A stretch of 64,000 nt of DNA, taken from the NCBI GenBank assembly GCA_028293765.1, contig JAQGOG010000001.1, positions 21,522 to 85,521 of the forward strand, in the 5' to 3' direction. Under the pieces are notes generated by a model. The model did no database searches, was not told the origin of the DNA, and saw only the letters and a program-made list of their open reading frames with translations. This stretch comes from Gammaproteobacteria bacterium. Its GTDB lineage: Bacteria; Pseudomonadota; Gammaproteobacteria; Steroidobacterales; Steroidobacteraceae. The position numbers and the translations under genes were made by a program. The first letter of the stretch is position 1; every line of letters starts with the position of its first letter. Positions 1 through 64,000 of this stretch are shown piece by piece.

Positions 1-1251
1 TTGCGACAGCCCCTTCTGCAGCGCCTTCATCTTCAACGGATCCTTGAGCACCGCGCGGCGAAACAGCTCCGGTGCGAAGTTAGGTACGCCGGTGAAGTTG
101 AGGCGCTCGCCTTCGGTGAAGGTATCGCCGATGTTGATCGTGCCGTGGTTGTGAAGACCGATGATGTCGCCGGCGAAGGCCTCTTCCGCCGCCGCACGGT
201 CTGCCGCCATGAAAGTGAGCGCATCGGCGACACGCACTTCCTTGCCCAGCCTCACGTGAAACAGGCGCATGCCGCGCGTGTACTTCCCCGAGCACAGCCG
301 CAGGAACGCGATACGGTCGCGATGCGCCGGATCCATGTTCGCCTGGATCTTGAAGACGAAACCCGTCGCCGCCGGCTCCTGCGGATCCACGCTGCGCTCA
401 CGGGTTTCCCGCGGCAGCGGCCCGGGCGCGTGAGTCGTGAATGACGCGAGCAATTCTTCGACGCCGAAGTTGTTGATGGCGGATCCGAAGAACACCGGCG
501 TCTGCTGGCCGGCACGATACGCTTCGGGGTCGAACGGCTCCGTCGCCCCCTTCACGAGCTCGATCTCCTCATCGAACGCCCTGGCAACGTCGCCGAGAAA
601 CTCACGCCCCGCCTCGCTGTGCAGCCCGATGATCGTGCGGTTCTCACCGACACGACCCTTTTCGCCGGCCTCATAGGCATAAATCTTGTCTTCGAGCAGA
701 TGATAGATCCCGCGTAACTCACGCCCCATACCGATGGGCCAGGTGATGGGGGTCGTGCGGATGTTCAGCACTTTCTCGATCTCATCCAGAAGCTCGATGG
801 GCGCCCGACCGTCGCGATCCAGCTTGTTGATGAAAGTCATGATCGGCGTGTCGCGCAGCCTGCAGACCTCCATGAGCTTGATCGTGCGCTGCTCGACACC
901 CTTCGCGCAGTCGATGACCATCAGCGCCGAATCGACCGCCGTCAGCGTGCGATACGTATCCTCGGAGAAATCCTCGTGCCCCGGCGTATCCAGCAGATTC
1001 ACGATGCCGTCCCGGTAGGGGAACTGCATGACCGAGGACGTCACGGAAATTCCGCGCTGCTGCTCGAGCCGCATCCAGTCGGAAGTCGCATGCCGTGCCG
1101 CCTTGCGGCCCTTGACAGTGCCCGCCATCTGAATGGCGCCTCCGAACAGCAGCAGCTTCTCCGTAAGGGTGGTCTTGCCGGCGTCGGGGTGGCTGATTAT
1201 GGCAAAGGTGCGTCTTCGCCCGATTTCCGCGGATAAACTGTCAGTCGACAT
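1..1251 (-). CDS. prfC: Peptide chain release factor 3 (3'-truncated by window edge)
   Basis: This translational GTPase removes RF1/RF2 from the ribosome after peptide release. The reverse strand is open from an ATG at 1251 to the window edge (417 codons). The ORF track does not list it because the stop lies outside. The product begins [20 protein letters not shown]. It shows the G1 loop SHPDAGKT near residues 20-27, the G3 motif [12 protein letters not shown] near residue 90, and NKLDRD (G4). RF3 is usually about 525-530 residues, so roughly the last 110 are missing. The RF3 HPDAGKT loop and the [15 protein letters not shown] stretch separate it from EF-G. It appears monocistronic: 255 bp without a gene separate it from rimI. 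Confidence 0.95.
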
Positions 1252-1506
1252 CGCTCACTTTTTCCAATTGGGTACAGCCCTCAGTGCGATCAAGGACTTA
1301 GAAGCACTTGCGGCACCGGCCGGCCGCACGGGGCACGTCGGGGGCAGCATGGTATCCGCAGTCCCGGACGACCGCCCGATCTTCTTGCGGCGCACCCGGG
1401 AACACATCCATCGCAATACAACACACGGCCGCCGTCTATGCTGGCCGCAGGGGGAATAACAATGATCGAGTCTGCAGGGGTTCAGCGAGTCGGTCGTGCA
1501 ACAGCG

Positions 1507-2022
1507 TCAGGGTGGACGGGTGCGCCGCCCGCGCAATGCGAGCTTCAACACGGCGGCGTCTTCCCGCCCGCCCACCGCCTGGTAGTAGCCGCGGCGCATG
1601 CCGACTTGCTCGAAGCCAAGGGAGAGGTATAGCCGGATGGCGGCAGTGTTGGACGGCCGCACTTCTAGAAAGGCTTCGCTCATGCCCGCCACGGCGCCAC
1701 GGTCGATGAGGTACTCGAGCAGCCGCCTGCCGATACCCTGGCACCGGTAAGCCATGTCGATGCAGATATTCAGGACGTGGGCCTCGCCCGCCCCGACGCT
1801 CATCACGCCATAACCGATGAGTCGGTTTCCGGACATCACCACGCGGCAGATATAGCCCACCCGCAGGCAGTCCCGGAAGATCCCTTCGCTCCAGGGAAAC
1901 TGATACGACGCCCTCTCGAGGGCCACGACACCGCCTACGTCCGTCTCGACCATGGGCCGGATCAAGACGTCAGGAGCGGACTCGAGCAGCTCAGGAGCGG
2001 TCGCCATCGATAGGTACGCCAT
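1507..2022 (-). CDS. rimI: Ribosomal protein S18-alanine N-acetyltransferase
   Basis: A GNAT acetyltransferase that modifies the N-terminal alanine of ribosomal protein S18. The 171-residue product has the acetyl-CoA binding motif RCQGIGRR at residues 93-100. It also carries the RimI-type stretch LEVRPSNTAAIRLYLSLGF, with Glu120 and Tyr132 in the positions of the family's catalytic pair. The ORF start at 2022 overlaps the end of the upstream glycosylase gene by 32 nt; Met6 (2007) would reduce but not remove the overlap. It is the last gene of a pssA-udg-rimI operon and is probably expressed by translational coupling. Confidence 0.9.
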   Translation of the reverse strand: MAYLSMATAPELLESAPDVLIRPMVETDVGGVVALERASYQFPWSEGIFRDCLRVGYICRVVMSGNRLIGYGVMSVGAGEAHVLNICIDMAYRCQGIGRRLLEYLIDRGAVAGMSEAFLEVRPSNTAAIRLYLSLGFEQVGMRRGYYQAVGGREDAAVLKLALRGRRTRPP

Positions 2023-2776
2023 CCGTCAGTTGCCGGAACACGCTGCGCGCAAACTTCAGGTCTTCCCACGCCTTACGCTTGTCAGCGGGCGTGCGCAGGA
2101 GATACGCAGGATGATACGTCACGATGAGCGGAGTATTCAGCTCACCGAAACGATGCACCTTGCCGCGCAGCCGGCCCAGGGGCACGTCCGTGCTCAGCAG
2201 ATTCTGGGCCGCTATACGTCCGACCGCGAGCATGACGCGGGGTTGCAAAAGCGCGATCTGCCGTATCAGGTAGGGCAGGCAGGCGGCGACCTCGTCGGGC
2301 TTGGGATCTCTGTTGCCCGGCGGCCGGCTCTTCAACACGTTGGCGATATAGACATTCGTCGCGCGGCTCAACCCGATGGCGCGCAACATCGCGTCCAGCA
2401 GCTGCCCTCCGCGGCCCACGAACGGTTCACCCTTGCGGTCTTCCTCCGCACCGGGCGCTTCACCGATCACCATCCAGTCGGTCCGTTGCGGGCCAACCCC
2501 CAGGACGCCCTGTGTGCGGGTCGTGTTGAGACTGCATTTGGTGCAGCTCATGACCTCGGTACGCAACGCCTCCCACTGCGCGGGGACCTCGCCTGACACT
2601 GGCTCGACGGGCGCTCGAGCGATTGGAACGGCAGCCGCCGGGCTGTCCGCAGGCGCGGCCTGCACATCAACGGTAGCCGCCAGCAACCGCACGTCAGCCA
2701 GCGCACCGCCCCGGCGCCGCACCCACACATCGACGCCGATCGCCTCCAGGTACTGATTACGCCGCTGCGTATCCAA
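1991..2776 (-). CDS. Family-4-type uracil-DNA glycosylase
   Basis: Excises uracil from DNA. The 261-residue product has an N-terminal extension (about residues 1-70) followed by the Fe-S/UDG domain. It has the active-site motif GEAPGAEEDR (105-114), GEPFVGRGGQLLD just after it, and HPAYLLR near 222. Family-4 enzymes bind a 4Fe-4S cluster through CxxC plus two cysteines 16 residues apart. Here C78/C81 and C166 are present, but the fourth position is Ser150 (KSRPPGNRDP where KCRPPGN is usual). It lies 4 nt downstream of pssA and overlaps rimI, so it belongs to one operon. The next ATG choice is far downstream, so the start at 2776 is kept. Confidence 0.88.
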   Translation of the reverse strand: MDTQRRNQYLEAIGVDVWVRRRGGALADVRLLAATVDVQAAPADSPAAAVPIARAPVEPVSGEVPAQWEALRTEVMSCTKCSLNTTRTQGVLGVGPQRTDWMVIGEAPGAEEDRKGEPFVGRGGQLLDAMLRAIGLSRATNVYIANVLKSRPPGNRDPKPDEVAACLPYLIRQIALLQPRVMLAVGRIAAQNLLSTDVPLGRLRGKVHRFGELNTPLIVTYHPAYLLRTPADKRKAWEDLKFARSVFRQLTDGVPIDGDRS

Positions 2777-2780
2777 ACTT

Positions 2781-3563
2781 CTAGCCCACGCCCGCCGGGG
2801 CGCCGCGCATCAGGCGCCGGATGCGGCGCCCGATCCAAAGAACCGGTGCCGAGAGCGCGTAAGTGGCAAACATCGACAGCAGCATCGTGGACGGCTCGAT
2901 CGCAATCAGTACGAAGAACAGCGGCACCAGCAGCATGTAGACGAATTTGATCCGGCGGTCGAGATCGAACTTCTTGAAGCTGGGATAGCTGAAGCCGCTC
3001 ACCATGAGGGCGCCGGCACTGGCGGTGACGAGGAAAGCCCCGATGAGCCCCACCAGCCCGGGCTCGGGCCATGCGCTGGCAAACCAGATGAACGCCGCCA
3101 CGATCGCCGCCGCGGACGGGCTGGGGAGTCCCTCGAAATAGCGCTTGTCCGCACCCGCCGCCCGGGCATTGAACCGCGCCAGCCGCAGCGCTGCAGCGAC
3201 CGCGTAGAAAAAGCAGGCCAGCCACCCGAACCGGCCCCAATAGTGGCCGAACTCCGCGATCCGGACGACGCCCCATTGGTAAGCGATGATGGCAGGTGCT
3301 ACCCCGAATGCGACCATGTCCGCGAGGCTGTCGTACTCCTTCCCGAACGCGCTCTCAGTCTTCGTGAGCCGCGCAATGCGTCCATCGAGCGTGTCGAAGA
3401 TCATTGCCACGAACACGGCCATGCCGGCCGGGGCGAAATGCTTGTCGATGGCCGCGACGATTCCATAGAACCCCGAGAACAGGCAACCGGTGGTCAGCAG
3501 GTTCGGCAGCAGGTAAATACCCTTGCTGCGTGGCTTGATCTCTTCCTGGGCTGCGGACTCCAC
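2781..3563 (-). CDS. pssA: CDP-diacylglycerol--serine O-phosphatidyltransferase
   Basis: Makes phosphatidylserine from CDP-diacylglycerol and serine, the precursor of phosphatidylethanolamine, in the inner membrane. The 260-residue product is rich in hydrophobic helices. It carries the CDP-alcohol phosphatidyltransferase signature D57-x2-DG-x3-AR-x8-G-x3-D-x3-D, read as DTLDGRIARL..GKEYDSLAD. The basic tail (RRIRRLMRG) and cytosolic N-terminus fit type-II PssA, which resembles the Gram-positive/alpha form rather than E. coli PssA. It is the first gene of pssA-udg-rimI and is divergent from proS across a symmetric promoter region. Confidence 0.92.
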   Translation of the reverse strand: MESAAQEEIKPRSKGIYLLPNLLTTGCLFSGFYGIVAAIDKHFAPAGMAVFVAMIFDTLDGRIARLTKTESAFGKEYDSLADMVAFGVAPAIIAYQWGVVRIAEFGHYWGRFGWLACFFYAVAAALRLARFNARAAGADKRYFEGLPSPSAAAIVAAFIWFASAWPEPGLVGLIGAFLVTASAGALMVSGFSYPSFKKFDLDRRIKFVYMLLVPLFFVLIAIEPSTMLLSMFATYALSAPVLWIGRRIRRLMRGAPAGVG

Positions 3564-3612
3564 GTGCTTGAGCTCTTTTGATGGTCGACGGCATGGGGGT
3601 AGCCAGGTGCGG

Positions 3613-3643
3613 CATCTTATCAGGCGCCTACGCTGTTAAGATG
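3613..3643. promoter_or_regulatory. Symmetric divergent promoter/operator between pssA and proS
   Basis: A perfect 7-bp inverted repeat CATCTTA...TAAGATG encloses 17 bp. TAAGAT at 3637-3642 reads as a -10 box for proS. The same hexamer on the other strand (3614-3619) reads as a -10 for pssA. Each box sits where the -35 of the other promoter would fall. The -35 matches are poor, so this could equally be an operator. Confidence 0.4.
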
Positions 3644-3678
3644 CCGACCCCCTTTTCCTTCAGGTTCGTACACCCACG

Positions 3679-5388
3679 ATGAGGCTTTCGCAATATCCGA
3701 TCAACACGGTAAAGGAAACCCCCGCCGAGGCCGAGGTGCTGAGCCACCAGCTCATGCTGCGGGCCGGGCTCATCCGCCGGCTGGCGGCCGGGCTGTACAG
3801 CTGGCTGCCCATGGGCCTGCGCACGCTGCGCAAGGTGGAGCGGATCGTCCGTGAGGAAATGAACCGCGCGGGGGCCTTCGAGCTCGTCATGCCCGTCATC
3901 CAGCCCGCCGAGCTTTGGCAGGAGTCGGGACGCTGGACGGTGTACGGCCCCGAGCTGCTGCGGATCAAGGACCGTCACCAGCGCGACTTCGTCGCCGGCC
4001 CCACCCATGAGGAGGTCATCACCGACATCATGCGCCGCGAGCTGAAGAGCTATCGGCAGCTGCCGGTGAATTTCTACCAGATCCAGACGAAATTCCGCGA
4101 CGAGGTCCGTCCTCGCTTCGGCGTCATGCGGGCGCGCGAATTCATCATGAAAGACGCGTATTCGTTCCACGCGAACGAGGCCTCCCTGCAGGAGGGCTAC
4201 CGGGCGATGTACGACGCCTACACCCGGATCTTCACGCGCACCGGACTTAAGTTCCGCGCGGTGCGAGCGGATTCGGGAGCGATCGGCGGCGATGTTTCGC
4301 AGGAATTCCATGTCATCGCCGATTCTGGCGAAGACGCCATCGTGTTCTCCGACGGGGATGACTACGCCGCGAATCTCGAAGCCGCGGCCGCCCTGCCCCC
4401 CTCGCAGCCGCGTCCCGCGCCTAAAGAGGAGCTGAAGAAAGTATCGACTCCCGGCGCGAAGACCATCGAGGACCTGTCACGCTTTCTCAAGATTGAGCCG
4501 GCCCGCTGCGTGAAGACACTGCTCGTCGACGGCGACGACAACACCATCGTCGCACTGGTCGTGCGCGGTGATCACGAGTTGAATGCCGTCAAGGCGCAGA
4601 AACTTCCCGGCGTCGCAAGCCCGCTGAAAATGGCTAATGCGGAGAGTGTCAGGAAAGCCACGGGCACCGAGCCGGGGTACATCGGTGTCGTCGGCCTGAC
4701 CTGCCGCGTGTACGCCGATCACGCCGCGCTCGCCCTGGCAGACTTTGTCAGTGGTGCGAACGAGAAGGACATGCACTACACCGGCGTGAACTGGGACCGG
4801 GATTTTCAGGGTGCGATCGCTGCGGATCTGCGTAACGTCGTCGAGGGCGACCCCAGCCCCTCCGGCAAAGGCCAGCTGAAGATCACCCGTGGCATTGAAG
4901 TGGGCCACATCTTCCAGTTGGGCCAGAAGTACAGCATACCGATGAAAGCCGCCGTGCTGGATGAGGCCGGTCGCGACGTGACGCTGTACATGGGCTGCTA
5001 CGGCATTGGTGTGACGCGCATCGTCGCCGCGGCGATTGAACAGAATCACGATGAGAAGGGCATCATCTGGCCGGAGCCCATCGCTCCGTTCGAGGTGGTG
5101 CTCGTGCCGCTCAACGCGCATAAATCCCCTCGTGTACGCGAGATTGCCGACCGCCTCTATGCCGAGTTCACGGACGCTGGAATCGAAGTGCTTTACGACG
5201 ACCGTGATGCCCGACCGGGCGTCAAGTTCGCCGATGCGGAACTGCTGGGCATCCCCCACCGACTCGTCGTCGGCGAGCGCGGACTGGAAGCAGGCAAGCT
5301 CGAGTATCGCGGCCGGCGCGACACTGAGAGCACGCAGTTCCCAGCCGACGATGCGCTCGAGTTCATCCGCGCGCGGATGGCTCGCTGA
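3679..5388 (+). CDS. proS: Prolyl-tRNA synthetase
   Basis: A class II synthetase that charges tRNA-Pro. The 569 residues match the bacterial ProS type with an editing insert. The N-terminal catalytic part contains PTHEEVITD (motif 2 region) and [21 protein letters not shown]. The INS editing domain follows (about 240-390; [21 protein letters not shown]), then motif 3 ([17 protein letters not shown]) and the C-terminal anticodon-binding domain ([19 protein letters not shown]). The start [15 protein letters not shown] matches the usual ProS N-terminus. There is no clear Shine-Dalgarno. A lytic transglycosylase gene begins 16 nt after the stop, probably on the same mRNA. Confidence 0.97.
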
Positions 5389-5404
5389 GAAGGCCGGGCG
5401 CGCG

Positions 5405-6025
5405 GTGTTCGTCCGCGCGCTATGGGCAATAGCGGGCGTCGTGCTGTTGGTCGATGCGGCGCGCGCCGACCAGCAGAAGGATCCTGAGCTCAGGACCGTC
5501 GTGCAAAAGGCGATCGTGCAAGCCGAGTGCTTCACGGATCACTACGACTCGGCTGTCTGGTACACGCTCATGGAGCCGCGCTTGCGCCGCATCGTGAAGG
5601 AGAAAGACGAGCGGCTCGACATCCTCAAAGAGGTTTATTGCGAGACGCACCGGGCCGGTGAGGCGCGCCTGCCCCCGGGACTCGTGATGGGCGTAATGGA
5701 GATTGAAAGCCGTTTCGACCGCTGGGCCGTCTCCTCATCGGCCGCGGTCGGCCTCATGCAGGTCATGCCCTTCTGGCCCGAGCAGCTCGGCATGCGGCGC
5801 TACGAGTTGGTCCACATCGCACCCAACATCCGCATGGGCTGCGCGATCCTGCGCTTCTATCTCAAGTACGAGCACAACGACGTGCGCAGGGCGCTCGCCA
5901 GGTACAACGGCAGCATCGGGCGGCGGGACTACCCGGACAAAGTCATAAATGCGTGGACGCGCTGGAATGGCGCGGACGACCTGGGATTTCCAGCGTTAAA
6001 GGCAGGCTCGCCGCCACCGCGGTAG
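5405..6025 (+). CDS. Soluble lytic transglycosylase-type (SLT domain) periplasmic protein
   Basis: Cleaves the MurNAc-GlcNAc bond of peptidoglycan. I chose GTG at 5405, because upstream sequence in this frame is only the shadow of proS. From there the product has about 206 residues and starts with a signal peptide (VFVRALWAIAGVVLLVDAARA). The SLT domain shows the ES catalytic motif MEIESRFDRWAVSSSAAVGLMQ, then the family's PNIRMGCAILRFYL and ALARYNGSIGR stretches. It follows proS by 16 nt, a common pairing in gammaproteobacteria. The downstream ggt gene converges on it. Confidence 0.88.
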   Translation: MFVRALWAIAGVVLLVDAARADQQKDPELRTVVQKAIVQAECFTDHYDSAVWYTLMEPRLRRIVKEKDERLDILKEVYCETHRAGEARLPPGLVMGVMEIESRFDRWAVSSSAAVGLMQVMPFWPEQLGMRRYELVHIAPNIRMGCAILRFYLKYEHNDVRRALARYNGSIGRRDYPDKVINAWTRWNGADDLGFPALKAGSPPPR

Positions 6026-6082
6026 ACTTATCGGGCACGCACTGGGCAGCGCAGCCGCCGCAGCGCTAACGCACCTCGCGTC

Positions 6083-7831
6083 TCAGCGCTCCGCCGGCAA
6101 CGTCTTCACGACGCCTTCGCGACGTGAGTCCGCCGCGCCCTCGAACGTGCCATCCGGATGGCGTACGACCGCATGGAACCCTGAATTTTCGGCCCGGCCC
6201 GATCTCAATTCGATACCCCGCTCGCGCAGGCCGGCTACGACTTCGGGCGTAAACCGGTCCATCTCGCCCGCATAGTCATCGCCTCTGGCGATCAGGTTTG
6301 GCAGCTCTATTGCTGCCTTGACCGACAGCTTCCAGGCGAGCAGAGCCACTACAGCCTTGGCATTGTAGTCGAGAATCGCCGACCCGCCGGGCGAGCCCAA
6401 CGCCGCCACAAAGTGGCCCTCGTGATCGAGGATGATGAGGGGCGACATCGACGACCGCGGTCGCTTGCCACCGCGAACCGCATTCGCCACGGGACCGTTC
6501 TCATCCGTCGGCACCAGTGAGAAGTCCGTCAGCTGATTGTTGAGGACGAAGCCGCCGACCGTGCGGTTCGAGCCGAACACGGACTCCACCGTCGTGGTCA
6601 TCGACACGACGTTGCCGGATGCATCGACCACGACAAAGTGGCTCGTGCCGGCGGACTCGTTGGTCGTATCTTTCCCGCGCGGCATGTTGATGATGTTCCC
6701 CGGCGGCGGCGCGGGCCCGGCCCTCTCGCCGATGAGTTGCGCGCGTGAGCGTACGTATGCGGGGTCCAGGAGTCGCTCGACAGGCACCGGTACGAAATGT
6801 GGGTCGTCGACGTAGCGGTCCCGATCCGCATACATCAGACGGCTCGCCTGCGCGAACAGAAACCATGCTTGCGGGTCCGAAGGGCCGCGCTCGGCGATAT
6901 CGGTCTTATCGAGCATGCCGAGCATCTCGAGCAGCGTGACACCGCTCGACGGCGGTGGTGGAACACACACGGTGTATTGCCGAAACGGCCGGCAAATCGG
7001 CTCCACCCAGTTCGAGCGATACGCAGCCAGATCCTTCAGCGTCATCGTGCCCGGCAGCGGCGCCTCCTGCGTCCGCTTCACGAGCTCTTCAGCGATACTG
7101 CCTTCATAGAGCGCGCGCGGGCCTTCGTTCGCGATCCGCTCGAGCGTCTTGGCGTACAGCGGGTTCTTGAAGACGTCTCCCGCGTGCAGCGTCGCTCCAT
7201 CGGGCTTCGAAAACAGGGCACGGATCTCTGTCGTAGGCGGGAAAGGCGAGCCTTCGCCGAGAAAGTTGGCAAGCCGCTCGGGAACCTTGAATCCCTGGCT
7301 CGCGGCGCGAATCGCGGGCTGAAACAGCTCCTTCCACGGTCGTGCGCCGAGCCGGGCATGCGCAGCCGACAGCATGGCGATCGCACCCGGCACACCCGTC
7401 GAGCGTCCGCTTCGAACGGCCTCTACGAACGGAAAGGGCTTCCCGTGCTCGTCGAGAAACATGTCAGGGGTCGCGCCGGCCGGCGCTCTCTCCCGACCGT
7501 CGATCGCGCTGACGACGCCGGTACTCGCGTCGTAGTACATCATGAAAGCGCCGCCGCCGACGCCGGAGCTCTGCGGCTCGACGAGGCCGAGCATCGCCTG
7601 GATGGCCACCGCAGCATCGATCGCCTTACCGCCTTTCTTGAGAATCTCGATCCCCGCCTCGACCGCCAGCGGATTGGCGGCAACGATCGTCGCTGGCCCC
7701 CGGTGCGGATCGGCCTTCGCGTGCCGATGCAGTCCGGGAATGGCGGGCAGCCCCGCCTCGACCGGCAGCGTACCCAGTCCGAAAAGAGCGACCGCGATCA
7801 GGACCCAGACGCGCGTTTTGCAATTGAGCAT
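6083..7831 (-). CDS. ggt: Gamma-glutamyltransferase
   Basis: A periplasmic N-terminal-nucleophile hydrolase that cleaves glutathione and transfers gamma-glutamyl groups. The proenzyme splits itself before a threonine. Here that is the Thr in ESAGTSHFVVVDASGN near residue 395, followed by TTTVESVFGSNR and the substrate loop GGFVLNNQLTDFS. SSGVGGGAFMMYYD and GKRPRSSMSPLI are further family marks. The ORF track starts at 7864. I prefer Met at 7831 because it opens directly into a signal peptide (MLNCKTRVWVLIAVALFGLG) and lies 7 nt after a TAGAAT hexamer. Length is about 582 residues, normal for the family. Confidence 0.93.
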   Translation of the reverse strand: MLNCKTRVWVLIAVALFGLGTLPVEAGLPAIPGLHRHAKADPHRGPATIVAANPLAVEAGIEILKKGGKAIDAAVAIQAMLGLVEPQSSGVGGGAFMMYYDASTGVVSAIDGRERAPAGATPDMFLDEHGKPFPFVEAVRSGRSTGVPGAIAMLSAAHARLGARPWKELFQPAIRAASQGFKVPERLANFLGEGSPFPPTTEIRALFSKPDGATLHAGDVFKNPLYAKTLERIANEGPRALYEGSIAEELVKRTQEAPLPGTMTLKDLAAYRSNWVEPICRPFRQYTVCVPPPPSSGVTLLEMLGMLDKTDIAERGPSDPQAWFLFAQASRLMYADRDRYVDDPHFVPVPVERLLDPAYVRSRAQLIGERAGPAPPPGNIINMPRGKDTTNESAGTSHFVVVDASGNVVSMTTTVESVFGSNRTVGGFVLNNQLTDFSLVPTDENGPVANAVRGGKRPRSSMSPLIILDHEGHFVAALGSPGGSAILDYNAKAVVALLAWKLSVKAAIELPNLIARGDDYAGEMDRFTPEVVAGLRERGIELRSGRAENSGFHAVVRHPDGTFEGAADSRREGVVKTLPAER

Positions 7832-7838
7832 GGCAGGC

Positions 7839-7844
7839 ATTCTA
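7839..7844 (-). promoter_or_regulatory. Candidate -10 box of ggt (possible leaderless start)
   Basis: On the reverse strand TAGAAT ends 7 nt before the chosen ATG at 7831, where transcription would be expected to begin. No good -35 box is visible 17 nt further up and no Shine-Dalgarno precedes the ATG. Confidence 0.35.
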
Positions 7845-7866
7845 ACTGACACCACAAACCCCATAG

Positions 7867-9171
<1,305 letters not shown>

Positions 9172-9205
9172 CTCTCATTGCGCGCCACCGGGCTCTGTCA
9201 GGCGC

Positions 9206-9895
9206 TCATGACAATCGCAGCACTTCGCGTATAAACGGCACGGTCAGCCGCCGTTGTGCCACGAGCGCGGCCTCATCGAGCGTATCGAGGAGCTCGTACA
9301 ACTTCCGCATATCGCGCGGGAATCGTCGCTGCAGCCAGCGCGACGTTTCCTCCGGGAGATCGAATCCCCGCAGCCGTGCGCGCAATTGGAGCGCCGCCTG
9401 CTGCTCGACCTCATCCAGCACGCGCAGCTGAAAGATCGCGCTCGCCGAAAAACGCGAGCCGAGATCCGGCAGCGCCCACTTCAGCAACGCGGGCGGCGCT
9501 TCGGCGGACGCCACGAGCCGCCCACCACTCTCCTCAATTTCCCTCAGGACGCCGAAAATCGCGCGCTCCCACTCGATCTGTCCCACGACCTCATCCACAT
9601 CGTCGAGACACAGACACTCGAGTTGCCGCAATCCTTCGAGCACACCAACCCCGAGCTTGCCGAGCTCGGCCAGCGGGACATAGCCCGCCCGCATAGTGGT
9701 GCTCGCTTGCGCGCAGACGGCTTGCAATAGATGCGACTTACCGGCGCCACCGAGGCCGCACAACCATGTGGTGCCCGCAACTTCGGCGTTCGCAACCTGC
9801 CGCGCATGCTCGACGGCCTGCCCGTTTCGCGCAGGCAGGAAGCTCGCGAACACGGCGCGGTCGGGAAGTCGAACACCAAGAGGAAGCTGCTGCAT
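9206..9895 (-). CDS. hda: DnaA regulatory inactivator Hda
   Basis: Works with the DNA-loaded beta clamp to stimulate ATP hydrolysis by DnaA and prevent re-initiation. From Met at 9895 the product has 229 residues and begins MQQLPLGVRLPD, where QQLPL resembles the clamp-binding motif of Hda. The ORF track's extra ten residues precede it and are not needed. A Walker A (GLGGAGKSHLL), a Walker B (CLCLDDVDEV) and the AAA+ lid region RFPRDMRKLYELLDTLD are visible. The start lies 2 nt after the upstream CDP-alcohol phosphatidyltransferase gene, so they form an operon. Confidence 0.9.
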   Translation of the reverse strand: MQQLPLGVRLPDRAVFASFLPARNGQAVEHARQVANAEVAGTTWLCGLGGAGKSHLLQAVCAQASTTMRAGYVPLAELGKLGVGVLEGLRQLECLCLDDVDEVVGQIEWERAIFGVLREIEESGGRLVASAEAPPALLKWALPDLGSRFSASAIFQLRVLDEVEQQAALQLRARLRGFDLPEETSRWLQRRFPRDMRKLYELLDTLDEAALVAQRRLTVPFIREVLRLS

Positions 9896-9897
9896 GG

Positions 9898-10449
9898 TCA
9901 GGATGATGGCGCCGGCGCCGACCACGCGCGCCGCGTGAAAGTTGCAACGTAATGAAAACCGGAAAGCACGATGGTAATGACTGTGAGCAGTGCCACGGCT
10001 TCGAGGACCTCATGCGGCGGGAAGCCCGCGGCGGCATTGACCATGACCGCCATCAGATACAAAAGCTGCGCGGCCGTGTTGATCTTGCTGATGATCGTCG
10101 GCCGTCCATGCAACGGGCCGAACCACACTCGAAAGACGAGTGCGCCCAACCCAATAAGGACGTCGCGTGCGACCGCGGCCGCAGTGATCCACCACGGGAC
10201 GAGACCCAGCCAGGCCGCCTCGATAAAAACAGTCATGAGCAGCAGCTTGTCCGCGACAGGATCGAGAAGCTTGCCCACCTCCGAGGTCCAGTTGAACCGT
10301 TTGGCGAGATAGCCATCGAGCCCATCCGAGACCGCAGCCGCCATGAACAGGCCGAGCGCCAGACCGTACTCGCCGGCCTGCAACGCTGTGGCAACGGGCC
10401 AGATCAGCGCGAGGCGGAACAGGCAGATCAGATTTGGCAGGTGACGCAC
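9898..10449 (-). CDS. CDP-alcohol phosphatidyltransferase, PgsA-like
   Basis: A membrane enzyme of the CDP-alcohol phosphatidyltransferase family. It most likely makes phosphatidylglycerophosphate from CDP-diacylglycerol and glycerol-3-phosphate. The 183-residue product has the signature DGLDGYLAKR..SEVGKLLDPVADK near residues 42-68 and about five hydrophobic segments. The length and the NLICLFRLALIWP N-terminus fit PgsA. Whether it is the main PgsA of the cell cannot be told from the window. It is co-oriented with hda and, 42 nt away, with the DUF2066 gene. Confidence 0.85.
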   Translation of the reverse strand: MRHLPNLICLFRLALIWPVATALQAGEYGLALGLFMAAAVSDGLDGYLAKRFNWTSEVGKLLDPVADKLLLMTVFIEAAWLGLVPWWITAAAVARDVLIGLGALVFRVWFGPLHGRPTIISKINTAAQLLYLMAVMVNAAAGFPPHEVLEAVALLTVITIVLSGFHYVATFTRRAWSAPAPSS

Positions 10450-10491
10450 GGCAAAGCCAGGCGACTAGGGCCTCTCAGGTCGGGCCGACAG

Positions 10492-11574
10492 TCACGGATG
10501 ATATTGGTAGAGGAGGCGCGCATTGCCCGCACCACTACGCACCAGTCGCGCCGATCCCGCAAGCGCTCGATCGAGCGCCTCCGAGCCTCCTCGGGCCGTT
10601 ACATCGAAAGTGGCCTTTGAGCCGTTGGCCTGCGAGATGGCGGCGCCTCGCACGCCAGGGACGGCTTCCAGCATTCGCTGGACGTTTGCGTAGTCCGTCA
10701 GGTTTCCCACTCCATCGACTTCGAGGAGAACCCTGGCCTCCGTCTGCGCGAGAGACGCCCCTTGCGGAGGGGCGAGAAGGTCTACCGTGCCGTCAATGCC
10801 GGCGGTCAAAGTACCGCTCCAGCTTTCGCTGGAGAAGTTCGTGTACAACGTCCACTGCCACTGGCCACTGGACGCGCCCGTGTCGGTGCGGCCGACCAGT
10901 ACCTCGTCGCCACCGTAGCGCCTCGCAGTTGCAAGCAACGCGTCGCGCCCGAGCTCGTTACCGCTGGCGTCGACGATCGAAAGAGGAATCATGCTGATCA
11001 GCAGGCCGCGCGCAGCAGCCGCCTGCTCGAGCGATGCGCGCGCCGTATCTCCATCGGTACGAGCGAGAGCGGGGTAAAGCACGACCAGGGTAAAGGGTCG
11101 CTCAGGATCCCAGACGCTTCGCCCAGCAGCGGTGATGGAACGCTCGACCGCTACCCTGTCAAAGATCACCTGGGTCTCACCCCGGGGTCCGGGTGAATAG
11201 GACCTTACATACTTAGGAGCGTCTTCGATCAGGCTCGCCAACGCGGGATCGTTGGCGGATTCGCGGCGGCCGGTCGCACGCACCAGCGCCTGGCGCATGG
11301 CCTCCTGCAGAGCGGTTGTGGATTGGCCCCCGACGTCTACTTCATAGACCCGGACGGCGCGGGCGGCCCACGAAGCTACGGGCAGCAAAACGCATAGGAG
11401 CCATGCAAGGCTCGCCAGAAAGCGGCGCGTGCGCCGCTTCGCCGCGGGCGCGCGCACCTCGGGCGAAGGCGGATGCACAGCAGGAAGTCTTGCGGCGGGC
11501 GAGCGCGCTACAGTTGCAAGCGGACGCGCCTCGGTCACAGGCGACCCCGAAGATTTACTAACGCAACCAGGCAT
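10492..11574 (-). CDS. DUF2066 domain-containing secreted/anchored protein
   Basis: Function unknown. The ORF track runs on to 12246, but everything beyond about 11574 is antisense to purM, so I placed the start at the ATG at 11574 (360 residues). Residues 1-55 are a basic, Pro/Ala-rich leader followed by a signal/anchor helix ([19 protein letters not shown]). After cleavage the DUF2066-like region begins with [29 protein letters not shown]. Later GrxD-unrelated repeats of [19 protein letters not shown] style recall lipoprotein-partner folds. The neighbourhood DUF2066 / PgsA-like / hda beside purM-purN is seen in several gammaproteobacteria. The true start could be one of the GTG codons just inside. 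Confidence 0.75.
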
Positions 11575-11676
11575 TTGGACGATGTTTGGATCGCACGCGC
11601 AACGGCGCGGAGCGGTATGTACAATACCACACACCCAGTGCCATACGTCGGCCGATCCAGCTCGCAAACACATGCC

Positions 11677-12708
11677 ATGAAAGAAGGCTCCGGCCTCACC
11701 TATCGCGACGCCGGCGTCGACATCGACGCCGGCGACGAACTCGTTGAGCGCATCAAACCCATCGTCAAACGCACGCAGCGCCCCGAAGTCCTGGCGGGCA
11801 TCGGCGGTTTCGGCGCGCTCGTCGAGCTTCCACCAGGCTACAAGAGGCCTGTCCTGGTTTCCGGGACGGACGGCGTGGGCACGAAGCTGCGTCTGGCCAT
11901 CGATGCCCGCCGCCACGACACCATCGGCATCGATCTGGTCGCGATGTGCGCCAACGACGTGGTGGTCCAGGGGGCGGAGCCTCTGTTCTTTTTGGACTAC
12001 TACGCCACCGGCAAACTGCGGGTCGACGTGGCCGAGGCGGTGATCCGCGGGATCGCGGAGGGCTGCAGCCAAGCCGGTGCGGCGCTGGTAGGCGGTGAGA
12101 CGGCGGAAATGCCGGGGATCTACTACGGCGACGACTACGATCTCGCCGGTTTTTGCGTCGGCGTCGTCGAGAAGGACGCCATAATCGACGGTACACGGAC
12201 GCAGGCCGGGGACACCGTGATCGGGCTGAACTCCTCCGGACCGCACTCGAACGGCTACTCGCTGATCCGGAAGCTCATTGCCCTGGGCGGCGCGAACGCG
12301 AGCACCGAATTAGAAGGCCGCTCGCTTTTCGATCGGCTACTCGCTCCGACCCGCATCTACGTCAAGCCGCTTCTGGAGTTGATACGGACGCTCCCGGTCC
12401 ACGCTCTCGCCCACATCACCGGCGGCGGGCTCACGGACAACATCCCTCGCGTGCTCCGAGAAGGCATGGAAGTCGTGCTCGAGCGACGCAGTTGGAGCCG
12501 TGATCCGGTGTTCGACTGGCTGCAGCGCACGGGCCACGTTGAGCAAGCGGAGATGTATCGCACCTTCAACTGCGGCATTGGCATGATTGCCATCGTGCCG
12601 GCTGCACACGCTGAAGCTGCGGTAGCACTCCTGAACTCACGCGGCGAAACCGCGCAAATCATCGGCGCAGTCCGCAAAGGCGGACATGGCATCGTCATCA
12701 ACGAATGA
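11677..12708 (+). CDS. purM: Phosphoribosylformylglycinamidine cyclo-ligase (AIR synthetase)
   Basis: Catalyses the fifth step of purine synthesis, ATP-dependent closure of FGAM to AIR. I took ATG 11677 (343 residues), because homology starts with [21 protein letters not shown]. The upstream 68 codons of the ORF are non-conserved. Motifs include [62 protein letters not shown] and [14 protein letters not shown], all typical of PurM. A TACAAT hexamer at 11620-11625 may be its -10. Its stop overlaps the purN start in ATGA. Confidence 0.97.
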
Positions 12709-13382
12709 GCGCCGGCAGTCGCGCACCGCTGCAACTCGCCATTCTGATCTCCGGCCGTGGCTCCAACATGGCAGCGATTGCGCGCGCCTGCCTCGACGGG
12801 CGTATCAACGCCCGTGTGAATGTCGTGATCTCGGATCGTCCCGGTGTGGCTGGCCTCACTACCGCAAGCAGTCTGGGAATCGATGCGCAGACGATCTCAT
12901 GGCAAAGCGCGCGCGATCGAGAGGTATTCGAGCGCGAGCTGAGTGTCGCGATCGACGCACACCACCCGGATCTCATCGTGCTGGCCGGGTTCATGCGCAT
13001 TCTCTCTCCGCGGTTCGCTGAACGGTATGCGGGGCGTATGCTCAACATACATCCCTCGCTGCTGCCAAAATATCGGGGCTTGCATACTCACCGCCGCGCT
13101 CTGGAAGCCATGGACACCGAACACGGCGCCAGCGTGCACTTCGTAACGGCGGAACTCGACGGTGGACCAGTCGTTCTCCAGTCAACAGTTCCGGTACGCC
13201 CGGGCGATACGGAATCCGCCTTGTCAGCACGAGTGCAGGCCACCGAGCACGTCATTTATCCGCGCGTAATCGAGTTGCTTGCCGAGGGCCGCCTGGCATG
13301 GAAAGAAGGTCGCGTGTGGCTCGATGGCAAGGTTCTCGATGCCCCGCTGGTGGAGGATCCAAGTGTTCACGCGCGCAATTGA
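12705..13382 (+). CDS. purN: Phosphoribosylglycinamide formyltransferase 1
   Basis: Transfers a formyl group from 10-formyl-THF to GAR in purine synthesis. At 225 residues it has the glycine-rich [11 protein letters not shown] phosphate loop and [11 protein letters not shown]. It also has the catalytic block [16 protein letters not shown] (Asn-His) and the folate-site Asp in [12 protein letters not shown]. Its ATG overlaps the purM stop by 4 nt. Its 3' end runs 20 nt into the DUF3108 gene, so the three genes are translationally coupled. Confidence 0.97.
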
Positions 13383-14112
13383 ACAACGCCCGCAGCACGG
13401 ACTGGCCCGAATTGCGCTGACGCTGGCATTCGCCATCGCCGGCCTCGCTCTAAATGCCGTCGCCACGGCAGATGAGCTCAAGCCCTTCGAGGCCTCCTAC
13501 ACGTGGATGTGGCATGGCATGACGGTGGCGCTCTCGACCCTCCATCTCGAGCGTCAGGACGACACGTGGATCTACCGTTCCAAGAGCGAGCCGCGCGGCA
13601 TCGGGCGCATGAGGTCCGAGCGGCCCACACAGGAAAGTGTGCTGAAGGTAACCGACGCCGACGTGCGCCCCCTCAGCTACAAAGCCGACGACGGCACCTC
13701 GTCGACGAAACGCGACGCCGACGTTGTGTTTGACTGGGAGCACGGGCGCGTGACCGGCGTCTACGAGGACACGAAGGTCGACATGCCGCTACCCCCCGGC
13801 ATTCAGGACGACCTGTCAGTGCAGATCGCCCTGATGGTGGAGCTCTTGAAAGGCCGCACGCCAGAGGAGTTTTTGCTGCTCAGTGGCAATTCCGTGCGCA
13901 AATACCGCTACTCGCGCGACGGCACGGAAACGCTCGTGACGCCTGTCGGCACCGTCAAGACGATCATCTACAGCGCTCAGAAAGAGGGCTCACCCCGCGT
14001 CACCCAATTCTGGTGCGCGCCCTCCCTGGGCTACATCCCGCTGCGCGTCCAGCAGCGACGCGACCACCAGATCGAGTGGAACATGCAGATCCAGAGCCTC
14101 AAGCGCGAATGA
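13363..14112 (+). CDS. DUF3108 domain-containing periplasmic protein
   Basis: Function unknown. I chose GTG at 13363, which gives 249 residues beginning with a signal peptide (IALTLAFAIAGLALNAVATA). The ORF track's 13279 start adds purN antiframe residues. After the signal comes a beta-rich DUF3108 region (FEASYTWMWHGMTVALSTLHL, VFDWEHGRVTGVYED, GVQDDL-type IQDDLSVQIALMVELLKG). It ends VTQFWCAPSLGYIPLRVQQRRDHQIEW. The arrangement purN-DUF3108 recurs in related gammaproteobacteria, but no mechanism linking it to purine synthesis is known to me. Confidence 0.8.
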   Translation: MFTRAIEQRPQHGLARIALTLAFAIAGLALNAVATADELKPFEASYTWMWHGMTVALSTLHLERQDDTWIYRSKSEPRGIGRMRSERPTQESVLKVTDADVRPLSYKADDGTSSTKRDADVVFDWEHGRVTGVYEDTKVDMPLPPGIQDDLSVQIALMVELLKGRTPEEFLLLSGNSVRKYRYSRDGTETLVTPVGTVKTIIYSAQKEGSPRVTQFWCAPSLGYIPLRVQQRRDHQIEWNMQIQSLKRE

Positions 14113-14144
14113 TCCCCCGCGAGCCAGGGCGCCTGCGGCCGCCT

Positions 14145-14711
14145 TCAGGCCTTCGGTAGCGTCACGCCCTTCTGCCCCTGGTACTTGCCGCCCCGGTCGC
14201 GATAGGACGTCGCACACACTTCGTCGGACTCGAAGAACAACATCTGCGCCACGCCTTCATTCGCGTAGATCTTCGCCGGGAGCGGCGTGGTGTTGGAAAA
14301 CTCGAGCGTCACGTGCCCTTCCCACTCGGGCTCCAGGGGCGTCACGTTGCAGATGATTCCGCAGCGCGCGTAGGTCGATTTTCCGAGGCACACCACGAGC
14401 ACGTTGCGTGGGATACGGAAGTACTCGATCGTCCGCGCCAGGGCGAACGAGTTGGGCGGGATGATGCAGACCTCGCCGCCGAAGTCGACGAAGCTCTTCT
14501 CGTCGAACTGCTTCGGGTCGACGATCGTGCTGTTGATGTTGGTGAAGATCTTGAATTCATTCGCGCAGCGCACGTCGTAGCCGTAGCTGGATGTGCCGTA
14601 CGAGATGATCCGTTTACCGTCCGCGTGCCGCACCTGGTCCGACTCGAAGGGCTCGATCATGCCGTGCGCCTTGGCCATGCGCCGGATCCAGTTGTCGGAC
14701 TTGATGCTCAT
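14145..14711 (-). CDS. dcd: dCTP deaminase
   Basis: Deaminates dCTP to dUTP, feeding dTMP synthesis. The 188 residues begin [22 protein letters not shown], typical of the proteobacterial enzyme. They include [21 protein letters not shown], the catalytic-region [36 protein letters not shown] (Arg/Glu pair) and the C-terminal lid [14 protein letters not shown] good Shine-Dalgarno (GGGAGG) lies 10 nt before the ATG. It is downstream of apbC by 35 nt, with a GATAAT hexamer in that gap that may give it its own promoter. Confidence 0.97.
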
Positions 14712-14746
14712 CTAAGCGGAACCTCCCGTGAAAGAACATGAAATTA

Positions 14747-15844
14747 TCAGCTTTCTTCGATGACGATCTTCGGGAATACGCTGCTGCGGTCGCGCGCGCG
14801 GGCGGCCAGGGCGGCTGCCGTGCGCCGCGCCATCTCGAAGTACGCCTTGGCCCGCGCCGAGTCGGGGGCGGCGACCACTGTCGGGCGGCCGCTGTCGGCT
14901 TCCTCCCGGATGTGCGCATCGAGCGGCAACTCACCGAGGAGCTTCACCCCGTATTGCTCCGCCATGCGCGCACCTCCCCCTGAGCCAAAAATGTGCTCCG
15001 CGTGCCCGCAGTTGGAACACACGTGAATGCTCATGTTCTCCACGATGCCGAGCACGGGAACCGACACCTTCTCGAACATTTTGAGCCCCTTGCGTGCGTC
15101 CGCGAGGGCAATGTCCTGCGGCGTGGTAACGATCACCGCGCCGGCGACGGGGACGCGCTGCGCAAGGGTGAGCTGGATGTCGCCGGTGCCGGGGGGCATA
15201 TCGACGACGAGGTAGTCCAGGTTGCCCCAGTGGGTCTCAGTCAGCAGCTGTGTGAGCGCCTGCGTGACCATGGGCCCGCGCCACACCATGGGTTGCTCGG
15301 CGTCGACAAGGAACCCGATGGACATGGCGCCCACGCCATGGCTCATGAGGGGCCGGAGGTGCTTACCGTCCGGTGATGCCGGGCGCTGACCTTCGAGGCC
15401 GAGCATCAGCGGTTGGCTCGGCCCGTAAATGTCGGCGTCCAGAATCCCGACCCGGGCTCCCTGCGCGGCCCAGGCGAGCGCGAGATTGACGGCGACGGTG
15501 GATTTTCCGACCCCGCCCTTGCCGGAAGCCACGGCGACCACGTTCTTGATCTGCTCCAGCGGCTTGAGATTTCTTTGGACCGCATGGGCTTTGATATCGG
15601 ACTGGAGCTCGACGGTGAGCGGAACCTGGATGCCGGCAGCGGCAAGGTGTCGGCCCAGCGCCTCGGTGAGCTCGCTCTGATAACCGCCCACCGGGAAGCC
15701 GAGGACAATGCGGGCGGTATAGCCGCCGGCCGTGGCACTCACGTCCCGCACCGCCTGCGCATCCCCGAGCGTTTGCCCTGCGTACGGCTCCGCATAAGCG
15801 GCCAGGGCCGCCCTCAGACCGTTTAGAGTGGATTCGTCAGCCAT
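14747..15844 (-). CDS. apbC: Iron-sulfur cluster carrier ATPase ApbC/Mrp
   Basis: A P-loop ATPase that carries and inserts Fe-S clusters. I took Met at 15844 (365 residues); the ORF's extra 50 residues before it are not family-like. A DUF59/MIP18-like N-terminal domain (about 1-75) is followed by the deviant Walker A SGKGGVGKST (about 107-116). DADIYGPSQP, DMPPGTGDIQLTLAQ and the cluster-holding CSNCGH motif follow. It is oriented with dcd. Uses for the cluster are plentiful in this window: UDG, Nth, RnfB-like, IspH. Confidence 0.94.
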   Translation of the reverse strand: MADESTLNGLRAALAAYAEPYAGQTLGDAQAVRDVSATAGGYTARIVLGFPVGGYQSELTEALGRHLAAAGIQVPLTVELQSDIKAHAVQRNLKPLEQIKNVVAVASGKGGVGKSTVAVNLALAWAAQGARVGILDADIYGPSQPLMLGLEGQRPASPDGKHLRPLMSHGVGAMSIGFLVDAEQPMVWRGPMVTQALTQLLTETHWGNLDYLVVDMPPGTGDIQLTLAQRVPVAGAVIVTTPQDIALADARKGLKMFEKVSVPVLGIVENMSIHVCSNCGHAEHIFGSGGGARMAEQYGVKLLGELPLDAHIREEADSGRPTVVAAPDSARAKAYFEMARRTAAALAARARDRSSVFPKIVIEES

Positions 15845-16107
15845 GTTGAAAGCCGGAAAATCAAAGGGACGAGATTGTAGAGGCTGGGAGCCTGTGTGAC
15901 TAATGATCGCCACATGAGCCTTAAGGTCTGCGCAACCCTGGGCTGTGGCATAATCGTGCGCCGCCTGGACGAGCGCTTGCGCAATATCGCGCAAACCGTC
16001 GGCGGAAATGCCCGCCCGCTTGACCCGGTGGCGCCGTTTACTGACCTCGTGGGAGCGAAACGGTGCGACGGGTTGAGTGCGGAAATTGCTCCCAACGGAA
16101 AGGCTGA

Positions 16108-18540
16108 ATGAGCTTTTTCACGAATTTGCGTGCGGACCGGCTGGTCACAGAGATCAGATCTTCGTCGGACCCCGCAAGTCCCGCCACGCAGAAGACGATT
16201 GCGAAGCTCAAGGACCTGGGTCCCGGGGCGATCGAGCCCGTGTTCGCCGCCCTTCCGGATGCCGACAAGAACGCCACCGTCGCGTTCGTCGAGGTGCTCA
16301 CCGGCCTGGTGAGCCAGAAGACCTTCCCGCAGTTTCTCGAAGGGCTCATCCAAGGCAGCCCGCGGGTCACCGCCGGAATCGCCTGGGCCCTGACGAGCAA
16401 CCGCAATTACCCGCCGCACCTGCTGCTCGAGGCGCTCGGAACGCCCGGCGTCGCGAAGCCCGCCATTCTCGAGGTGATCTCGGCGCAGAAGTCGCGCTTC
16501 GGTGTCCGCGAGCTGCTCACCGCCGCCTATACGCAGGAGCCGAACGAAAAGGCCGCGCTCTTCCGCATCATTGGCGAAATCGCCGACGCGAATTCCGTCT
16601 CCGAGCTCGTCGGCCGCGTGCAGGGCAAGGATCCGATCGCCCGCGTGCACATCATCAACGTGCTCGCGCGGTTCAACACGCCGGAAGTCCAGACGGCCCT
16701 GCAGGGACTGCTGAAGGACCCCAACAAGCTCATCCGCGGCGCGACGTTGTCCGCCCTGCAGAGAATGGACGGACCCATCGACATCGAGCGCGTGTCCGCG
16801 CTACTGAAGGATCCCGAGATCGATGTGCAGAACAAGGCCATCGATGTCGTCATCAAGGCGAACCACCCGGACACCATCCGCTATCTCATCGAAATCCTGA
16901 AGGACGAGAACGAGAATGCGCGCCGCGCGGCCGTCGAGGTGTTGAATGAGGTCGGCAACGCGAAATCGGTCAAGTACCTGCTCGAGGCGCTGAAGGACAG
17001 CGACTGGTGGGTGCGCAGCCGGGCGGCGGACGCCCTCGGCAAGATCGGCGGCCCGCGAGTCATTGACGCGGTGCTACAGCTCGTACGCGACAAGGACGAA
17101 GACATCCGCCGCGCGGCGATCGAGATCCTCAACCAGACGAAAGACGAGCGCGCGGTCGACTCGCTCATCCAGGCGACGCGCGATACCGACTGGTGGGTCA
17201 GCGAGCGCGCGGTCGATGCACTCGCCGAAATCGGCAGCAAGCGGGCGGTACCCCGTCTGACCGAGATGCTGCAGTCGGGCAATGCCAGGGCGATGCCGAT
17301 CGTGGTGCGGGCCCTGGGCAAGCTCGGAGACAGCAGGCTCGTGGATACTCTGCTGCCGTTCGCATCGAGACCGGAGCGCGAAGTGCGTATCGAAGCGATA
17401 CAGGCGCTGTCGAAGATCGTCGACGAGCGGCATGTGGACCAGCTGCGCAGCGAGTTGCAAACCCACCTCGCCTCACCCGACCAAACCATTGCGCGCATCG
17501 CGCATGCCGCCCTGGCGGAGTTGCAGACGCGCCTGTCCGGCGGTTTGCCACCGACCACCGGTACCGGTTCGCCGACCGCCGCTATAGCACCCTCGGCGGT
17601 CCGTCCGCCGCAACCGGCTGCTGCTACCGAGGCCGCGAAGACGCTATTGATGTCCGAAGCTGCGCTCGGCGCGGCCGTGAAACAGGCCGAGTCCGCGGCT
17701 CGCCTCGACATCGGAACGCTCAAGCCGGGCGATATCATCGAGGGCCGCTACAAGTACATCGACCGCATCGGGCGCGGCGCTTTCGGCACCGTGCTGCTGA
17801 TGGAAGACACCGTCGTCGAAGAGCGGCTCATCCTGAAGTTCCTGAACCAGAACGTCTCCGGGGACGAGGAAGTGATGAAGCGCTTCGTCCACGAGCTGCG
17901 CTACTCACGCAAGATCACGCACAAGAACGTCATCCGCATTTATGACTTCCTGTACATCCAGGGCCTGTACGCCATCTCGATGGAGTACTTCCCCTCGCAC
18001 ACGCTGGGCGCCGAGATCGTCAACGAGAAGCCACTCGAGCTGAAGCGCGCGATCCAGTTCGCCATCGATATCTGCAACGGCATGACCGTGGCACACCACG
18101 TCGGCATCGTGCACCGTGACTTGAAGCCCGCGAACGTCCTCATCAACCAGGAGGGGCTGCTCAAGATCGTGGACTTCGGCGTCGCCGCGGCACACCGCGA
18201 GGGCGATACGCAGCTCACCAAAACCGGTTATGTCATCGGCTCGCCCAAGTACATGGCCCCCGAGCAGATCCTGGGAAAGAAAGTCGACGAGCGCGCGGAC
18301 GTCTACGCCCTCGGCGTGATGCTCTACGAGACGGTGACCGGCGTACCCCCCTACTCGCGCGGCGATCACATGTCGGTCATGTACCAGCACGTGCAGGGGA
18401 AGGCGCGGATCGCGCAGGAGATCAATCCCGCGCTGCCGCCGGGTCTGTCCGACCTCGTGATGAAGTCCATGGCGGTCGATAAGACCAAGCGCTTCCAGAG
18501 CATGGACGAGTTCCGGCTCGCCCTGGAGAAGTTTCTGTAG
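16108..18540 (+). CDS. HEAT-repeat / serine-threonine protein kinase fusion
   Basis: An 810-residue cytosolic protein with no signal peptide or membrane segment. Residues about 30-470 are helical HEAT/PBS-type repeats of about 31 residues. Two nearly identical repeat starts contain SDWWVRSRAADALGKIG and TDWWVSERAVDALAEIG. A Pro/Thr/Ala-rich linker (about 475-535) leads to a complete kinase domain. It has a glycine loop GRGAFG (555-560), Lys577 (LILKFL), the HRDLKPANVL catalytic loop with Asp671, DFG at 689-691 and APE at 717-719. All key residues are present, so an active kinase is expected. Two PilT/PilU-type ATPase genes follow on the same strand, which suggests a role in pilus control; that is inference. 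Confidence 0.9.
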   Translation: MSFFTNLRADRLVTEIRSSSDPASPATQKTIAKLKDLGPGAIEPVFAALPDADKNATVAFVEVLTGLVSQKTFPQFLEGLIQGSPRVTAGIAWALTSNRNYPPHLLLEALGTPGVAKPAILEVISAQKSRFGVRELLTAAYTQEPNEKAALFRIIGEIADANSVSELVGRVQGKDPIARVHIINVLARFNTPEVQTALQGLLKDPNKLIRGATLSALQRMDGPIDIERVSALLKDPEIDVQNKAIDVVIKANHPDTIRYLIEILKDENENARRAAVEVLNEVGNAKSVKYLLEALKDSDWWVRSRAADALGKIGGPRVIDAVLQLVRDKDEDIRRAAIEILNQTKDERAVDSLIQATRDTDWWVSERAVDALAEIGSKRAVPRLTEMLQSGNARAMPIVVRALGKLGDSRLVDTLLPFASRPEREVRIEAIQALSKIVDERHVDQLRSELQTHLASPDQTIARIAHAALAELQTRLSGGLPPTTGTGSPTAAIAPSAVRPPQPAAATEAAKTLLMSEAALGAAVKQAESAARLDIGTLKPGDIIEGRYKYIDRIGRGAFGTVLLMEDTVVEERLILKFLNQNVSGDEEVMKRFVHELRYSRKITHKNVIRIYDFLYIQGLYAISMEYFPSHTLGAEIVNEKPLELKRAIQFAIDICNGMTVAHHVGIVHRDLKPANVLINQEGLLKIVDFGVAAAHREGDTQLTKTGYVIGSPKYMAPEQILGKKVDERADVYALGVMLYETVTGVPPYSRGDHMSVMYQHVQGKARIAQEINPALPPGLSDLVMKSMAVDKTKRFQSMDEFRLALEKFL

Positions 18541-18560
18541 CGTTATTTATTGGCACGCGG

Positions 18561-18643
18561 GCTGGGCGCCCCGGCAAAAGGCGTGACGTCCGCGAGTACG
18601 TCAGTTCAGGTGGGCATACGGGCAAAAGGCGTGGCTTTTTGCC
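18561..18643 (+). repeat. Dispersed structured repeat, copy A (two tandem half-copies)
   Basis: Two sub-copies contain GCAAAAGGCGTG. In the first, GGCGTG leads into a perfect hairpin TGACGT/ACGTCA (18584-18603). In the second, GGCAAAA (18621-18627) pairs with TTTTGCC (18637-18643) and GGCGTGG lies in the loop. The lead-in GCTGGGCGCCCC is shared with copy B at 36393. It lies between the kinase gene and the first PilT-like gene. Confidence 0.6.
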
Positions 18644-18655
18644 GAGGCGCCTCAG

Positions 18656-18716
18656 CCCGCGAGCGTTCCGATTCGTGGCGCGGGACCGCTCGCGGGCGGG
18701 TTTTCGGCCCCCCGCC
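18656..18716 (+). terminator. Inverted repeats after the kinase gene
   Basis: A perfect 10-bp inverted repeat CCCGCGAGCG/CGCTCGCGGG (18656-18665 with 18687-18696) runs into a second stem GGCGGG/CCCGCC (18695-18716) with TTTT in its loop. It may terminate kinase transcription, though no terminal T-run follows. TAGACT at 18720-18725 just beyond could be a -10 for the next gene. Confidence 0.35.
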
Positions 18717-18822
18717 TGCTAGACTTGCGTGCGTTACGTCAAATTTCCTGCCACAAGCTATTGATTCCGCAGTGCTGCGCGGGCTAAACAGCGTTCCGAT
18801 ATAGACCTTTGGGGGTGTCGCC

Positions 18823-19947
18823 TTGGCGCGTATCGACGCGTTCCTTAAGCTTGGCTCGCAGCAGGGTTGCTCCGACGTGCACCTGGCCGTCGGCGTGCCC
18901 CCCATGCTGCGCATGCATGGCGATCTCCTGCCGATCAAATTCCGCGAGCTGCGAGTGACCGAGCTCGACGGCTATATCGGCGAGATCCTGACCCGGTCGC
19001 AGGGGGAGCAGTTCGCCAAAGGGAACGACCTCGACTTCTCGTACGTGTCCGCCGAGGGCGGCCGATTTCGGGTGAATGTGTATCGCAAGGAAACGGGCAT
19101 CGGCGCCACGTTCCGGGCGATCCCGTCCGAAGTCCCCACCCTCGAGAAGCTGGGGCTGCCGCCCATGATCACGAAGCTCTGCGACTACCACCAGGGCATG
19201 ATTCTCGTCACCGGCTCCACCGGCACCGGCAAGTCGACGACGCTCGCCGCGATGATCGACCACCTCAACCAGACCCGGAAGCTGAACATCATCAGCCTCG
19301 AGGACCCGATCGAGTTCGTGCATCGAAGCAAGAACAGCCAGGTGATCCAGCGCGAGCTCGGCACCCACATCCCGACCTTTGCCGAAGGAGTCCGCGCGGC
19401 GATGCGCGAAGACCCGGACGTCATCCTCGTCGGCGAGCTACGTGATGCGGAAACGATCTCGATGGCGATGACCGCCGCCGAGACGGGGCATCTGGTGCTA
19501 GGCACGCTTCACACGACGAGCGCCGTGAAGACCATCGACCGCATCATCGACGCGTTGCCCGTCGAAGAGCGCGAACAGACGAAAAGCTTCCTGGCGCAGA
19601 GCCTGCTCGCCGTCGTCACGCAGGTGTTGATCAAAACCGGCGACGCCCGCGGACGCAAGGCGATCTGCGAAGTGCTGATGATGACGAAGGCGGTCGCCAA
19701 GCTCATCCAGACCGACCAGTCGCACCAGATTCCGAGCCAGATGCAGATGGGGCGCGACCTGGGCATGCAGCTCCTGGACCAGGCCATGCTGGCCGCCATC
19801 GCGGCGCGCGAGATCGACCCGGATGACGCCTACGGCTATGCGATCAACAAGGCCGCGTTCCAGAAGTATGTGACCGACACCAACATGTTGCCGAAAGTCG
19901 ATATCACGGGTTCCTCACCGGCCCCGGCTTCGACCTCGGCCGCCTGA
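18823..19947 (+). CDS. PilT/PilU-family type IV pilus ATPase (first of a pair)
   Basis: A hexameric secretion-type ATPase that powers pilus retraction. The 374-residue product starts at TTG 18823, supported by GGGGG 7 nt upstream and a typical N-terminus (ARIDAFLKLGSQQGCSDVHLAVGVPPMLRMHGDL). It has Walker A GSTGTGKST, an Asp box NIISLEDPIEFVH, Walker B DVILVGELRDAET and the His box GHLVLGTLHTTSAVKTIDRI. In place of PilT's AIRNLIRE it has AVAKLIQTDQ. An Ala/Ser/Pro tail extends past position 350. It sits 21 nt upstream of a second paralogue, and both follow the HEAT-kinase gene. Which is the true PilT and which the accessory PilU is unclear. Confidence 0.88.
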   Translation: MARIDAFLKLGSQQGCSDVHLAVGVPPMLRMHGDLLPIKFRELRVTELDGYIGEILTRSQGEQFAKGNDLDFSYVSAEGGRFRVNVYRKETGIGATFRAIPSEVPTLEKLGLPPMITKLCDYHQGMILVTGSTGTGKSTTLAAMIDHLNQTRKLNIISLEDPIEFVHRSKNSQVIQRELGTHIPTFAEGVRAAMREDPDVILVGELRDAETISMAMTAAETGHLVLGTLHTTSAVKTIDRIIDALPVEEREQTKSFLAQSLLAVVTQVLIKTGDARGRKAICEVLMMTKAVAKLIQTDQSHQIPSQMQMGRDLGMQLLDQAMLAAIAAREIDPDDAYGYAINKAAFQKYVTDTNMLPKVDITGSSPAPASTSAA

Positions 19948-19968
19948 AGAGCCCGCAAACAACGCACC

Positions 19969-21030
19969 GTGGCCGAGATCGATACGTTCCTGCTCGAAGT
20001 ACTGGAGAAGCGCGGCTCCGACCTGCACTTCATCGCGGGCGATCCGCCGCGCATCCGTCAGTTCGGCGATCTGCAGCCGCTGCGTCCCGACAAGCTCGCC
20101 ATGGAGTTCGTCAAGCAGGCGCTTTACGAGATCATGCCGAAACCCGCGCTCGACCGCTTCGAGGCGAAGGACGGCGCGGATTTCGCCTATACCCTGGCCG
20201 ACCACGGCCGCTTCCGCGTCAACGTGATGCGCCAGCTGAATGGCATGGGCGCCGTCTTCCGCGCGATTCCCTCGAAAGCCTTCACGCTGGATGAGCTCAA
20301 GATCCCCGAGGCCGTGCGCCAGATGTGCCGCGCGAACAACGGCCTCATCCTGGTGACCGGCAAGACGGGCTCCGGCAAGTCCACCACGCTCGCGGCGATG
20401 ATCGACGACATCAACACGCGCGTGAAGGGCCACATCCTCACGATCGAGGACCCGATCGAGTTCGTGCATCACCGCAAGAGCTGCCTCATCAGTCAGCGCG
20501 AGATCGGCGTTCACAGTCCGAGCTTCGCCGCCGCCTTGCACTCCGCCCTTCGCGAAGACCCCGACGTCATTCTCGTCGGTGAGTTGCGTGACCTGGAGAC
20601 CATGAGCATCGCGGTCACGGCCGCCGAGATGGGTATTCTCGTCATGGGTACGCTGCACACCAATGGCGCGGCACAGACCGTCGACCGCATGGTCAACGTC
20701 TTCCCGTCCGACAAACAGTCGCATGTACGCACCATGCTCTCCACCTCCCTGCGCGGTGTCGTGTCCCAGCAGCTCCTGCAGCGCATCGACAAGCAGGGCC
20801 GCGTCGCCGCCCTCGAGATCCTCGTCAACACGAACGCCTCCTCCAACCTCATCCGTCAGGGCAAGCTCGACCAGCTCGAGAACGTCATGCAGGCCGGCGG
20901 CCAGTTCGGCATGCGCACCATGGACACGGCGATCCAACAACTCCTCGACGCCCGCCAGGTCACCGGCAAAGAGGCCTACAAGAAGGCCATCAACAAGACG
21001 AAGTTCGAGGCGCTCAAAGACGTCGGCTGA
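19969..21030 (+). CDS. PilT/PilU-family type IV pilus ATPase (second of a pair)
   Basis: A paralogue of the preceding gene, 353 residues, with GTG start at 19969. It has GSDLHFIAGDPPRIRQFGDL at the N-terminus, Walker A GKTGSGKST, Asp box ILTIEDPIEFVHHRKS, Walker B DVILVGELRDLET and His box GILVMGTLHTNGAAQTVDRM. The C-terminal ASSNLIRQGKLDQLENVMQAG is closer to PilT's AIRNLIRE motif than that of its neighbour. A Lys-rich end (KEAYKKAINKTKFEALKD) recalls PilU. It probably forms a mixed or sequential motor with its neighbour. No pilin or pilus assembly genes lie in the window. Confidence 0.87.
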   Translation: MAEIDTFLLEVLEKRGSDLHFIAGDPPRIRQFGDLQPLRPDKLAMEFVKQALYEIMPKPALDRFEAKDGADFAYTLADHGRFRVNVMRQLNGMGAVFRAIPSKAFTLDELKIPEAVRQMCRANNGLILVTGKTGSGKSTTLAAMIDDINTRVKGHILTIEDPIEFVHHRKSCLISQREIGVHSPSFAAALHSALREDPDVILVGELRDLETMSIAVTAAEMGILVMGTLHTNGAAQTVDRMVNVFPSDKQSHVRTMLSTSLRGVVSQQLLQRIDKQGRVAALEILVNTNASSNLIRQGKLDQLENVMQAGGQFGMRTMDTAIQQLLDARQVTGKEAYKKAINKTKFEALKDVG

Positions 21031-21087
21031 AGTCCGCCGCAGCCGGTGCGCCGCCGCTGCCGCACGCGCGCGATGGACTTCAGGAAG

Positions 21088-21120
21088 GGTAGATTCCCGG
21101 TAGACTCCGGGTAGACTACC
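21088..21120 (+). repeat. Three 11-bp tandem repeats directly before metG
   Basis: Three units with period 11 each start GGTAGA and continue to CCC, CCG or ACC. They end 3 nt before the metG ATG. Each contains a -10-like hexamer (TAGATT, TAGACT, TAGACT). The last hexamer ends 6 nt before the start codon. No Shine-Dalgarno separates it from the ATG. Confidence 0.6.
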
Positions 21121-21123
21121 GGC

Positions 21124-23319
21124 ATGACCCGCAAGCTTTTCGTCACTACCGCTCTGCCCTACGCCAACGGCCCGCTGCATATCGGGCATATCATGGAGTA
21201 CATCCAGGCCGATATCTGGGTGCGCTTCCAGAGGATGCTGGGTAATGAGGTGCATTTCGTGTGCGCGGACGATGCGCACGGGGCACCGATCATGCTCAAG
21301 GCCGAGGCCGAAGGGATCACCCCGCAGGCACTGGTTGCGCGCATTGCCGCCGAGCGGCCGCAATATCTGCGCGGCTTCCACATCAGCTTCGACCACTGGT
21401 ACTCGACCGACTCTCCGGAGAACGTCGCCCTGTCCCAGAACGTCTACACGCGCCTGAAGAAAGCCGATCTCATCTATGTGAAACCGGTCGAGCAGTTCTA
21501 CGACCCGCTGAAGGGCATGTTCCTCGCGGACCGCTACATCAAGGGCGAGTGTCCCAACTGCCACGCGAAGGACCAGTATGCCGATGCATGCGAGGTCTGC
21601 AGCATCGTCAACTCGCCCGCCGCTCTCATCGAGCCGTATTCGACCCTGTCGGGCGCGAAGCCGGTGCTGAAAACGTCGGACCATTTCTTTTTCCGCCTCT
21701 CCGCTCCCGAGTGTGTCGAGTTCCTGAGCGCGTGGCTCGAGACGCCGGGGCGTCTGCAGCCGCAGGTCGTTAACAAGGCGCGCGAGTGGTTGACGGGCAA
21801 GGGCGACGACGCACTCGGCGACTGGGACATCTCACGGGATGAGCCTTACTTCGGCATTCCAATCCCGGATGCGCCCGGGAAATATTTCTACGTGTGGCTG
21901 GATGCTCCGATCGGCTATCTCGCCGCGCTGCAGAACTACTTCGCCAGCGGCAAGGCGCGCGCGAACGGCGAGCTGCGCACTTTCGAGGCATTCCTCTCGG
22001 CGCCCGACACCGAGCAGATCCACTTCATCGGCAAGGACATCATCTACTTCCACACGCTGTTCTGGCCGGCGATGCTCAAGTTCGCGGGCGCGCCCTACAA
22101 GATCCCGAACCACGTGTACGTCCACGGTTTCCTCACGGTCCTGGGGGAGAAAATGTCGAAGTCGCGGGGCACGGGAATAGACCCGCTGCGCTACCTCGAT
22201 GTCGGCATGAACGCCGAATGGCTGCGCTACTACATCGCCGCGAAGCTGAACTCAAACGTCGAGGACGTCGACTTCAACCCGGGCGACTTCATCGCCCGGG
22301 TCAACAGCGACCTCATCGGCAAGTACGTCAACATCGCGAGCCGCGCGGCGAACTTCATCACGAAGTACTTTGGCGGCGAGCTGCAATACAGCGGTGACCA
22401 AGACATGCTGGTGCGTGAGGCGCGCTCGCTGGCCGCCCTCGCCCGCGAAAACTACGAGGCGCGGGAACTGGGCAAGGCCATGCGCGACGTCATGTCCATC
22501 GCCGACCGCATCAACCAGGAATTCGACGCACGCCAGCCGTGGATCCTCGCCAAGGACCCGGCGAACTCCGCCGAGCTCCAGGACGTGTGCTCCCGAGCGC
22601 TGCACGGTTTCAAGCTGCTGACCGTGCTCCTGGCGCCCGTGCTCCCGCAGGTTGCCGAGCGAGTCGCGAAGGAGCTCTTCGGCCTCGACCGTCCGTTCCA
22701 GTGGAGCGACGCCGACGTGCTCCCCACGCGCGTCAACCCATACCACCATCTGATGACCCGCGTCGATCCCAAACAGCTCGACGCGTTGTTCGAAGTCGAT
22801 AAGGAGTCTGCGAACGTGAATGCTGACAAGCCCCAGGGTGCCAAGACCAGGTCGGCGTCCGGGCCCACGTCGGGACGAGACGCACCGGTCACCGTCGGAG
22901 CCTTGCTCGAGCGCTCAAAATTTGCGCAGGGGGCAGGAGCCAACCCTACGGCCCCTGTGCCGCCGGCAGGGGCCGACGCCGCGTCGAGTACTGCTACGAT
23001 CTCCATCGACGAGTTCAAGAAGATCGACCTTCGCATTGCGCGAATCGTCAACGCCGAGCACGTCGAAGGCGCCGACAAGCTGCTGAAGCTCACGCTGGAT
23101 CTAGGCACGGAAACGCGCACCGTGTTCGCGGGAATCAAGTCTGTCTACGACCCTGCGACGCTCAAAGATCGATTGACGGTGGTTGTGGCAAACCTCGCAC
23201 CCCGCAAGATGAAGTTCGGCGTATCACAGGGCATGGTGTTGGCCGCAAGCGGCGCGACACCCGGCCTGTTTCTCCTGTCGCCGGACGCGGGCGCGACACC
23301 AGGAATGAAGATCAGCTAA
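21124..23319 (+). CDS. metG: Methionyl-tRNA synthetase
   Basis: A class I synthetase, 731 residues. HIGH-type motif HIGH at 19-22 ([13 protein letters not shown]). The zinc knuckle [17 protein letters not shown] is of the four-cysteine E. coli type. KMSKS sits at 343-347, followed by the helical anticodon-binding domain. A low-complexity linker leads to a C-terminal EMAP/Trbp111-like tRNA-binding and dimerisation domain (about 620-731; [26 protein letters not shown]). Its TAA abuts the ATG of the RnfB-like gene. An 11-bp tandem repeat replaces the usual ribosome-binding site. Confidence 0.97.
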
Positions 23320-23877
23320 ATGGCGACCGCCGACGACATCGACGCACTGCTGCCGCAAACCCAGTGCACGCGTTGCGGCTACACCGGATGTCGTCCTTAC
23401 GCGGATGCGATAGCCAGCGGCGCCGCCGAGATCAATCAGTGCCCTCCCGGCGGCTCCCCCACGATAGCCGCCCTGGCAACGCTACTACATCGCCAGCCAC
23501 TCGCTTTAAATCCCACGAATGGGATCGAGGGCCCACCATTGGTGGCCCAGATCGACGAAGAGGTCTGCATCGGCTGCGTGAAATGCCTGCCCCCCTGCCC
23601 TGTCGATGCCATCGTGGGCACCCGCAAGCAGATGCATACAGTCGTCGCCGAGCTGTGCACGGGCTGCGAACTGTGCGTGGCACCTTGCCCGGTTGACTGC
23701 ATTACCATGGTGGCGCGAACGACTCTCGCTGACGCACCTCCCGCACCCGACATTCATCTGAACCGAGAGCGCTACTACGCACACAACGCTCGGATCGCGC
23801 GCCGCCTGGAAGAGCACGCCTCGGTGTTAGCTACGAGAAAGCAGGCTGCGAATGCCACGTCCGGGCTCACTGGCTGA
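23320..23877 (+). CDS. Soluble RnfB-like polyferredoxin
   Basis: A 185-residue electron carrier related to subunit B of the Rnf/Rsx complex. It starts with the Fe-S domain [24 protein letters not shown] (about 17-48). Two 4Fe-4S ferredoxin motifs follow, [16 protein letters not shown] and [16 protein letters not shown]. The N-terminal membrane helix of true RnfB is missing, and no other rnf gene is present. Its start directly follows the metG stop and nth follows downstream. E. coli places nth after rnf, so this looks like the RnfB remnant of that arrangement. Its electron partner is unknown. Confidence 0.88.
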
Positions 23878-23955
23878 AGAGCATCGATGACCGCATCCAA
23901 AGTCGCGATTGAGACCGCGAACCCGCGAGACAGCGGGCGCACACGGGTAACGCAT

Positions 23956-24660
23956 ATGCATCCCGCGACGCGCCGAGCCATTTATCGCCGACTGCAAGCG
24001 GCAAACGCCGATCCAACGACCGAGCTGCTCTACACTTCGCCCTTCGAGCTGCTGGTCGCGGTCATGCTTTCCGCGCACACCACCGACAAAAGCGTGAACA
24101 CGGCGACACGCAAGCTCTTCCCCGTCGCGAACACGCCAGCGGCCATCCTCAGACTCGGCATCGACGGCGTGAAGCCTTATCTCAAAACCGTAGGTCTGTA
24201 TAACGCGAAGACAAAAAACCTCATCGGGCTGTGCAAGCAGCTCATCGAGGCGCACGACGGTAAGGTTCCTGACACCCGCGAGGCGCTCGAGGCGCTACCC
24301 GGCGTGGGCCGCAAGACGGCAAGCGTCATTCTCAACATGATATTCGGGCAGGTCGAGATCGCCGTCGACACGCACATCTTCCGCGTCGCCAACCGCACCG
24401 GTCTGGCGCCTGGCAAGAACCCTCGCGCGGTCGAAGAGGCTCTCATCCGCAACACCCCGGACGAGTTCAAAAAGAACGCCCACCACTGGCTGCTGCTGCA
24501 TGGCCGCTATGTTTGCACGGCACGTTTGCCCGCATGCCCCAAGTGCATCATCAAAGACCTGTGCGAGTACCCGCACAAGACGCCGCCGTCCGCCCTGAGA
24601 CGCTCCGACGCCCCCATCGCTCACGAAAAGAAGCGGCGCGGGCCGCTGCGCCTGAAGTAG
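23956..24660 (+). CDS. nth: Endonuclease III
   Basis: A base-excision glycosylase/AP lyase for oxidised pyrimidines. I chose ATG 23956 (234 residues) since MHPATRRAIYRRLQ aligns with the usual Nth N-terminus; the ORF track adds 23 residues from 23887. The helix-hairpin-helix LPGVGRKTASVI holds the catalytic Lys and AVDTHIFRVANR the catalytic Asp. The 4Fe-4S loop C-x6-C-x2-C-x5-C is intact (CTARLPACPKCIIKDLC). One difference is LSAHTTD where LSAQATD or LSAQTTD is usual: the DNA-inserting Gln is His. It is downstream of the RnfB-like gene. Confidence 0.95.
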   Translation: MHPATRRAIYRRLQAANADPTTELLYTSPFELLVAVMLSAHTTDKSVNTATRKLFPVANTPAAILRLGIDGVKPYLKTVGLYNAKTKNLIGLCKQLIEAHDGKVPDTREALEALPGVGRKTASVILNMIFGQVEIAVDTHIFRVANRTGLAPGKNPRAVEEALIRNTPDEFKKNAHHWLLLHGRYVCTARLPACPKCIIKDLCEYPHKTPPSALRRSDAPIAHEKKRRGPLRLK

Positions 24661-24664
24661 CCCT

Positions 24665-25096
24665 ATGCCCGTCTTCTCAGGCCAGAACCGCGAACAAATG
24701 CGCCGCATGTATCTCGACGCATGGCGCAAATTCACCGCCCGCGGGCCCCTCGAGCCCCTCGAAGCGCAACTCGCCGCGGTCATCGCCGAGCATCCGGAAT
24801 ATGTCACATGGCTGGAATCCGGCGAGAACGCCCTGACGGCCGAATTCACCCCGGAGGGGGGCCGCCAAAACCCCTTCCTCCACATGGGGCTTCACCTGGC
24901 GATCCGCGAGCAGGTCGCCACCGATCGCCCGGCCGGCATAGCCGAAGTCCACCAAAAGCTCTCAGCGCGCCTGGGAGACCCGCACGCCGCGGAGCACACC
25001 ATGCTCGAAGCTCTGGCAGAGGCCCTGTGGGACGCCCAACGCACCGGCCGCCCTCCTGACGAACAGGCGTACCTGGAGCGCTTGCGCACCATCTAG
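24665..25096 (+). CDS. DUF1841 family protein
   Basis: A 143-residue cytosolic protein of unknown role. It begins FSGQNREQMRRMYLDAWRKF and has the family-like centre NPFLHMGLHLAIREQVATDRPAGI followed by DPHAAEHTMLEALAEALWDAQR. The conserved His residues (HMGLHL, AEH) are suggestive of metal binding, but nothing is known to me. It starts 4 nt after nth, so it is co-transcribed with metG-rnfB-nth. The aceEF-lpd operon converges on it. Confidence 0.82.
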   Translation: MPVFSGQNREQMRRMYLDAWRKFTARGPLEPLEAQLAAVIAEHPEYVTWLESGENALTAEFTPEGGRQNPFLHMGLHLAIREQVATDRPAGIAEVHQKLSARLGDPHAAEHTMLEALAEALWDAQRTGRPPDEQAYLERLRTI

Positions 25097-25118
25097 CGGC
25101 GCTCGCGAGCTTCGGAAT

Positions 25119-27077
25119 CTACTTCTTCGGGATGAACAGATCGGTCAGGGTGCCTTCGAAAGCATCCGCAGCCGCGGCGACAGTCTCCGACAACGTCGGA
25201 TGCGGATGAATCGTCAGTCCGACGTCGGCCGCATCGCATCCCGTCTCAACCGCCAGCGCCACTTCGCTGATCAGCTCGCCGGCATTGGTACCCACGATGC
25301 CGCCGCCCAACACGCGGTGCGTCTCGGGGTCGAACAGCAGTTTCGTGAGTCCCTCGTCGCGCCCGATCGACAGCGAGCGACCGCTCGCGACCCACGGGAA
25401 GGAGCCCTTCTTGAAAGCAATACCGTTGGCCTTCGCCTCGGTCTCCGTAAGACCCACCCAGGCGATCTCCGGATCCGTATAAGCCACTGACGGAATGGCC
25501 CGCGCATCGAAAGCGCGCTTCTCGCCAGCAGCCACTTCCGCTGCGACCTTGGCTTCGTGCATGGCTTTATGCGCGAGCATCGGCATCGAGGCGATGTCGC
25601 CAATCGCAAAGATATGCGGCACATTCGTCCGCATCTGCTTGTCGACCGGGATGAACCCCCGCTCGGAAACCTTGACGCCCGCCACATCCGCGCCGATCGC
25701 CTTGCCATTCGGCACACGCCCGACAGCCACGAGAACGCGATCGAACACCTGCGGCGCCGGCGCCTTCTCACCCTCGAAGGTCACGCGCAGTCCTTCGGGC
25801 AGAGACTCGACTTTGGCGACCTTGGTCCCCAGGAGAATCTGCTCATAGCGCGCGCGGATGCGCCGCTCGAGCGGCCGCACCAGATCCGGATCGCACCCCG
25901 GCATGAGCTGGCTGGTGAGCTCCACGACGCTGACCTTACTTCCCAGCGCATCGTAAACGCAGGCCATCTCGAGCCCGATGATGCCCCCGCCAACGACCAG
26001 CAGCTTCCCGGAGAACTCCGGCAGCTCCAGCGCATCGGTGGAGTCCATGATCCGCTGATCCGCCGGCAGGCCGGGTAACCGGATCGCTTCCGAGCCCGCC
26101 GCAATGATGCATTGGTCAAAACGGATGCGCTCGGAGCCGCTGTTGCCCATCACTTCGAGCACATTGGGGCTGACGAACCGCCCCGCGCCCTGCACCACGT
26201 CCACCTTGCGCTGCTTGGCCAGCACGCGCAGGCCACCCGTCAGCTTCTTAACCACGGAGCCCTTCCAGGCGCGTAGCCTCTCGAGATCAATAGCCGGCGC
26301 TCCGAAGGAGATGCCGTGCTCGGACATGGCGTCCGCGTCCTCGATCACCTTCGCCGCATGCAGCAGCGCCTTCGAGGGAATGCACCCGACATTCAGGCAC
26401 ACGCCACCGAGACTCGGCCAACGCTCCACCAGCGTGACCTGCAGACCGAGATCAGCCGCTCTGAACGCCGCCGTATACCCGCCGGGCCCCGCGCCAAGCA
26501 CGAGCAACTGCGTTGACCGATTGAATTCAGCTTCCGGACGATCAAGTCGCGACAGATCCGGCACCGGCATCCGCACCGTGTCCCCGGCGCTTTCAGAGCG
26601 CGCGGCCGGCGACGCTGTCCCCGCCGACGACGCACCCGCCCCGGAGTCCGCACGAGGCGCCGGTTGCCCAGCACCGTTGCCGGCCGACCCATTACCAGAG
26701 GCCGCCGCCAGCGCCCCTGCGGGCGGCTTGAGAATTGGTTGAGTTACCGTCCGCTCCAACTCGTCAGCATCGAAAGACTCTGCGAAGGTTGCATCAGCTG
26801 CCGCAGATGCCCCTTCGGATTTCGCGGCGGCTGCCTGCGAGTTGGTATCGACGCGCGCGATCACCGCGCCCTTTGAAACCTTGTCGCCCCGCTTCAACAG
26901 CACTTCCGCAATCGTGCCCGCCGAAGTGGCCGGCACGTCCAACGACGCCTTGTCGGTCTCTAGCGTAAGCAGCGGTGTGTCGATCTCGACGACATCGCCG
27001 GGCTTCACCAGCACGTCCACGACATCAACGTCGTGCGCGTTACCAATGTCAGGGACAACCAGATCGACGCGGCTCAA
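25119..27077 (-). CDS. lpdA: Dihydrolipoyl dehydrogenase (E3) with N-terminal lipoyl domain
   Basis: Re-oxidises dihydrolipoamide with NAD+ in the pyruvate dehydrogenase complex. The 652 residues hold a lipoyl domain (about 1-75; lipoyl Lys43 in TLETDKASLDVP) and an Ala/Ser/Gly-rich linker (about 85-180). The FAD enzyme follows, with GAGPGGYTAAFRAADLG, the redox disulfide in GGVCLNVGCIPSK and an NAD fold VVGGGIIGLEMACVYDALG. The C-terminal interface HPHPTLSE supplies the catalytic His-Glu pair. E3 proteins carrying their own lipoyl domain occur in several proteobacteria. It overlaps the aceF stop by 4 nt. Confidence 0.95.
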   Translation of the reverse strand: MSRVDLVVPDIGNAHDVDVVDVLVKPGDVVEIDTPLLTLETDKASLDVPATSAGTIAEVLLKRGDKVSKGAVIARVDTNSQAAAAKSEGASAAADATFAESFDADELERTVTQPILKPPAGALAAASGNGSAGNGAGQPAPRADSGAGASSAGTASPAARSESAGDTVRMPVPDLSRLDRPEAEFNRSTQLLVLGAGPGGYTAAFRAADLGLQVTLVERWPSLGGVCLNVGCIPSKALLHAAKVIEDADAMSEHGISFGAPAIDLERLRAWKGSVVKKLTGGLRVLAKQRKVDVVQGAGRFVSPNVLEVMGNSGSERIRFDQCIIAAGSEAIRLPGLPADQRIMDSTDALELPEFSGKLLVVGGGIIGLEMACVYDALGSKVSVVELTSQLMPGCDPDLVRPLERRIRARYEQILLGTKVAKVESLPEGLRVTFEGEKAPAPQVFDRVLVAVGRVPNGKAIGADVAGVKVSERGFIPVDKQMRTNVPHIFAIGDIASMPMLAHKAMHEAKVAAEVAAGEKRAFDARAIPSVAYTDPEIAWVGLTETEAKANGIAFKKGSFPWVASGRSLSIGRDEGLTKLLFDPETHRVLGGGIVGTNAGELISEVALAVETGCDAADVGLTIHPHPTLSETVAAAADAFEGTLTDLFIPKK

Positions 27078-28609
27078 GGCACAGCCTCGATGAGGCCGCC
27101 CACCTTGGCAAGACTTTCAGCGAGGAAGGTCGTAAAGCGCGCAGCGGTCGCACCATCGATCACGCGGTGATCGTAGGAAAGAGACAGCGGCAATATGAGT
27201 CGCGGCACAAACGCGCCGTCGCGATACACAGGCTTCAGCGACGAGCGCGAGACGCCCAGGATGGCCACCTCAGGCGCATTGATGATCGGCGTGAACGCTG
27301 TCCCGCCAATGCCACCCAGGCTCGAAATAGTGAAGCAGCCGCCCTGCATGTCGTTGGGCGACAGCTTTCCCGCGCGCCCCTTCTCCGACAGCTCCGCCAA
27401 CTGCCGGGCGATCTCGTAGACGTCCTTGCGGTTGACGTCGCGCACCACCGGAACGACGAGCCCGTTAGGTGTGTCCGCCGCAAAGCCGATATGGGTGTAT
27501 TTCTTGAGAACGAGGTTGGCGCCGCTCGGATCGAGCGAAGCGTTGAACTGCGGGAATTCCTGCAGCGCCTTCGCGCAGGCACGCATGATGAAAGCCAGCG
27601 GGGTGAGCTTGATGCCCGCCTGCGTCGCCTTCTCCTTCAACTTCGTGCGCGTCTGTTCGAGATCGGTGATGTCCGCTTCGTCGAACTGCGTGACGTGCGG
27701 GATATTCACCCAACTCGCATGCAGGCGCGGACCGGAGATCTTCTGAATGCGCGACAGCGGCTTGATCTCGGTCGGACCGAATTGCGAGAAGTCGATAACC
27801 GGAACGGCCGGCAACCCGCCGCCCCCCGCGCCCGGTGCCCGGGCAGCGGCCGGAGCGCCCGCGGCCAGTGCGTTCATTACGAAAGCCTTCACGTCATCGT
27901 GCGTGATACGGCCTTTGAACCCGTGTCCCTTGACCCGCGTCAGATCGACACCGAGCTCGCGTGCAAACTTACGAACCGACGGCCCCGCATGCGCCTGCGA
28001 GAATCCCGGCTCGTTGATCGGCGGGAGATCGGTTCGTCCGGCCGGACTGCCTGAGTTGGCAGGCGCCGTAGCGCCAGAGGCGGGCGCTGAGGCAGTTGCC
28101 GGCCCCGAGGCGCCGTCGCCACCGCCGGCCGGTCTCGAACCAGTGCCAGCGGAAGTCGACGCACCGGCAGGCGCGGGTGCCGCGGCCGCGCCGGAAGACG
28201 AGGGCGTTGCAATCGGCACGGGTGTTGGCTTCGAGCCGACAGACGTCGCGGCCGAACCAGGCGCCGCCGAAGGCGCTGCTCCCGCGGTCTGGTTCGCAGC
28301 CGGTATGGCAGCTGCAGCCCTCGCGCTGTCCTGTCCGGTCGAGGCAGCCTCTGCAGCCATCCTCACCGTAGCGATGAGATCCCCGGTGGACACCGTGCCG
28401 CCCTTGGCGACATGGATCTTCTCGATGATCCCGCCGGCGGTCGATGGCACGTCCATCGTCGCCTTTTCAGTTTCGAGCGTTACGAGCGGCGCTTCCGTCT
28501 CGATGCTCTCGCCAGGCTTGACGAGAACGTCGATCACAGCGACGTCTTTGAAGTTGCCCATGTCGGGCACTCGCACTTCCACGAGGCGCACAGCCGCGTT
28601 CATCGCCAT
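27074..28609 (-). CDS. aceF: Dihydrolipoamide acetyltransferase (E2 of pyruvate dehydrogenase)
   Basis: The core of the pyruvate dehydrogenase complex. It transfers acetyl groups from lipoamide to CoA. The 511 residues carry a single lipoyl domain (Lys49 in TLETEKATMDVPS) and a very long Ala/Pro/Gly/Ser linker (about 85-205). A peripheral subunit-binding domain follows (GPSVRKFARELGVDLTRV, about 208-245), then the catalytic domain ending in SLSYDHRVIDGA with His481 and Asp485. E. coli E2 has three lipoyl domains; here there is one, with another on E3. It lies 7 nt after aceE. Confidence 0.95.
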   Translation of the reverse strand: MAMNAAVRLVEVRVPDMGNFKDVAVIDVLVKPGESIETEAPLVTLETEKATMDVPSTAGGIIEKIHVAKGGTVSTGDLIATVRMAAEAASTGQDSARAAAAIPAANQTAGAAPSAAPGSAATSVGSKPTPVPIATPSSSGAAAAPAPAGASTSAGTGSRPAGGGDGASGPATASAPASGATAPANSGSPAGRTDLPPINEPGFSQAHAGPSVRKFARELGVDLTRVKGHGFKGRITHDDVKAFVMNALAAGAPAAARAPGAGGGGLPAVPVIDFSQFGPTEIKPLSRIQKISGPRLHASWVNIPHVTQFDEADITDLEQTRTKLKEKATQAGIKLTPLAFIMRACAKALQEFPQFNASLDPSGANLVLKKYTHIGFAADTPNGLVVPVVRDVNRKDVYEIARQLAELSEKGRAGKLSPNDMQGGCFTISSLGGIGGTAFTPIINAPEVAILGVSRSSLKPVYRDGAFVPRLILPLSLSYDHRVIDGATAARFTTFLAESLAKVGGLIEAVP

Positions 28610-28616
28610 TGAACCT

Positions 28617-31286
28617 TCAAACTTTCCAGGGAACGGGCTTGGAGGGGTCGACGCCGAGCGCTTTCATCGCACCCGTGACCGTCGCCTGATCGACTTTGCC
28701 TTCATCCGCGAGCGCCTTCAGGGCGGTCACCACGATGTAGTTGCGATCCACCTCGAAATGCTTGCGCAGGGCGGCGCGGGAATCGGAGCGACCATATCCG
28801 TCGGTGCCGAGCGTGACGTAGCGTCCGCCGACCCACTCCCGGATCTGATCCGGAACGATCCGCATGTAGTCGGTCGCAGCGACGACCGGACCCGCGCGGT
28901 CTTTCAAAAGTGACTCCACGTAAGGCACACGCGCCACATCCGTCGGATGCATCGTGTTCCAACGCTCGATCTCGAGCGCCTCACGGCGCAGCTCGCTGAA
29001 GCTCGTGATCGAGAAGACATCGGCCGGCACGCCGTAGTCGTTCTCGAGAATCTTCGCGGCGGCGATACATTCGCGCAGGATCGTGCCCGAGCCGAGCAAC
29101 GTCGTGCGCACTTTGCCGCGGCCCCCGCTCTGCACGAGGTAGCCGCCCTTGAGAATGCCCTCTTCCGTGCCTTGCGGCAGTGCGGGCTGCTGGTAATTCT
29201 CGTTCATCACCGTGATGTAGTAGAAAATGTTCTCCTGATCTACATACATGCGGCGCATGCCGTCGTGAACGATGACGGCAAGCTCGTAGGCATAGGTCGG
29301 ATCGTAAGCCACGCAGTTCGGCACCGTGCTCGCGATGAGCTGGCTGTGCCCGTCCTGGTGCTGCAGGCCCTCGCCGGCAAGTGTCGTGCGTCCCGCGGTC
29401 GCGCCCAACAGGAAGCCGCGTGCCTGAATGTCGCCGGCCGCCCAGATGAAGTCGCCCACCCGCTGGAAACCAAACATCGAGTAAAAAATGTAGAACGGCA
29501 CCATGTTGATCCCATGGTTGCTGTAGGCGGTGCCCGCGGCGATCCACGAGCACAGGCCGCCGGCCTCGTTGATGCCCTCCTCGATCATCTGTCCCTTCTT
29601 GTCCTCCCGATAGGACATGAGGGTCTCCGCATCCTGCGGCGTGTAGAGCTGGCCGACGGAGGAATAAATACCGATCTGGCGGAACAGTCCTTCCATGCCG
29701 AAGGTGCGCGCCTCGTCAGGCACGATCGGCACGATGTTCTTGCCTATGGTCTTGTCCTTCAGGAGGATGGTCAGCAGGCGAACGAACGCCATCGTCGTCG
29801 AAATCTCTCGCTCACCCGTGCCTTCCAGCACCGGCGCGAACGCTTCCAGCGGCGGCAGAGCGAGCGGTGGCGCCTTGGTGCGTCGGGTCGGCACGTACCC
29901 GCCGAGCGTGGTGCGCTTGCCGCGCAGATACTGCAGCTCTTCGCTGTTTTCCTCGGGCTTGCGGAAGGGCAGACGCGCGATGTCTTCGTCCGAGACCGGA
30001 ATGTGGAAGCGGTCGCGGAAGGCGCGCAGATCCTCTTCGGAGAGTTTCTTCTGTTGGTGGGCGACCATCTGTCCTTCGCCGCCCTTGCCGAGACCGAAGC
30101 CTTTCACGGTCTTCGCGAGGATGACGGTGGGCTGCCCCTTGTGGGTCATCGCCGCGGCGTAAGCCGCATACACCTTGCGCGGATCATGGCCGCCGCGATT
30201 GAGGCGCCAGATCTCCTCATCCGACATGTTGGCGACCATCTCCTTGAGCTCCGGATACTTCCCGAAGAAGTGCTCGCGCGTGTACGCGCCGCCCTTCGCC
30301 TTGAAGTTCTGGTACTCGCCGTCGACGGAGTCTTCCATCACGCGCCGCAGAAGTCCCTTGGAATCGCGCGCGATCAGCGGATCCCAACGCGAACCCCACA
30401 ACACCTTGATGACATTCCAGCCGGCGCCGAGGAAGGCAGCCTCGAGCTCCTGGATGATCTTGCCGTTACCGCGCACAGGACCGTCGAGACGCTGCAGGTT
30501 GCAGTTGACGACGAAGATGAGATTGTCGAGGCCTTCGCGCACCGGCATGGTGAGCGCGCCCATCGACTCCGGCTCATCCATCTCACCGTCGCCCAAGAAG
30601 GCCCAGACCTTGCGGTCGGACGGCTTCACCTGGCCGCGGTGCTCGAGATAGCGGATGAAGCGCGCCTGGAAGATCGCCATCATGGGACCCAGGCCCATGG
30701 AGACCGTCGGGAACTGCCAGAAGTCCGGCATGAGCCACGGATGCGGATAGGACGACAGGCCAATGCCGGGACCGCCGGCCTCCTGTCGGAAGTGGCGCAG
30801 CTGATCTTCGCTGAGACGCCCTTCGAGGTAGGCGCGCGCGTAGACGCCCGGCGAGGAATGGCCCTGCATGAAGATCATGTCGCCCGGATGCTTGTCGGAA
30901 GTCGCGCGCCAGAAATGGTTGAACCCCACTTCATACAGAGTCGCCGACGACGCGTAGCTCGACAGATGTCCACCGTATTCGGAGGACATGCGGTTCGCCT
31001 GCACGACCATCGCCATCGCATTCCAGCGGATGTACGCCTCGATGCGTCGCTCCAGCGCGCGGTTGCCCGGATACTCGGGCTCGCGGCCGGTCGGAATGGT
31101 GTTGACGTAAGCCGTATTCGGCTTGAACGGCAGGTACGCGCCGCTGCGGCGTGTGTAATCGATGAGCCGTTCCAGGATGAAGTGTGCACGCTCCGGGCCG
31201 TGCAGCTTCAGCACCGAGTCGATCGACTCGAGCCATTCCTGCGTTTCAACGGGGTCGAGGTCTTCCAGCTTAGGGAGTTCTGTCAT
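28617..31286 (-). CDS. aceE: Pyruvate dehydrogenase E1 component, homodimeric type
   Basis: Thiamine-diphosphate enzyme that decarboxylates pyruvate and acetylates E2 lipoyl groups. At 889 residues it is the usual length of the homodimeric AceE. Features include QGHSSPGVYARAYLEG and the TPP/Mg signature GDGEMDEPES with FVVNCNLQRLDGPV. KTVKGFGLG and PDEARTFGMEGLFRQIGIYS are typical of AceE, and it ends DPSKPVPWKV. It is the first gene of aceE-aceF-lpd. The 260-bp gap to the divergent aminopeptidase start holds AT-rich hexamers near 31400. No PdhR-type gene is in the window. Confidence 0.97.
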   Translation of the reverse strand: MTELPKLEDLDPVETQEWLESIDSVLKLHGPERAHFILERLIDYTRRSGAYLPFKPNTAYVNTIPTGREPEYPGNRALERRIEAYIRWNAMAMVVQANRMSSEYGGHLSSYASSATLYEVGFNHFWRATSDKHPGDMIFMQGHSSPGVYARAYLEGRLSEDQLRHFRQEAGGPGIGLSSYPHPWLMPDFWQFPTVSMGLGPMMAIFQARFIRYLEHRGQVKPSDRKVWAFLGDGEMDEPESMGALTMPVREGLDNLIFVVNCNLQRLDGPVRGNGKIIQELEAAFLGAGWNVIKVLWGSRWDPLIARDSKGLLRRVMEDSVDGEYQNFKAKGGAYTREHFFGKYPELKEMVANMSDEEIWRLNRGGHDPRKVYAAYAAAMTHKGQPTVILAKTVKGFGLGKGGEGQMVAHQQKKLSEEDLRAFRDRFHIPVSDEDIARLPFRKPEENSEELQYLRGKRTTLGGYVPTRRTKAPPLALPPLEAFAPVLEGTGEREISTTMAFVRLLTILLKDKTIGKNIVPIVPDEARTFGMEGLFRQIGIYSSVGQLYTPQDAETLMSYREDKKGQMIEEGINEAGGLCSWIAAGTAYSNHGINMVPFYIFYSMFGFQRVGDFIWAAGDIQARGFLLGATAGRTTLAGEGLQHQDGHSQLIASTVPNCVAYDPTYAYELAVIVHDGMRRMYVDQENIFYYITVMNENYQQPALPQGTEEGILKGGYLVQSGGRGKVRTTLLGSGTILRECIAAAKILENDYGVPADVFSITSFSELRREALEIERWNTMHPTDVARVPYVESLLKDRAGPVVAATDYMRIVPDQIREWVGGRYVTLGTDGYGRSDSRAALRKHFEVDRNYIVVTALKALADEGKVDQATVTGAMKALGVDPSKPVPWKV

Positions 31287-31546
31287 GCCGTCCGCTCAAG
31301 TCGCTACTGCGCTGCTTGTGCGCGACACGTGAGTGCGTCGGCTACTGGGTCCGCCATTGCATGCGCCACTAAAGTCGTCGCAAGCGTGCTGCGCGATGAA
31401 TATAGAATAGGCTGCGCCAGCAGCAACGTAGCGAGGGAATTCGCCTCTACACAAGCGGCGCAATGATCCGGGTTTCACTCGCGATGGTCAAGCAAGCTGC
31501 CGGTTACAGGAATCATGTGAGATCGAACGTCCCCAGTACTCGCCAG

Positions 31547-33052
31547 ATGTCGCTACTGCCCACTTCCAGCCCTCCTGAGATCGCTAAAAGCCGCGCCAGG
31601 ACCGCAGGCGAGCTCGATGCCGTGCTCGCCATCGTACCCGACGCTCCCGCAAAGGAGCTTTTCCGGCAGCTACCGGAAAGCGAGCGCTGGCAGGAGCTCA
31701 ACGCCCGCGCGCAACCCCGCTCCGGAACGGTGCGCACCACGGTACTTTCCAACCGCCAGCAGACGCTCGCCGTGCTTGGATATATAAGGGCGGACGCCAG
31801 CACTTTCGAGAGGCTGTCCCTTGCTGGACGAATGCTCAAGGAGAGCGGGTCCCGAGAGCCTGAGGCCGTGGGTCTCATCGCTTTGGGCGAGGCGGTGCCG
31901 GCACAGGCAGCGCTGCATGCCCTGGTGGCCGCCACCTACGCGCATGCATTCTCTCTACCGACGTTCCGCGCACCGTCGCGTGACGAGCGGCACATAAAGC
32001 GCATCGTTCTCCTGGGCGATGAGGCTATCGACACGCGCTACGAAACGGCCTGCGCTGGCGGGAATAATCTGGCGCGTTGGCTCACGGCGCTTCCTCCAAA
32101 CGTCCTGGACGCCAGGGGCTACCACCGCGCGATTGCCGAACTCGCCCGTCGCCACGGCCTCACCTTCAAGTGGCTGGACGAGCAGGCGCTGCGGCGTGCG
32201 GGAGCTAACGCTTTTCTGGCAGTGTCGGCCGCAAATGAGCAGCGAGTCGCCGGCATCGCACACTTGAAATACCGGCCGGGCCGCCGCAAGACGGCGAGCT
32301 CACCGGATCTCGCCCTCGTCGGTAAAGGCATTCTCTTCGACACGGGCGGCGTGAACCTCAAGCAGCATCGGTCGATGCTCGACATGCATACCGACATGGG
32401 TGGCAGCGCGGTGGCGCTCGCCACACTGATCGCGTTAGCACAGCTGCGAGCACCGATCGCAGCCGACGCGTGGCTCGCGATTACCGAAAACAACATCGGC
32501 CCCAAAGCTTACCGCCCACAGGAAGTGGTTCGCGCCGCGAACGGCGTCACGATCCAGGTTGTCCATACGGACGCCGAAGGCCGTATGGTGCTCGCCGACA
32601 CGCTGGCTCTGGCCGCCCGTACGAAGCCGAAATTCATGATCGACTTCGCCACGCTCACCGGCGCCGCAGTCTACGCGCTCACCGAAAGGATGAGCGGGGT
32701 CTTTACGAACCGCCCCGCGCTCGTGGAGAAGCTGGTGGCAGCCGGCCGCGCGAGCGGCGAACGGGTATGGAACTTCCCGTTCGACTCGGACTACGACAGC
32801 GATCTCGAGAGCAAGGTCGCAGACATCCTGCAATGCACGACCGAAGGGAAAGGCGATCACATTCTCGCCGCTCGCTTCCTGAGCCGCTTTGTTCCGGAAG
32901 CAATCCCCTGGGCGCACGTGGATCTGTCCGCCTCCACCCGCACCGGAGGGCTCGGTCACATCAACACCGAGATCACAGGCTTCGGAGTCCGCTACGCGCT
33001 CGAACTGATTCTGAAGCAGGGCGTGCTACAGTCACTGGACAGGAAATCATAG
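31547..33052 (+). CDS. M17 family leucyl aminopeptidase
   Basis: A cytosolic two-zinc aminopeptidase. The catalytic domain carries VGKGILFDTGGVNLK (metal Lys and Asp, plus the second Lys) and MHTDMGGSA. It also has HTDAEGRMVLAD in place of the usual NTDAEGRL; the metal-binding Asp and Glu and the Arg are kept. LPPNVLDARGYHRAIAELAR and LGHINTEITGFGVR are also family-like. The ORF opens at 31463. I prefer the Met at 31547 (501 residues), but no Shine-Dalgarno settles it. pyrC follows after 3 nt. TAGAAT at 31403-31408 may be its -10. Confidence 0.9.
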   Translation: MSLLPTSSPPEIAKSRARTAGELDAVLAIVPDAPAKELFRQLPESERWQELNARAQPRSGTVRTTVLSNRQQTLAVLGYIRADASTFERLSLAGRMLKESGSREPEAVGLIALGEAVPAQAALHALVAATYAHAFSLPTFRAPSRDERHIKRIVLLGDEAIDTRYETACAGGNNLARWLTALPPNVLDARGYHRAIAELARRHGLTFKWLDEQALRRAGANAFLAVSAANEQRVAGIAHLKYRPGRRKTASSPDLALVGKGILFDTGGVNLKQHRSMLDMHTDMGGSAVALATLIALAQLRAPIAADAWLAITENNIGPKAYRPQEVVRAANGVTIQVVHTDAEGRMVLADTLALAARTKPKFMIDFATLTGAAVYALTERMSGVFTNRPALVEKLVAAGRASGERVWNFPFDSDYDSDLESKVADILQCTTEGKGDHILAARFLSRFVPEAIPWAHVDLSASTRTGGLGHINTEITGFGVRYALELILKQGVLQSLDRKS

Positions 33053-33055
33053 TCA

Positions 33056-34090
33056 GTGACAAGTCTCACCATTAAACGGCCGGACGATTGGCACCTCCAT
33101 CTGCGCGATGGTGATGCACTGCGCGCGGTACTGCCGTTTACCGCCGCACGCTTCGCGCGCGCCATCGTCATGCCGAACCTCAAGCCCCCGGTCACGAATT
33201 CCGAGCAGGCGCTCGCCTATCGACGTCGCATTCTCGATGCGCTTCCGGCGGGCATGAAGTTCGAGCCGCTGATGACGTTGTATCTGACGGACAATACTTA
33301 TCCGACCGAAGTCGATCGCGCCAAAGCCAGCGGCTGCGTACACGGGTTCAAACTGTATCCCGCGGGCGCCACCACGAACTCCGATTCCGGCGTAACCGAC
33401 ATCCGCAGAATCGAACCCGTGTTGGCTCGCATGAGCGAGCTCGGCATGATCCTGCAGGTGCACGGTGAAGTCACTGACCCGAACGTGGACGTGTTCGATC
33501 GCGAAGCCCGCTTCATCGACGGCGTGCTGGCGCAAACCGTCGAGCGCTTCGGCGAGCTGCGCATCGTCTTCGAACACATCACGACGCGCGCCGCCGCACA
33601 GTTCGTACTCAACGCGCGCCCGGGTGTCGCCGCGACTATCACACCGCAGCACCTTCTGATGAATCGGAACGCGCTGTTCACCGGCGGCATCCGACCGCAT
33701 CACTACTGCCTCCCGGTGCTGAAATCCGAGTCCGATCGCCGCGCGCTGCTCGAAGTGGTGGCGAGCGGCAACCCGCGGTTTTTCCTCGGTACGGACAGCG
33801 CGCCGCACGCGCGGCACACGAAAGAAAACGCCTGCGGATGCGCGGGAATCTTCTCGTCCCACGCGGGCATCGAGCTTTATGCCGAGGCCTTCGAGGCCGT
33901 TGGCGCGCTGCAACGCCTGGAGGGATTCGCGTCTGAATTCGGGGCGGATTTCTACGGCTTGCCGCAGAACGAGGCAAGGATCACCCTCGTCAAGGAAGCA
34001 TGGGACGTCCCGGCGCACTACCCATTCGGTTCCGATGAGCTCGTCCCGCTGAGTGCGGGCGAGCGCATCAGCTGGCGCCTCAAGAACTGA
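33056..34090 (+). CDS. pyrC: Dihydroorotase
   Basis: Closes carbamoyl aspartate to dihydroorotate in pyrimidine synthesis. A class II PyrC of 344 residues from GTG 33056. It has the metal motif [10 protein letters not shown], the carboxylated Lys in [18 protein letters not shown] and metal His residues in LQVHGEV and VFEHITT. Substrate residues are in [13 protein letters not shown]-like [12 protein letters not shown], and catalytic Asp is in [10 protein letters not shown]. It is coupled to the aminopeptidase gene (3-nt gap) and followed by rnt, a frequent pyrC neighbour in gammaproteobacteria. Confidence 0.97.
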
Positions 34091-34137
34091 ATGGCCGGCT
34101 TGTTGAGCGGTGCGCGCAGCGCATGGAGAGGGCAAAA

Positions 34138-34884
34138 ATGAACGAGGCAGCATTGATGGCTTCGCGAATCGCGTCGGCGCGCCTCATGGCACGACGCTTT
34201 CGAGGCTTCCTTCCCGTCGTCATTGACGTAGAGACCGGGGGATTTCACGCGGCGACGGATGCTTTGCTCGAAGTCGCGGCCGTGATCATCGAAATGGACC
34301 CCGATGGCACATTGAAACGCGGTCCAACACACAGCTATCACGTCAAGCCTTTCGAGGGCGGGCGCCTGGATCCGGCGGCTCTTTCGATTACCGGGATCGA
34401 TCCGCATCATCCCCTGCGTCCGGCGCTGCCGGAGCGGGACGCCCTACAGAGGATCTTCAGGGAAATCCGTCACGCGGTGCGCGACTACAACTGCCGGCGC
34501 GCCATCCTGGTCGGCCATAACGCGGCGTTCGATCTGGGGTTCCTGAATGCTGCCGTGACGCGCGCCGATGTGAAGCGCAACCCTTTCCACCCCTTCTCGT
34601 GTTTCGACACGGCGACTCTCGCTGGCGCGGCACTGGGGCAAACGGTGCTGGCGAAGGCCGTGACGGTTGCGGGCCTCACCTGGGACGCGAGCAGCGCACA
34701 CTCCGCCTCCTACGATGCGGAGCTCACGGCGGACCTCTTCTGCATCATTTCCAACCGCTTGCGCGACAGTTTTCGGGAAGCAGAAGAGCGCGCCTGCTCC
34801 CTGGGATGGCTCACAGCAGCCAGCGCGGGGGGGGCGAACGACGAGACGGAAGCCCCGTCACCCGCTCTACCGCCGCTCGCCTGA
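34138..34884 (+). CDS. rnt: Ribonuclease T
   Basis: A DEDD 3'-5' exonuclease that trims tRNA and other stable RNAs. I chose ATG 34138 over 34123 because GGAGAGGG lies 5-6 nt before it. The product then has 248 residues. DEDDh motifs are complete: [10 protein letters not shown] (Asp, Glu), [12 protein letters not shown] (Asp) and [14 protein letters not shown] (His, Asp). [28 protein letters not shown] closely resembles E. coli RNase T. The tail (about 25 residues, acidic and Pro/Ala-rich) is extra. It follows pyrC by 47 nt. Confidence 0.95.
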
Positions 34885-34893
34885 GCGACGTAC

Positions 34894-34914
34894 GCGCCCC
34901 TGGGCCAGGGGCGC
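34894..34914. terminator. Hairpin between convergent rnt and grxD
   Basis: A 21-nt near-palindrome: GCGCCCC and GGGGCGC flank TGGGCCA, itself self-complementary around one base. It fills the 37-nt gap between the two stops and could serve both strands. No T-run follows on either side. Confidence 0.5.
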
Positions 34915-34921
34915 CCGTTGC

Positions 34922-35260
34922 CTACTTCGCCGTGACGGCTTCTTTCGTCGCGCCGACTTCGCTCACGAGCTTCTTCAGCTCGCCGCTCCGGTACATTTCC
35001 AGGGCGATATCGCAACCGCCGACCAGCTCGCCGTTCACATATAACTGCGGATAGGTGGGCCAGTTGGAGAAGCGCTTGAGCGCCTCGCGGATCTCGGGCT
35101 CTTCAAAGATGTTGATGTGTTTGAAGTCTGCGCCCACGGCGCGCAGGGCGGCCACGGTCTGCGCCGAGAACCCACACTGCGGGAAATCGGGCGTGCCTTT
35201 CATGAAAAGCACGACGGGGCTCGAGCCGAGCTCGGTCTTGATTCGTTCAACGACGTCCAT
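34922..35260 (-). CDS. grxD: Monothiol glutaredoxin (Grx4 type)
   Basis: Binds and passes on 2Fe-2S clusters with glutathione, often with BolA proteins. At 112 residues it has the single-domain CGFS-type layout: VVLFMKGTPDFPQCGFSAQTV with the active Cys near residue 29, FEEPEIREALKRFSNWPTYPQLYVNGELVGGCDI with the cis-Pro. The family's general length is 105-115. DUF1289 lies upstream on the same strand, separated by two hairpins. Glutathione use fits ggt in the window. Confidence 0.96.
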   Translation of the reverse strand: MDVVERIKTELGSSPVVLFMKGTPDFPQCGFSAQTVAALRAVGADFKHINIFEEPEIREALKRFSNWPTYPQLYVNGELVGGCDIALEMYRSGELKKLVSEVGATKEAVTAK

Positions 35261-35301
35261 AACGGTAGCTACCTCTGATTCATGCGCAAGGCGCAGGACT
35301 T

Positions 35302-35349
35302 ACGGGCAGCGCGCCGAAGGCGCGTAGCCCGTGCGGCGCAAAAAGCGCC
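35302..35349 (-). terminator. Double hairpin between DUF1289 and grxD
   Basis: Directly after the DUF1289 stop is GGCGC-TTTTT-GCGCC (35335-35349, reverse strand). It is followed by a two-part perfect stem ACGGGC..CGCGCC/GGCGCG..GCCCGT (35302-35332). A terminal T-run is absent. It may stabilise the DUF1289 message or separate its expression from grxD. Confidence 0.45.
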
Positions 35350-35350
35350 A

Positions 35351-35554
35351 TTAAAAACCACGGACCCGGCGGCGCTGCTGCAGCTCCGCGATGAGCCGCC
35401 ACTGTTGTGCGGGGGTCATCGAAATCCACTGCCCGATCTCCGTGCCCGTTCGCAGACACCCGGAGCAATACCCCTGGGCGTCCAGGGCGCAGACATTGAT
35501 GCAGGGAGAGGGCGGCCGTTCCTGCCGGTCCAAGAGCGCGTCACTTTGCCGCAT
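35351..35554 (-). CDS. DUF1289 domain-containing small Cys-rich protein
   Basis: A 67-residue protein of unknown function. It shows the DUF1289 pattern SPCINVCALDAQGYCSGCLRTGTEIGQW, four cysteines that may bind metal or a cluster, followed by MTPAQQWRLIAEL. It lies upstream of grxD on the same strand. A link with Fe-S handling is possible but not shown. Confidence 0.85.
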   Translation of the reverse strand: MRQSDALLDRQERPPSPCINVCALDAQGYCSGCLRTGTEIGQWISMTPAQQWRLIAELQQRRRVRGF

Positions 35555-35727
35555 AGGGCGATCATGTCACACCGTCCGCCGCCGCGCCCGGCGTCAGCCG
35601 AAGCGCTGCCGCGTTGAATTATGGGGGGACGTGGCCTATTCTCCAAATCCGCCATCCACCGCCCGGACCCAGCCAGAACAAGAACTTGGATGGACTTTGG
35701 GCCGTACTTTTCAAGGGAGCCTCCGCC

Positions 35728-36333
35728 ATGAATCCGCTCAACAACCATCGCCAGTCCCTGATTCTGGGCATCATTCTCGCGCTGCTGCTTGCTGTGGGGA
35801 TCGGCGGTACCCATTTCAACCCGCAGGGGCTGGCACGCTGGTTCCACATCGTCTCGGGCGTCTTCTGGATCGGACTGCTGTACTACTTCAACGTTGCCCA
35901 GACCCCGGCCATGGCTGACGCCGCCGCCGACAAGGGTGGACCGGGGGGCGCAGCGATCAATAAGTATGTGGCCCCGCGCGCCCTGTTCTGGTTCCGCTGG
36001 ACGGCCCTGGCAACCTGGTTGGGCGGCGCCTGGCTGCTGGGACCGAAGTTCGTGAGCGCGTTTACCTTCGGCGCGGGCCTCGACGATCCGACGCACTACT
36101 ACCTCATCATCGGCATCGGCGCCTGGCTCGGCACGATCATGCTGCTGAACGTCTGGGGCGTGATCTGGCGGGCCCAGAAAAAGATCCTCGGCATCGTGCC
36201 CGCGAGCGACGAGGAGAAGGCCAAGGCGCGGCGGGTGGCCCTGCTGGCCTCGCGCACGAACTTCGTGCTGTCGATCCCGATGCTGATGTGCATGGCTTCG
36301 GCGAGTCACGGCCTGCCTTTTTTTAACGGCTGA
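35728..36333 (+). CDS. PuuD/urate-oxidase-N-like integral membrane protein
   Basis: Begins at ATG 35728, with GGGAG 9 nt upstream; the ORF track's 35614 start adds unrelated residues. The 201-residue product has about four to five hydrophobic helices. It shows the pattern LARWFHIVSGVFWIGLLYYFNVAQTP, PRALFWFRWTALATWLGGAWLLG, YLIIGIGAWLGTIMLLNVWGVIWRAQKK and RTNFVLSIPMLMCMASASH. This resembles the membrane half of PuuD-type urate hydroxylase (Urate_ox_N), where His residues may bind haem. The C-terminal cytochrome c part is absent, so a urate activity is doubtful. It overlaps the first hairpin of repeat B. Confidence 0.68.
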   Translation: MNPLNNHRQSLILGIILALLLAVGIGGTHFNPQGLARWFHIVSGVFWIGLLYYFNVAQTPAMADAAADKGGPGGAAINKYVAPRALFWFRWTALATWLGGAWLLGPKFVSAFTFGAGLDDPTHYYLIIGIGAWLGTIMLLNVWGVIWRAQKKILGIVPASDEEKAKARRVALLASRTNFVLSIPMLMCMASASHGLPFFNG

Positions 36334-36474
36334 AAGGCGCCCGGGACGGGCGCTTTCAGCGAGCGCGCTGCAGGGGGGTTCGGGCTCGCGAGCTGGGCGC
36401 CCCCAGCAAAAGGCGTGGCTTTTGCTCGCGAACAGCAGGCCGGTTGTGGCGATAGGGCGTTTTTTGCTGGGGGC
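36329..36474 (+). repeat. Dispersed structured repeat, copy B, upstream of nadC
   Basis: Three nested elements. First, GCTGAAAG..CGCTTTCAGC hairpin (36329-36360), including the stop of the preceding gene. Second, AGCAAAAG/CTTTTGCT hairpin (36405-36426) with GCGTGG in the loop. Third, a 13-bp inverted repeat GCCCCCAGCAAAA (36399-36411) with TTTTGCTGGGGGC (36462-36474), which competes with the second. It ends 20 nt before the nadC ATG. Copy C at 44023-44147 shares the same order of parts. Confidence 0.7.
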
Positions 36475-36494
36475 AACTCGGGTAGCCTTATCGC

Positions 36495-37346
36495 ATGCCT
36501 GAGATTCCCAAAGACCTCGAGAGCCAGGTCGCAGCTGCTCTGCGCGAGGACATCGGCAGCGGCGATGTCACCGCGCGGCTCGTCCCAACCACTCAGCAGG
36601 TGCGCGGTCGTGTCATCACCCGGGAGGACGCCGTTCTTTGCGGCCGTCCATGGGTCGAGGAAACATTCCGCAGTCTGGACCGGGCTATCCGCCTCACGTG
36701 GCGCACGACCGACGGCGAGCGGATCCTGGCGGAGCGCGTCATTTTTGAGATCGAGGGCCCCGCGCCCGCGATCCTGACGGGTGAACGAACGGCGCTCAAC
36801 TTTCTGCAGCTCTTGTCGGCAACCGCGACCGCCGCGCGCCGCTTCGTCGACGCAATCGCCGGAACCGGTTGCACGATCCTCGACACGCGCAAGACACTCC
36901 CGGGTCTGCGCACCGCGCAGAAGTACGCCGTGCTTTGTGGCGGAGCCCGGAACCATCGCATCGGTCTGTATGACATGGTTCTGATCAAGGAAAACCACAT
37001 CGCGGCGGCGGGCTCATTGTCGATCGCCGTCGCGGCTGCGAGGCACACCGCGCCGGGATTACCCGTCGAGGTCGAAGTCGAATCGCTTGCCGAGTTTGAA
37101 GAGGCGCTCGCCGCGCGACCCGACATCGTCATGTTGGACGAATTCAGCCAAGCCGATATGCGTACGGCGGTCGCACTGAACCGCAGACAAGCGAGTCCGG
37201 TGAAGATCGAAGCCTCGGGCAGCGTTTCCCTGGAAACTGTGCGCGCCATCGCCGAAACGGGCGTGGACTACATCTCGGTTGGCGGCATCACCAAGCACGT
37301 GCGCGCGGTCGACTTATCCCTGCGGCTCGAGTTCTCTAAACAGTAG
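36495..37346 (+). CDS. nadC: Nicotinate-nucleotide pyrophosphorylase (carboxylating)
   Basis: Converts quinolinate and PRPP to nicotinate mononucleotide in NAD synthesis. The 283 residues contain REDIGSGDVTARL, GERTALNFLQLLSATATAARRF, the catalytic-site TRKTLPGLRTAQKYAVLCGG, HRIGLYDMVLIKENHI and the phosphate site IEASGSVSLETVRAIAETGVDYISVGGIT. All are typical for NadC. There is no Shine-Dalgarno; TAGCCT ends 6 nt before the ATG. A structured repeat fills the leader. nadA and nadB are not in the window. Confidence 0.96.
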   Translation: MPEIPKDLESQVAAALREDIGSGDVTARLVPTTQQVRGRVITREDAVLCGRPWVEETFRSLDRAIRLTWRTTDGERILAERVIFEIEGPAPAILTGERTALNFLQLLSATATAARRFVDAIAGTGCTILDTRKTLPGLRTAQKYAVLCGGARNHRIGLYDMVLIKENHIAAAGSLSIAVAAARHTAPGLPVEVEVESLAEFEEALAARPDIVMLDEFSQADMRTAVALNRRQASPVKIEASGSVSLETVRAIAETGVDYISVGGITKHVRAVDLSLRLEFSKQ

Positions 37347-37349
37347 GCG

Positions 37350-38543
37350 TTAGTGTTCGATCACGCCGCGCACGGCATCGGTGAGCTCCCGGAAGAAATA
37401 TTGCACTTCAGGCCAATGTCGCCACGCGAGCCAGGTAAAGAGGGCGACGAACCCCACCCACAGCATCGCGCCCCACATTGCCAACCATCCGTGAGCGAAC
37501 GGCCTGCCGTAATACGCCGCATGTCGTGCCTCGTGCAGCGGCGAGGCGATCGCACGATACAACACCGCCAGGACTACGACTCCGAGCCACAGCGGGATGT
37601 CCGTCGGCAACGCCCATCCAAGAATTGTATGTTTTGTGACGAGTGAGACCAGGGCCAACAGGAACACCAGAAACAACACGGCGCTGACTAGTGCCGTGAT
37701 TGGCGTCAGCATGCCGCCGAGCACCTGCGACGTATAGTTCGCATTCGCCGACCGGCCGTCCGACCAAGGTGGCGAGGGCGGTGATGGCGCGTCGTTGGGA
37801 CCGCCCCATCGCTGCCAGGCACGCGCCTCCCGTCGCCATTGCTTGCGTTCGTATTTCCACATCCGGCGCTGATCCCGATAGCGTTGGCGCCAGTGTTTGC
37901 CGTCCTTGAACTCGGAGTAGTGAGCCTTGGCGCGGCCGATGAGCTCCTCGGCATTGAACGGCCAGCCGTGCGCGGCGGCGTGCTGCTCCGAAGTCCGGGC
38001 GTCAGGGATCACGAACATCATGACGATGTAGACCAGAGTCCAGACGCCCCCGGTCACGATCGCCAGCACGACGAACAGGATGCGCAGGACGGACACATCG
38101 ATGTTGAGATACGCCGCGAGACCCTTGCAGATGCCGCTGATCATGGCGCCCTCGCGGATCCGATACAGCCGCCTGGGCGCCCCAGCCGGCTCTTTTGAAT
38201 GCGCCGCGCCTGCGTCTCCTGACTGATTTCCCGGCGCCGCCTTCTGCGCGGACGCCGGCCCGGCTGCGGGGCCACTCGCCTCTCCCGCGGCACCATCGAC
38301 CGGCCCCATCTCCCGAATCACCTGCTCAATATCTTCTGCGCTCACCACGTTCTTGTGCGGATTCAGGAACCGTCCGCATTTGTCAGCGATCGCCTGCTCG
38401 AGATCCGCGAGGATTTCCGACTTGTCGGGATTGTCCGCGAGCCGCTCTTCCGCGACCTGCAGATAAGCCCGCAGCGCCTCGTAGCCGGCGGCCTCGAGCT
38501 GATAGGAGTTGCCGTTGAGACTGATGGTAACAACCGTGCGCAT
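37350..38543 (-). CDS. PspC domain-containing membrane protein
   Basis: A 397-residue inner-membrane protein. Residues 1-85 (VTISLNGNSYQLEAAGYEALRAYLQVAEERLADNPDKSEILADLE) are a soluble N-terminal module found ahead of many PspC domains. A Gly/Ala linker leads to the PspC region (RRLYRIREGAMISGICKGLAAYLNIDVSVLRILFVVLAIVTGG, about 125-190). A basic Trp/Arg-rich cytosolic stretch and two or three further helices follow. PspC proteins sense envelope stress. It lies 2 nt after a padR gene whose promoter carries a palindromic operator, so the pair is likely auto-regulated. Its 3' end is 3 nt from the nadC stop. Confidence 0.88.
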   Translation of the reverse strand: MRTVVTISLNGNSYQLEAAGYEALRAYLQVAEERLADNPDKSEILADLEQAIADKCGRFLNPHKNVVSAEDIEQVIREMGPVDGAAGEASGPAAGPASAQKAAPGNQSGDAGAAHSKEPAGAPRRLYRIREGAMISGICKGLAAYLNIDVSVLRILFVVLAIVTGGVWTLVYIVMMFVIPDARTSEQHAAAHGWPFNAEELIGRAKAHYSEFKDGKHWRQRYRDQRRMWKYERKQWRREARAWQRWGGPNDAPSPPSPPWSDGRSANANYTSQVLGGMLTPITALVSAVLFLVFLLALVSLVTKHTILGWALPTDIPLWLGVVVLAVLYRAIASPLHEARHAAYYGRPFAHGWLAMWGAMLWVGFVALFTWLAWRHWPEVQYFFRELTDAVRGVIEH

Positions 38544-38545
38544 GG

Positions 38546-38869
38546 CTATTTCCCCAACCCTTCGATCGTTTTATTGATGGCGTGCCAGTAGTCGACGAGC
38601 TCGGCGAGCTGCGAGCGTCCGCTGGCCGTCAATTTGTAGTACTTGCGAGGCGGACCAGTCTCGGATTCCTGCCACTCGTAGTCGACGAGACCCTCGCGCC
38701 GCAGACGGCTCAGCAGCGGGTACAGCGTCCCCTCCTGCGTCGCGAACTCCGTCGCGGCGAGCTTCCTGAGCATGTCGGCGACGTACACCTTGTCGGCGTC
38801 GATCACCTTGAGGATCAGGAATTCGAGCAATCCCTTGCGGATCGCACCGAATTTCTCGTTGACGGTCAT
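38546..38869 (-). CDS. PadR family transcriptional regulator
   Basis: A 107-residue winged-helix repressor. It shows the PadR pattern IRKGLLEFLILKVIDADKVYVADMLRKLAATEFATQEGTLYPLLSRLRREGLVDYEW followed by SETGPPRKYYKLTASGRSQLAELV. It is the short PadR-s2 type that lacks a long C-terminal domain. It is the first gene of a padR-pspC operon. An 8-bp-arm palindrome 20 nt before its start is its probable own operator. The inducing signal is unknown; envelope stress is a guess from pspC. Confidence 0.92.
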   Translation of the reverse strand: MTVNEKFGAIRKGLLEFLILKVIDADKVYVADMLRKLAATEFATQEGTLYPLLSRLRREGLVDYEWQESETGPPRKYYKLTASGRSQLAELVDYWHAINKTIEGLGK

Positions 38870-38889
38870 GCCTGCCCTTTTTTAAATCT

Positions 38890-38913
38890 GCTACCTTTTT
38901 ATCACAAGGTAGC
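38890..38913. promoter_or_regulatory. Palindromic operator for PadR, overlapping the padR-pspC promoter
   Basis: Perfect 8-bp arms GCTACCTT (38890-38897) and AAGGTAGC (38906-38913) separated by 8 bp. It lies 21-44 nt before the padR ATG. On the reverse strand the spacer and right arm include TGATAA, which could be the -10, so binding would block transcription. Confidence 0.65.
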
Positions 38914-39122
38914 TTTCCGTACCAGTGGGCCGTGAGCCGTCCCGTGTAAAAGCCGACTGGCGTGCGGCTGCCACTCAGAGGATTGGTCTTATCGAAGAGG
39001 TCGGACCGGGAATCGATCCGACCCTATCTGTTTGGGCCACATGGGGCGGCCAGTGTCGCCGTGCGAACGGCCCGGCGCTGAAGATCTGGCGGAAGTGCGA
39101 AGGCCTGGCGGCCGTCGTCGCG

Positions 39123-41801
39123 CTAGGCGACGGCGGACTTCAGGACGCGCTGCGGCTGAGCGACGCCATAACCCTGGGCGTAATCCACGCCAAGGCTCGT
39201 GAGCATCTGGATGATCTCGGCGTTCTCGGCGAACTCCGCGATGGTCTGCTTGCCGGTGAGGTGACCGATCTCGTTGATCGAGCGGACCATCTCGCGATCG
39301 ATTGGGTCGCGCAGAATCTCACGCACGAAGCTGCCGTCGATCTTGAGGAAGTCGACGGGGAAATGCTTGAGATATCCGAACGACGAGAGCCCGGTACCGA
39401 AGTCGTCGAGCGCGAACTTGCAGCCGAGCTCCTTGAGCGCCTGGATGAAACGGTTCGCCTGCGAGAAGCTCGCGACGGCCGCCGTCTCGGTGATCTCGAA
39501 GCAGATCTTCCTCGCATCGAGCCCGCTGCGGTGGAACTGGTCGATGACGAACGGCAGGAATTTGTCGTCGCCCAGGCTCTGCCCCGAGAGGTTGATGGAG
39601 CACAGCAGCAGCTTCTCGCGCTCATCGGCTTCGGAAACCAGCCAGCGAAACGCGTTCTCGATCACCCAGCGATCGATCGCCGGAGTGATGCCGTAGCGCT
39701 CGGCGGCGGCGATGAAATCGTTCGGCGAGACGATGCGGCCCGTCTCATCCTTCAATCGCAGCAGCAACTCGTAATGCGAGCCGGTCTCGACTCTCTGCAG
39801 CGGCTGGATCGCCATGCGGTAGAGCTCGAAACGCCCCTCTTCCAGGGCGGCGTTGATGCGAGCCGCCCACTGCATCTCGCGCCGGCGGCGCATGAGCTCG
39901 ATGTCGTTTTCCGCGAAACTGTGGACGCGATTGCGGCCGCCTTCTTTGGCGGCCTGGCAGGCGCTGTCGGCCGCGGACAGGATCGAAGCCACATCCTCGT
40001 TGTCGGCGGTGATGGGCACCACGCCGATGCTGGCGCCGAGACGGAACACGCGATCTTCCCAGGTGAACCGGAAGTTACGCACGCCCTCGCGGAGCGTTTC
40101 CGCCGTGCGCATCGCCTCGTCCAGGGAACAGCTCTCCAACAGGATGCCGAACTCGTCTCCGCCCAGGCGCGACAGCGTATCGCGCCAGCGCACCTTGGAT
40201 TTGAGAAGCGCGCCAACCTGTCCGAGCAGCGCATCGCCCGCGCTGTGCCCGCAGGTGTCGTTCACGATCTTGAACTGGTCGATGTCGAGATAACACAGGG
40301 CGTAAGAAGCCTCACGCGCCTTCGCGCTCTTCAACGCCCGCTCCATGCGGCTTTCAAACTCGCGCCGGTTCACGAGACCGGTCAGAAGATCGTGGCTCGC
40401 GTGATACGAAAGGCGGCGATTGAGCTCGCGCGACTCGCTCACGTCGTGGAATACGAGCACGCCGCCGGCTACGTGGCCGGCACCATCGCGGATGGGCGCC
40501 GCAGTGCTCTCGACATACAACTCATTGCCGTCGCGGCGGATGAGCAGCATCGGCCGGACTGACTTGATGGGGCGGATGCGCCGGATGGAGACGCTCAACG
40601 GGTTCTCGAGCGGTTCGCAGGTCTCCTCGTGGAAAGCACGGAAGATCTCTTCGACCGGTCGGCCCATGGCGTCCTCGAGACGCCAGCCGGTCAACTCTTC
40701 GGCGACCGGGTTGATGTAATCGATCGTCGAGTGGGCGTCCGTAGTGATGACCCCATCGCCGATCGACTGCAACGTGATTTGCGCGCTCTCCTTTTCCCGG
40801 AACAGCGCTTCTTCGTAGAGCTTGCGCTCCGTGACGTCGAGCTCGACACCGACCAGCCGCAGCAGGCGGCCGTGCTTGTCCACCCGCGCCGTGGCGCGAC
40901 TGACCACCCAACGCCATTCGCCATTGCGATGACGCATGCGATGAGTGCTTTCGAAGATCGGTATCTTGCCGGCCACGTGATCGCGTATGGCAGCCTGCAC
41001 GCGCGAGAGGTCGTCGGGGTGCACGAGACTGCGCCAGTCCGGGGACCCGCGCATGTCCTCGTCCGCGTAGCCGAGCATGGCCTTCCAGCGGGGCGAGAAG
41101 TAGACCTCGTTGCTTTCGACGTCGAAGTCCCAGAGGCCGTCGTTGGCGGCGGCCTGCGAAAGGGCGTTGCGCTCTTCGAGCTTCGCGAGCCGCGTCTCGA
41201 TGCGGATGCGCTCGAGGCCGGTGGCGAGGCTGGTGCCGATGAGTTTCATCAGCAGCTGCAGGTTCACGTCCCAGGCACCGCGCGGCATGGTCTGCGCAAG
41301 GCCCAGAAAGCCGGCCGGCTTGCCCTGCACACGCATTGCGACCAGCAGCGCGGAGCCTATCTGCAGTTCCGCGAACCGCTGGGCTTCCGCCATCTGCTCT
41401 TTACGCGGGATGCTGGTATCGCGCAGCTCGGACAGGCGCAGGTGATCGAGCCGCCCTTTGAGCCAGGGGAAGCTATCGAGACTCGCGTCCTGCAGCCCTT
41501 CGGGGCGGCACTGCGCAAAAGCACTGCGTGCCAGCTGCACGTCTTCGATCGACAGCTCGTTCTGGCGAAACGCGATCAGAAAAGTGCAATCGCTGGCCGT
41601 GGCTTCGCGCAGCAGCTCGAGATTGCGCCGCACACACTCATCGACCGTCTCTCGGCGCATGTTCTGGAAATCGACCGCGATCTTCGTGCACGCGACATCG
41701 ATACCCAAAACGGGCCTAGGAGCCCTTCCGCTCCAGGCGTCTGCCGAAAGGATGTCCGAAGCGGTGAATTCCGCTGGCTTATCCGGCGGCAGAGTCGACA
41801 T
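39123..41801 (-). CDS. GAF-PAS-PAS-GGDEF-EAL cyclic-di-GMP protein
   Basis: A large cytosolic signalling protein (892 residues) that may make and/or break c-di-GMP. Residues about 55-200 look like a GAF module. PAS 1 is about 215-325 (GLWDFDVESNEVYFSPRWKAMLG..WRSLVHPDDL), PAS 2 about 335-450 (IGDGVITTDAHSTIDYINPVAEELTGW). The cyclase site GGDEF is intact at 547-551. The phosphodiesterase domain has ELL (678-680) in place of EAL, but keeps DDFGTG (799-802) and LKIDGSFV. Activity of the EAL half is therefore open. No transmembrane segment is seen. It stands alone. Confidence 0.93.
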   Translation of the reverse strand: MSTLPPDKPAEFTASDILSADAWSGRAPRPVLGIDVACTKIAVDFQNMRRETVDECVRRNLELLREATASDCTFLIAFRQNELSIEDVQLARSAFAQCRPEGLQDASLDSFPWLKGRLDHLRLSELRDTSIPRKEQMAEAQRFAELQIGSALLVAMRVQGKPAGFLGLAQTMPRGAWDVNLQLLMKLIGTSLATGLERIRIETRLAKLEERNALSQAAANDGLWDFDVESNEVYFSPRWKAMLGYADEDMRGSPDWRSLVHPDDLSRVQAAIRDHVAGKIPIFESTHRMRHRNGEWRWVVSRATARVDKHGRLLRLVGVELDVTERKLYEEALFREKESAQITLQSIGDGVITTDAHSTIDYINPVAEELTGWRLEDAMGRPVEEIFRAFHEETCEPLENPLSVSIRRIRPIKSVRPMLLIRRDGNELYVESTAAPIRDGAGHVAGGVLVFHDVSESRELNRRLSYHASHDLLTGLVNRREFESRMERALKSAKAREASYALCYLDIDQFKIVNDTCGHSAGDALLGQVGALLKSKVRWRDTLSRLGGDEFGILLESCSLDEAMRTAETLREGVRNFRFTWEDRVFRLGASIGVVPITADNEDVASILSAADSACQAAKEGGRNRVHSFAENDIELMRRRREMQWAARINAALEEGRFELYRMAIQPLQRVETGSHYELLLRLKDETGRIVSPNDFIAAAERYGITPAIDRWVIENAFRWLVSEADEREKLLLCSINLSGQSLGDDKFLPFVIDQFHRSGLDARKICFEITETAAVASFSQANRFIQALKELGCKFALDDFGTGLSSFGYLKHFPVDFLKIDGSFVREILRDPIDREMVRSINEIGHLTGKQTIAEFAENAEIIQMLTSLGVDYAQGYGVAQPQRVLKSAVA

Positions 41802-41945
41802 TGATCCGTGACCTCCGAACAGTCAGGCGCAGCCTATCCCACCTGGCCCCGACCGAACGTGATGCCCGTCCGCGTCTGCGCACCCTAGTACTGCGAGTTT
41901 CTAACTAGTTACGGAAGATTCTCGCATACTCTTTCAAGAACACAA

Positions 41946-41974
41946 GCTAACGTGCTGTTCGATCACGAGTTAGC
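41946..41974 (-). terminator. Hairpin after the GT9 glycosyltransferase gene
   Basis: GCTAACGTG and CAC-GA-GTTAGC form a stem with a 2-nt bulge. On the reverse strand it lies 8 nt after the glycosyltransferase stop and is followed by TTGTGTTCTT. It probably ends that operon ahead of the GGDEF-EAL gene. Confidence 0.45.
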
Positions 41975-41982
41975 GACTTAAC

Positions 41983-43071
41983 TTATCTCTCTTCCCGGAT
42001 GCCGGAGGTGTGCAGCAGCTCCAGCCAGCCGTCGATGACGGCCTGCGGAGTGATGCCCAGAATATTCTGCCGCCCTGCCACCGTGCCGGTGAGCGCGATC
42101 GCCGGGGTGGTCGTGCCGCCCGGCCGATACAGATCGGCGGGCGCTGTACCGAACAATGACACCGTCGGGCAGCCTAGGGCCGCGGCCGCATGCGCCGGCC
42201 CGGTGTCGACCGAAATCATGCTGTGTGCTCTCTGCAGAACCGGCAGGAGCGTTCGTATCGGCAGATCGTCGGCCAGGTTATGCGCATCCGCTACGCCGGC
42301 CAGCCGGATGATATCGGCGTTCAGACCCAGTTCCTTGCGGGTCCCCGAGAACAGAATCGCGTGGTCCGGGCAGACATCGCGTACGGCCGCTACGACCTTG
42401 GCCCAATTCGCTTCCGGCCAGTACTTGTCGGCGCCGGAGCGCGACCGAAGCCACCGGCGCGCAAGGTGACGGCTGCCGGGATGAATCACCACGAAACGCC
42501 GTCCCACGAGATCGTGACGTGCAAGCCAGGACTCGAGGTCACGTTGCGCCGCGGGCGCGATGTTGAGGTGTGCGGCCCGCGGAACCCCCGGTTTGGCGGC
42601 GGGCAGAAGCCCCTCGAACGCCTTGGGCGTGTAGCTTCCAAAGCGCAGATAGCGGTCCGCGAAGCTCTCCCCTGGCGTCCAGCTGTAAGCCCTCGAGTCG
42701 CAGACGTAGTCTTCCGGGATGCCGGCCCGGGACAGCAACTCGCGGCCGGCACCGAGATCGCAGAACCAGGTAGGTCCGGCACCACGCTCGCGTAGCCAGG
42801 AGACTAGCCGGCGTTGCTGCAGACTGAGCCAATAAGGGGTGCGACGGCTGCGGATGATGAACAGCCGGCCCACAGCGCTCTCTGCCTCGAGCAGCGGTTG
42901 GGTCCAGGGTCCGGAGGCAATAACATCGACCGGTTTGCCGAAGCGCACGTGCAACTGCCGCAGGAGCACGGTGAGCAGCACGATGTCTCCAAAGGCCCCA
43001 CAGCGCATTACGAGCGGACGCACTTCAGCGGCCCGCGCCGTAGAGGGCCTGGGTCGGCTTTCATCCGGCAT
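41983..43071 (-). CDS. Glycosyltransferase family 9 (ADP-heptose:LPS heptosyltransferase-like)
   Basis: Adds a heptose (or related sugar) to the LPS inner core on the cytoplasmic face of the inner membrane. I took ATG 43071 (362 residues); the ORF's first 62 residues overlap the upstream acyltransferase and are not family-like. It shows VMRCGAFGDIVLLTVLLRQLHVRFG at the N-terminus and VVIHPGSRH..WPEANWAKVVAAV in the middle. The nucleotide-binding loop is SVDTGPAHAAAALGCPTVSLFGTA. Its ATG overlaps the acyltransferase stop in ATGA, so the two act together. The acceptor sugar cannot be told. Confidence 0.87.
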   Translation of the reverse strand: MPDESRPRPSTARAAEVRPLVMRCGAFGDIVLLTVLLRQLHVRFGKPVDVIASGPWTQPLLEAESAVGRLFIIRSRRTPYWLSLQQRRLVSWLRERGAGPTWFCDLGAGRELLSRAGIPEDYVCDSRAYSWTPGESFADRYLRFGSYTPKAFEGLLPAAKPGVPRAAHLNIAPAAQRDLESWLARHDLVGRRFVVIHPGSRHLARRWLRSRSGADKYWPEANWAKVVAAVRDVCPDHAILFSGTRKELGLNADIIRLAGVADAHNLADDLPIRTLLPVLQRAHSMISVDTGPAHAAAALGCPTVSLFGTAPADLYRPGGTTTPAIALTGTVAGRQNILGITPQAVIDGWLELLHTSGIREER

Positions 43072-43811
43072 CACGGCTTTCCCAGTCCATTTCTGGCAAC
43101 TCCATAGAGTCGCTTGAGCTCCCCTTCCATCTCGCCCTGCAGCCTTGCCATGCCGGCAGCGTCGGTGATGCGCGGCACATAGCGGGGCGGCCCGATCGCA
43201 ACGACCACCCGGGAAAAAGGCACCGGAATTACGAACTTGTCCCATTTGACCAGCCACGCGCGCGAGGCTGCGTAGGCCATCGGCAGCATCGGTCGACCTG
43301 ACATCTGCGCCAGAAGGATCGCGCCCAGCTTGAACTTGAAGCGCGGACCGCGTGGGCCGTCGGGTGTGATGACGGGCGAGACGTTGTCCTTGACCAGTGC
43401 CTCGTAGTAGTCACGCAGTGCGCGGGCACCGGTATGTGTCGAGGAGCCGCGGATAACCGCACCACCGAGACGCCGGACCATCATCGCGCCCAGCTCGCCG
43501 TCGACGGACGGGCTGATGAGCCAACCGACGGTCAGGCCGCGCGAGCGTTGCTCGAGCAGAAATCTTCCGCACAGAAGCTGATGCTGATGCCAGTAGCACG
43601 GGACTAGCGAGGGAGCCTTCGCGAGCGCCTCGTTCAGATATTCGATGCCCTCGACGCGCACTACGCGGCACGTCAGCCACCACACCTTGATGATCGAGAG
43701 TCCGAGCGGAACGGCAAGACGATAAAGGAGTCGCCTGCCACCCGTCATACGACGGCCGGAGCGCGTAGTCGTCCGATAGATCGTATTGCGCAGCCCCCCG
43801 CGGTCTTTCAT
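43071..43811 (-). CDS. DUF374 lysophospholipid acyltransferase-family protein
   Basis: A 246-residue membrane-associated acyltransferase of the DUF374 type, sometimes found in LPS or lipid A loci. An N-terminal hydrophobic segment (LYRLAVPLGLSIIKVWWLTC) precedes YWHQHQLLCGRFLLEQ with the putative catalytic His. Family motifs RGSSTHTGARALRDYYEAL and ITPDGPRGPRFKFKLGAILLAQMSGRPMLPMAYAAS follow. It is the first gene of a two-gene operon with the GT9 enzyme and is divergent from the P450-FAAL operon. Substrate unknown. Confidence 0.85.
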   Translation of the reverse strand: MKDRGGLRNTIYRTTTRSGRRMTGGRRLLYRLAVPLGLSIIKVWWLTCRVVRVEGIEYLNEALAKAPSLVPCYWHQHQLLCGRFLLEQRSRGLTVGWLISPSVDGELGAMMVRRLGGAVIRGSSTHTGARALRDYYEALVKDNVSPVITPDGPRGPRFKFKLGAILLAQMSGRPMLPMAYAASRAWLVKWDKFVIPVPFSRVVVAIGPPRYVPRITDAAGMARLQGEMEGELKRLYGVARNGLGKP

Positions 43812-44022
43812 GCGCTTCGGGAAGGGCTTACGGGCTTCGCCACAGCACGCAGCCAGTATGCATAGCGGCGCGACGACGCGCCGAGGAAGAGGATTACGTT
43901 TTTCAAGGGCGCGAAGTTTCCGTCGAAAAGCCCCTCAGGCGCAAACGCACGCCCTGTGCGGCCTCTGGCCTGCGAGTCAATCCCTCGTACGAGACACCCT
44001 GCAGCGCCTGCTGAGCTTACGG

Positions 44023-44147
44023 GCTGAAAGTCGCCTGGCGGCGCTTTCAGCGAGCGCGCCGACATAAGGGTTCTGGCCCCCGGCAAAAGGCGTGGCTTTT
44101 GCTCGCGAAAAGCAGGGCGGTTAAGGGGCGCTGACCTCACCGGGGCC
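44023..44147 (+). repeat. Dispersed structured repeat, copy C, upstream of the P450 gene
   Basis: GCTGAAAGTCGCC/GGCGCTTTCAGC hairpin (44023-44051) comes first. GGCAAAAG/CTTTTGCT (44082-44103) with GCGTGG in the loop follows. An enclosing inverted repeat GGCCCCCGG (44075-44083) pairs with CCGGGGCC (44140-44147), with one bulged base. The order and spacing match copy B, although the enclosing arms differ in sequence. It ends 39 nt before the P450 ATG. Confidence 0.7.
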
Positions 44148-44160
44148 ACTGAGATAAGAT
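44131..44160 (+). promoter_or_regulatory. Candidate promoter of the P450-FAAL operon
   Basis: CTGACC (44131-44136) and TAAGAT (44155-44160) are 18 bp apart. The -35 lies within the loop of the outer hairpin of repeat C and the -10 just after its right arm, so folding or protein binding at the repeat could affect initiation. Confidence 0.45.
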
Positions 44161-44186
44161 GCCGGTTTGGCCTTCAGCAGTTCTGC

Positions 44187-45497
44187 ATGACCGCCACTGA
44201 ACCCACCCAGAATCAACCGCCCGAGGCGGAGCTTCAGTTCGACATCGGTTCTACGGACGATTCCCTGGAACGAATGGTCGAGCTGTTTGCCCGTCACGGC
44301 GATGTCTACCGCGTGTTTGTGCCCGCGCGGAAAGCGCATACGTACGTCATCCACCATCCCGATGACGTGAAGCGCGTGCTCGTCTCGAATCATCGCAACT
44401 ACACGAAGGGCGTCGGCCTCGACCGCGTCAAGATCCTGCTCGGCAAGGGGCTCATGACGAGCGAAGGAGACCTGTGGAAGCGCCAGCGCTATATGATGCA
44501 GCCCTTCTTTCACCGGCGAGTCATCACGGAGTTCGCGCAAACACTGGACTCCGCGAACGACCGCTTCCTCGCCCGCTGGGAGGCGCTGACGAGCCGCGGC
44601 GAGCCCGTCAACCTCACCGACGAGATGAGCGAGCTCACGCTCGACAGCGTCCTGCGCTCCATCTTCGGCCGTGACCTCGATCGAATGTCCCAACAGGTCG
44701 GGGGCAACCCGTTCGAAGTCGTCACGAAGGAGCAGGGCCGCAACCTTCAGTTCGCCTTCAAATTCCGCTCCCTTGCGAAGGTTGTAGCGGAGCTCCTGGC
44801 GAAACGGCGCGCGCAGCAGGCAGAGCATTTCGATTACGTCGCGATGCTCATGAGCGCGCGCGACAAGGAAACCGACGCTCCCATGAGCGACCGCGAGCTC
44901 ATCGACGAGGTCATGACACTCATCGTCGCCGGACACGAGACGACCGCGAGCGGCCTGAACTGGACCTGGTATCTGTTGTCACAGCACCCCGAGGTCGAGG
45001 CGCGTCTGCACGCGGAAATCGATGCCGCCCCGGACATGACGGCCCCGAGCCTGGCGCAGATGGAAACCCTCACTTACACCCAACAGGTCGTCAACGAAGC
45101 GTTACGGTTGTATCCGCCGGGATGGTTGCTCTCGCGCCGGACGATCGAGGCCGATGTACTGGGCGGCTACCCGATCGCGCCCGGCACGAACGTGCTCCTG
45201 CCACTCTATCTGCTCCACAGGGACGGACGCTTCTGGAAAGATCCCGATGTGTTCTGGCCCGAGCGCTTCGCGCCCGAGCACGAATCGGAGCGCCCGCGGT
45301 TTGCGTACATGCCGTTCGCGGCCGGCCCCCGCCACTGCATCGGCGAGACTTTTGCCCTTTACGAGATGCTCATCCATCTCTACAAGGTGGCTCGCCGCTA
45401 TCGCCTGATCCACGTGCCCGACAAGCCGCTGGAACTCGAGGCGCAGATCAACCTGCGCACCCGTTACCCACTGCACATGAGGCTGGAACGCCGCTGA
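44187..45497 (+). CDS. Cytochrome P450
   Basis: A soluble 436-residue monooxygenase. The I-helix oxygen-activation motif AGHETTAS is at 248-255 and the ExxR pair at 304-307 (EALRLYPPGW). The haem loop FAAGPRHCIG has the thiolate ligand Cys384. Sequence style (LMTSEGDLWKRQRYMMQPFFH, PERFAPEHESERPRFAYMPFAAGPRHCIGE) is that of bacterial P450s related to the CYP4/CYP102 fatty-acid hydroxylase side. It has no fused reductase, so it needs separate redox partners, not seen nearby. Its TGA overlaps the ATG of the fatty acyl-AMP ligase gene, which points to a fatty acid or acyl-ACP substrate. Confidence 0.95.
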   Translation: MTATEPTQNQPPEAELQFDIGSTDDSLERMVELFARHGDVYRVFVPARKAHTYVIHHPDDVKRVLVSNHRNYTKGVGLDRVKILLGKGLMTSEGDLWKRQRYMMQPFFHRRVITEFAQTLDSANDRFLARWEALTSRGEPVNLTDEMSELTLDSVLRSIFGRDLDRMSQQVGGNPFEVVTKEQGRNLQFAFKFRSLAKVVAELLAKRRAQQAEHFDYVAMLMSARDKETDAPMSDRELIDEVMTLIVAGHETTASGLNWTWYLLSQHPEVEARLHAEIDAAPDMTAPSLAQMETLTYTQQVVNEALRLYPPGWLLSRRTIEADVLGGYPIAPGTNVLLPLYLLHRDGRFWKDPDVFWPERFAPEHESERPRFAYMPFAAGPRHCIGETFALYEMLIHLYKVARRYRLIHVPDKPLELEAQINLRTRYPLHMRLERR

Positions 45498-47461
45498 TGT
45501 TCAAAGCTACGACCCTCACCGAGCTCATCGAGCGCAATCGCAACTTCCCGCGCAGCATCACGTATCTCGAAGGCGAGAACGATACGCGTGATGTTTCCTT
45601 TGGCGAACTGTATGAGCGCGCGCTCGGCATCCTGTTTCACCTGCAGCGGATCGGGGCGCGCCGCGGCGACAAGCTCATCCTGTTTCTCAGCAACAACGAG
45701 CAGTTCATAGACGTCTTCTGGGCCGCGATCCTGGGCGGCCTCATCCCTGTGCCCATTGCCCTCGGCATCAGCGACGAGCATCGCCACAAGCTCCTGCGGA
45801 TCGCCCGCAAGCTCGGCAAGCCGTTCATCTACACGGAACGCCGCTCTCTGGATCGCATCGGCACGCTCGCCGCACGGGTTGGGGAAACCGAAGTATTCGA
45901 TGGGCTGCGCTCGCGCGCCTTCCTGGTGGATGACCTCGATGACATCTCACGCCCGGGAAAGCCAATTCAGGCGAAGGCGCAAGACGTGGCGTTCATCCAG
46001 TTTTCCTCAGGCTCGACGAGCGAACCCAAAGGTGTCGTGCTCACCCACGGCAACCTCATTGCGAACCTGCGCGGCTCGACGCTGGCAGCCGGCTTTAGCG
46101 AGAGCGATGTCAGCCTTTCGTGGATGCCCCTGACGCATGACATGGGCCTCATCGGCTTCCACCTCATCATGTTCGCGAACCGTGTGCACACACACCTCAT
46201 GCCAACGGAGCTCTTCGTCCGTCGCCCGCTGCTGTGGCTTGCGTTCGCCTCCAAAGTCCGCGCCACCATCCTGTGCTCGCCGAATTTCGGCTACAAACAT
46301 TACCTCAAGGTGCTCGGCGACCGGCCCGTCGAGGGCCTCGATCTGTCTGCGGTCCGCCTCATCTTCAACGGCGCGGAGCCGATTTCCGTCGACCTTTGCG
46401 CCGAGTTCCTCACCCGGCTCGAGCCCGCCAGGCTCGCACGTAACTCGATGTATCCCGTCTACGGACTCGCGGAGGCTTCGCTGGCCGTTACCTTTCCGGA
46501 AGTCGGTGCTCCAATGCGCACCATCACCCTCCACCGCCATCGCATGAATGTCGGCAGCCCGGTGGAGCAGGTGGAGAAGACCGATAAGGACGGTGTCGTG
46601 CTCGTCTCCGAAGGCAAGGCCATTCCCTACTGCCAGGTGCGCATCACCGATGACGACGATAAGCCGTTACCCGAGGAGCGCATCGGTCACGTCCATATGA
46701 CGGGTGAGAACGTCACCGCCGGCTATTACGAGAATCCGCAAGCCAATGCTGCGGCATTCAGCGCGGATGGCTGGTTGCGCACGGGCGATCTCGGCCTGTT
46801 CCATGACGGCCAGGTATACATTTCCGGCCGCGCGAAAGAGATCATTTTCGTCAACGGCCAGAACTACTACCCGCACGATCTCGAAGCCATCGCGCAAAAC
46901 GCGCAGGGACTCGAGCTCGGCAAGGTAGTCGCCGCGGGCGTGCGGCCGCGCGACTCGCAGACGGAACAGCTGCTGGTCTTCGTTCTCCACCGGGGAGCGA
47001 TGGAGGAATTCCTGCCGGTTGCCACTCAGGTGGCGCGACTCATCAACGAGCAGACCGGCCTCGAAGTGACTGCTGTCGTCCCGGTGAAGCGCATTCCGAA
47101 GACGACGAGCGGCAAGATCCAGCGCCACCTGCTGGAGGAGAGCTACGCCGACGGTGAGTTCGACGCGGAGCTCGAGGAGCTCACCGCGCTGCGCACGGCG
47201 CAGCGCGGTCCGGAGTCCGGGTCGCTCACGGAGATCGAGGACAAGCTCAAGACCATCTGCGACACCGCCCTCCAGGGCAAGCGCTTGGGACTCAACGACA
47301 ATCTGTTCGAGGTGGGTGCCAGCTCCCTGAAGCTCATCGAGATCCACGAGCAGATCGACCGCGAATACCCCGGCCAGGTGGACCTGACGGAGCTGTTCGA
47401 CTTCCCGACGATCGGGGAGCTCGCGAAGCACCTGGAGAGCAAGCTCGCCGCCCAGGTCTGA
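45497..47461 (+). CDS. Fatty acyl-AMP ligase fused to an acyl carrier protein domain
   Basis: Activates a fatty acid as acyl-AMP and loads it on its own carrier domain. From ATG 45497 (654 residues) the adenylation domain has FSSGSTSEPKGV (about 169-180). FAAL-type marks are SWMPLTHDMGLIGF, CSPNFGYKHY, FNGAEPIS and GRAKEIIFVNGQNYYPHDLE. The C-terminal carrier domain (about 570-650) has FEVGASSLKLIEI, with Ser610 as the expected phosphopantetheine site; the usual GxDSL Asp is Ser609. The ORF track start at 45122 is P450 antiframe. It is translationally coupled to the P450 gene. No thioesterase, reductase or condensation gene follows. Confidence 0.92.
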   Translation: MFKATTLTELIERNRNFPRSITYLEGENDTRDVSFGELYERALGILFHLQRIGARRGDKLILFLSNNEQFIDVFWAAILGGLIPVPIALGISDEHRHKLLRIARKLGKPFIYTERRSLDRIGTLAARVGETEVFDGLRSRAFLVDDLDDISRPGKPIQAKAQDVAFIQFSSGSTSEPKGVVLTHGNLIANLRGSTLAAGFSESDVSLSWMPLTHDMGLIGFHLIMFANRVHTHLMPTELFVRRPLLWLAFASKVRATILCSPNFGYKHYLKVLGDRPVEGLDLSAVRLIFNGAEPISVDLCAEFLTRLEPARLARNSMYPVYGLAEASLAVTFPEVGAPMRTITLHRHRMNVGSPVEQVEKTDKDGVVLVSEGKAIPYCQVRITDDDDKPLPEERIGHVHMTGENVTAGYYENPQANAAAFSADGWLRTGDLGLFHDGQVYISGRAKEIIFVNGQNYYPHDLEAIAQNAQGLELGKVVAAGVRPRDSQTEQLLVFVLHRGAMEEFLPVATQVARLINEQTGLEVTAVVPVKRIPKTTSGKIQRHLLEESYADGEFDAELEELTALRTAQRGPESGSLTEIEDKLKTICDTALQGKRLGLNDNLFEVGASSLKLIEIHEQIDREYPGQVDLTELFDFPTIGELAKHLESKLAAQV

Positions 47462-47615
47462 GGATGCCCCCCGCCTTTTGGATGCCGCGCCAGCTCCGGA
47501 TTGACGGCTGCGCGGGCGCCCCTCGACACGGGGGCCCGCCCTCGCCCGGCCCATAGCACGGCAGGACGCCCCGCGGGTTCCCACAAAAGCCGGGAGTTCA
47601 GCTCAATGTTGCGGC

Positions 47616-47621
47616 TATAAT
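47616..47621 (+). promoter_or_regulatory. -10 box (TATAAT) of the Fur-family gene
   Basis: A perfect TATAAT ends 8 nt before the ATG at 47630. Transcription would then begin at or next to the start codon. No Shine-Dalgarno and no good -35 are visible. Confidence 0.5.
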
Positions 47622-47629
47622 CCTGAAAT

Positions 47630-48061
47630 ATGGACTCTCAGGCCCAGTTGTCTGACACGATTGCCTCGCAATGCGAACGTCGGCTGTCGGACTGCGGTAT
47701 CCGCCCGACCGGTCAGCGCGTGCGCATCGCGGTGCTATTGCTGTCCGCCCCGCAGCATCTGTCCGCGGAGCAGATCCTGGACAGTCTGCGAGCTGCCGGC
47801 GCGCGAGTCTCCAAGGCCACGGTCTACAACACGCTCAACCTCTTCGCCGAGCGTGGGCTCATCCGGCAGCTCTCAGTGGACGGCTCCCGCGCGTGGTTCG
47901 ACTCGAATGTCGATGCGCACTACCACTTCCACGACCTGACGAGCGGCGCACTCATCGACGTGCCCGTGCCCGACGTCGAGTTCAGCCGTCTCCCCCCGCC
48001 GCCGCCCGGCACCGAAGTGGCCGGCATCGACGTCGTCATCCGGCTGCGAAAAAAGGCCTGA
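47630..48061 (+). CDS. Fur-family regulator lacking the CxxC zinc site (Irr-like)
   Basis: A 143-residue winged-helix protein of the Fur superfamily. GIRPTGQRVRIAVLLL and the recognition helix VSKATVYNTLNLFAERGLIRQL (about 60-81) are clear. The metal site region DAHYHFHDLTSGALIDVPV keeps His97, His99 and His101, but lacks the CxxC that binds structural zinc in Fur, Zur and PerR. That pattern is known in Irr-type iron/haem regulators. A Pro-rich segment precedes the C-terminal RLRKK. It stands alone between the FAAL gene and tRNA-Thr. Its targets cannot be told from here. Confidence 0.85.
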   Translation: MDSQAQLSDTIASQCERRLSDCGIRPTGQRVRIAVLLLSAPQHLSAEQILDSLRAAGARVSKATVYNTLNLFAERGLIRQLSVDGSRAWFDSNVDAHYHFHDLTSGALIDVPVPDVEFSRLPPPPPGTEVAGIDVVIRLRKKA

Positions 48062-48199
48062 AGCGCGGCGGCGACGCCCGGCGCGGGCGCTGTCTCATTG
48101 GACCGGCCTGCCGCTGAATATCGGCGCGCGGACCTTCCGGCCAAGCCGGCTCCAACCGACCGCTCGCGAGCAGTTCTCGCCAAACCCGTGAACTGCGGG

Positions 48200-48228
48200 G
48201 TGACGGCACGAGACGTAATCTATAGAAT
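48200..48228 (+). promoter_or_regulatory. Promoter of tRNA-Thr
   Basis: GTGACG (48200-48205) and TAGAAT (48223-48228) are 17 bp apart. A GC-rich stretch follows, as is usual for stringently controlled stable-RNA promoters. The tRNA begins 50 nt downstream. Confidence 0.55.
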
Positions 48229-48278
48229 CGCCGCCCTCGCCAGGATGGCTCCGCGCAGGCGGGCCCGGGTAGAGAGGG

Positions 48279-48354
48279 GCCGACTTAGCTCAGTCGGTAG
48301 AGCGCCTGATTCGTAATCAGGAGGTCCGCGGTTCGATCCCGCGAGTCGGCACCA
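48279..48354 (+). tRNA. tRNA-Thr (anticodon CGT)
   Basis: A 76-nt cloverleaf with an acceptor stem GCCGACT/AGTCGGC. The D-arm is AGCTCAGTCGGTAGAGC, the anticodon stem-loop CCTGA-TTCGTAA-TCAGG, and the T-arm GCGGTTCGATCCCGC. The CCA end is encoded. Anticodon CGT reads ACG threonine codons. No sign of an integrated element at its 3' end. Confidence 0.97.
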
Positions 48355-48575
48355 GTAGCCCCTGAAGCACCGTTCGCCCGCCCCATTGCGGTGGCCGGAG
48401 GCAACAGCGAGCATTGCACCGCCCGCTCCTTTTCCGCCGGTCGCCCCGATTCAACCCTTCGGCGCGTTCGCTGCAACATTCCATTAACGGATGTTTAAAC
48501 TTTCTGCACGGTCGCTGCTTCTAAGGTGGCGGCATCGCTGCAAAGTCTTTCCGGCCCGACTTTAAAGGAATTCCA

Positions 48576-49853
48576 GTGGGCGCTAATCCAGAACATAAAA
48601 TCGATCATCCTGCGGGGAGTGGGGAGCCTATCGCGTGGATCGGCCGCGATCATGCGCCCTTCGTAGCCACTCCGACCGCGCCATCTCCGGGAGCCACGGA
48701 CACCGCGGAATCACGGACACGCCTGAAATGGATGCTCGGCGCGGCGGCCATCGTTCTGGCACTGGGCGTCGTGGCAGCTGTCTGGATGAACCGCGCGTCC
48801 ACCCCCAAGCCCATGACGGCGCTGGCAAACGAGCAATCCATCCCGCTGATCAGCGTCATCTCACCCGGCGTAACCCCGGTCACCTCGACGGTGACCTTTA
48901 CCGGCGCCATATCGGCCCGCTACGACATGCCTATTGGCATCGATGGCGACGCCGGGCGCATCGTCGCCATCTACGTGGAAGCCGGCGACCACGTCAAACG
49001 CGGTCAACTGCTGGCGAAACTCGATGAGTCGGTGTTGGTCCCGCAGGTCAACCGCCTGGCCGCCTCCTTGGAGCAGGCGCGCGCGCAGGCAGCGCTGTCG
49101 GCCGCCGAGTACCGGCGCGCGAAGGCAGTGGAAGCCGCCGGCGCGTTGTCAGCAGAGGACATCGAAAAGCGCCGCGCGACATCGGTGACGGACGACGCCG
49201 CGGTCAAAGTAGTCGCGGCTCAACTCGCCGAGGCTGAAGCGCGGTTGAACCGCACTCGGGTCGTCGCGCCTGTAGACGGCACCGTGCTCACGCGCAAAGC
49301 CGAAGTCGGCCAGATCGCGAGCGCGGGAAGCGAAGCCCTCTTCCGCGTAGCCAGTGGCGGCGAAGTCGAAATGCGCGGGCAGATCGCCGAGCAGGACCTG
49401 GCGGCGCTGAAGTTGAATCAACCTGCGTCGATCTACCTCACAGGACTCGCGCAGCCGTTCGAGGGCCGCGTGCGTCTCCTCGGCGCCGTAATCGATCCGC
49501 TGACCCGACTCGGCGAGATCCGCATTGCGCTCAAGCCTGATCCCGCTCTGCGCCCCGGAGCTTTCGCACGCGGCGCGGTGACCGTCGACAAGGCGGAACG
49601 CCCGGTGCTGCCGCAAACGGCGGTAATGTCGGATAGCAAGGGCGCCTACGTGTACATCGTCAATGACAAGAGTCATGTTGAGCGCCGGGCAATACGCGTG
49701 GGCGGCTCGATCGCCGCCGGCGTGATCGTGGCGGAGGGCCTGACTGGAACGGAGCGCGTAGTCACGACGGCGGGAGGCTTTCTCCGCGAAGGCGAACCCG
49801 TGACGGTGGTGGCACCTGTCGCGGCGCCCGCCGTAAAGGCCGCGCAATCATGA
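48576..49853 (+). CDS. RND efflux periplasmic adaptor (membrane fusion protein)
   Basis: Links an RND pump to an outer-membrane channel. Starts at GTG 48576 with AAAGGA about 6 nt before. The 425 residues begin with a 50-residue Pro/Ser/Thr-rich cytosolic part, then one membrane helix (MLGAAAIVLALGVVAAVWM, about 53-71) rather than a lipobox. The lipoyl/barrel-sandwich halves (GDAGRIVAIYVEAGDHVKRGQLLAKLD and VVAPVDGTVLTRKAEVGQIASAG) flank a coiled coil (AASLEQARAQAALSAAEYRRAKAVE). The permease gene overlaps its stop by 4 nt. No outer-membrane channel gene is nearby. Confidence 0.93.
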   Translation: MGANPEHKIDHPAGSGEPIAWIGRDHAPFVATPTAPSPGATDTAESRTRLKWMLGAAAIVLALGVVAAVWMNRASTPKPMTALANEQSIPLISVISPGVTPVTSTVTFTGAISARYDMPIGIDGDAGRIVAIYVEAGDHVKRGQLLAKLDESVLVPQVNRLAASLEQARAQAALSAAEYRRAKAVEAAGALSAEDIEKRRATSVTDDAAVKVVAAQLAEAEARLNRTRVVAPVDGTVLTRKAEVGQIASAGSEALFRVASGGEVEMRGQIAEQDLAALKLNQPASIYLTGLAQPFEGRVRLLGAVIDPLTRLGEIRIALKPDPALRPGAFARGAVTVDKAERPVLPQTAVMSDSKGAYVYIVNDKSHVERRAIRVGGSIAAGVIVAEGLTGTERVVTTAGGFLREGEPVTVVAPVAAPAVKAAQS

Positions 49854-52800
49854 AAAACATGTCCGCCTGGGCGATCCGGCATCCGGTATCCCCCGTCGTA
49901 CTGTTCGTAGTGCTGTTATTCATGGGCGTCGTGGCGTTCGTACGCTTGCCCATCACGCTCAACCCGGACATCGCCTTCCCGCTCGTCCTGGTGCAGGTCT
50001 CGCAACCCGGCGCGGCTCCCCAGGAGATCGAAACGCAGATCGTCCAGAAGATCGAAGGCGCGGTCGCAGGCATCGGCAACATCCACACCATCAACTCCGT
50101 CTCGCTCGAGAGCCAGGGCAGGACCTTCATCGAATTCCAGATCGGCACGCCGATCGACCGTGCGGTGGCGGATGTGCGGGACGCTGTCGCCAAGATACGC
50201 GTCAGTCTGCCCGAAGGGATACAAGAACCAGTGGTGCAGCGTGTCGACGTCGACGGCGGCGCCATCGTGTACTACGCCCTCAGCACCACTACGGTGTCTG
50301 AACAGGAACTTTCCTGGTTCGTCGATAACACCGTCACGAAACGCTTGCTATCGGTCCCCGGAGTCGCGCAAGTCTCGCGCGGGGGCGGCGTGAATCGCGA
50401 GATCCGCGTCGAGCTCGATCCCGCCCGCATGCAGGCACTTGGCATCACCGCGGTCCAGGTCAACCAACAGCTGCGGCAGCTCAACCTCGACTCGCCCGGC
50501 GGCCGTGCGCAGGTCGGTGGCGGCGAACAGGCGATCCGGGTTCTCGGTGGTGCCCACACAGCGCTGCAACTCGGCGACACGCAGATCATGCTGCCTGGCG
50601 GTCGATTCGCGCGCTTGAGCGACATCGCGAACGTCCGCGACAGTGTTGGGGAAATCCGCTCCATCTCGCGGCTCAACGGTCGTCAGGCAACCACGTTCGG
50701 TGTGTTCAAGGCGAAAGGCTTCTCGGATGTCTCCGTACTCGATGCCGTGCGACAGGAACTCGGCAAAATCGCGGCAGACAACCCGCAAGTCAAGGTCAAG
50801 CAGGTCTTCACTACGGTTGATTTCACGAAGGAAACCTACCGCTCCGCGATGAGCGCCTTCATCGAGGGCTCGATTCTCGCGGTATTGGTTGTCTGGTTTT
50901 TCCTGCGCGACATGCGGGCCACACTGATCTCGGCGCTCGCGATTCCGCTGTCCGCGATTCCGACTTTCGCGTTCATGCAATGGATGGACTTCTCTCTTAA
51001 TTCGATCAGCCTGCTCGCGCTGTCGCTCGTCGCGGGTGTGCTCGTGGACGACGCCATCGTCGAAATCGAGAATATCGTGCGCCACATGCGCATGGGGAAG
51101 AGCGGCTTCCAGGCGTCCCTCGACGCCGCCGACCAGATCGGCCTCGCCGTAGTCGCCACCTCGTGCACCATCATCGCTGTGTTTCTGCCCGTCAGCTTCA
51201 TGGGCGGGATCACGGGACAGTATTTCAAGCAGTTCGGCCTGACAGTGGCGGCGGCGGTGTTTTTCTCACTGCTGGTTGCGCGCCTCATAACTCCCGTCAT
51301 CGCGGCTTACACCCTGAGGTCGGAAAAGCTCGCCGTCCACTCCGACGGACCGGTGATGGCCTGGTATCTCAGGGCGCTGCGTTGGTCCGTGCACCACCGC
51401 TGGAAGACCCTGGCCGCGGCCACCGTGTTTTTCGGGCTCTCCATTTGGGGGCTGATCCTCATTCCGAAGTCCTTCGTGCCGGAATCGGATTTCAGCAGCT
51501 CGGACCTGCGAGTGGAGTTGCCGCCCGGCGTACGGCTCGAGGAGACCGCCGCCGCGTCCGCCGCCGCCTATCGCATCGTCGCGGCGCAGCCCGAAGTCAC
51601 CGATGTAGTCGAATCCGTCGGCGCGGACGACTTCGGCGAGATACGCAGCGCCGAGCTCTACATCTCTCTCGTGCAGCCCAACCAGCGCCACCTGACGCAA
51701 AAGCAATGGGAAGAGCGCACTCTCAAGGCGCTCAAGGCGATTCCCGACGCCAGAATCAACTTCCAGAAGCAGTCCGGCTCCAACGGGCGCGACATCGTCA
51801 TCTACATCACCGGTGACGAATCCGCGCTCGTGCAAAGCAGCGCTGAAAACGTGGTCGCGGAGATGCGCGCCTTGCCGATGCTGCGGGAGGCTCGCATCAA
51901 CGGCGACATGCAGCGCCCCGAGATCGTCATCCACCCGCGCCTCGATCTGGCAGCACAACTGGGCGTGACGGTAGCCAGCATCAGCCAGACGATCCGGATC
52001 GCGACCTTGGGCGATCTCGATGAGAACAGCGCCAAGTTCTCGCTCTCAGATCGGCAGGTGCCGATCCGTGTGAGCCTCATCGAAGCGACACGCCGCGACC
52101 TCAGTACCTTGGAAAACCTTCCGGTACCTACCGCCGCGGGCGGCACGGTGCCGTTGAAGTCGGTGGCCGATATCACCTTCGGAGAGGGCCCCACGAGGGT
52201 GCGTCGCTACAACCAGAGCCGCCGCGTTGCCATAGAAGCCGATCTGAATGGCGTCGAGCTCGGCACCGCCATGAACGCCATCTACGCCCTGCCCGCGCTC
52301 AAACACCTGCCGCAGGGGGTCCGCCTCGTCGAGACCGGCGATGCGCAGGTCATGAAGGAACTCTTTACGAATTTCAGCATTGCAATGACCACAGGAGTCC
52401 TCATGGTCTTCGCGGTGCTTGTGCTGCTGTTTGCAAGGGTGCTGCAACCCATTACCATTCTGTCCTCGCTGCCGCTGTCGCTGGGTGGAGCGGTATTGGC
52501 CCTGGCACTCACGCGTCACTCAGTCTCACTCGGAGTCATGATCGGCTTTCTCATGCTGATGGGCATCGTCGCTAAAAACTCCATTCTCCTCGTCGACTTC
52601 GCCATCGAAGAGATGCGCGCGGGTAAAGATCGCCTCACGGCCATCCTCGAAGCGGGTCACAAGCGCGCGCGGCCCATCGTCATGACGACGGTCGCGATGG
52701 TCGCGGGCATGCTGCCTGTGGCGGTCGGGCTCGGTGGGGACGAGGCATTCCGGGGGCCCATGTCGATCGCCGTCATCGGAGGCCTCATCACGTCCACCGG

Positions 52801-52939
52801 ACTCACGCTCGTCGTCGTGCCGGCGGCCTTTACGCTCATCGATGACGTCGAGCGCTGGCTCGGGCCCAAGTTCGGACGTGTTCTCGTCGCGCAGCCCCCG
52901 GCGGCTCCCGCGCCCTCGCAACCTCATCCGGCTGCGTAA
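49850..52939 (+). CDS. RND efflux permease (HAE1-like)
   Basis: A 1029-residue proton-driven inner-membrane transporter. The N-terminal helix and AFVRLPITLNPDIAFPLVLVQVSQPGAAPQEIETQIVQKIEGAV are followed by porter domains. GVLVDDAIVEIENIVRHM carries the Asp pair of the proton relay in TM4. The second half starts near 520 (HHRWKTLAAATVFFGLS) and has MGIVAKNSILLVDFAIEEMRAG with the TM10 Lys. Features and the pairing with the adaptor fit drug-type (HAE1) rather than metal-type pumps. Substrate unknown. An LpxL-type gene starts 3 nt after. Confidence 0.94.
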   Translation: MKNMSAWAIRHPVSPVVLFVVLLFMGVVAFVRLPITLNPDIAFPLVLVQVSQPGAAPQEIETQIVQKIEGAVAGIGNIHTINSVSLESQGRTFIEFQIGTPIDRAVADVRDAVAKIRVSLPEGIQEPVVQRVDVDGGAIVYYALSTTTVSEQELSWFVDNTVTKRLLSVPGVAQVSRGGGVNREIRVELDPARMQALGITAVQVNQQLRQLNLDSPGGRAQVGGGEQAIRVLGGAHTALQLGDTQIMLPGGRFARLSDIANVRDSVGEIRSISRLNGRQATTFGVFKAKGFSDVSVLDAVRQELGKIAADNPQVKVKQVFTTVDFTKETYRSAMSAFIEGSILAVLVVWFFLRDMRATLISALAIPLSAIPTFAFMQWMDFSLNSISLLALSLVAGVLVDDAIVEIENIVRHMRMGKSGFQASLDAADQIGLAVVATSCTIIAVFLPVSFMGGITGQYFKQFGLTVAAAVFFSLLVARLITPVIAAYTLRSEKLAVHSDGPVMAWYLRALRWSVHHRWKTLAAATVFFGLSIWGLILIPKSFVPESDFSSSDLRVELPPGVRLEETAAASAAAYRIVAAQPEVTDVVESVGADDFGEIRSAELYISLVQPNQRHLTQKQWEERTLKALKAIPDARINFQKQSGSNGRDIVIYITGDESALVQSSAENVVAEMRALPMLREARINGDMQRPEIVIHPRLDLAAQLGVTVASISQTIRIATLGDLDENSAKFSLSDRQVPIRVSLIEATRRDLSTLENLPVPTAAGGTVPLKSVADITFGEGPTRVRRYNQSRRVAIEADLNGVELGTAMNAIYALPALKHLPQGVRLVETGDAQVMKELFTNFSIAMTTGVLMVFAVLVLLFARVLQPITILSSLPLSLGGAVLALALTRHSVSLGVMIGFLMLMGIVAKNSILLVDFAIEEMRAGKDRLTAILEAGHKRARPIVMTTVAMVAGMLPVAVGLGGDEAFRGPMSIAVIGGLITSTGLTLVVVPAAFTLIDDVERWLGPKFGRVLVAQPPAAPAPSQPHPAA

Positions 52940-52942
52940 GGA

Positions 52943-53872
52943 ATGTTGAGAGAGGTTTCGTCCGACAACGACAGCGGTCCCTCAAAAGCAGCAACCACGG
53001 CGCACGGACGATCCGCATGGTGGGTGCGGCTGTTATCCCGGCTGCCCATGAGATTGCTGAACCGCGTTGCTGACCTGTTGGGCTGGCTCGCATTCCGCGT
53101 GTTCCCCTATCGGGAGCACATCGTGCGCGAGAACCTGACGAAGGCCTTTCCCGACTTCGACGAGACCCGGCTGCGCAACGTGATGCGCGCCTACTACGAC
53201 GGCTTCGCGCAGATGTTCGTGGAACTTCTCAAGGGCGCGACCATGCCGCCCGAGGAGATCGTCAGGCGAGTCCGGATCGTCAACCTCGAGAAGCCGCGCG
53301 AGTACCTGTCACAGGGGCAATCGGTGCTGCTCGTTGCGGCACATCAGTGCAATTGGGAGTGGATGTTGCTCGGCTTGTCGCTCGAGCTCGACTTTCCGCT
53401 GGATGCCGCCTACAAGCCGCTCGTCGACAGTTGGGCGGAGCGGGAGATGAAGCTGCTGCGCAGCCGTTTTGGCTGCCGCCTCGTGCCTGCAAAGGACCTG
53501 CTGCCCGACATCATCAAACGCCGCAAGGTCGTACGAGCGATTGCCATGGTAGCGGACCAGGAGCCGACCACGAGCGAGCACAAGCACTGGACGCGCTTCC
53601 TGAATCGCGACACGGCCTTCTACATGGGCCCGGAAGAGATCGCGCGCGTCACGCACTTCCCCGTGTTCTTCATCGAAATGCGCCGCACGGGCCGCGGCTT
53701 CTACGAGATGGAATTCAGGCCGATGACCGTTCCCCGGGAACCGCTCAAACCGGGCGAGCTCACGGAGCGCTACGCCCGCCTCGTGGAAGAGCAGATCCGC
53801 GCCGCGCCAGCCGACTGGCCCTGGTCGCACAAGCGCTGGAAACTCAAGAAGTCGGTGTACAACAAGCGCTGA
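52943..53872 (+). CDS. Lipid A biosynthesis acyltransferase (LpxL/HtrB family)
   Basis: Adds a secondary acyl chain to lipid A, at the inner membrane. The 309 residues begin with a short Ser/Asp-rich part and an amphipathic helix region (WWVRLLSRLPMRLLNRVADLLGWLAFRVF). Then RENLTKAFPDFDETRLRNVMRAYY and the catalytic HX4E motif (AAHQCNWEWM) follow. DQEPTTSEHKHWTRFLNRDTAFYMGPEEIARVTHFPVFF is typical for the family. It ends WPWSHKRWKLKK. It lies 3 nt after the RND permease gene, so it belongs to that operon. LpxL and LpxM type cannot be separated here. Confidence 0.9.
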   Translation: MLREVSSDNDSGPSKAATTAHGRSAWWVRLLSRLPMRLLNRVADLLGWLAFRVFPYREHIVRENLTKAFPDFDETRLRNVMRAYYDGFAQMFVELLKGATMPPEEIVRRVRIVNLEKPREYLSQGQSVLLVAAHQCNWEWMLLGLSLELDFPLDAAYKPLVDSWAEREMKLLRSRFGCRLVPAKDLLPDIIKRRKVVRAIAMVADQEPTTSEHKHWTRFLNRDTAFYMGPEEIARVTHFPVFFIEMRRTGRGFYEMEFRPMTVPREPLKPGELTERYARLVEEQIRAAPADWPWSHKRWKLKKSVYNKR

Positions 53873-53940
53873 AGACGTTTGCAGGCTGGGCGCTTCCTGT
53901 CCTCTGACGCTTCAGCCCTGGTCGGCCGAGAAACCAACCC

Positions 53941-54909
53941 CTACTGTTTCTCGACCCCGTTCTCGACCGCTCCCGGGCGGCGCAGCTCGCGCGGCAACGC
54001 GAAATACACCCGCTCCTCGCGGCCGGACACTTCATTCGGGACCTTGCCACCCCAGGTTTGCAGACGCTGGACCACCTGCTGCACGAGCAGCTCGGGCGCA
54101 GACGCACCTGCGGTGACCCCAACGGCGTTCTTGCCGTCGAACCACTCGCGCTTCAAATCGTCCGGTCCGTCCACCAGATACCCGGCCACTCCGTTTCGAT
54201 CTGCCTGCTCGCGCAGACGATTGGAGTTGGAGCTGCTGCGTGAACCGACTACGAGCAGGACATCGCACTTCTCCAGGAGCTTCTTCACGGCGTCCTGGCG
54301 ATTCTGCGTGGCATAGCAGATGTCTTCCTTACGCGGCGTGGCCAGCGCAGGAAATCGCTGCCGGAGTGCCGCAACGATCTCGGCCGTGTCATCCACGGAC
54401 AACGTGGTCTGCGTCACGAACGCAAGATTCTCGGAATCGCGCACAGTCAGAGTGCCGACGTCCGCGACGCTTTCGATGAGATGCATGGTTCCACCGAAGG
54501 ACGTATCGAAGCGCCCGGTGGTTCCTTCGACTTCCGGGTGCCCGGCGTGCCCGATGAGGATCACGTCCCGCCCTTCGCGGGCGTAGCGCTGCACTTCCAT
54601 GTGGACCTTGGTCACGAGCGGACACGTGGCATCGAACACCGTCAGGCCACGAGTCTTCGCTTCGTTTTCCAAAGCGCTCGACACACCGTGAGCCGAGAAG
54701 ATGACCGTCCCGTTGGCCGGCACTTCATCCAGCTCCTCTACGAAAATCGCGCCGAGCGCACGCAAGCGCTCCACGACATGCCGGTTGTGAACGATCTCGT
54801 GGCGCACATAGATCGGCGCCCCGAAGAGCTCGATCGCACGCTCGACGATGTCGATGGCGCGATCGACGCCGGCACAAAAGCCACGGGGATTGGCAAGAAA
54901 GACTTCCAT
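53941..54909 (-). CDS. ispH: 4-hydroxy-3-methylbut-2-enyl diphosphate reductase
   Basis: Last step of the MEP isoprenoid pathway; a 3Fe-4S/4Fe-4S enzyme that makes IPP and DMAPP. The 322 residues have the three cluster cysteines: Cys12 ([11 protein letters not shown]), that in [12 protein letters not shown] and that in [23 protein letters not shown] holds the conserved His/Glu. [15 protein letters not shown] and [16 protein letters not shown] are substrate-binding loops. The start abuts the lspA stop. ispB in the same window uses the products. Confidence 0.97.
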
Positions 54910-55467
54910 CTAGACACCCACCTTCTTCGCGTTCCGACTCTCTCGCCAGGCATCGAGGAGCAGCAGTATCGCCCCGATGGTGATGGCCGAATCCGCTACG
55001 TTAAATGCTGGAAAATACGCGCCGCCCCAGTGGGCGTGAATGAAATCGACCACCTGGCCGAGGCGCACGCGATCGATGACATTGCCGATCGCCCCGCCGA
55101 GAATGAGCGCGAGGGCGCAGGAGAGCAGTCCCTGCGTGCGCGCTCTCAGGCGCCGCAGCCACCCGACGATGGCCACCCCTACACTGATCGCCAGGGTAAT
55201 GAAGAGCCACCTCTGCCACCCGGAAGCGTCGGATAAAAAGCTGAACGCCGCGCCCGTGTTGTACATCAGGGTGATATCGAGCACGGGCAGCACGTGAACC
55301 CGGCTGTAAAGCTGGAAGTGCTGCACTATCCAGGTCTTCGCGGCCTGGTCGAGAACGATCACGGCAAGAGTGAGCGGCAGCCATCGCCAGCCGTTCCCCT
55401 CCGGTATTGCCCGGCGCTCGCCTGCGACGTGGGGTGTGTTCATGCTGACCTCACCGGAGTCGCTCAT
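54910..55467 (-). CDS. lspA: Lipoprotein signal peptidase (signal peptidase II)
   Basis: An inner-membrane aspartyl protease that cuts signal peptides from prolipoproteins. The 185 residues have four hydrophobic helices and the two catalytic Asp motifs: [19 protein letters not shown] and [29 protein letters not shown] and [11 protein letters not shown] are also conserved. An N-terminal stretch of about 25 residues ([18 protein letters not shown]) is longer than usual; Met9 is a possible start. It overlaps ileS by 4 nt and abuts ispH. Confidence 0.96.
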
Positions 55468-58289
55468 ACGAACTTCCGCTGTTCACCAGGACCGTCGACG
55501 TTGGTGACACAACGGCCGCACAGCTCCGGATGCTCCGGGTACTTGCCCACGTCCGGCCGCCGGTGCCAGCAGCGCACGCACTTCGGATCGCTCGTCGGCT
55601 TCAGGGTGATCCATACGCCGCCTCGTCCGGTGCTGGTCGCCAGTACGGCGTCGTCCGGCGGTGTGGCAACCTCGTGCACACGCGCTTGCGAGGTGATGAA
55701 CAGAAAGCGCAACTCCTCACCCAACGCGTTGAATCGTGCATATTCGTCCGGCGCGCAATAGACATCGACCTCGGCATCCAGAGGCGCGCCGATTGACCCG
55801 GCATCACGCAGCTTTTCGAGCCCACGGACAACATCCGTGCGCAACTGGATGAGCGCCGGCCAATCGATACTGTCCGACGGCGTTTCCGGCACGGTGTGCC
55901 AGGTTTCGAGAAATACCGATTCGCTGCGCCTGCCCGGAAGAAAGCGCCAGATCTCCTCGGCGGTAAACGACAGCACCGGCGCAAGCCAACGCACCATGCT
56001 CTCCGCGATGTGATACATCGCCGTCTGCGCCGAGCGGCGGGCGCGGCTGTCGGCGCCCGTCGTGTAGAGGCGATCCTTGACGACGTCGAGATAAAAGCCG
56101 CCGAGATCCACGATGCAGAAGTTGTGGACCTTCTGGTAGATCAAATGGAAGCTGTATTTGCGATACGCCTCGGTGATTTCCGCCTGCAGCTCGCGAGTGC
56201 GCGCGAGCGCCCAACGGTCGAGCGCCAGCATGTCGGCGGGCTTCACGGCATGCTCCGTCGGATCGAAGCCATGCATGTTGCCTAGCAGGAAGCGCACGGT
56301 GTTACGTATGCGGCGATAAGAATCCGCCATGCGCTTGAGGATCTCGTCGGACACGCTCATCTCGTTCGCGTAGTCCGTCGAGGAAACCCACAGTCGCAGC
56401 ACATCGGCGCCGAGGCTGTTCATCACCTTCTGCGGGGCGACGACGTTGCCAAGCGACTTCGACTGCTTGCGGCCCTTATCGTCCACCGCGAAGCCGTGAG
56501 TGAGAACCGCCCTATAGGGAGCGCGCTCGTACAGCGCCTCGGACATCAACAGCGAGCTATGGAACCAGCCCCGATGCTGGTCCGAGCCTTCGAGGTAGAG
56601 ATCCACGGGCGCCGCGATCTCGGGCCGTTGCGTCCCAACACATTCGAACGACAGGCCGGAGTCCGCCCAGACGTCCATCACGTCGGTGACCTTGTCGTAG
56701 AGCGCCGCTTCTTCTTCGCCCAGCAGGTCCGCGGCTTTCAGGGAAAACCACGCCTCGATGCCGCCGTGCTCCACCCGCTGCGCCGCCGCCTCGATGAGCT
56801 CCTGCGTGCGGGGATGCAACTCACCCGTCTCTTTTCTGACGAACAACGGGATGGGCACGCCCCAGGTACGCTGACGCGAGATGCACCAGTCCGGGCGATT
56901 CTCGATCATGCCGGCAATGCGCTGCTCGCCCCACTCCGGGGTCCATTGCGTCTTTTTGATATCGCGCAACGCGTGCTCACGCAGGCGCTTTTGCTCCATG
57001 CTGATGAACCATTGCGGCGTGGCGCGGAAAATTACAGGCGACTTGTGCCGCCAGCAATGAGGATAGCTGTGGCGGAACGGCTCGTGATGCACGAGACGGC
57101 CGTTCTCCTTCAATGCGTTGATGATGACGGGATTCGCGTCATCGACCTTGAGGCCGGCGACGAGCGGCGTGCTCGCGTAGAAGCGGCCGTCATTACCAAC
57201 AGGGTTTGCCACGGGAAGGCCATAGCGCTGGCCGACCGCGAAGTCCTCATGACCGTGTCCGGGCGCGGTGTGCACGGCACCCGTACCGGCATCGAGCGTG
57301 ACGTGGTCGCCGAGAATGATGGGGACCTGGCGAGCCTCGAATGGATGTTGCAGCTTCAGCCCTTCAAGGGCGCTACCGGTCGTCTCTGCAAGGGTCGCCG
57401 TGAGGGTCATGCCGAAGCGTTTCAAACAGGACTCGAGCAGAGCGGCCGCCAGGATCAAGCGGTGCCGCGTACCGTCCTTGTCGGTCTCGACGAGCACGTA
57501 GGGAAAGTCACCGCGCAGTGCTACCGCCTGGTTCGCGGGCAACGTCCATGGGGTTGTGGTCCAGATGACCACATCGAAAGGTGCATGCGCCAGGCGACCC
57601 GCGCCGAGACCAACACGATTCGCGAGATCCTGACTATCGACCACGCGAAAGGCTACATCGATGGCCGGCGACGTCTTCTCTTCGTACTCGACTTCGGCCT
57701 CGGCCAGCGCCGAGCGGCAATCCAGGCACCAATGGACGGGCTTCACGCCCTTGTAGAGATGTCCGTTGCTGATGATCTTGCCGAAGGCGCGCAACTGCTG
57801 CGCCTCGTACGACGGGTCCATGGTGCGATAGGGGTTGTCCCAGTCACCCAGCACACCCAGTCGCTTGAAGTCCACGCGTTGCAGTTCTATCTGCTCCTGC
57901 GCATAGGCGCGACACGCAGCGCGAAAGGCCGCCGCATCGAGCTTTTGCCCCGGGCGGCCGTGCTTCTTCTCCACCTGCAACTCGATGGGCAGCCCATGGC
58001 AATCCCAGCCGGGGATGTACGGAGAATCGAACCCGTCCAGCGAGCGCGACTTGACGACGATGTCCTTGAGAATCTTGTTGATGGCATGGCCGATGTGAAT
58101 GGCGCCGTTGGCGTAGGGCGGCCCATCGTGGAGCACGAAGCGCGGCCGGCCGCGTGCGGCCTCGCGCAGCTTCCGGTAAGTGCCCTGCTCGTCCCACCCT
58201 TTCACCATCGCGGGCTCGCGCTGCGCGAGATCCGCCTTCATGGAGAAATTCGTCTGCGGCAGGTTGATCGTGTGTTTGTAGTCAGCCAT
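55464..58289 (-). CDS. ileS: Isoleucyl-tRNA synthetase
   Basis: A class I synthetase, 941 residues, of the bacterial type with the C-terminal zinc finger. [19 protein letters not shown] holds the HIGH motif and [12 protein letters not shown] the KMSKS site, here KQSKS. The CP1 editing domain lies between ([16 protein letters not shown] and [16 protein letters not shown]). The zinc site is [24 protein letters not shown] near the C-terminus. It lies in the usual ribF-ileS-lspA-ispH order, 9 nt after ribF. Confidence 0.97.
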
Positions 58290-58298
58290 GTCTTTCGT

Positions 58299-59237
58299 TC
58301 AAGCATCCAATATGCGCCGCGCTTCGGCGGCATCCCGGTAAATCTGCTCGACGAGCGCGTCGAGCGTCGGGAAGTATTCCTCGTCGCGCAGCTTCGCCAC
58401 GAACTCCACTTCGATCTCCCGGCCGTACAAGTCGCCCGAGAAATCGAACAAGTGCGCTTCGAGTAGCGTGTGTACCCCTGCAACTGTGGGGCGCGTACCC
58501 AGACTTGCAACACCCGGCAACGGCGTCGAGGCGACTCCGTGCACGCGGACCGCAAAAATGCCCGCCAGCGGGGCGCGGCGCCGCTCGATGCGCAGATTCG
58601 CGGTCGGGAAGCCCAAGTCCCGTCCCAATTGCTTGCCGTGAACGACGCGCCCTCGCATCGAGTAGGGCCGCCCGAGCCGTCGCTCGGCAAGCCCAAACTT
58701 ACCTTGCGCCAGCGCATCGCGTACACCGCTGCTGCTCACGCGCTCGCCGTCCAGCAGCACGGGAGGCACCACGTCCACGGAGAATCCCAGTCGTTCTCCC
58801 GCCCCTTCCAGCATCGGCGCAGTGGCTTCGCCGTGACACCCGAACCGGAAATCATGGCCGACGACCACGGCCCGGGCGCCGAGATCCTTTGCCAGGAATT
58901 GCGCGAACTCCTCGCCCGACAGGGTACGCAAGCCCTCGCCAAAGCGCAGCAGCAACACGTAGTCGAGGTGCACAGCTGTCTGGCTCATGTGCCCGAGAAC
59001 CCGCCAGCGCTCTCGCCACGAGGTCAGGCGCGCCGGCGGAGCCTGCGGCTTCAGGTACTCGCGCGGCGTCGGCTCGAACGTCAACAGCACGGTCGGTGCC
59101 GACAATCGGGTGCCGTGGTCATTGAGGCGGCGCAGCAGGGCCTGATGGCCCAAATGGATGCCGTCATAGGTACCGATCGTGACGACACAGCCACGCAGGC
59201 GTTCGTGCAGATTCGGCAGTCCGCGGATGAGCTCCAT
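58299..59237 (-). CDS. ribF: Bifunctional riboflavin kinase / FAD synthetase
   Basis: Makes FMN and then FAD from riboflavin. The N-terminal FAD synthetase half has TIGTYDGIHLGHQALLRRL and VVGHDFRFGCHGEA with SSSGVRDALAQGKFGLAERRLGRPYS. The C-terminal kinase half has GRVVHGKQLGRDLGFPTANL (Thr-Asn metal/phosphate site) and LFDFSGDLYGREIEVEF. At 312 residues it matches the family. It leads the ribF-ileS-lspA-ispH operon and is divergent from rpsT. murJ, which often lies between rpsT and ribF, is not here. Confidence 0.96.
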   Translation of the reverse strand: MELIRGLPNLHERLRGCVVTIGTYDGIHLGHQALLRRLNDHGTRLSAPTVLLTFEPTPREYLKPQAPPARLTSWRERWRVLGHMSQTAVHLDYVLLLRFGEGLRTLSGEEFAQFLAKDLGARAVVVGHDFRFGCHGEATAPMLEGAGERLGFSVDVVPPVLLDGERVSSSGVRDALAQGKFGLAERRLGRPYSMRGRVVHGKQLGRDLGFPTANLRIERRRAPLAGIFAVRVHGVASTPLPGVASLGTRPTVAGVHTLLEAHLFDFSGDLYGREIEVEFVAKLRDEEYFPTLDALVEQIYRDAAEARRILDA

Positions 59238-59358
59238 GGGCGGCTTAAGCCACTGATGATAAAAGGTTAAATTATACGGGTTTTGCCCGCCAAAGCCCGT
59301 GGAAGTTCACCTTGGTTTATGTGAACCCGCCCGGCTCTGGCCACGACAACGCCCAGCG

Positions 59359-59387
59359 TTGACAACGCCGGGGCCGATGCGCAGACT
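59359..59387 (+). promoter_or_regulatory. Promoter of rpsT
   Basis: A perfect -35 TTGACA (59359-59364) is followed after 17 bp by CAGACT. The start of the RNA would be near 59394, giving a leader of about 40 nt. That leader holds CCCC/GGGG (59395-59409) then a T6 run (59414-59419), just before the Shine-Dalgarno CCGGAG. Confidence 0.5.
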
Positions 59388-59433
59388 ACCGGCCCCCCGC
59401 GACCAGGGGATCGTTTTTTATTCCGGAGATTTC

Positions 59434-59697
59434 GTGGCCAATACCAAGTCCGCCGAAAAGGCTGCCCGCCAAGCTCAGAAGCATCGCGTGCGTAACGTAG
59501 CCCTGCGCTCACGCATGCGTACGGCAGTGCGCAACGTCACGGCAGCCATCGCGGGTAAGAACAAGGAAGCGGCCACGGCCACCTACAAGGAGGCCGTCCC
59601 GGTCATCGACGCTTTGGTGAACAAGCAGATCATCCACCGCAATAAGGCCGCGCGTCACAAGAGCCGGCTGGCTGCACAGATCCGCTCAATGCAGTGA
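59434..59697 (+). CDS. rpsT: 30S ribosomal protein S20
   Basis: A small basic protein that binds 16S rRNA early in 30S assembly. It starts at GTG 59434 after CCGGAG, giving 87 residues; the ORF's upstream part is leader. NTKSAEKAARQAQKHRVRNVALRSRMRTAVRNV and IIHRNKAARHKSRLAAQI are typical for S20. A non-AUG start is also known for E. coli rpsT (UUG), where it aids autoregulation. It is monocistronic and converges with obgE. Confidence 0.97.
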   Translation: MANTKSAEKAARQAQKHRVRNVALRSRMRTAVRNVTAAIAGKNKEAATATYKEAVPVIDALVNKQIIHRNKAARHKSRLAAQIRSMQ

Positions 59698-59774
59698 GGT
59701 CGAGATGGACTCTAACGACAAGGCACGCTGGGACGCCGTCCCGGCACCCGCCCCGGTTGGTCTGAAGCTGAAGC

Positions 59775-59791
59775 CTGCCGCTAGGCGGCAG
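59775..59791. terminator. Hairpin at the rpsT/obgE junction
   Basis: Perfect 7-bp stem CTGCCGC/GCGGCAG with loop TAG. It covers the obgE stop codon and lies 77 nt after the rpsT stop. There is no T-run. It may weakly end or protect either transcript. Confidence 0.35.
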
Positions 59792-60839
59792 TATCTCCTG
59801 CAGATTCTGCGAGGGCGCGTGCCTCGCGATCCTGCTCCTCCAAAAACGCCATAACTGCCTGAGCGAGTTCCTTCGTCCCTCGGCCGGTTGCGGCGGAGAC
59901 GAGGAAGTGCGGCCCCTTGAACCGCAGGCGCCGCACGATATCGCGTGCGCGCCTTTCAGCCTCGTCGTCAGGTACCAGGTCGCGCTTCGTCAGCACCAGC
60001 CACCGGGGCTTTAGTCCCAGGTCTTTGCTGAATTTCTTGAGCTCGGCGACGATGGCGCGCGCGTCACGCACTGGATCCGCCTCTGGATCCAGAGGCGCGA
60101 TATCCACTAAATGCAGCAGCACTCGCGTGCGCTGCAGATGCTTCAAAAAGCGTATCCCAAGCCCTGCCCCGTCCGCCGCGCCTTCGATGAGGCCGGGGAT
60201 GTCAGCCATGACGAAACTGCGATGCTCGCCCACGTCGACTACGCCGAGGTTCGGGTAGAGCGTCGTGAAGGGGTAATCGGCCACCTTGGGGCGAGCGTGG
60301 GAAACGGAGCGGATGAGCGTGGACTTACCCGCGTTCGGCAGGCCGAGAAGGCCGACGTCCGCAATCACCTTGAGCTCGAACAGGAGCGAGCGCTTTTCGC
60401 CCGGCAATCCGGGCCCGTACTGGCGGGGGGAACGGTTCGTGCTGGACTTGAAGCGTTGGTTGCCCCAGCCCCCCTTCCCGCCCTTGGCGACTAGCAGCAC
60501 ATCGCCCTCGTGCGTCAGGTCGCTGAGCTCCTCGCCAGTTTCGGCGTCGCGCACCGTGGTGCCAACGGGAACAGGAACGTAAAGGTCGGCACCGCCACGG
60601 CCGAAGCAGTCGTTCGCGCTACCGGACTCTCCGTGGGCAGCGCGGTAAGTCTTCTCGATACGGAAGTCCGCGAGGGTATTGATACCCTCCATGGCACGCA
60701 GGTAGACGCTTCCGCCCATACCGCCATCGCCACCATCAGGCCCCCCGAAAGGCACGAATTTCTCGCGGCGGAAACTGGTGCTGCCGCGGCCGCCATTGCC
60801 GGCTTGTACTTTGACCTTGGCTTCATCGACGAATTTCAT
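59781..60839 (-). CDS. obgE: GTPase Obg
   Basis: An essential GTPase that binds the 50S subunit and links ribosome assembly to growth and stringent control. The 352 residues have the glycine-rich Obg fold (about 1-158; [35 protein letters not shown]). The G domain follows: G1 [10 protein letters not shown]2/G3 [11 protein letters not shown] and DIPGLIEGA, and G4 LTKRD. The C-terminal extension is short. It follows rpmA, separated by a strong bidirectional terminator, so its transcription depends on read-through or a promoter close to its ATG. Confidence 0.97.
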
Positions 60840-60862
60840 AGCAGAAGCTTACCCAATAAACG

Positions 60863-60889
60863 AAAACCCCGGCGCTCGGCCGGGGTTTT
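60863..60889. terminator. Bidirectional Rho-independent terminator between rpmA and obgE
   Basis: A perfect 11-bp stem AAAACCCCGGC / GCCGGGGTTTT with loop GCTCG. It has A-tracts and T-tracts on both sides. On the reverse strand it ends rplU-rpmA transcription. Confidence 0.85.
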
Positions 60890-60916
60890 CTAAGGACTCA
60901 GGACGAGCGGCGGCCT

Positions 60917-61195
60917 TCAGGCGGTACCGGCGGTCTCGGTCTCCGGGAGAATGCTCACGTAGAGCCGCTGCTCGGCGCCTTTCTTCTGGAACAGGACCTT
61001 GCCGCTGATCTTGGCGAACAGTGTGTGGTCCGTGCCAGTGCCGACGTTATAGCCCGCACGTACCGGTGTGCCGCGCTGACGAATGATGATGTTTCCGGCC
61101 AGCACATGCTCGCCGCCGAAACGCTTCACGCCGAGGCGCTTGGAGTGGGAATCGCGGCCGTTCTTGGTGCTGCCGCCTGCCTTTTTATGTGCCAT
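60917..61195 (-). CDS. rpmA: 50S ribosomal protein L27
   Basis: A 50S protein whose N-terminal tail reaches the peptidyl-transferase centre. The 92 residues start [44 protein letters not shown]-like, a standard proteobacterial L27 that needs no N-terminal cleavage. It ends with an extra acidic/Thr tail (ETETAGTA). It lies 27 nt after rplU and just before a strong terminator. Confidence 0.98.
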
Positions 61196-61222
61196 GACTG
61201 CTATTTCCTACGAAATGTCGAC

Positions 61223-61537
61223 TCAGCCCGCGCTGATGTCCGTAATTTTGACTTCGGTGAAGTGCTGACGGTGCGTCTTCTGCCGCAGGTAATGCGCGCG
61301 ACGCTTGAACTTCACGACCGAGATCTTGGCGCCCTTGCCGTGACGGACGATCGTCGCAAGGACCTTGCCGCCCTTCAGCAGCGGTGCGCCCAGCTTGACG
61401 CTGGCGCCTTCGCCGACGAGCAGCACTTCGCCGAACTCGACGGTCGCGCCCTCCTCGCCTGCCAGTTTCTCGACGCGCAGCACGCCGTCTTTGGTCACAC
61501 GATATTGCTTACCGCCAGTGGCGATGACTGCGTACAT
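61223..61537 (-). CDS. rplU: 50S ribosomal protein L21
   Basis: A 104-residue protein that binds 23S rRNA next to L20. It begins MYAVIATGGKQYRVTKDG and has KISVVKFKRRAHYLRQKTHRQHFTEVKI, the conserved C-terminal basic stretch. First gene of rplU-rpmA, with a textbook sigma70 promoter 52 nt upstream. The ispB gene is divergent, as in E. coli. Confidence 0.98.
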   Translation of the reverse strand: MYAVIATGGKQYRVTKDGVLRVEKLAGEEGATVEFGEVLLVGEGASVKLGAPLLKGGKVLATIVRHGKGAKISVVKFKRRAHYLRQKTHRQHFTEVKITDISAG

Positions 61538-61588
61538 AAATAAGAATGCCCTTGAAACGAGAGAGTGGGGGCTGAAGAAAGGTCGCGC

Positions 61589-61617
61589 ATTCTACTGGCG
61601 GACCCCTCCCCGGTCAA
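61589..61617 (-). promoter_or_regulatory. Sigma70 promoter of rplU-rpmA
   Basis: On the reverse strand TTGACC (61612-61617) and TAGAAT (61589-61594) are exactly 17 bp apart. The predicted start is near 61582, leaving a leader of about 45 nt that includes AAGGGC. Confidence 0.75.
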
Positions 61618-61727
61618 ACGGGGATTTCTTCAGGCTCGACGGGGACTTAGAAGGCCATAGAACGTTCCAATCCATTCTCGACGGCCCCGGCGTCGGCTAG
61701 GATGCGTGGCCGCAATCGAGGACCCAT

Positions 61728-62702
61728 TTGCCGATGACTCTGGAAGACATCCGCGCGCTAGTCAAAGACGACCTCCTGGCCGTCAATGAGGTCATCCGCG
61801 CGCGCCTGAAAAGCGCGGTTCCGCTGGTCGACCAGATCGCGGAACACATCATTTCCGGGGGCGGCAAGCGGCTACGGCCCATGCTCGTGGTATTGGCCGG
61901 CCGGGCCTGCGGCCACAAGGGTAACGCCCATATAGAGGCCGCAGCCTTCATCGAGTTCATTCACACGGCCACGCTCCTCCACGACGACGTGGTGGACGGC
62001 TCCTCCATGCGCCGTGGCCGTGACACCGCGAACGAAGTGTTCGGCAACCAAGCGAGCGTGCTCGTCGGTGACTTTGTGTATTCGCGGGCATTCCAGATGA
62101 TGGCCGCCCTCACCTCACAACCGGTGATGGAAATCATGGCGGAGGCGACGAATGTCATCGCGGAAGGCGAAGTGCTGCAGCTCATGAATGCGCACGACCC
62201 CGACACGACCGAGCAGCGTTACCTCGAAGTCATCTACCGCAAGACCGCGAAACTGTTTGAAGCAGGCGCCCAGGTTGCCGCTGTCCTGTCGGAAAGCTCG
62301 CCGGCGATCCGCAAGGCGCTCGCGTCGTATGGCAGACATCTCGGCACCGCGTACCAACTCGTAGACGACGTGCTCGACTACCGCTCGAATCCGACCGAGC
62401 GCGGCAAGAACCTCGGCGATGACCTCTCGGAAGGCAAGCCCACGCTGCCTCTCATCCATGCACTCAAGCACGGCAACGAGCCGCAGCGTGCAGCGATCCG
62501 TCTGGCGATTGAGAAAGGCGGACTGGCGCAACTGGAGCCAATCGTCGCCGCCATCGAAGCGACGGGGGGCCTCGAGTACACCGCGCAACTCGCGCGCAGC
62601 GAATCGCAGGAGGCCTTGACCGCGCTCGACCCCCTGCCCGGCTCTACTTACAAGGATGGCCTCATCGCGCTGGCTCGGTTTTCGGTCGAGCACACGACTT
62701 AA
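61728..62702 (+). CDS. ispB: Polyprenyl (octaprenyl-type) diphosphate synthase
   Basis: Makes the long isoprenoid side chain of ubiquinone. The 324 residues include GGGKRLRPMLVVLAGRA and the first Asp-rich motif LLHDDVVDGSSMRRG. GNQASVLVGDFVYSRAFQMM and the second Asp motif LVDDVLDYRSNPTERGKNLGDDLSEGKPTLPL follow. The DDxxD spacing and GDFV..SRAF are of the IspB trans-prenyltransferase type. Chain length (C40 or otherwise) cannot be fixed by eye. The promoter probably uses TAGGAT at 61698-61703. It is divergent from rplU. Confidence 0.95.
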   Translation: MPMTLEDIRALVKDDLLAVNEVIRARLKSAVPLVDQIAEHIISGGGKRLRPMLVVLAGRACGHKGNAHIEAAAFIEFIHTATLLHDDVVDGSSMRRGRDTANEVFGNQASVLVGDFVYSRAFQMMAALTSQPVMEIMAEATNVIAEGEVLQLMNAHDPDTTEQRYLEVIYRKTAKLFEAGAQVAAVLSESSPAIRKALASYGRHLGTAYQLVDDVLDYRSNPTERGKNLGDDLSEGKPTLPLIHALKHGNEPQRAAIRLAIEKGGLAQLEPIVAAIEATGGLEYTAQLARSESQEALTALDPLPGSTYKDGLIALARFSVEHTT

Positions 62703-62722
62703 CGTCCTTCGCGGCGCGGCAA

Positions 62723-62751
62723 TTGCGCGTCGCCCGATGCCTCCCTAGACT
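62723..62751 (+). promoter_or_regulatory. Candidate promoter of the amidohydrolase gene
   Basis: TTGCGC (62723-62728) and TAGACT (62746-62751) are 17 bp apart. It lies 30 nt before the ATG. TAGACT is a -10 form seen before several genes here. Confidence 0.4.
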
Positions 62752-62780
62752 GCGTCGCTTCGTATTCAACGGACGCGGTC

Positions 62781-64000
62781 ATGACGGCACAAAAACTCGC
62801 GAATGTAGTTCGGACGGTCTCTTCAGCGGCGATTCTGACAGCAGCAGCTTTCGGCCTCACCGGTCTGCTATCGAAGGCGTGGTCTGCCGACGCAACACCG
62901 ACACCTGACACCATCGTGCTGAAAGCAGCACACGTGTTTGATTCCACAGGAACAGAGCTCAAGAGCGGCGCCTCCGTCGTAGTACGCGGCGAGCGCATAG
63001 TGTCCATTGGTACCGCACCGCCGCCTGCGGGCGCGCGCGTCATCGACCTCGGGGAAGCGACTATCCTCCCCGGTTTCATCGACGCCCATGTACACCTGAC
63101 GGATGAATACACGAAGGATTATTACCACGGCTTCTACAACGGCATCATGCGCTTTCCCAGCGAGCAGGCTCACTACGCCGCGCTGTACGCGAAGCGAACA
63201 TTGGAAGCCGGGTTCACTACGGTTCGTAACGTCGGCGCCGACGAATTCATCGACGTCGGCCTACGGAACGCCATCAACGATGGCATCACCGAAGGCCCGC
63301 ACATTCTGACCGCCGTTCACGCGATCGGCTCGACCGGCGGACATTGCGATCAGGCCTCGTTCCCACCGGAACACGTAAAGCCCGTCGGTCCCATCCAGGG
63401 TGTCTGCAACGGCCCCGAGGAGTGCCGCGAGGCCACGCGGGACCAGATGAAGTGGGGAGCGGACGTCATCAAGATCTGCGCCTCGGGCGGTGTGCTGTCG
63501 GAAGCAGACCCGGTGGACGTTCCGCAGCTCACCCCTGACGAGCTCACGGCGATCATTGGCGAGGCCCACAAGTGGAAGCGCAAAGTCGCCGCCCATGCCC
63601 ATGGCGACGTAGCCGCGCGCCAGGCCGTCGAGGCCGGCGTCGACTCCATCGAACACGGCAGCTTCCTGACCGAGAGCACGCTCAAGCTCATGAAAGCAAA
63701 GGGCGTCTACCTCGTCCCGACCCGCCTCGCCGTCTACTGGACCAATAAGAACGCGGACACCTATCCGCCACAAATCGCCGCGAAGGCGCGCGCGGCGTAC
63801 GCCGCTCACGCAGACATGTTCAAGACCGCGCTTCGGCTAGGAGTGCCGATCGCCTTCGGCACGGATTCCGGGGTATCACCACACGGGATGAACGCCCTCG
63901 AGTTCGGCCTCATGACGGACCTTGGCATGACGCCCTCGGCCGCCCTCCTTGCCGGAACACGGGAAGCCTCCAAGCTCCTGGGCGTGGACGCCGATGTCGG
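62781..64000 (+). CDS. Secreted metal-dependent amidohydrolase (3'-truncated by window edge)
   Basis: Open from ATG 62781 to the window end (406 codons), so absent from the ORF track. An N-terminal signal peptide (ILTAAAFGLTGLLSKAWS) suggests export. The amidohydrolase fold has the metal motif FIDAHVHLTDE, the probable carboxylated Lys in DVIKICASGGVLS, metal His in AAHAHGD and SIEHGS, and catalytic Asp in FGTDSGV. It resembles the imidazolonepropionase-like / Xaa-Pro dipeptidase-type group of secreted amidohydrolases found in this class. Substrate unknown; peptides or acyl amides are possible. It follows ispB by 78 nt with its own promoter. Confidence 0.88.
   Translation, partial: MTAQKLANVVRTVSSAAILTAAAFGLTGLLSKAWSADATPTPDTIVLKAAHVFDSTGTELKSGASVVVRGERIVSIGTAPPPAGARVIDLGEATILPGFIDAHVHLTDEYTKDYYHGFYNGIMRFPSEQAHYAALYAKRTLEAGFTTVRNVGADEFIDVGLRNAINDGITEGPHILTAVHAIGSTGGHCDQASFPPEHVKPVGPIQGVCNGPEECREATRDQMKWGADVIKICASGGVLSEADPVDVPQLTPDELTAIIGEAHKWKRKVAAHAHGDVAARQAVEAGVDSIEHGSFLTESTLKLMKAKGVYLVPTRLAVYWTNKNADTYPPQIAAKARAAYAAHADMFKTALRLGVPIAFGTDSGVSPHGMNALEFGLMTDLGMTPSAALLAGTREASKLLGVDADV

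Follow-up and report, generated by a model that had tools for sequence, protein, structure and literature searches.

We detected a family of small repeats, about 100-170 nt long, present in about 90 copies in the genome studied and patchily distributed in Steroidobacteraceae, that is probably (at odds of roughly three in four) a family of non-autonomous mobile elements. The assignment to the broad class of small interspersed non-autonomous mobile repeats is based on the short length of the element, its multiple copies and its insertion polymorphism at orthologous sites. The starting point was a 64,000-nt stretch of DNA (the window, G000:C109:21522-85521), part of a 6.64-Mb genome in 211 contigs (G000), in which an initial annotation had singled out three copies of a structured element (A, B and C).

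The three copies and their hairpins are present where they had been noted, next to genes for a T2SSE/PilT-type ATPase, nadC and a P450, and the covariance model R1 scores all of them (Table 1). The differences between the hairpin arms are also correct (GGCAAAA/TTTTGCC in copy A, AGCAAAAG/CTTTTGCT in copy B and a G-T wobble in copy C), as are the GCTGAAAG/CTTTCAGC hairpin common to copies B and C and the divergent orientation of the gene 5' of copy C. In copy A, the start of the hairpin named P3 in Table 1 is seen twice (18574 and 18622). The enclosing inverted repeat does not hold up as a shared feature, since arms of at least 8 bp occur in 9% of 32 copies versus 4.5% after shuffling. Its perfect 13-bp version in copy B (36399-36474) dominates the predicted fold, in competition with P3; two exclusive folds are thus limited to copy B and do not extend to the family. 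Copy B also provides (at 36320-36336) the TGA that now closes the frame of the urate-oxidase-N-like gene, and the stop that relatives have a few codons earlier is gone.

Table 1. Features of the repeat family: copies A, B and C (positions in the window) and copies beside tRNA genes in four MAGs (locus:position).
Feature	Position	Strand	Remark
Copy A, degenerate, two partial P3 starts	18544..18664	+	R1 23.9 bits, E 4e-6
Copy A, P3 hairpin (GGCAAAA...TTTTGCC)	18621..18643	+	
Copy B, near-complete, between urate-oxidase-N-like gene and nadC	36320..36445 (R1 match 36320..36448)	+	R1 75.4 bits
Copy B, P2 hairpin	36329..36360	+	
Copy B, P3 hairpin (AGCAAAAG GCGTGG CTTTTGCT)	36405..36426	+	
Left arm of inverted repeat, copy B only (GCCCCCAGCAAAA)	36399..36411	+	direct reading; not conserved in family
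Right arm of inverted repeat, copy B only (TTTTGCTGGGGGC)	36462..36474	+	direct reading; in predicted minimum-energy fold
Copy C, near-complete, T-rich 5' boundary to GGCGGTT	44014..44122 (R1 match 44014..44125)	+	R1 105.8 bits
Copy C, P2 hairpin (GCTGAAAG...CTTTCAGC)	44023..44051	+	
Copy C, P3 hairpin (GGCAAAAG GCGTGG CTTTTGCT)	44082..44103	+	outer G-T wobble
tRNA-adjacent copies	L056:5838 (Trp); L085:4467 (Lys); L120:2514 (Val); L134:627 (Val)		

Further copies exist across the genome. The 12-mer core GCAAAAGGCGTG was found at 23 sites in G000, compared with none for the reversed control, and alignment of the neighbourhoods showed that 22 of these are parts of one larger element. The remaining site (L021) is probably a chance match, which on direct reading resembles the coding sequence of an aconitase-type gene. 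Using R1, we obtained 109 matches at E<=0.01 in G000 and, after dropping opposite-strand shadows, at least about 90 sense matches, some of them in tandem; with 150 candidates scored, this count is a lower bound. The element consists of two adjacent hairpins in fixed order, P2 (GCTGAAAG..CTTTCAGC) and then P3 (GCAAAAG GCGTGR CTTTTGC), with the consensus TTnnTTnATTGGCTGAAAGnCGCC-loop-GGCGCTTTCAGCgagcgcgcc...GGCCCGCGAGCAAAAGGCGTGGCTTTTGCTCGCGaaaagcaGGCCGGTT. Its 5' boundary is T-rich (5' profile of 54 copies, TTnnTTnATTGGC) and its 3' tail is variable, with at least two kinds of ending (...AGGGCGTT or ...GGGGAATCCATATTCATT). An optional module, GGGCTnnGCGCCCC, is present zero to four times per copy and was found 19 times near elements versus once elsewhere (0.6 Mb sampled). 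Minimal versions, in which P3 follows P2 without a spacer, were seen in four loci (L125, L126, L117 and L162; in tandem in L125). The contig ends L001 (C17 1-1677) and L006/L007 (C98 1-1786) are nearly identical in sequence; each has a copy of the element, one a second copy in tandem, and the assembly probably broke at the repeat here.

Covariation is strong and supports both hairpins. In 95 natural copies from G000 and relatives, aligned by fitting them to the covariance model, standard pairs occupy 95.7% of the cells; the alignment leans toward the model because it was fitted to it, but the effect is nevertheless large. Double changes were detected in 21 of 23 pairs and in 172 cells, versus 29.9 cells in column shuffles, and sliding the partners by 1-3 columns leaves 12-32 such cells. 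Both helices covary (12 pairs in P2 and 11 in P3). The AAA/TTT block of P2 and the AAAA/TTTT block of P3 are mostly constant, and this conservation as sequence suggests that their letters may be recognised.

Comparison with relatives showed that copies entered pre-existing gene junctions. Between parE and parC (names given from reading the sequence, without a family search), the gap is 0-6 nt in 11 of 11 relatives examined, and G000 has an insert of about 170 nt that begins directly 3' of the conserved parE stop. At a second site (C208:22570), three relatives have no element (G004, G005 and G049, the last a close one), and in G000 the stop codon is at its native place. The nadC junction measures 2-60 nt between aligned ends in most of the relatives that align on both sides, the exceptions being L211 and L218 (101-110 nt without a visible element) and L219 (72 nt). 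At this junction the closest relative, G049 (84% identity), has a decayed copy in common with G000, and at the site of copy C it retains a remnant only. Since the nadC copy is shared with G049 and C208:22570 is empty there, insertions both pre-date and post-date the split of the two genomes. The activity may be old, because the copies have diverged and at least one is vertically shared with G049. Regarding classical MITE features, the ends (AATTGGC/GCCGGTT) form a candidate terminal helix that is paired in 83% of cells versus 16-49% when slid, pairs only with T-G wobbles and barely varies. No terminal inverted repeat of the usual length is apparent, and a target duplication is not definable from the empty sites (parE-parC and C208:22570).

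The copies are intergenic and biased toward convergent gene pairs. Genes near 90 matches were called with a home-made codon-usage finder, for which stops are firm and starts soft; one match lies mostly within a predicted gene, though 86% of the sampled DNA is coding. Relative to the element, the upstream and downstream genes are same/opposite in 25 cases, opposite/opposite in 27, same/same in 20 and opposite/same in 10. Convergent gene pairs are favoured over divergent ones (25 vs 10), and co-directional pairs show no orientation preference (20 vs 27, P = 0.38). These counts bear on the proposal of a riboswitch-like cis-regulatory RNA that would be part of the downstream gene's 5' UTR and switch between two exclusive folds. 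All three window copies do face their downstream gene, and copy B has the perfect 13-bp alternative arm. Genome-wide, however, the downstream gene is opposite in 57 cases and same in 31, so a rule of facing the downstream gene falls. The alternative arm is not conserved, and Rfam 15 gave no match at the gathering threshold for the window copies (for copy B also at a permissive one) or at the element positions in eight further loci. We regard such a switch as very improbable.

Placement relative to genes is non-random, as had been anticipated, but what it follows is the upstream gene's border and not the start of the downstream gene. We scored the 5' end in the 58 copies that reach 40 bits and have both neighbours. 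Where the upstream gene is co-directional, the 5' end lies within 8 nt of the stop codon or overlaps it in 22 of 31 copies (expected 7.1). None of the remaining copies is at 9-48 nt from a same-strand stop and five are at 52-86 nt, several of these visibly right behind a terminator T-run. Where the upstream gene is divergent, the 5' end is 9-28 nt from the predicted start in 13 of 27 copies (P = 0.0004). The 3' end shows no preference for gene borders in the same 58 copies, a measurement that is blurred because the 3' tail is variable. For copies in other genomes, the distance to the stop is at most 8 nt in 26 of 34 (expected 14.8), and about half of them have the stop in one fixed register. 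In four of four model matches adjacent to tRNA genes, from four MAGs, 1-2 nt separate the start of the match from the 5' end of a divergent tRNA gene (Table 1), hence the rule concerns the gene border rather than the stop codon as such. The 5' end thus adjoins borders of several kinds: stop codon, terminator, divergent tRNA 5' end and divergent gene start region. A preference for T-rich targets was rejected as a sufficient cause of stop abutment, as a target model trained on the same sites predicts 2.6 stop-abutting copies among the 58 versus 22 seen. We also rejected an intrinsic terminator, since no T-run is conserved after P2 or P3 and several copies sit behind ordinary terminators.

The hairpins could also be kept by an RNA function. 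In one such account, the element would be a structured RNA of 3' UTRs that is selected behind stop codons (stabilisation, ribosome release or processing) and spread by rare duplication, not selfishly. Its 5' end does occur at same-strand stops far above chance, with a polarity that neutral tolerance does not obviously explain, and the covariation of its pairs is strong; moreover, REPs at most 15 nt from a stop codon have been reported to reduce translation (PMC12306157). However, 27 of the 58 copies have a divergent upstream gene and hence no preceding stop, the tRNA-adjacent copies abut the 5' end of the tRNA, and many relatives are wholly without the element. We consider this account unlikely.

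For the favoured reading, a mobile repeat, no resident mobiliser emerged among the candidates searched. The RAYT/Y1 profiles (PF01797 and NF047646) have no match in G000, and PF01797 is also absent from 10 of 11 other carriers searched. The sole match among these (G015, L054) sits in a 3.4-kb locus that contains no element copy, and the IS200-like loci L054 and L055 were rejected as a source because they have no element copy and their ends look different. A RAYT above the curated cut-off was found only in G024, which has no copies, and weak matches in G011, G028, G044 and G048 do not track copy number; RAYT/Y1 transposases were thus discarded as resident mobiliser, their presence not following the carriers. 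Reverse transcriptases (group IIC-like), considered because insertions sit behind terminators, were discarded as well, as they show no link with copy number and none was found in, for example, G002, G039, G049 and G052. We saw no longer, autonomous version, and every exact P2-pattern site in G000 lies within a known element.

The initial annotation had suggested a REP-like mobile repeat, which agrees with the family in kind (many copies, polymorphic insertions, intergenic location, structure and convergent bias) but not with REP proper. A true REP/BIME family mobilised by RAYT would account for high-copy intergenic palindromes near stop codons with a convergent bias; it is hardly credible given that both profiles find nothing in G000, that the only RAYT above cut-off is in the copy-free G024, and that the element has no GTAG/GTGG head and combines two dissimilar hairpins in fixed order.

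Doubtful, too, is a minimal IS200/IS605-derived element with P2 as the left-end hairpin, P3 as the right-end hairpin and a TTnAT target kept on the 5' side. Members of this group target TTAC (IS608) or TTGAT (ISDra2). The two hairpins in fixed order with a similar AAA(A)G/CTTT(T) core, the T-rich TTnAT motif on the 5' side only and the TTGA-T stop codons at insertion points are consistent with such an origin. The lack of a Y1 transposase in G000 and nearly all other carriers searched argues against it, as does the absence of strand bias relative to GC skew (replication), and a 5' target motif alone fails to explain the abutment to stop codons.

Outside G000, the repeat family is patchy within Steroidobacteraceae. 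Using P3 (20 nt, one mismatch allowed), we found 1-32 sites in 24 of 58 genomes of the genus, and many genomes have none. Among 84,980 species' genomes scanned for exact P3, matches come from Steroidobacteraceae, proteobacterial MAGs, two Halothiobacillus contigs and one Martelella contig, with about one chance match expected (an estimate) at this pattern length; they include subfamilies of the same layout with other P2 stems. Viral contigs contain no exact core and plasmids gave no match. Among the matches listed from open-access literature, searched by core sequence and by topic, none describes the repeat, and the family is apparently unreported so far, judging by these texts and Rfam 15.

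A separate repeat of four hairpins was detected in Steroidobacter/Peristeroidobacter (L061, L064, L067, L088, L091, L097, L104, L114, L122, L128, L131-L133, L135 and others) and in Halothiobacillus (L099 and L112). Two of its hairpins have (A/G)TCC loops, stem differences between the genera compensate each other, and Rfam gave no match where scanned. It shares with the window family the P3 hairpin AAAAGGCGTGACTTTT and the presence of another hairpin before it, and differs in the (A/G)TCC loops of its other hairpins and in having no GGCTGAAAG P2. Because this set was found through identical P3, only the other hairpins count as evidence. The two families may be akin.

The mobile repeat may work as follows. 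A transposase or another enzyme, acting in trans, would recognise the conserved AAA(A)/TTT(T) blocks of P2 and P3 in the folded single strand and would join the 5' end of the element to a T-rich site. Selection would then retain those insertions that leave genes and their signals intact. When a copy follows a stop codon, the terminating ribosome would be no more than about 10 nt from the first hairpin of the transcript, which makes REP-like effects on mRNA stability or translation plausible as side effects. Selection alone would lead to tolerance beside stops in either orientation, and the polarity therefore calls for another cause: insertion may be directed, the sense RNA may have an effect, or the 5' end of the element may be sharper than its 3' end. 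It is improbable, though worth stating, that 5' abutment reflects the insertion mechanism itself, with delivery to the edges of translated or transcribed stretches; a folded single-strand or RNA intermediate that engages DNA opened there is one example. If true, this would be a way of choosing targets that is not known among small bacterial repeats.

The one-sided hugging of gene borders is the most interesting feature of the family. As the 5' end is sharp against gene borders and the 3' end is not, the question of whether repeats come to lie behind stop codons through directed insertion or through selection becomes testable. The results add to Steroidobacteraceae a repeat family that is backed by covariation and whose insertions at known gene pairs (parE-parC and the nadC junction) can be mapped onto the tree, and they warn annotators not to take single copies for riboswitches.

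The family is best grouped with BOX, ERIC and REP as elements of one kind. ERIC is a 127-bp repeat of enterobacteria and vibrios that forms one imperfect palindrome. It resembles our repeat in its similar size and in being intergenic, non-autonomous and structured, and its single palindrome differs from the two-hairpin layout found here. Palindrome-associated elements derived from IS200/IS605 are alike in their two end hairpins and a T-rich target motif on the 5' side only, unlike our family in that nearly all carriers searched are without a Y1 transposase. REP/BIME are high-copy intergenic palindromes with complementary changes, often close behind stop codons (PMC2817692, PMC12306157), all of which applies to the present repeat, whereas the latter is longer, has no GTAG-type head and no RAYT, and has two different hairpins in fixed order. 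The BOX, RUP and SPRITE repeats of Streptococcus pneumoniae are enriched between convergent genes (PMC3049150). BOX, compared here by description, belongs to a different phylum and has been reported with terminal inverted repeats and target duplications (PMC3049150), neither of which is shown for our repeat. Both are modular, mostly shorter than about 200 nt, strongly folded as RNA, interspersed and biased toward convergent genes (PMC3049150), and the optional tandem module of BOX has its counterpart in GGGCTnnGCGCCCC.
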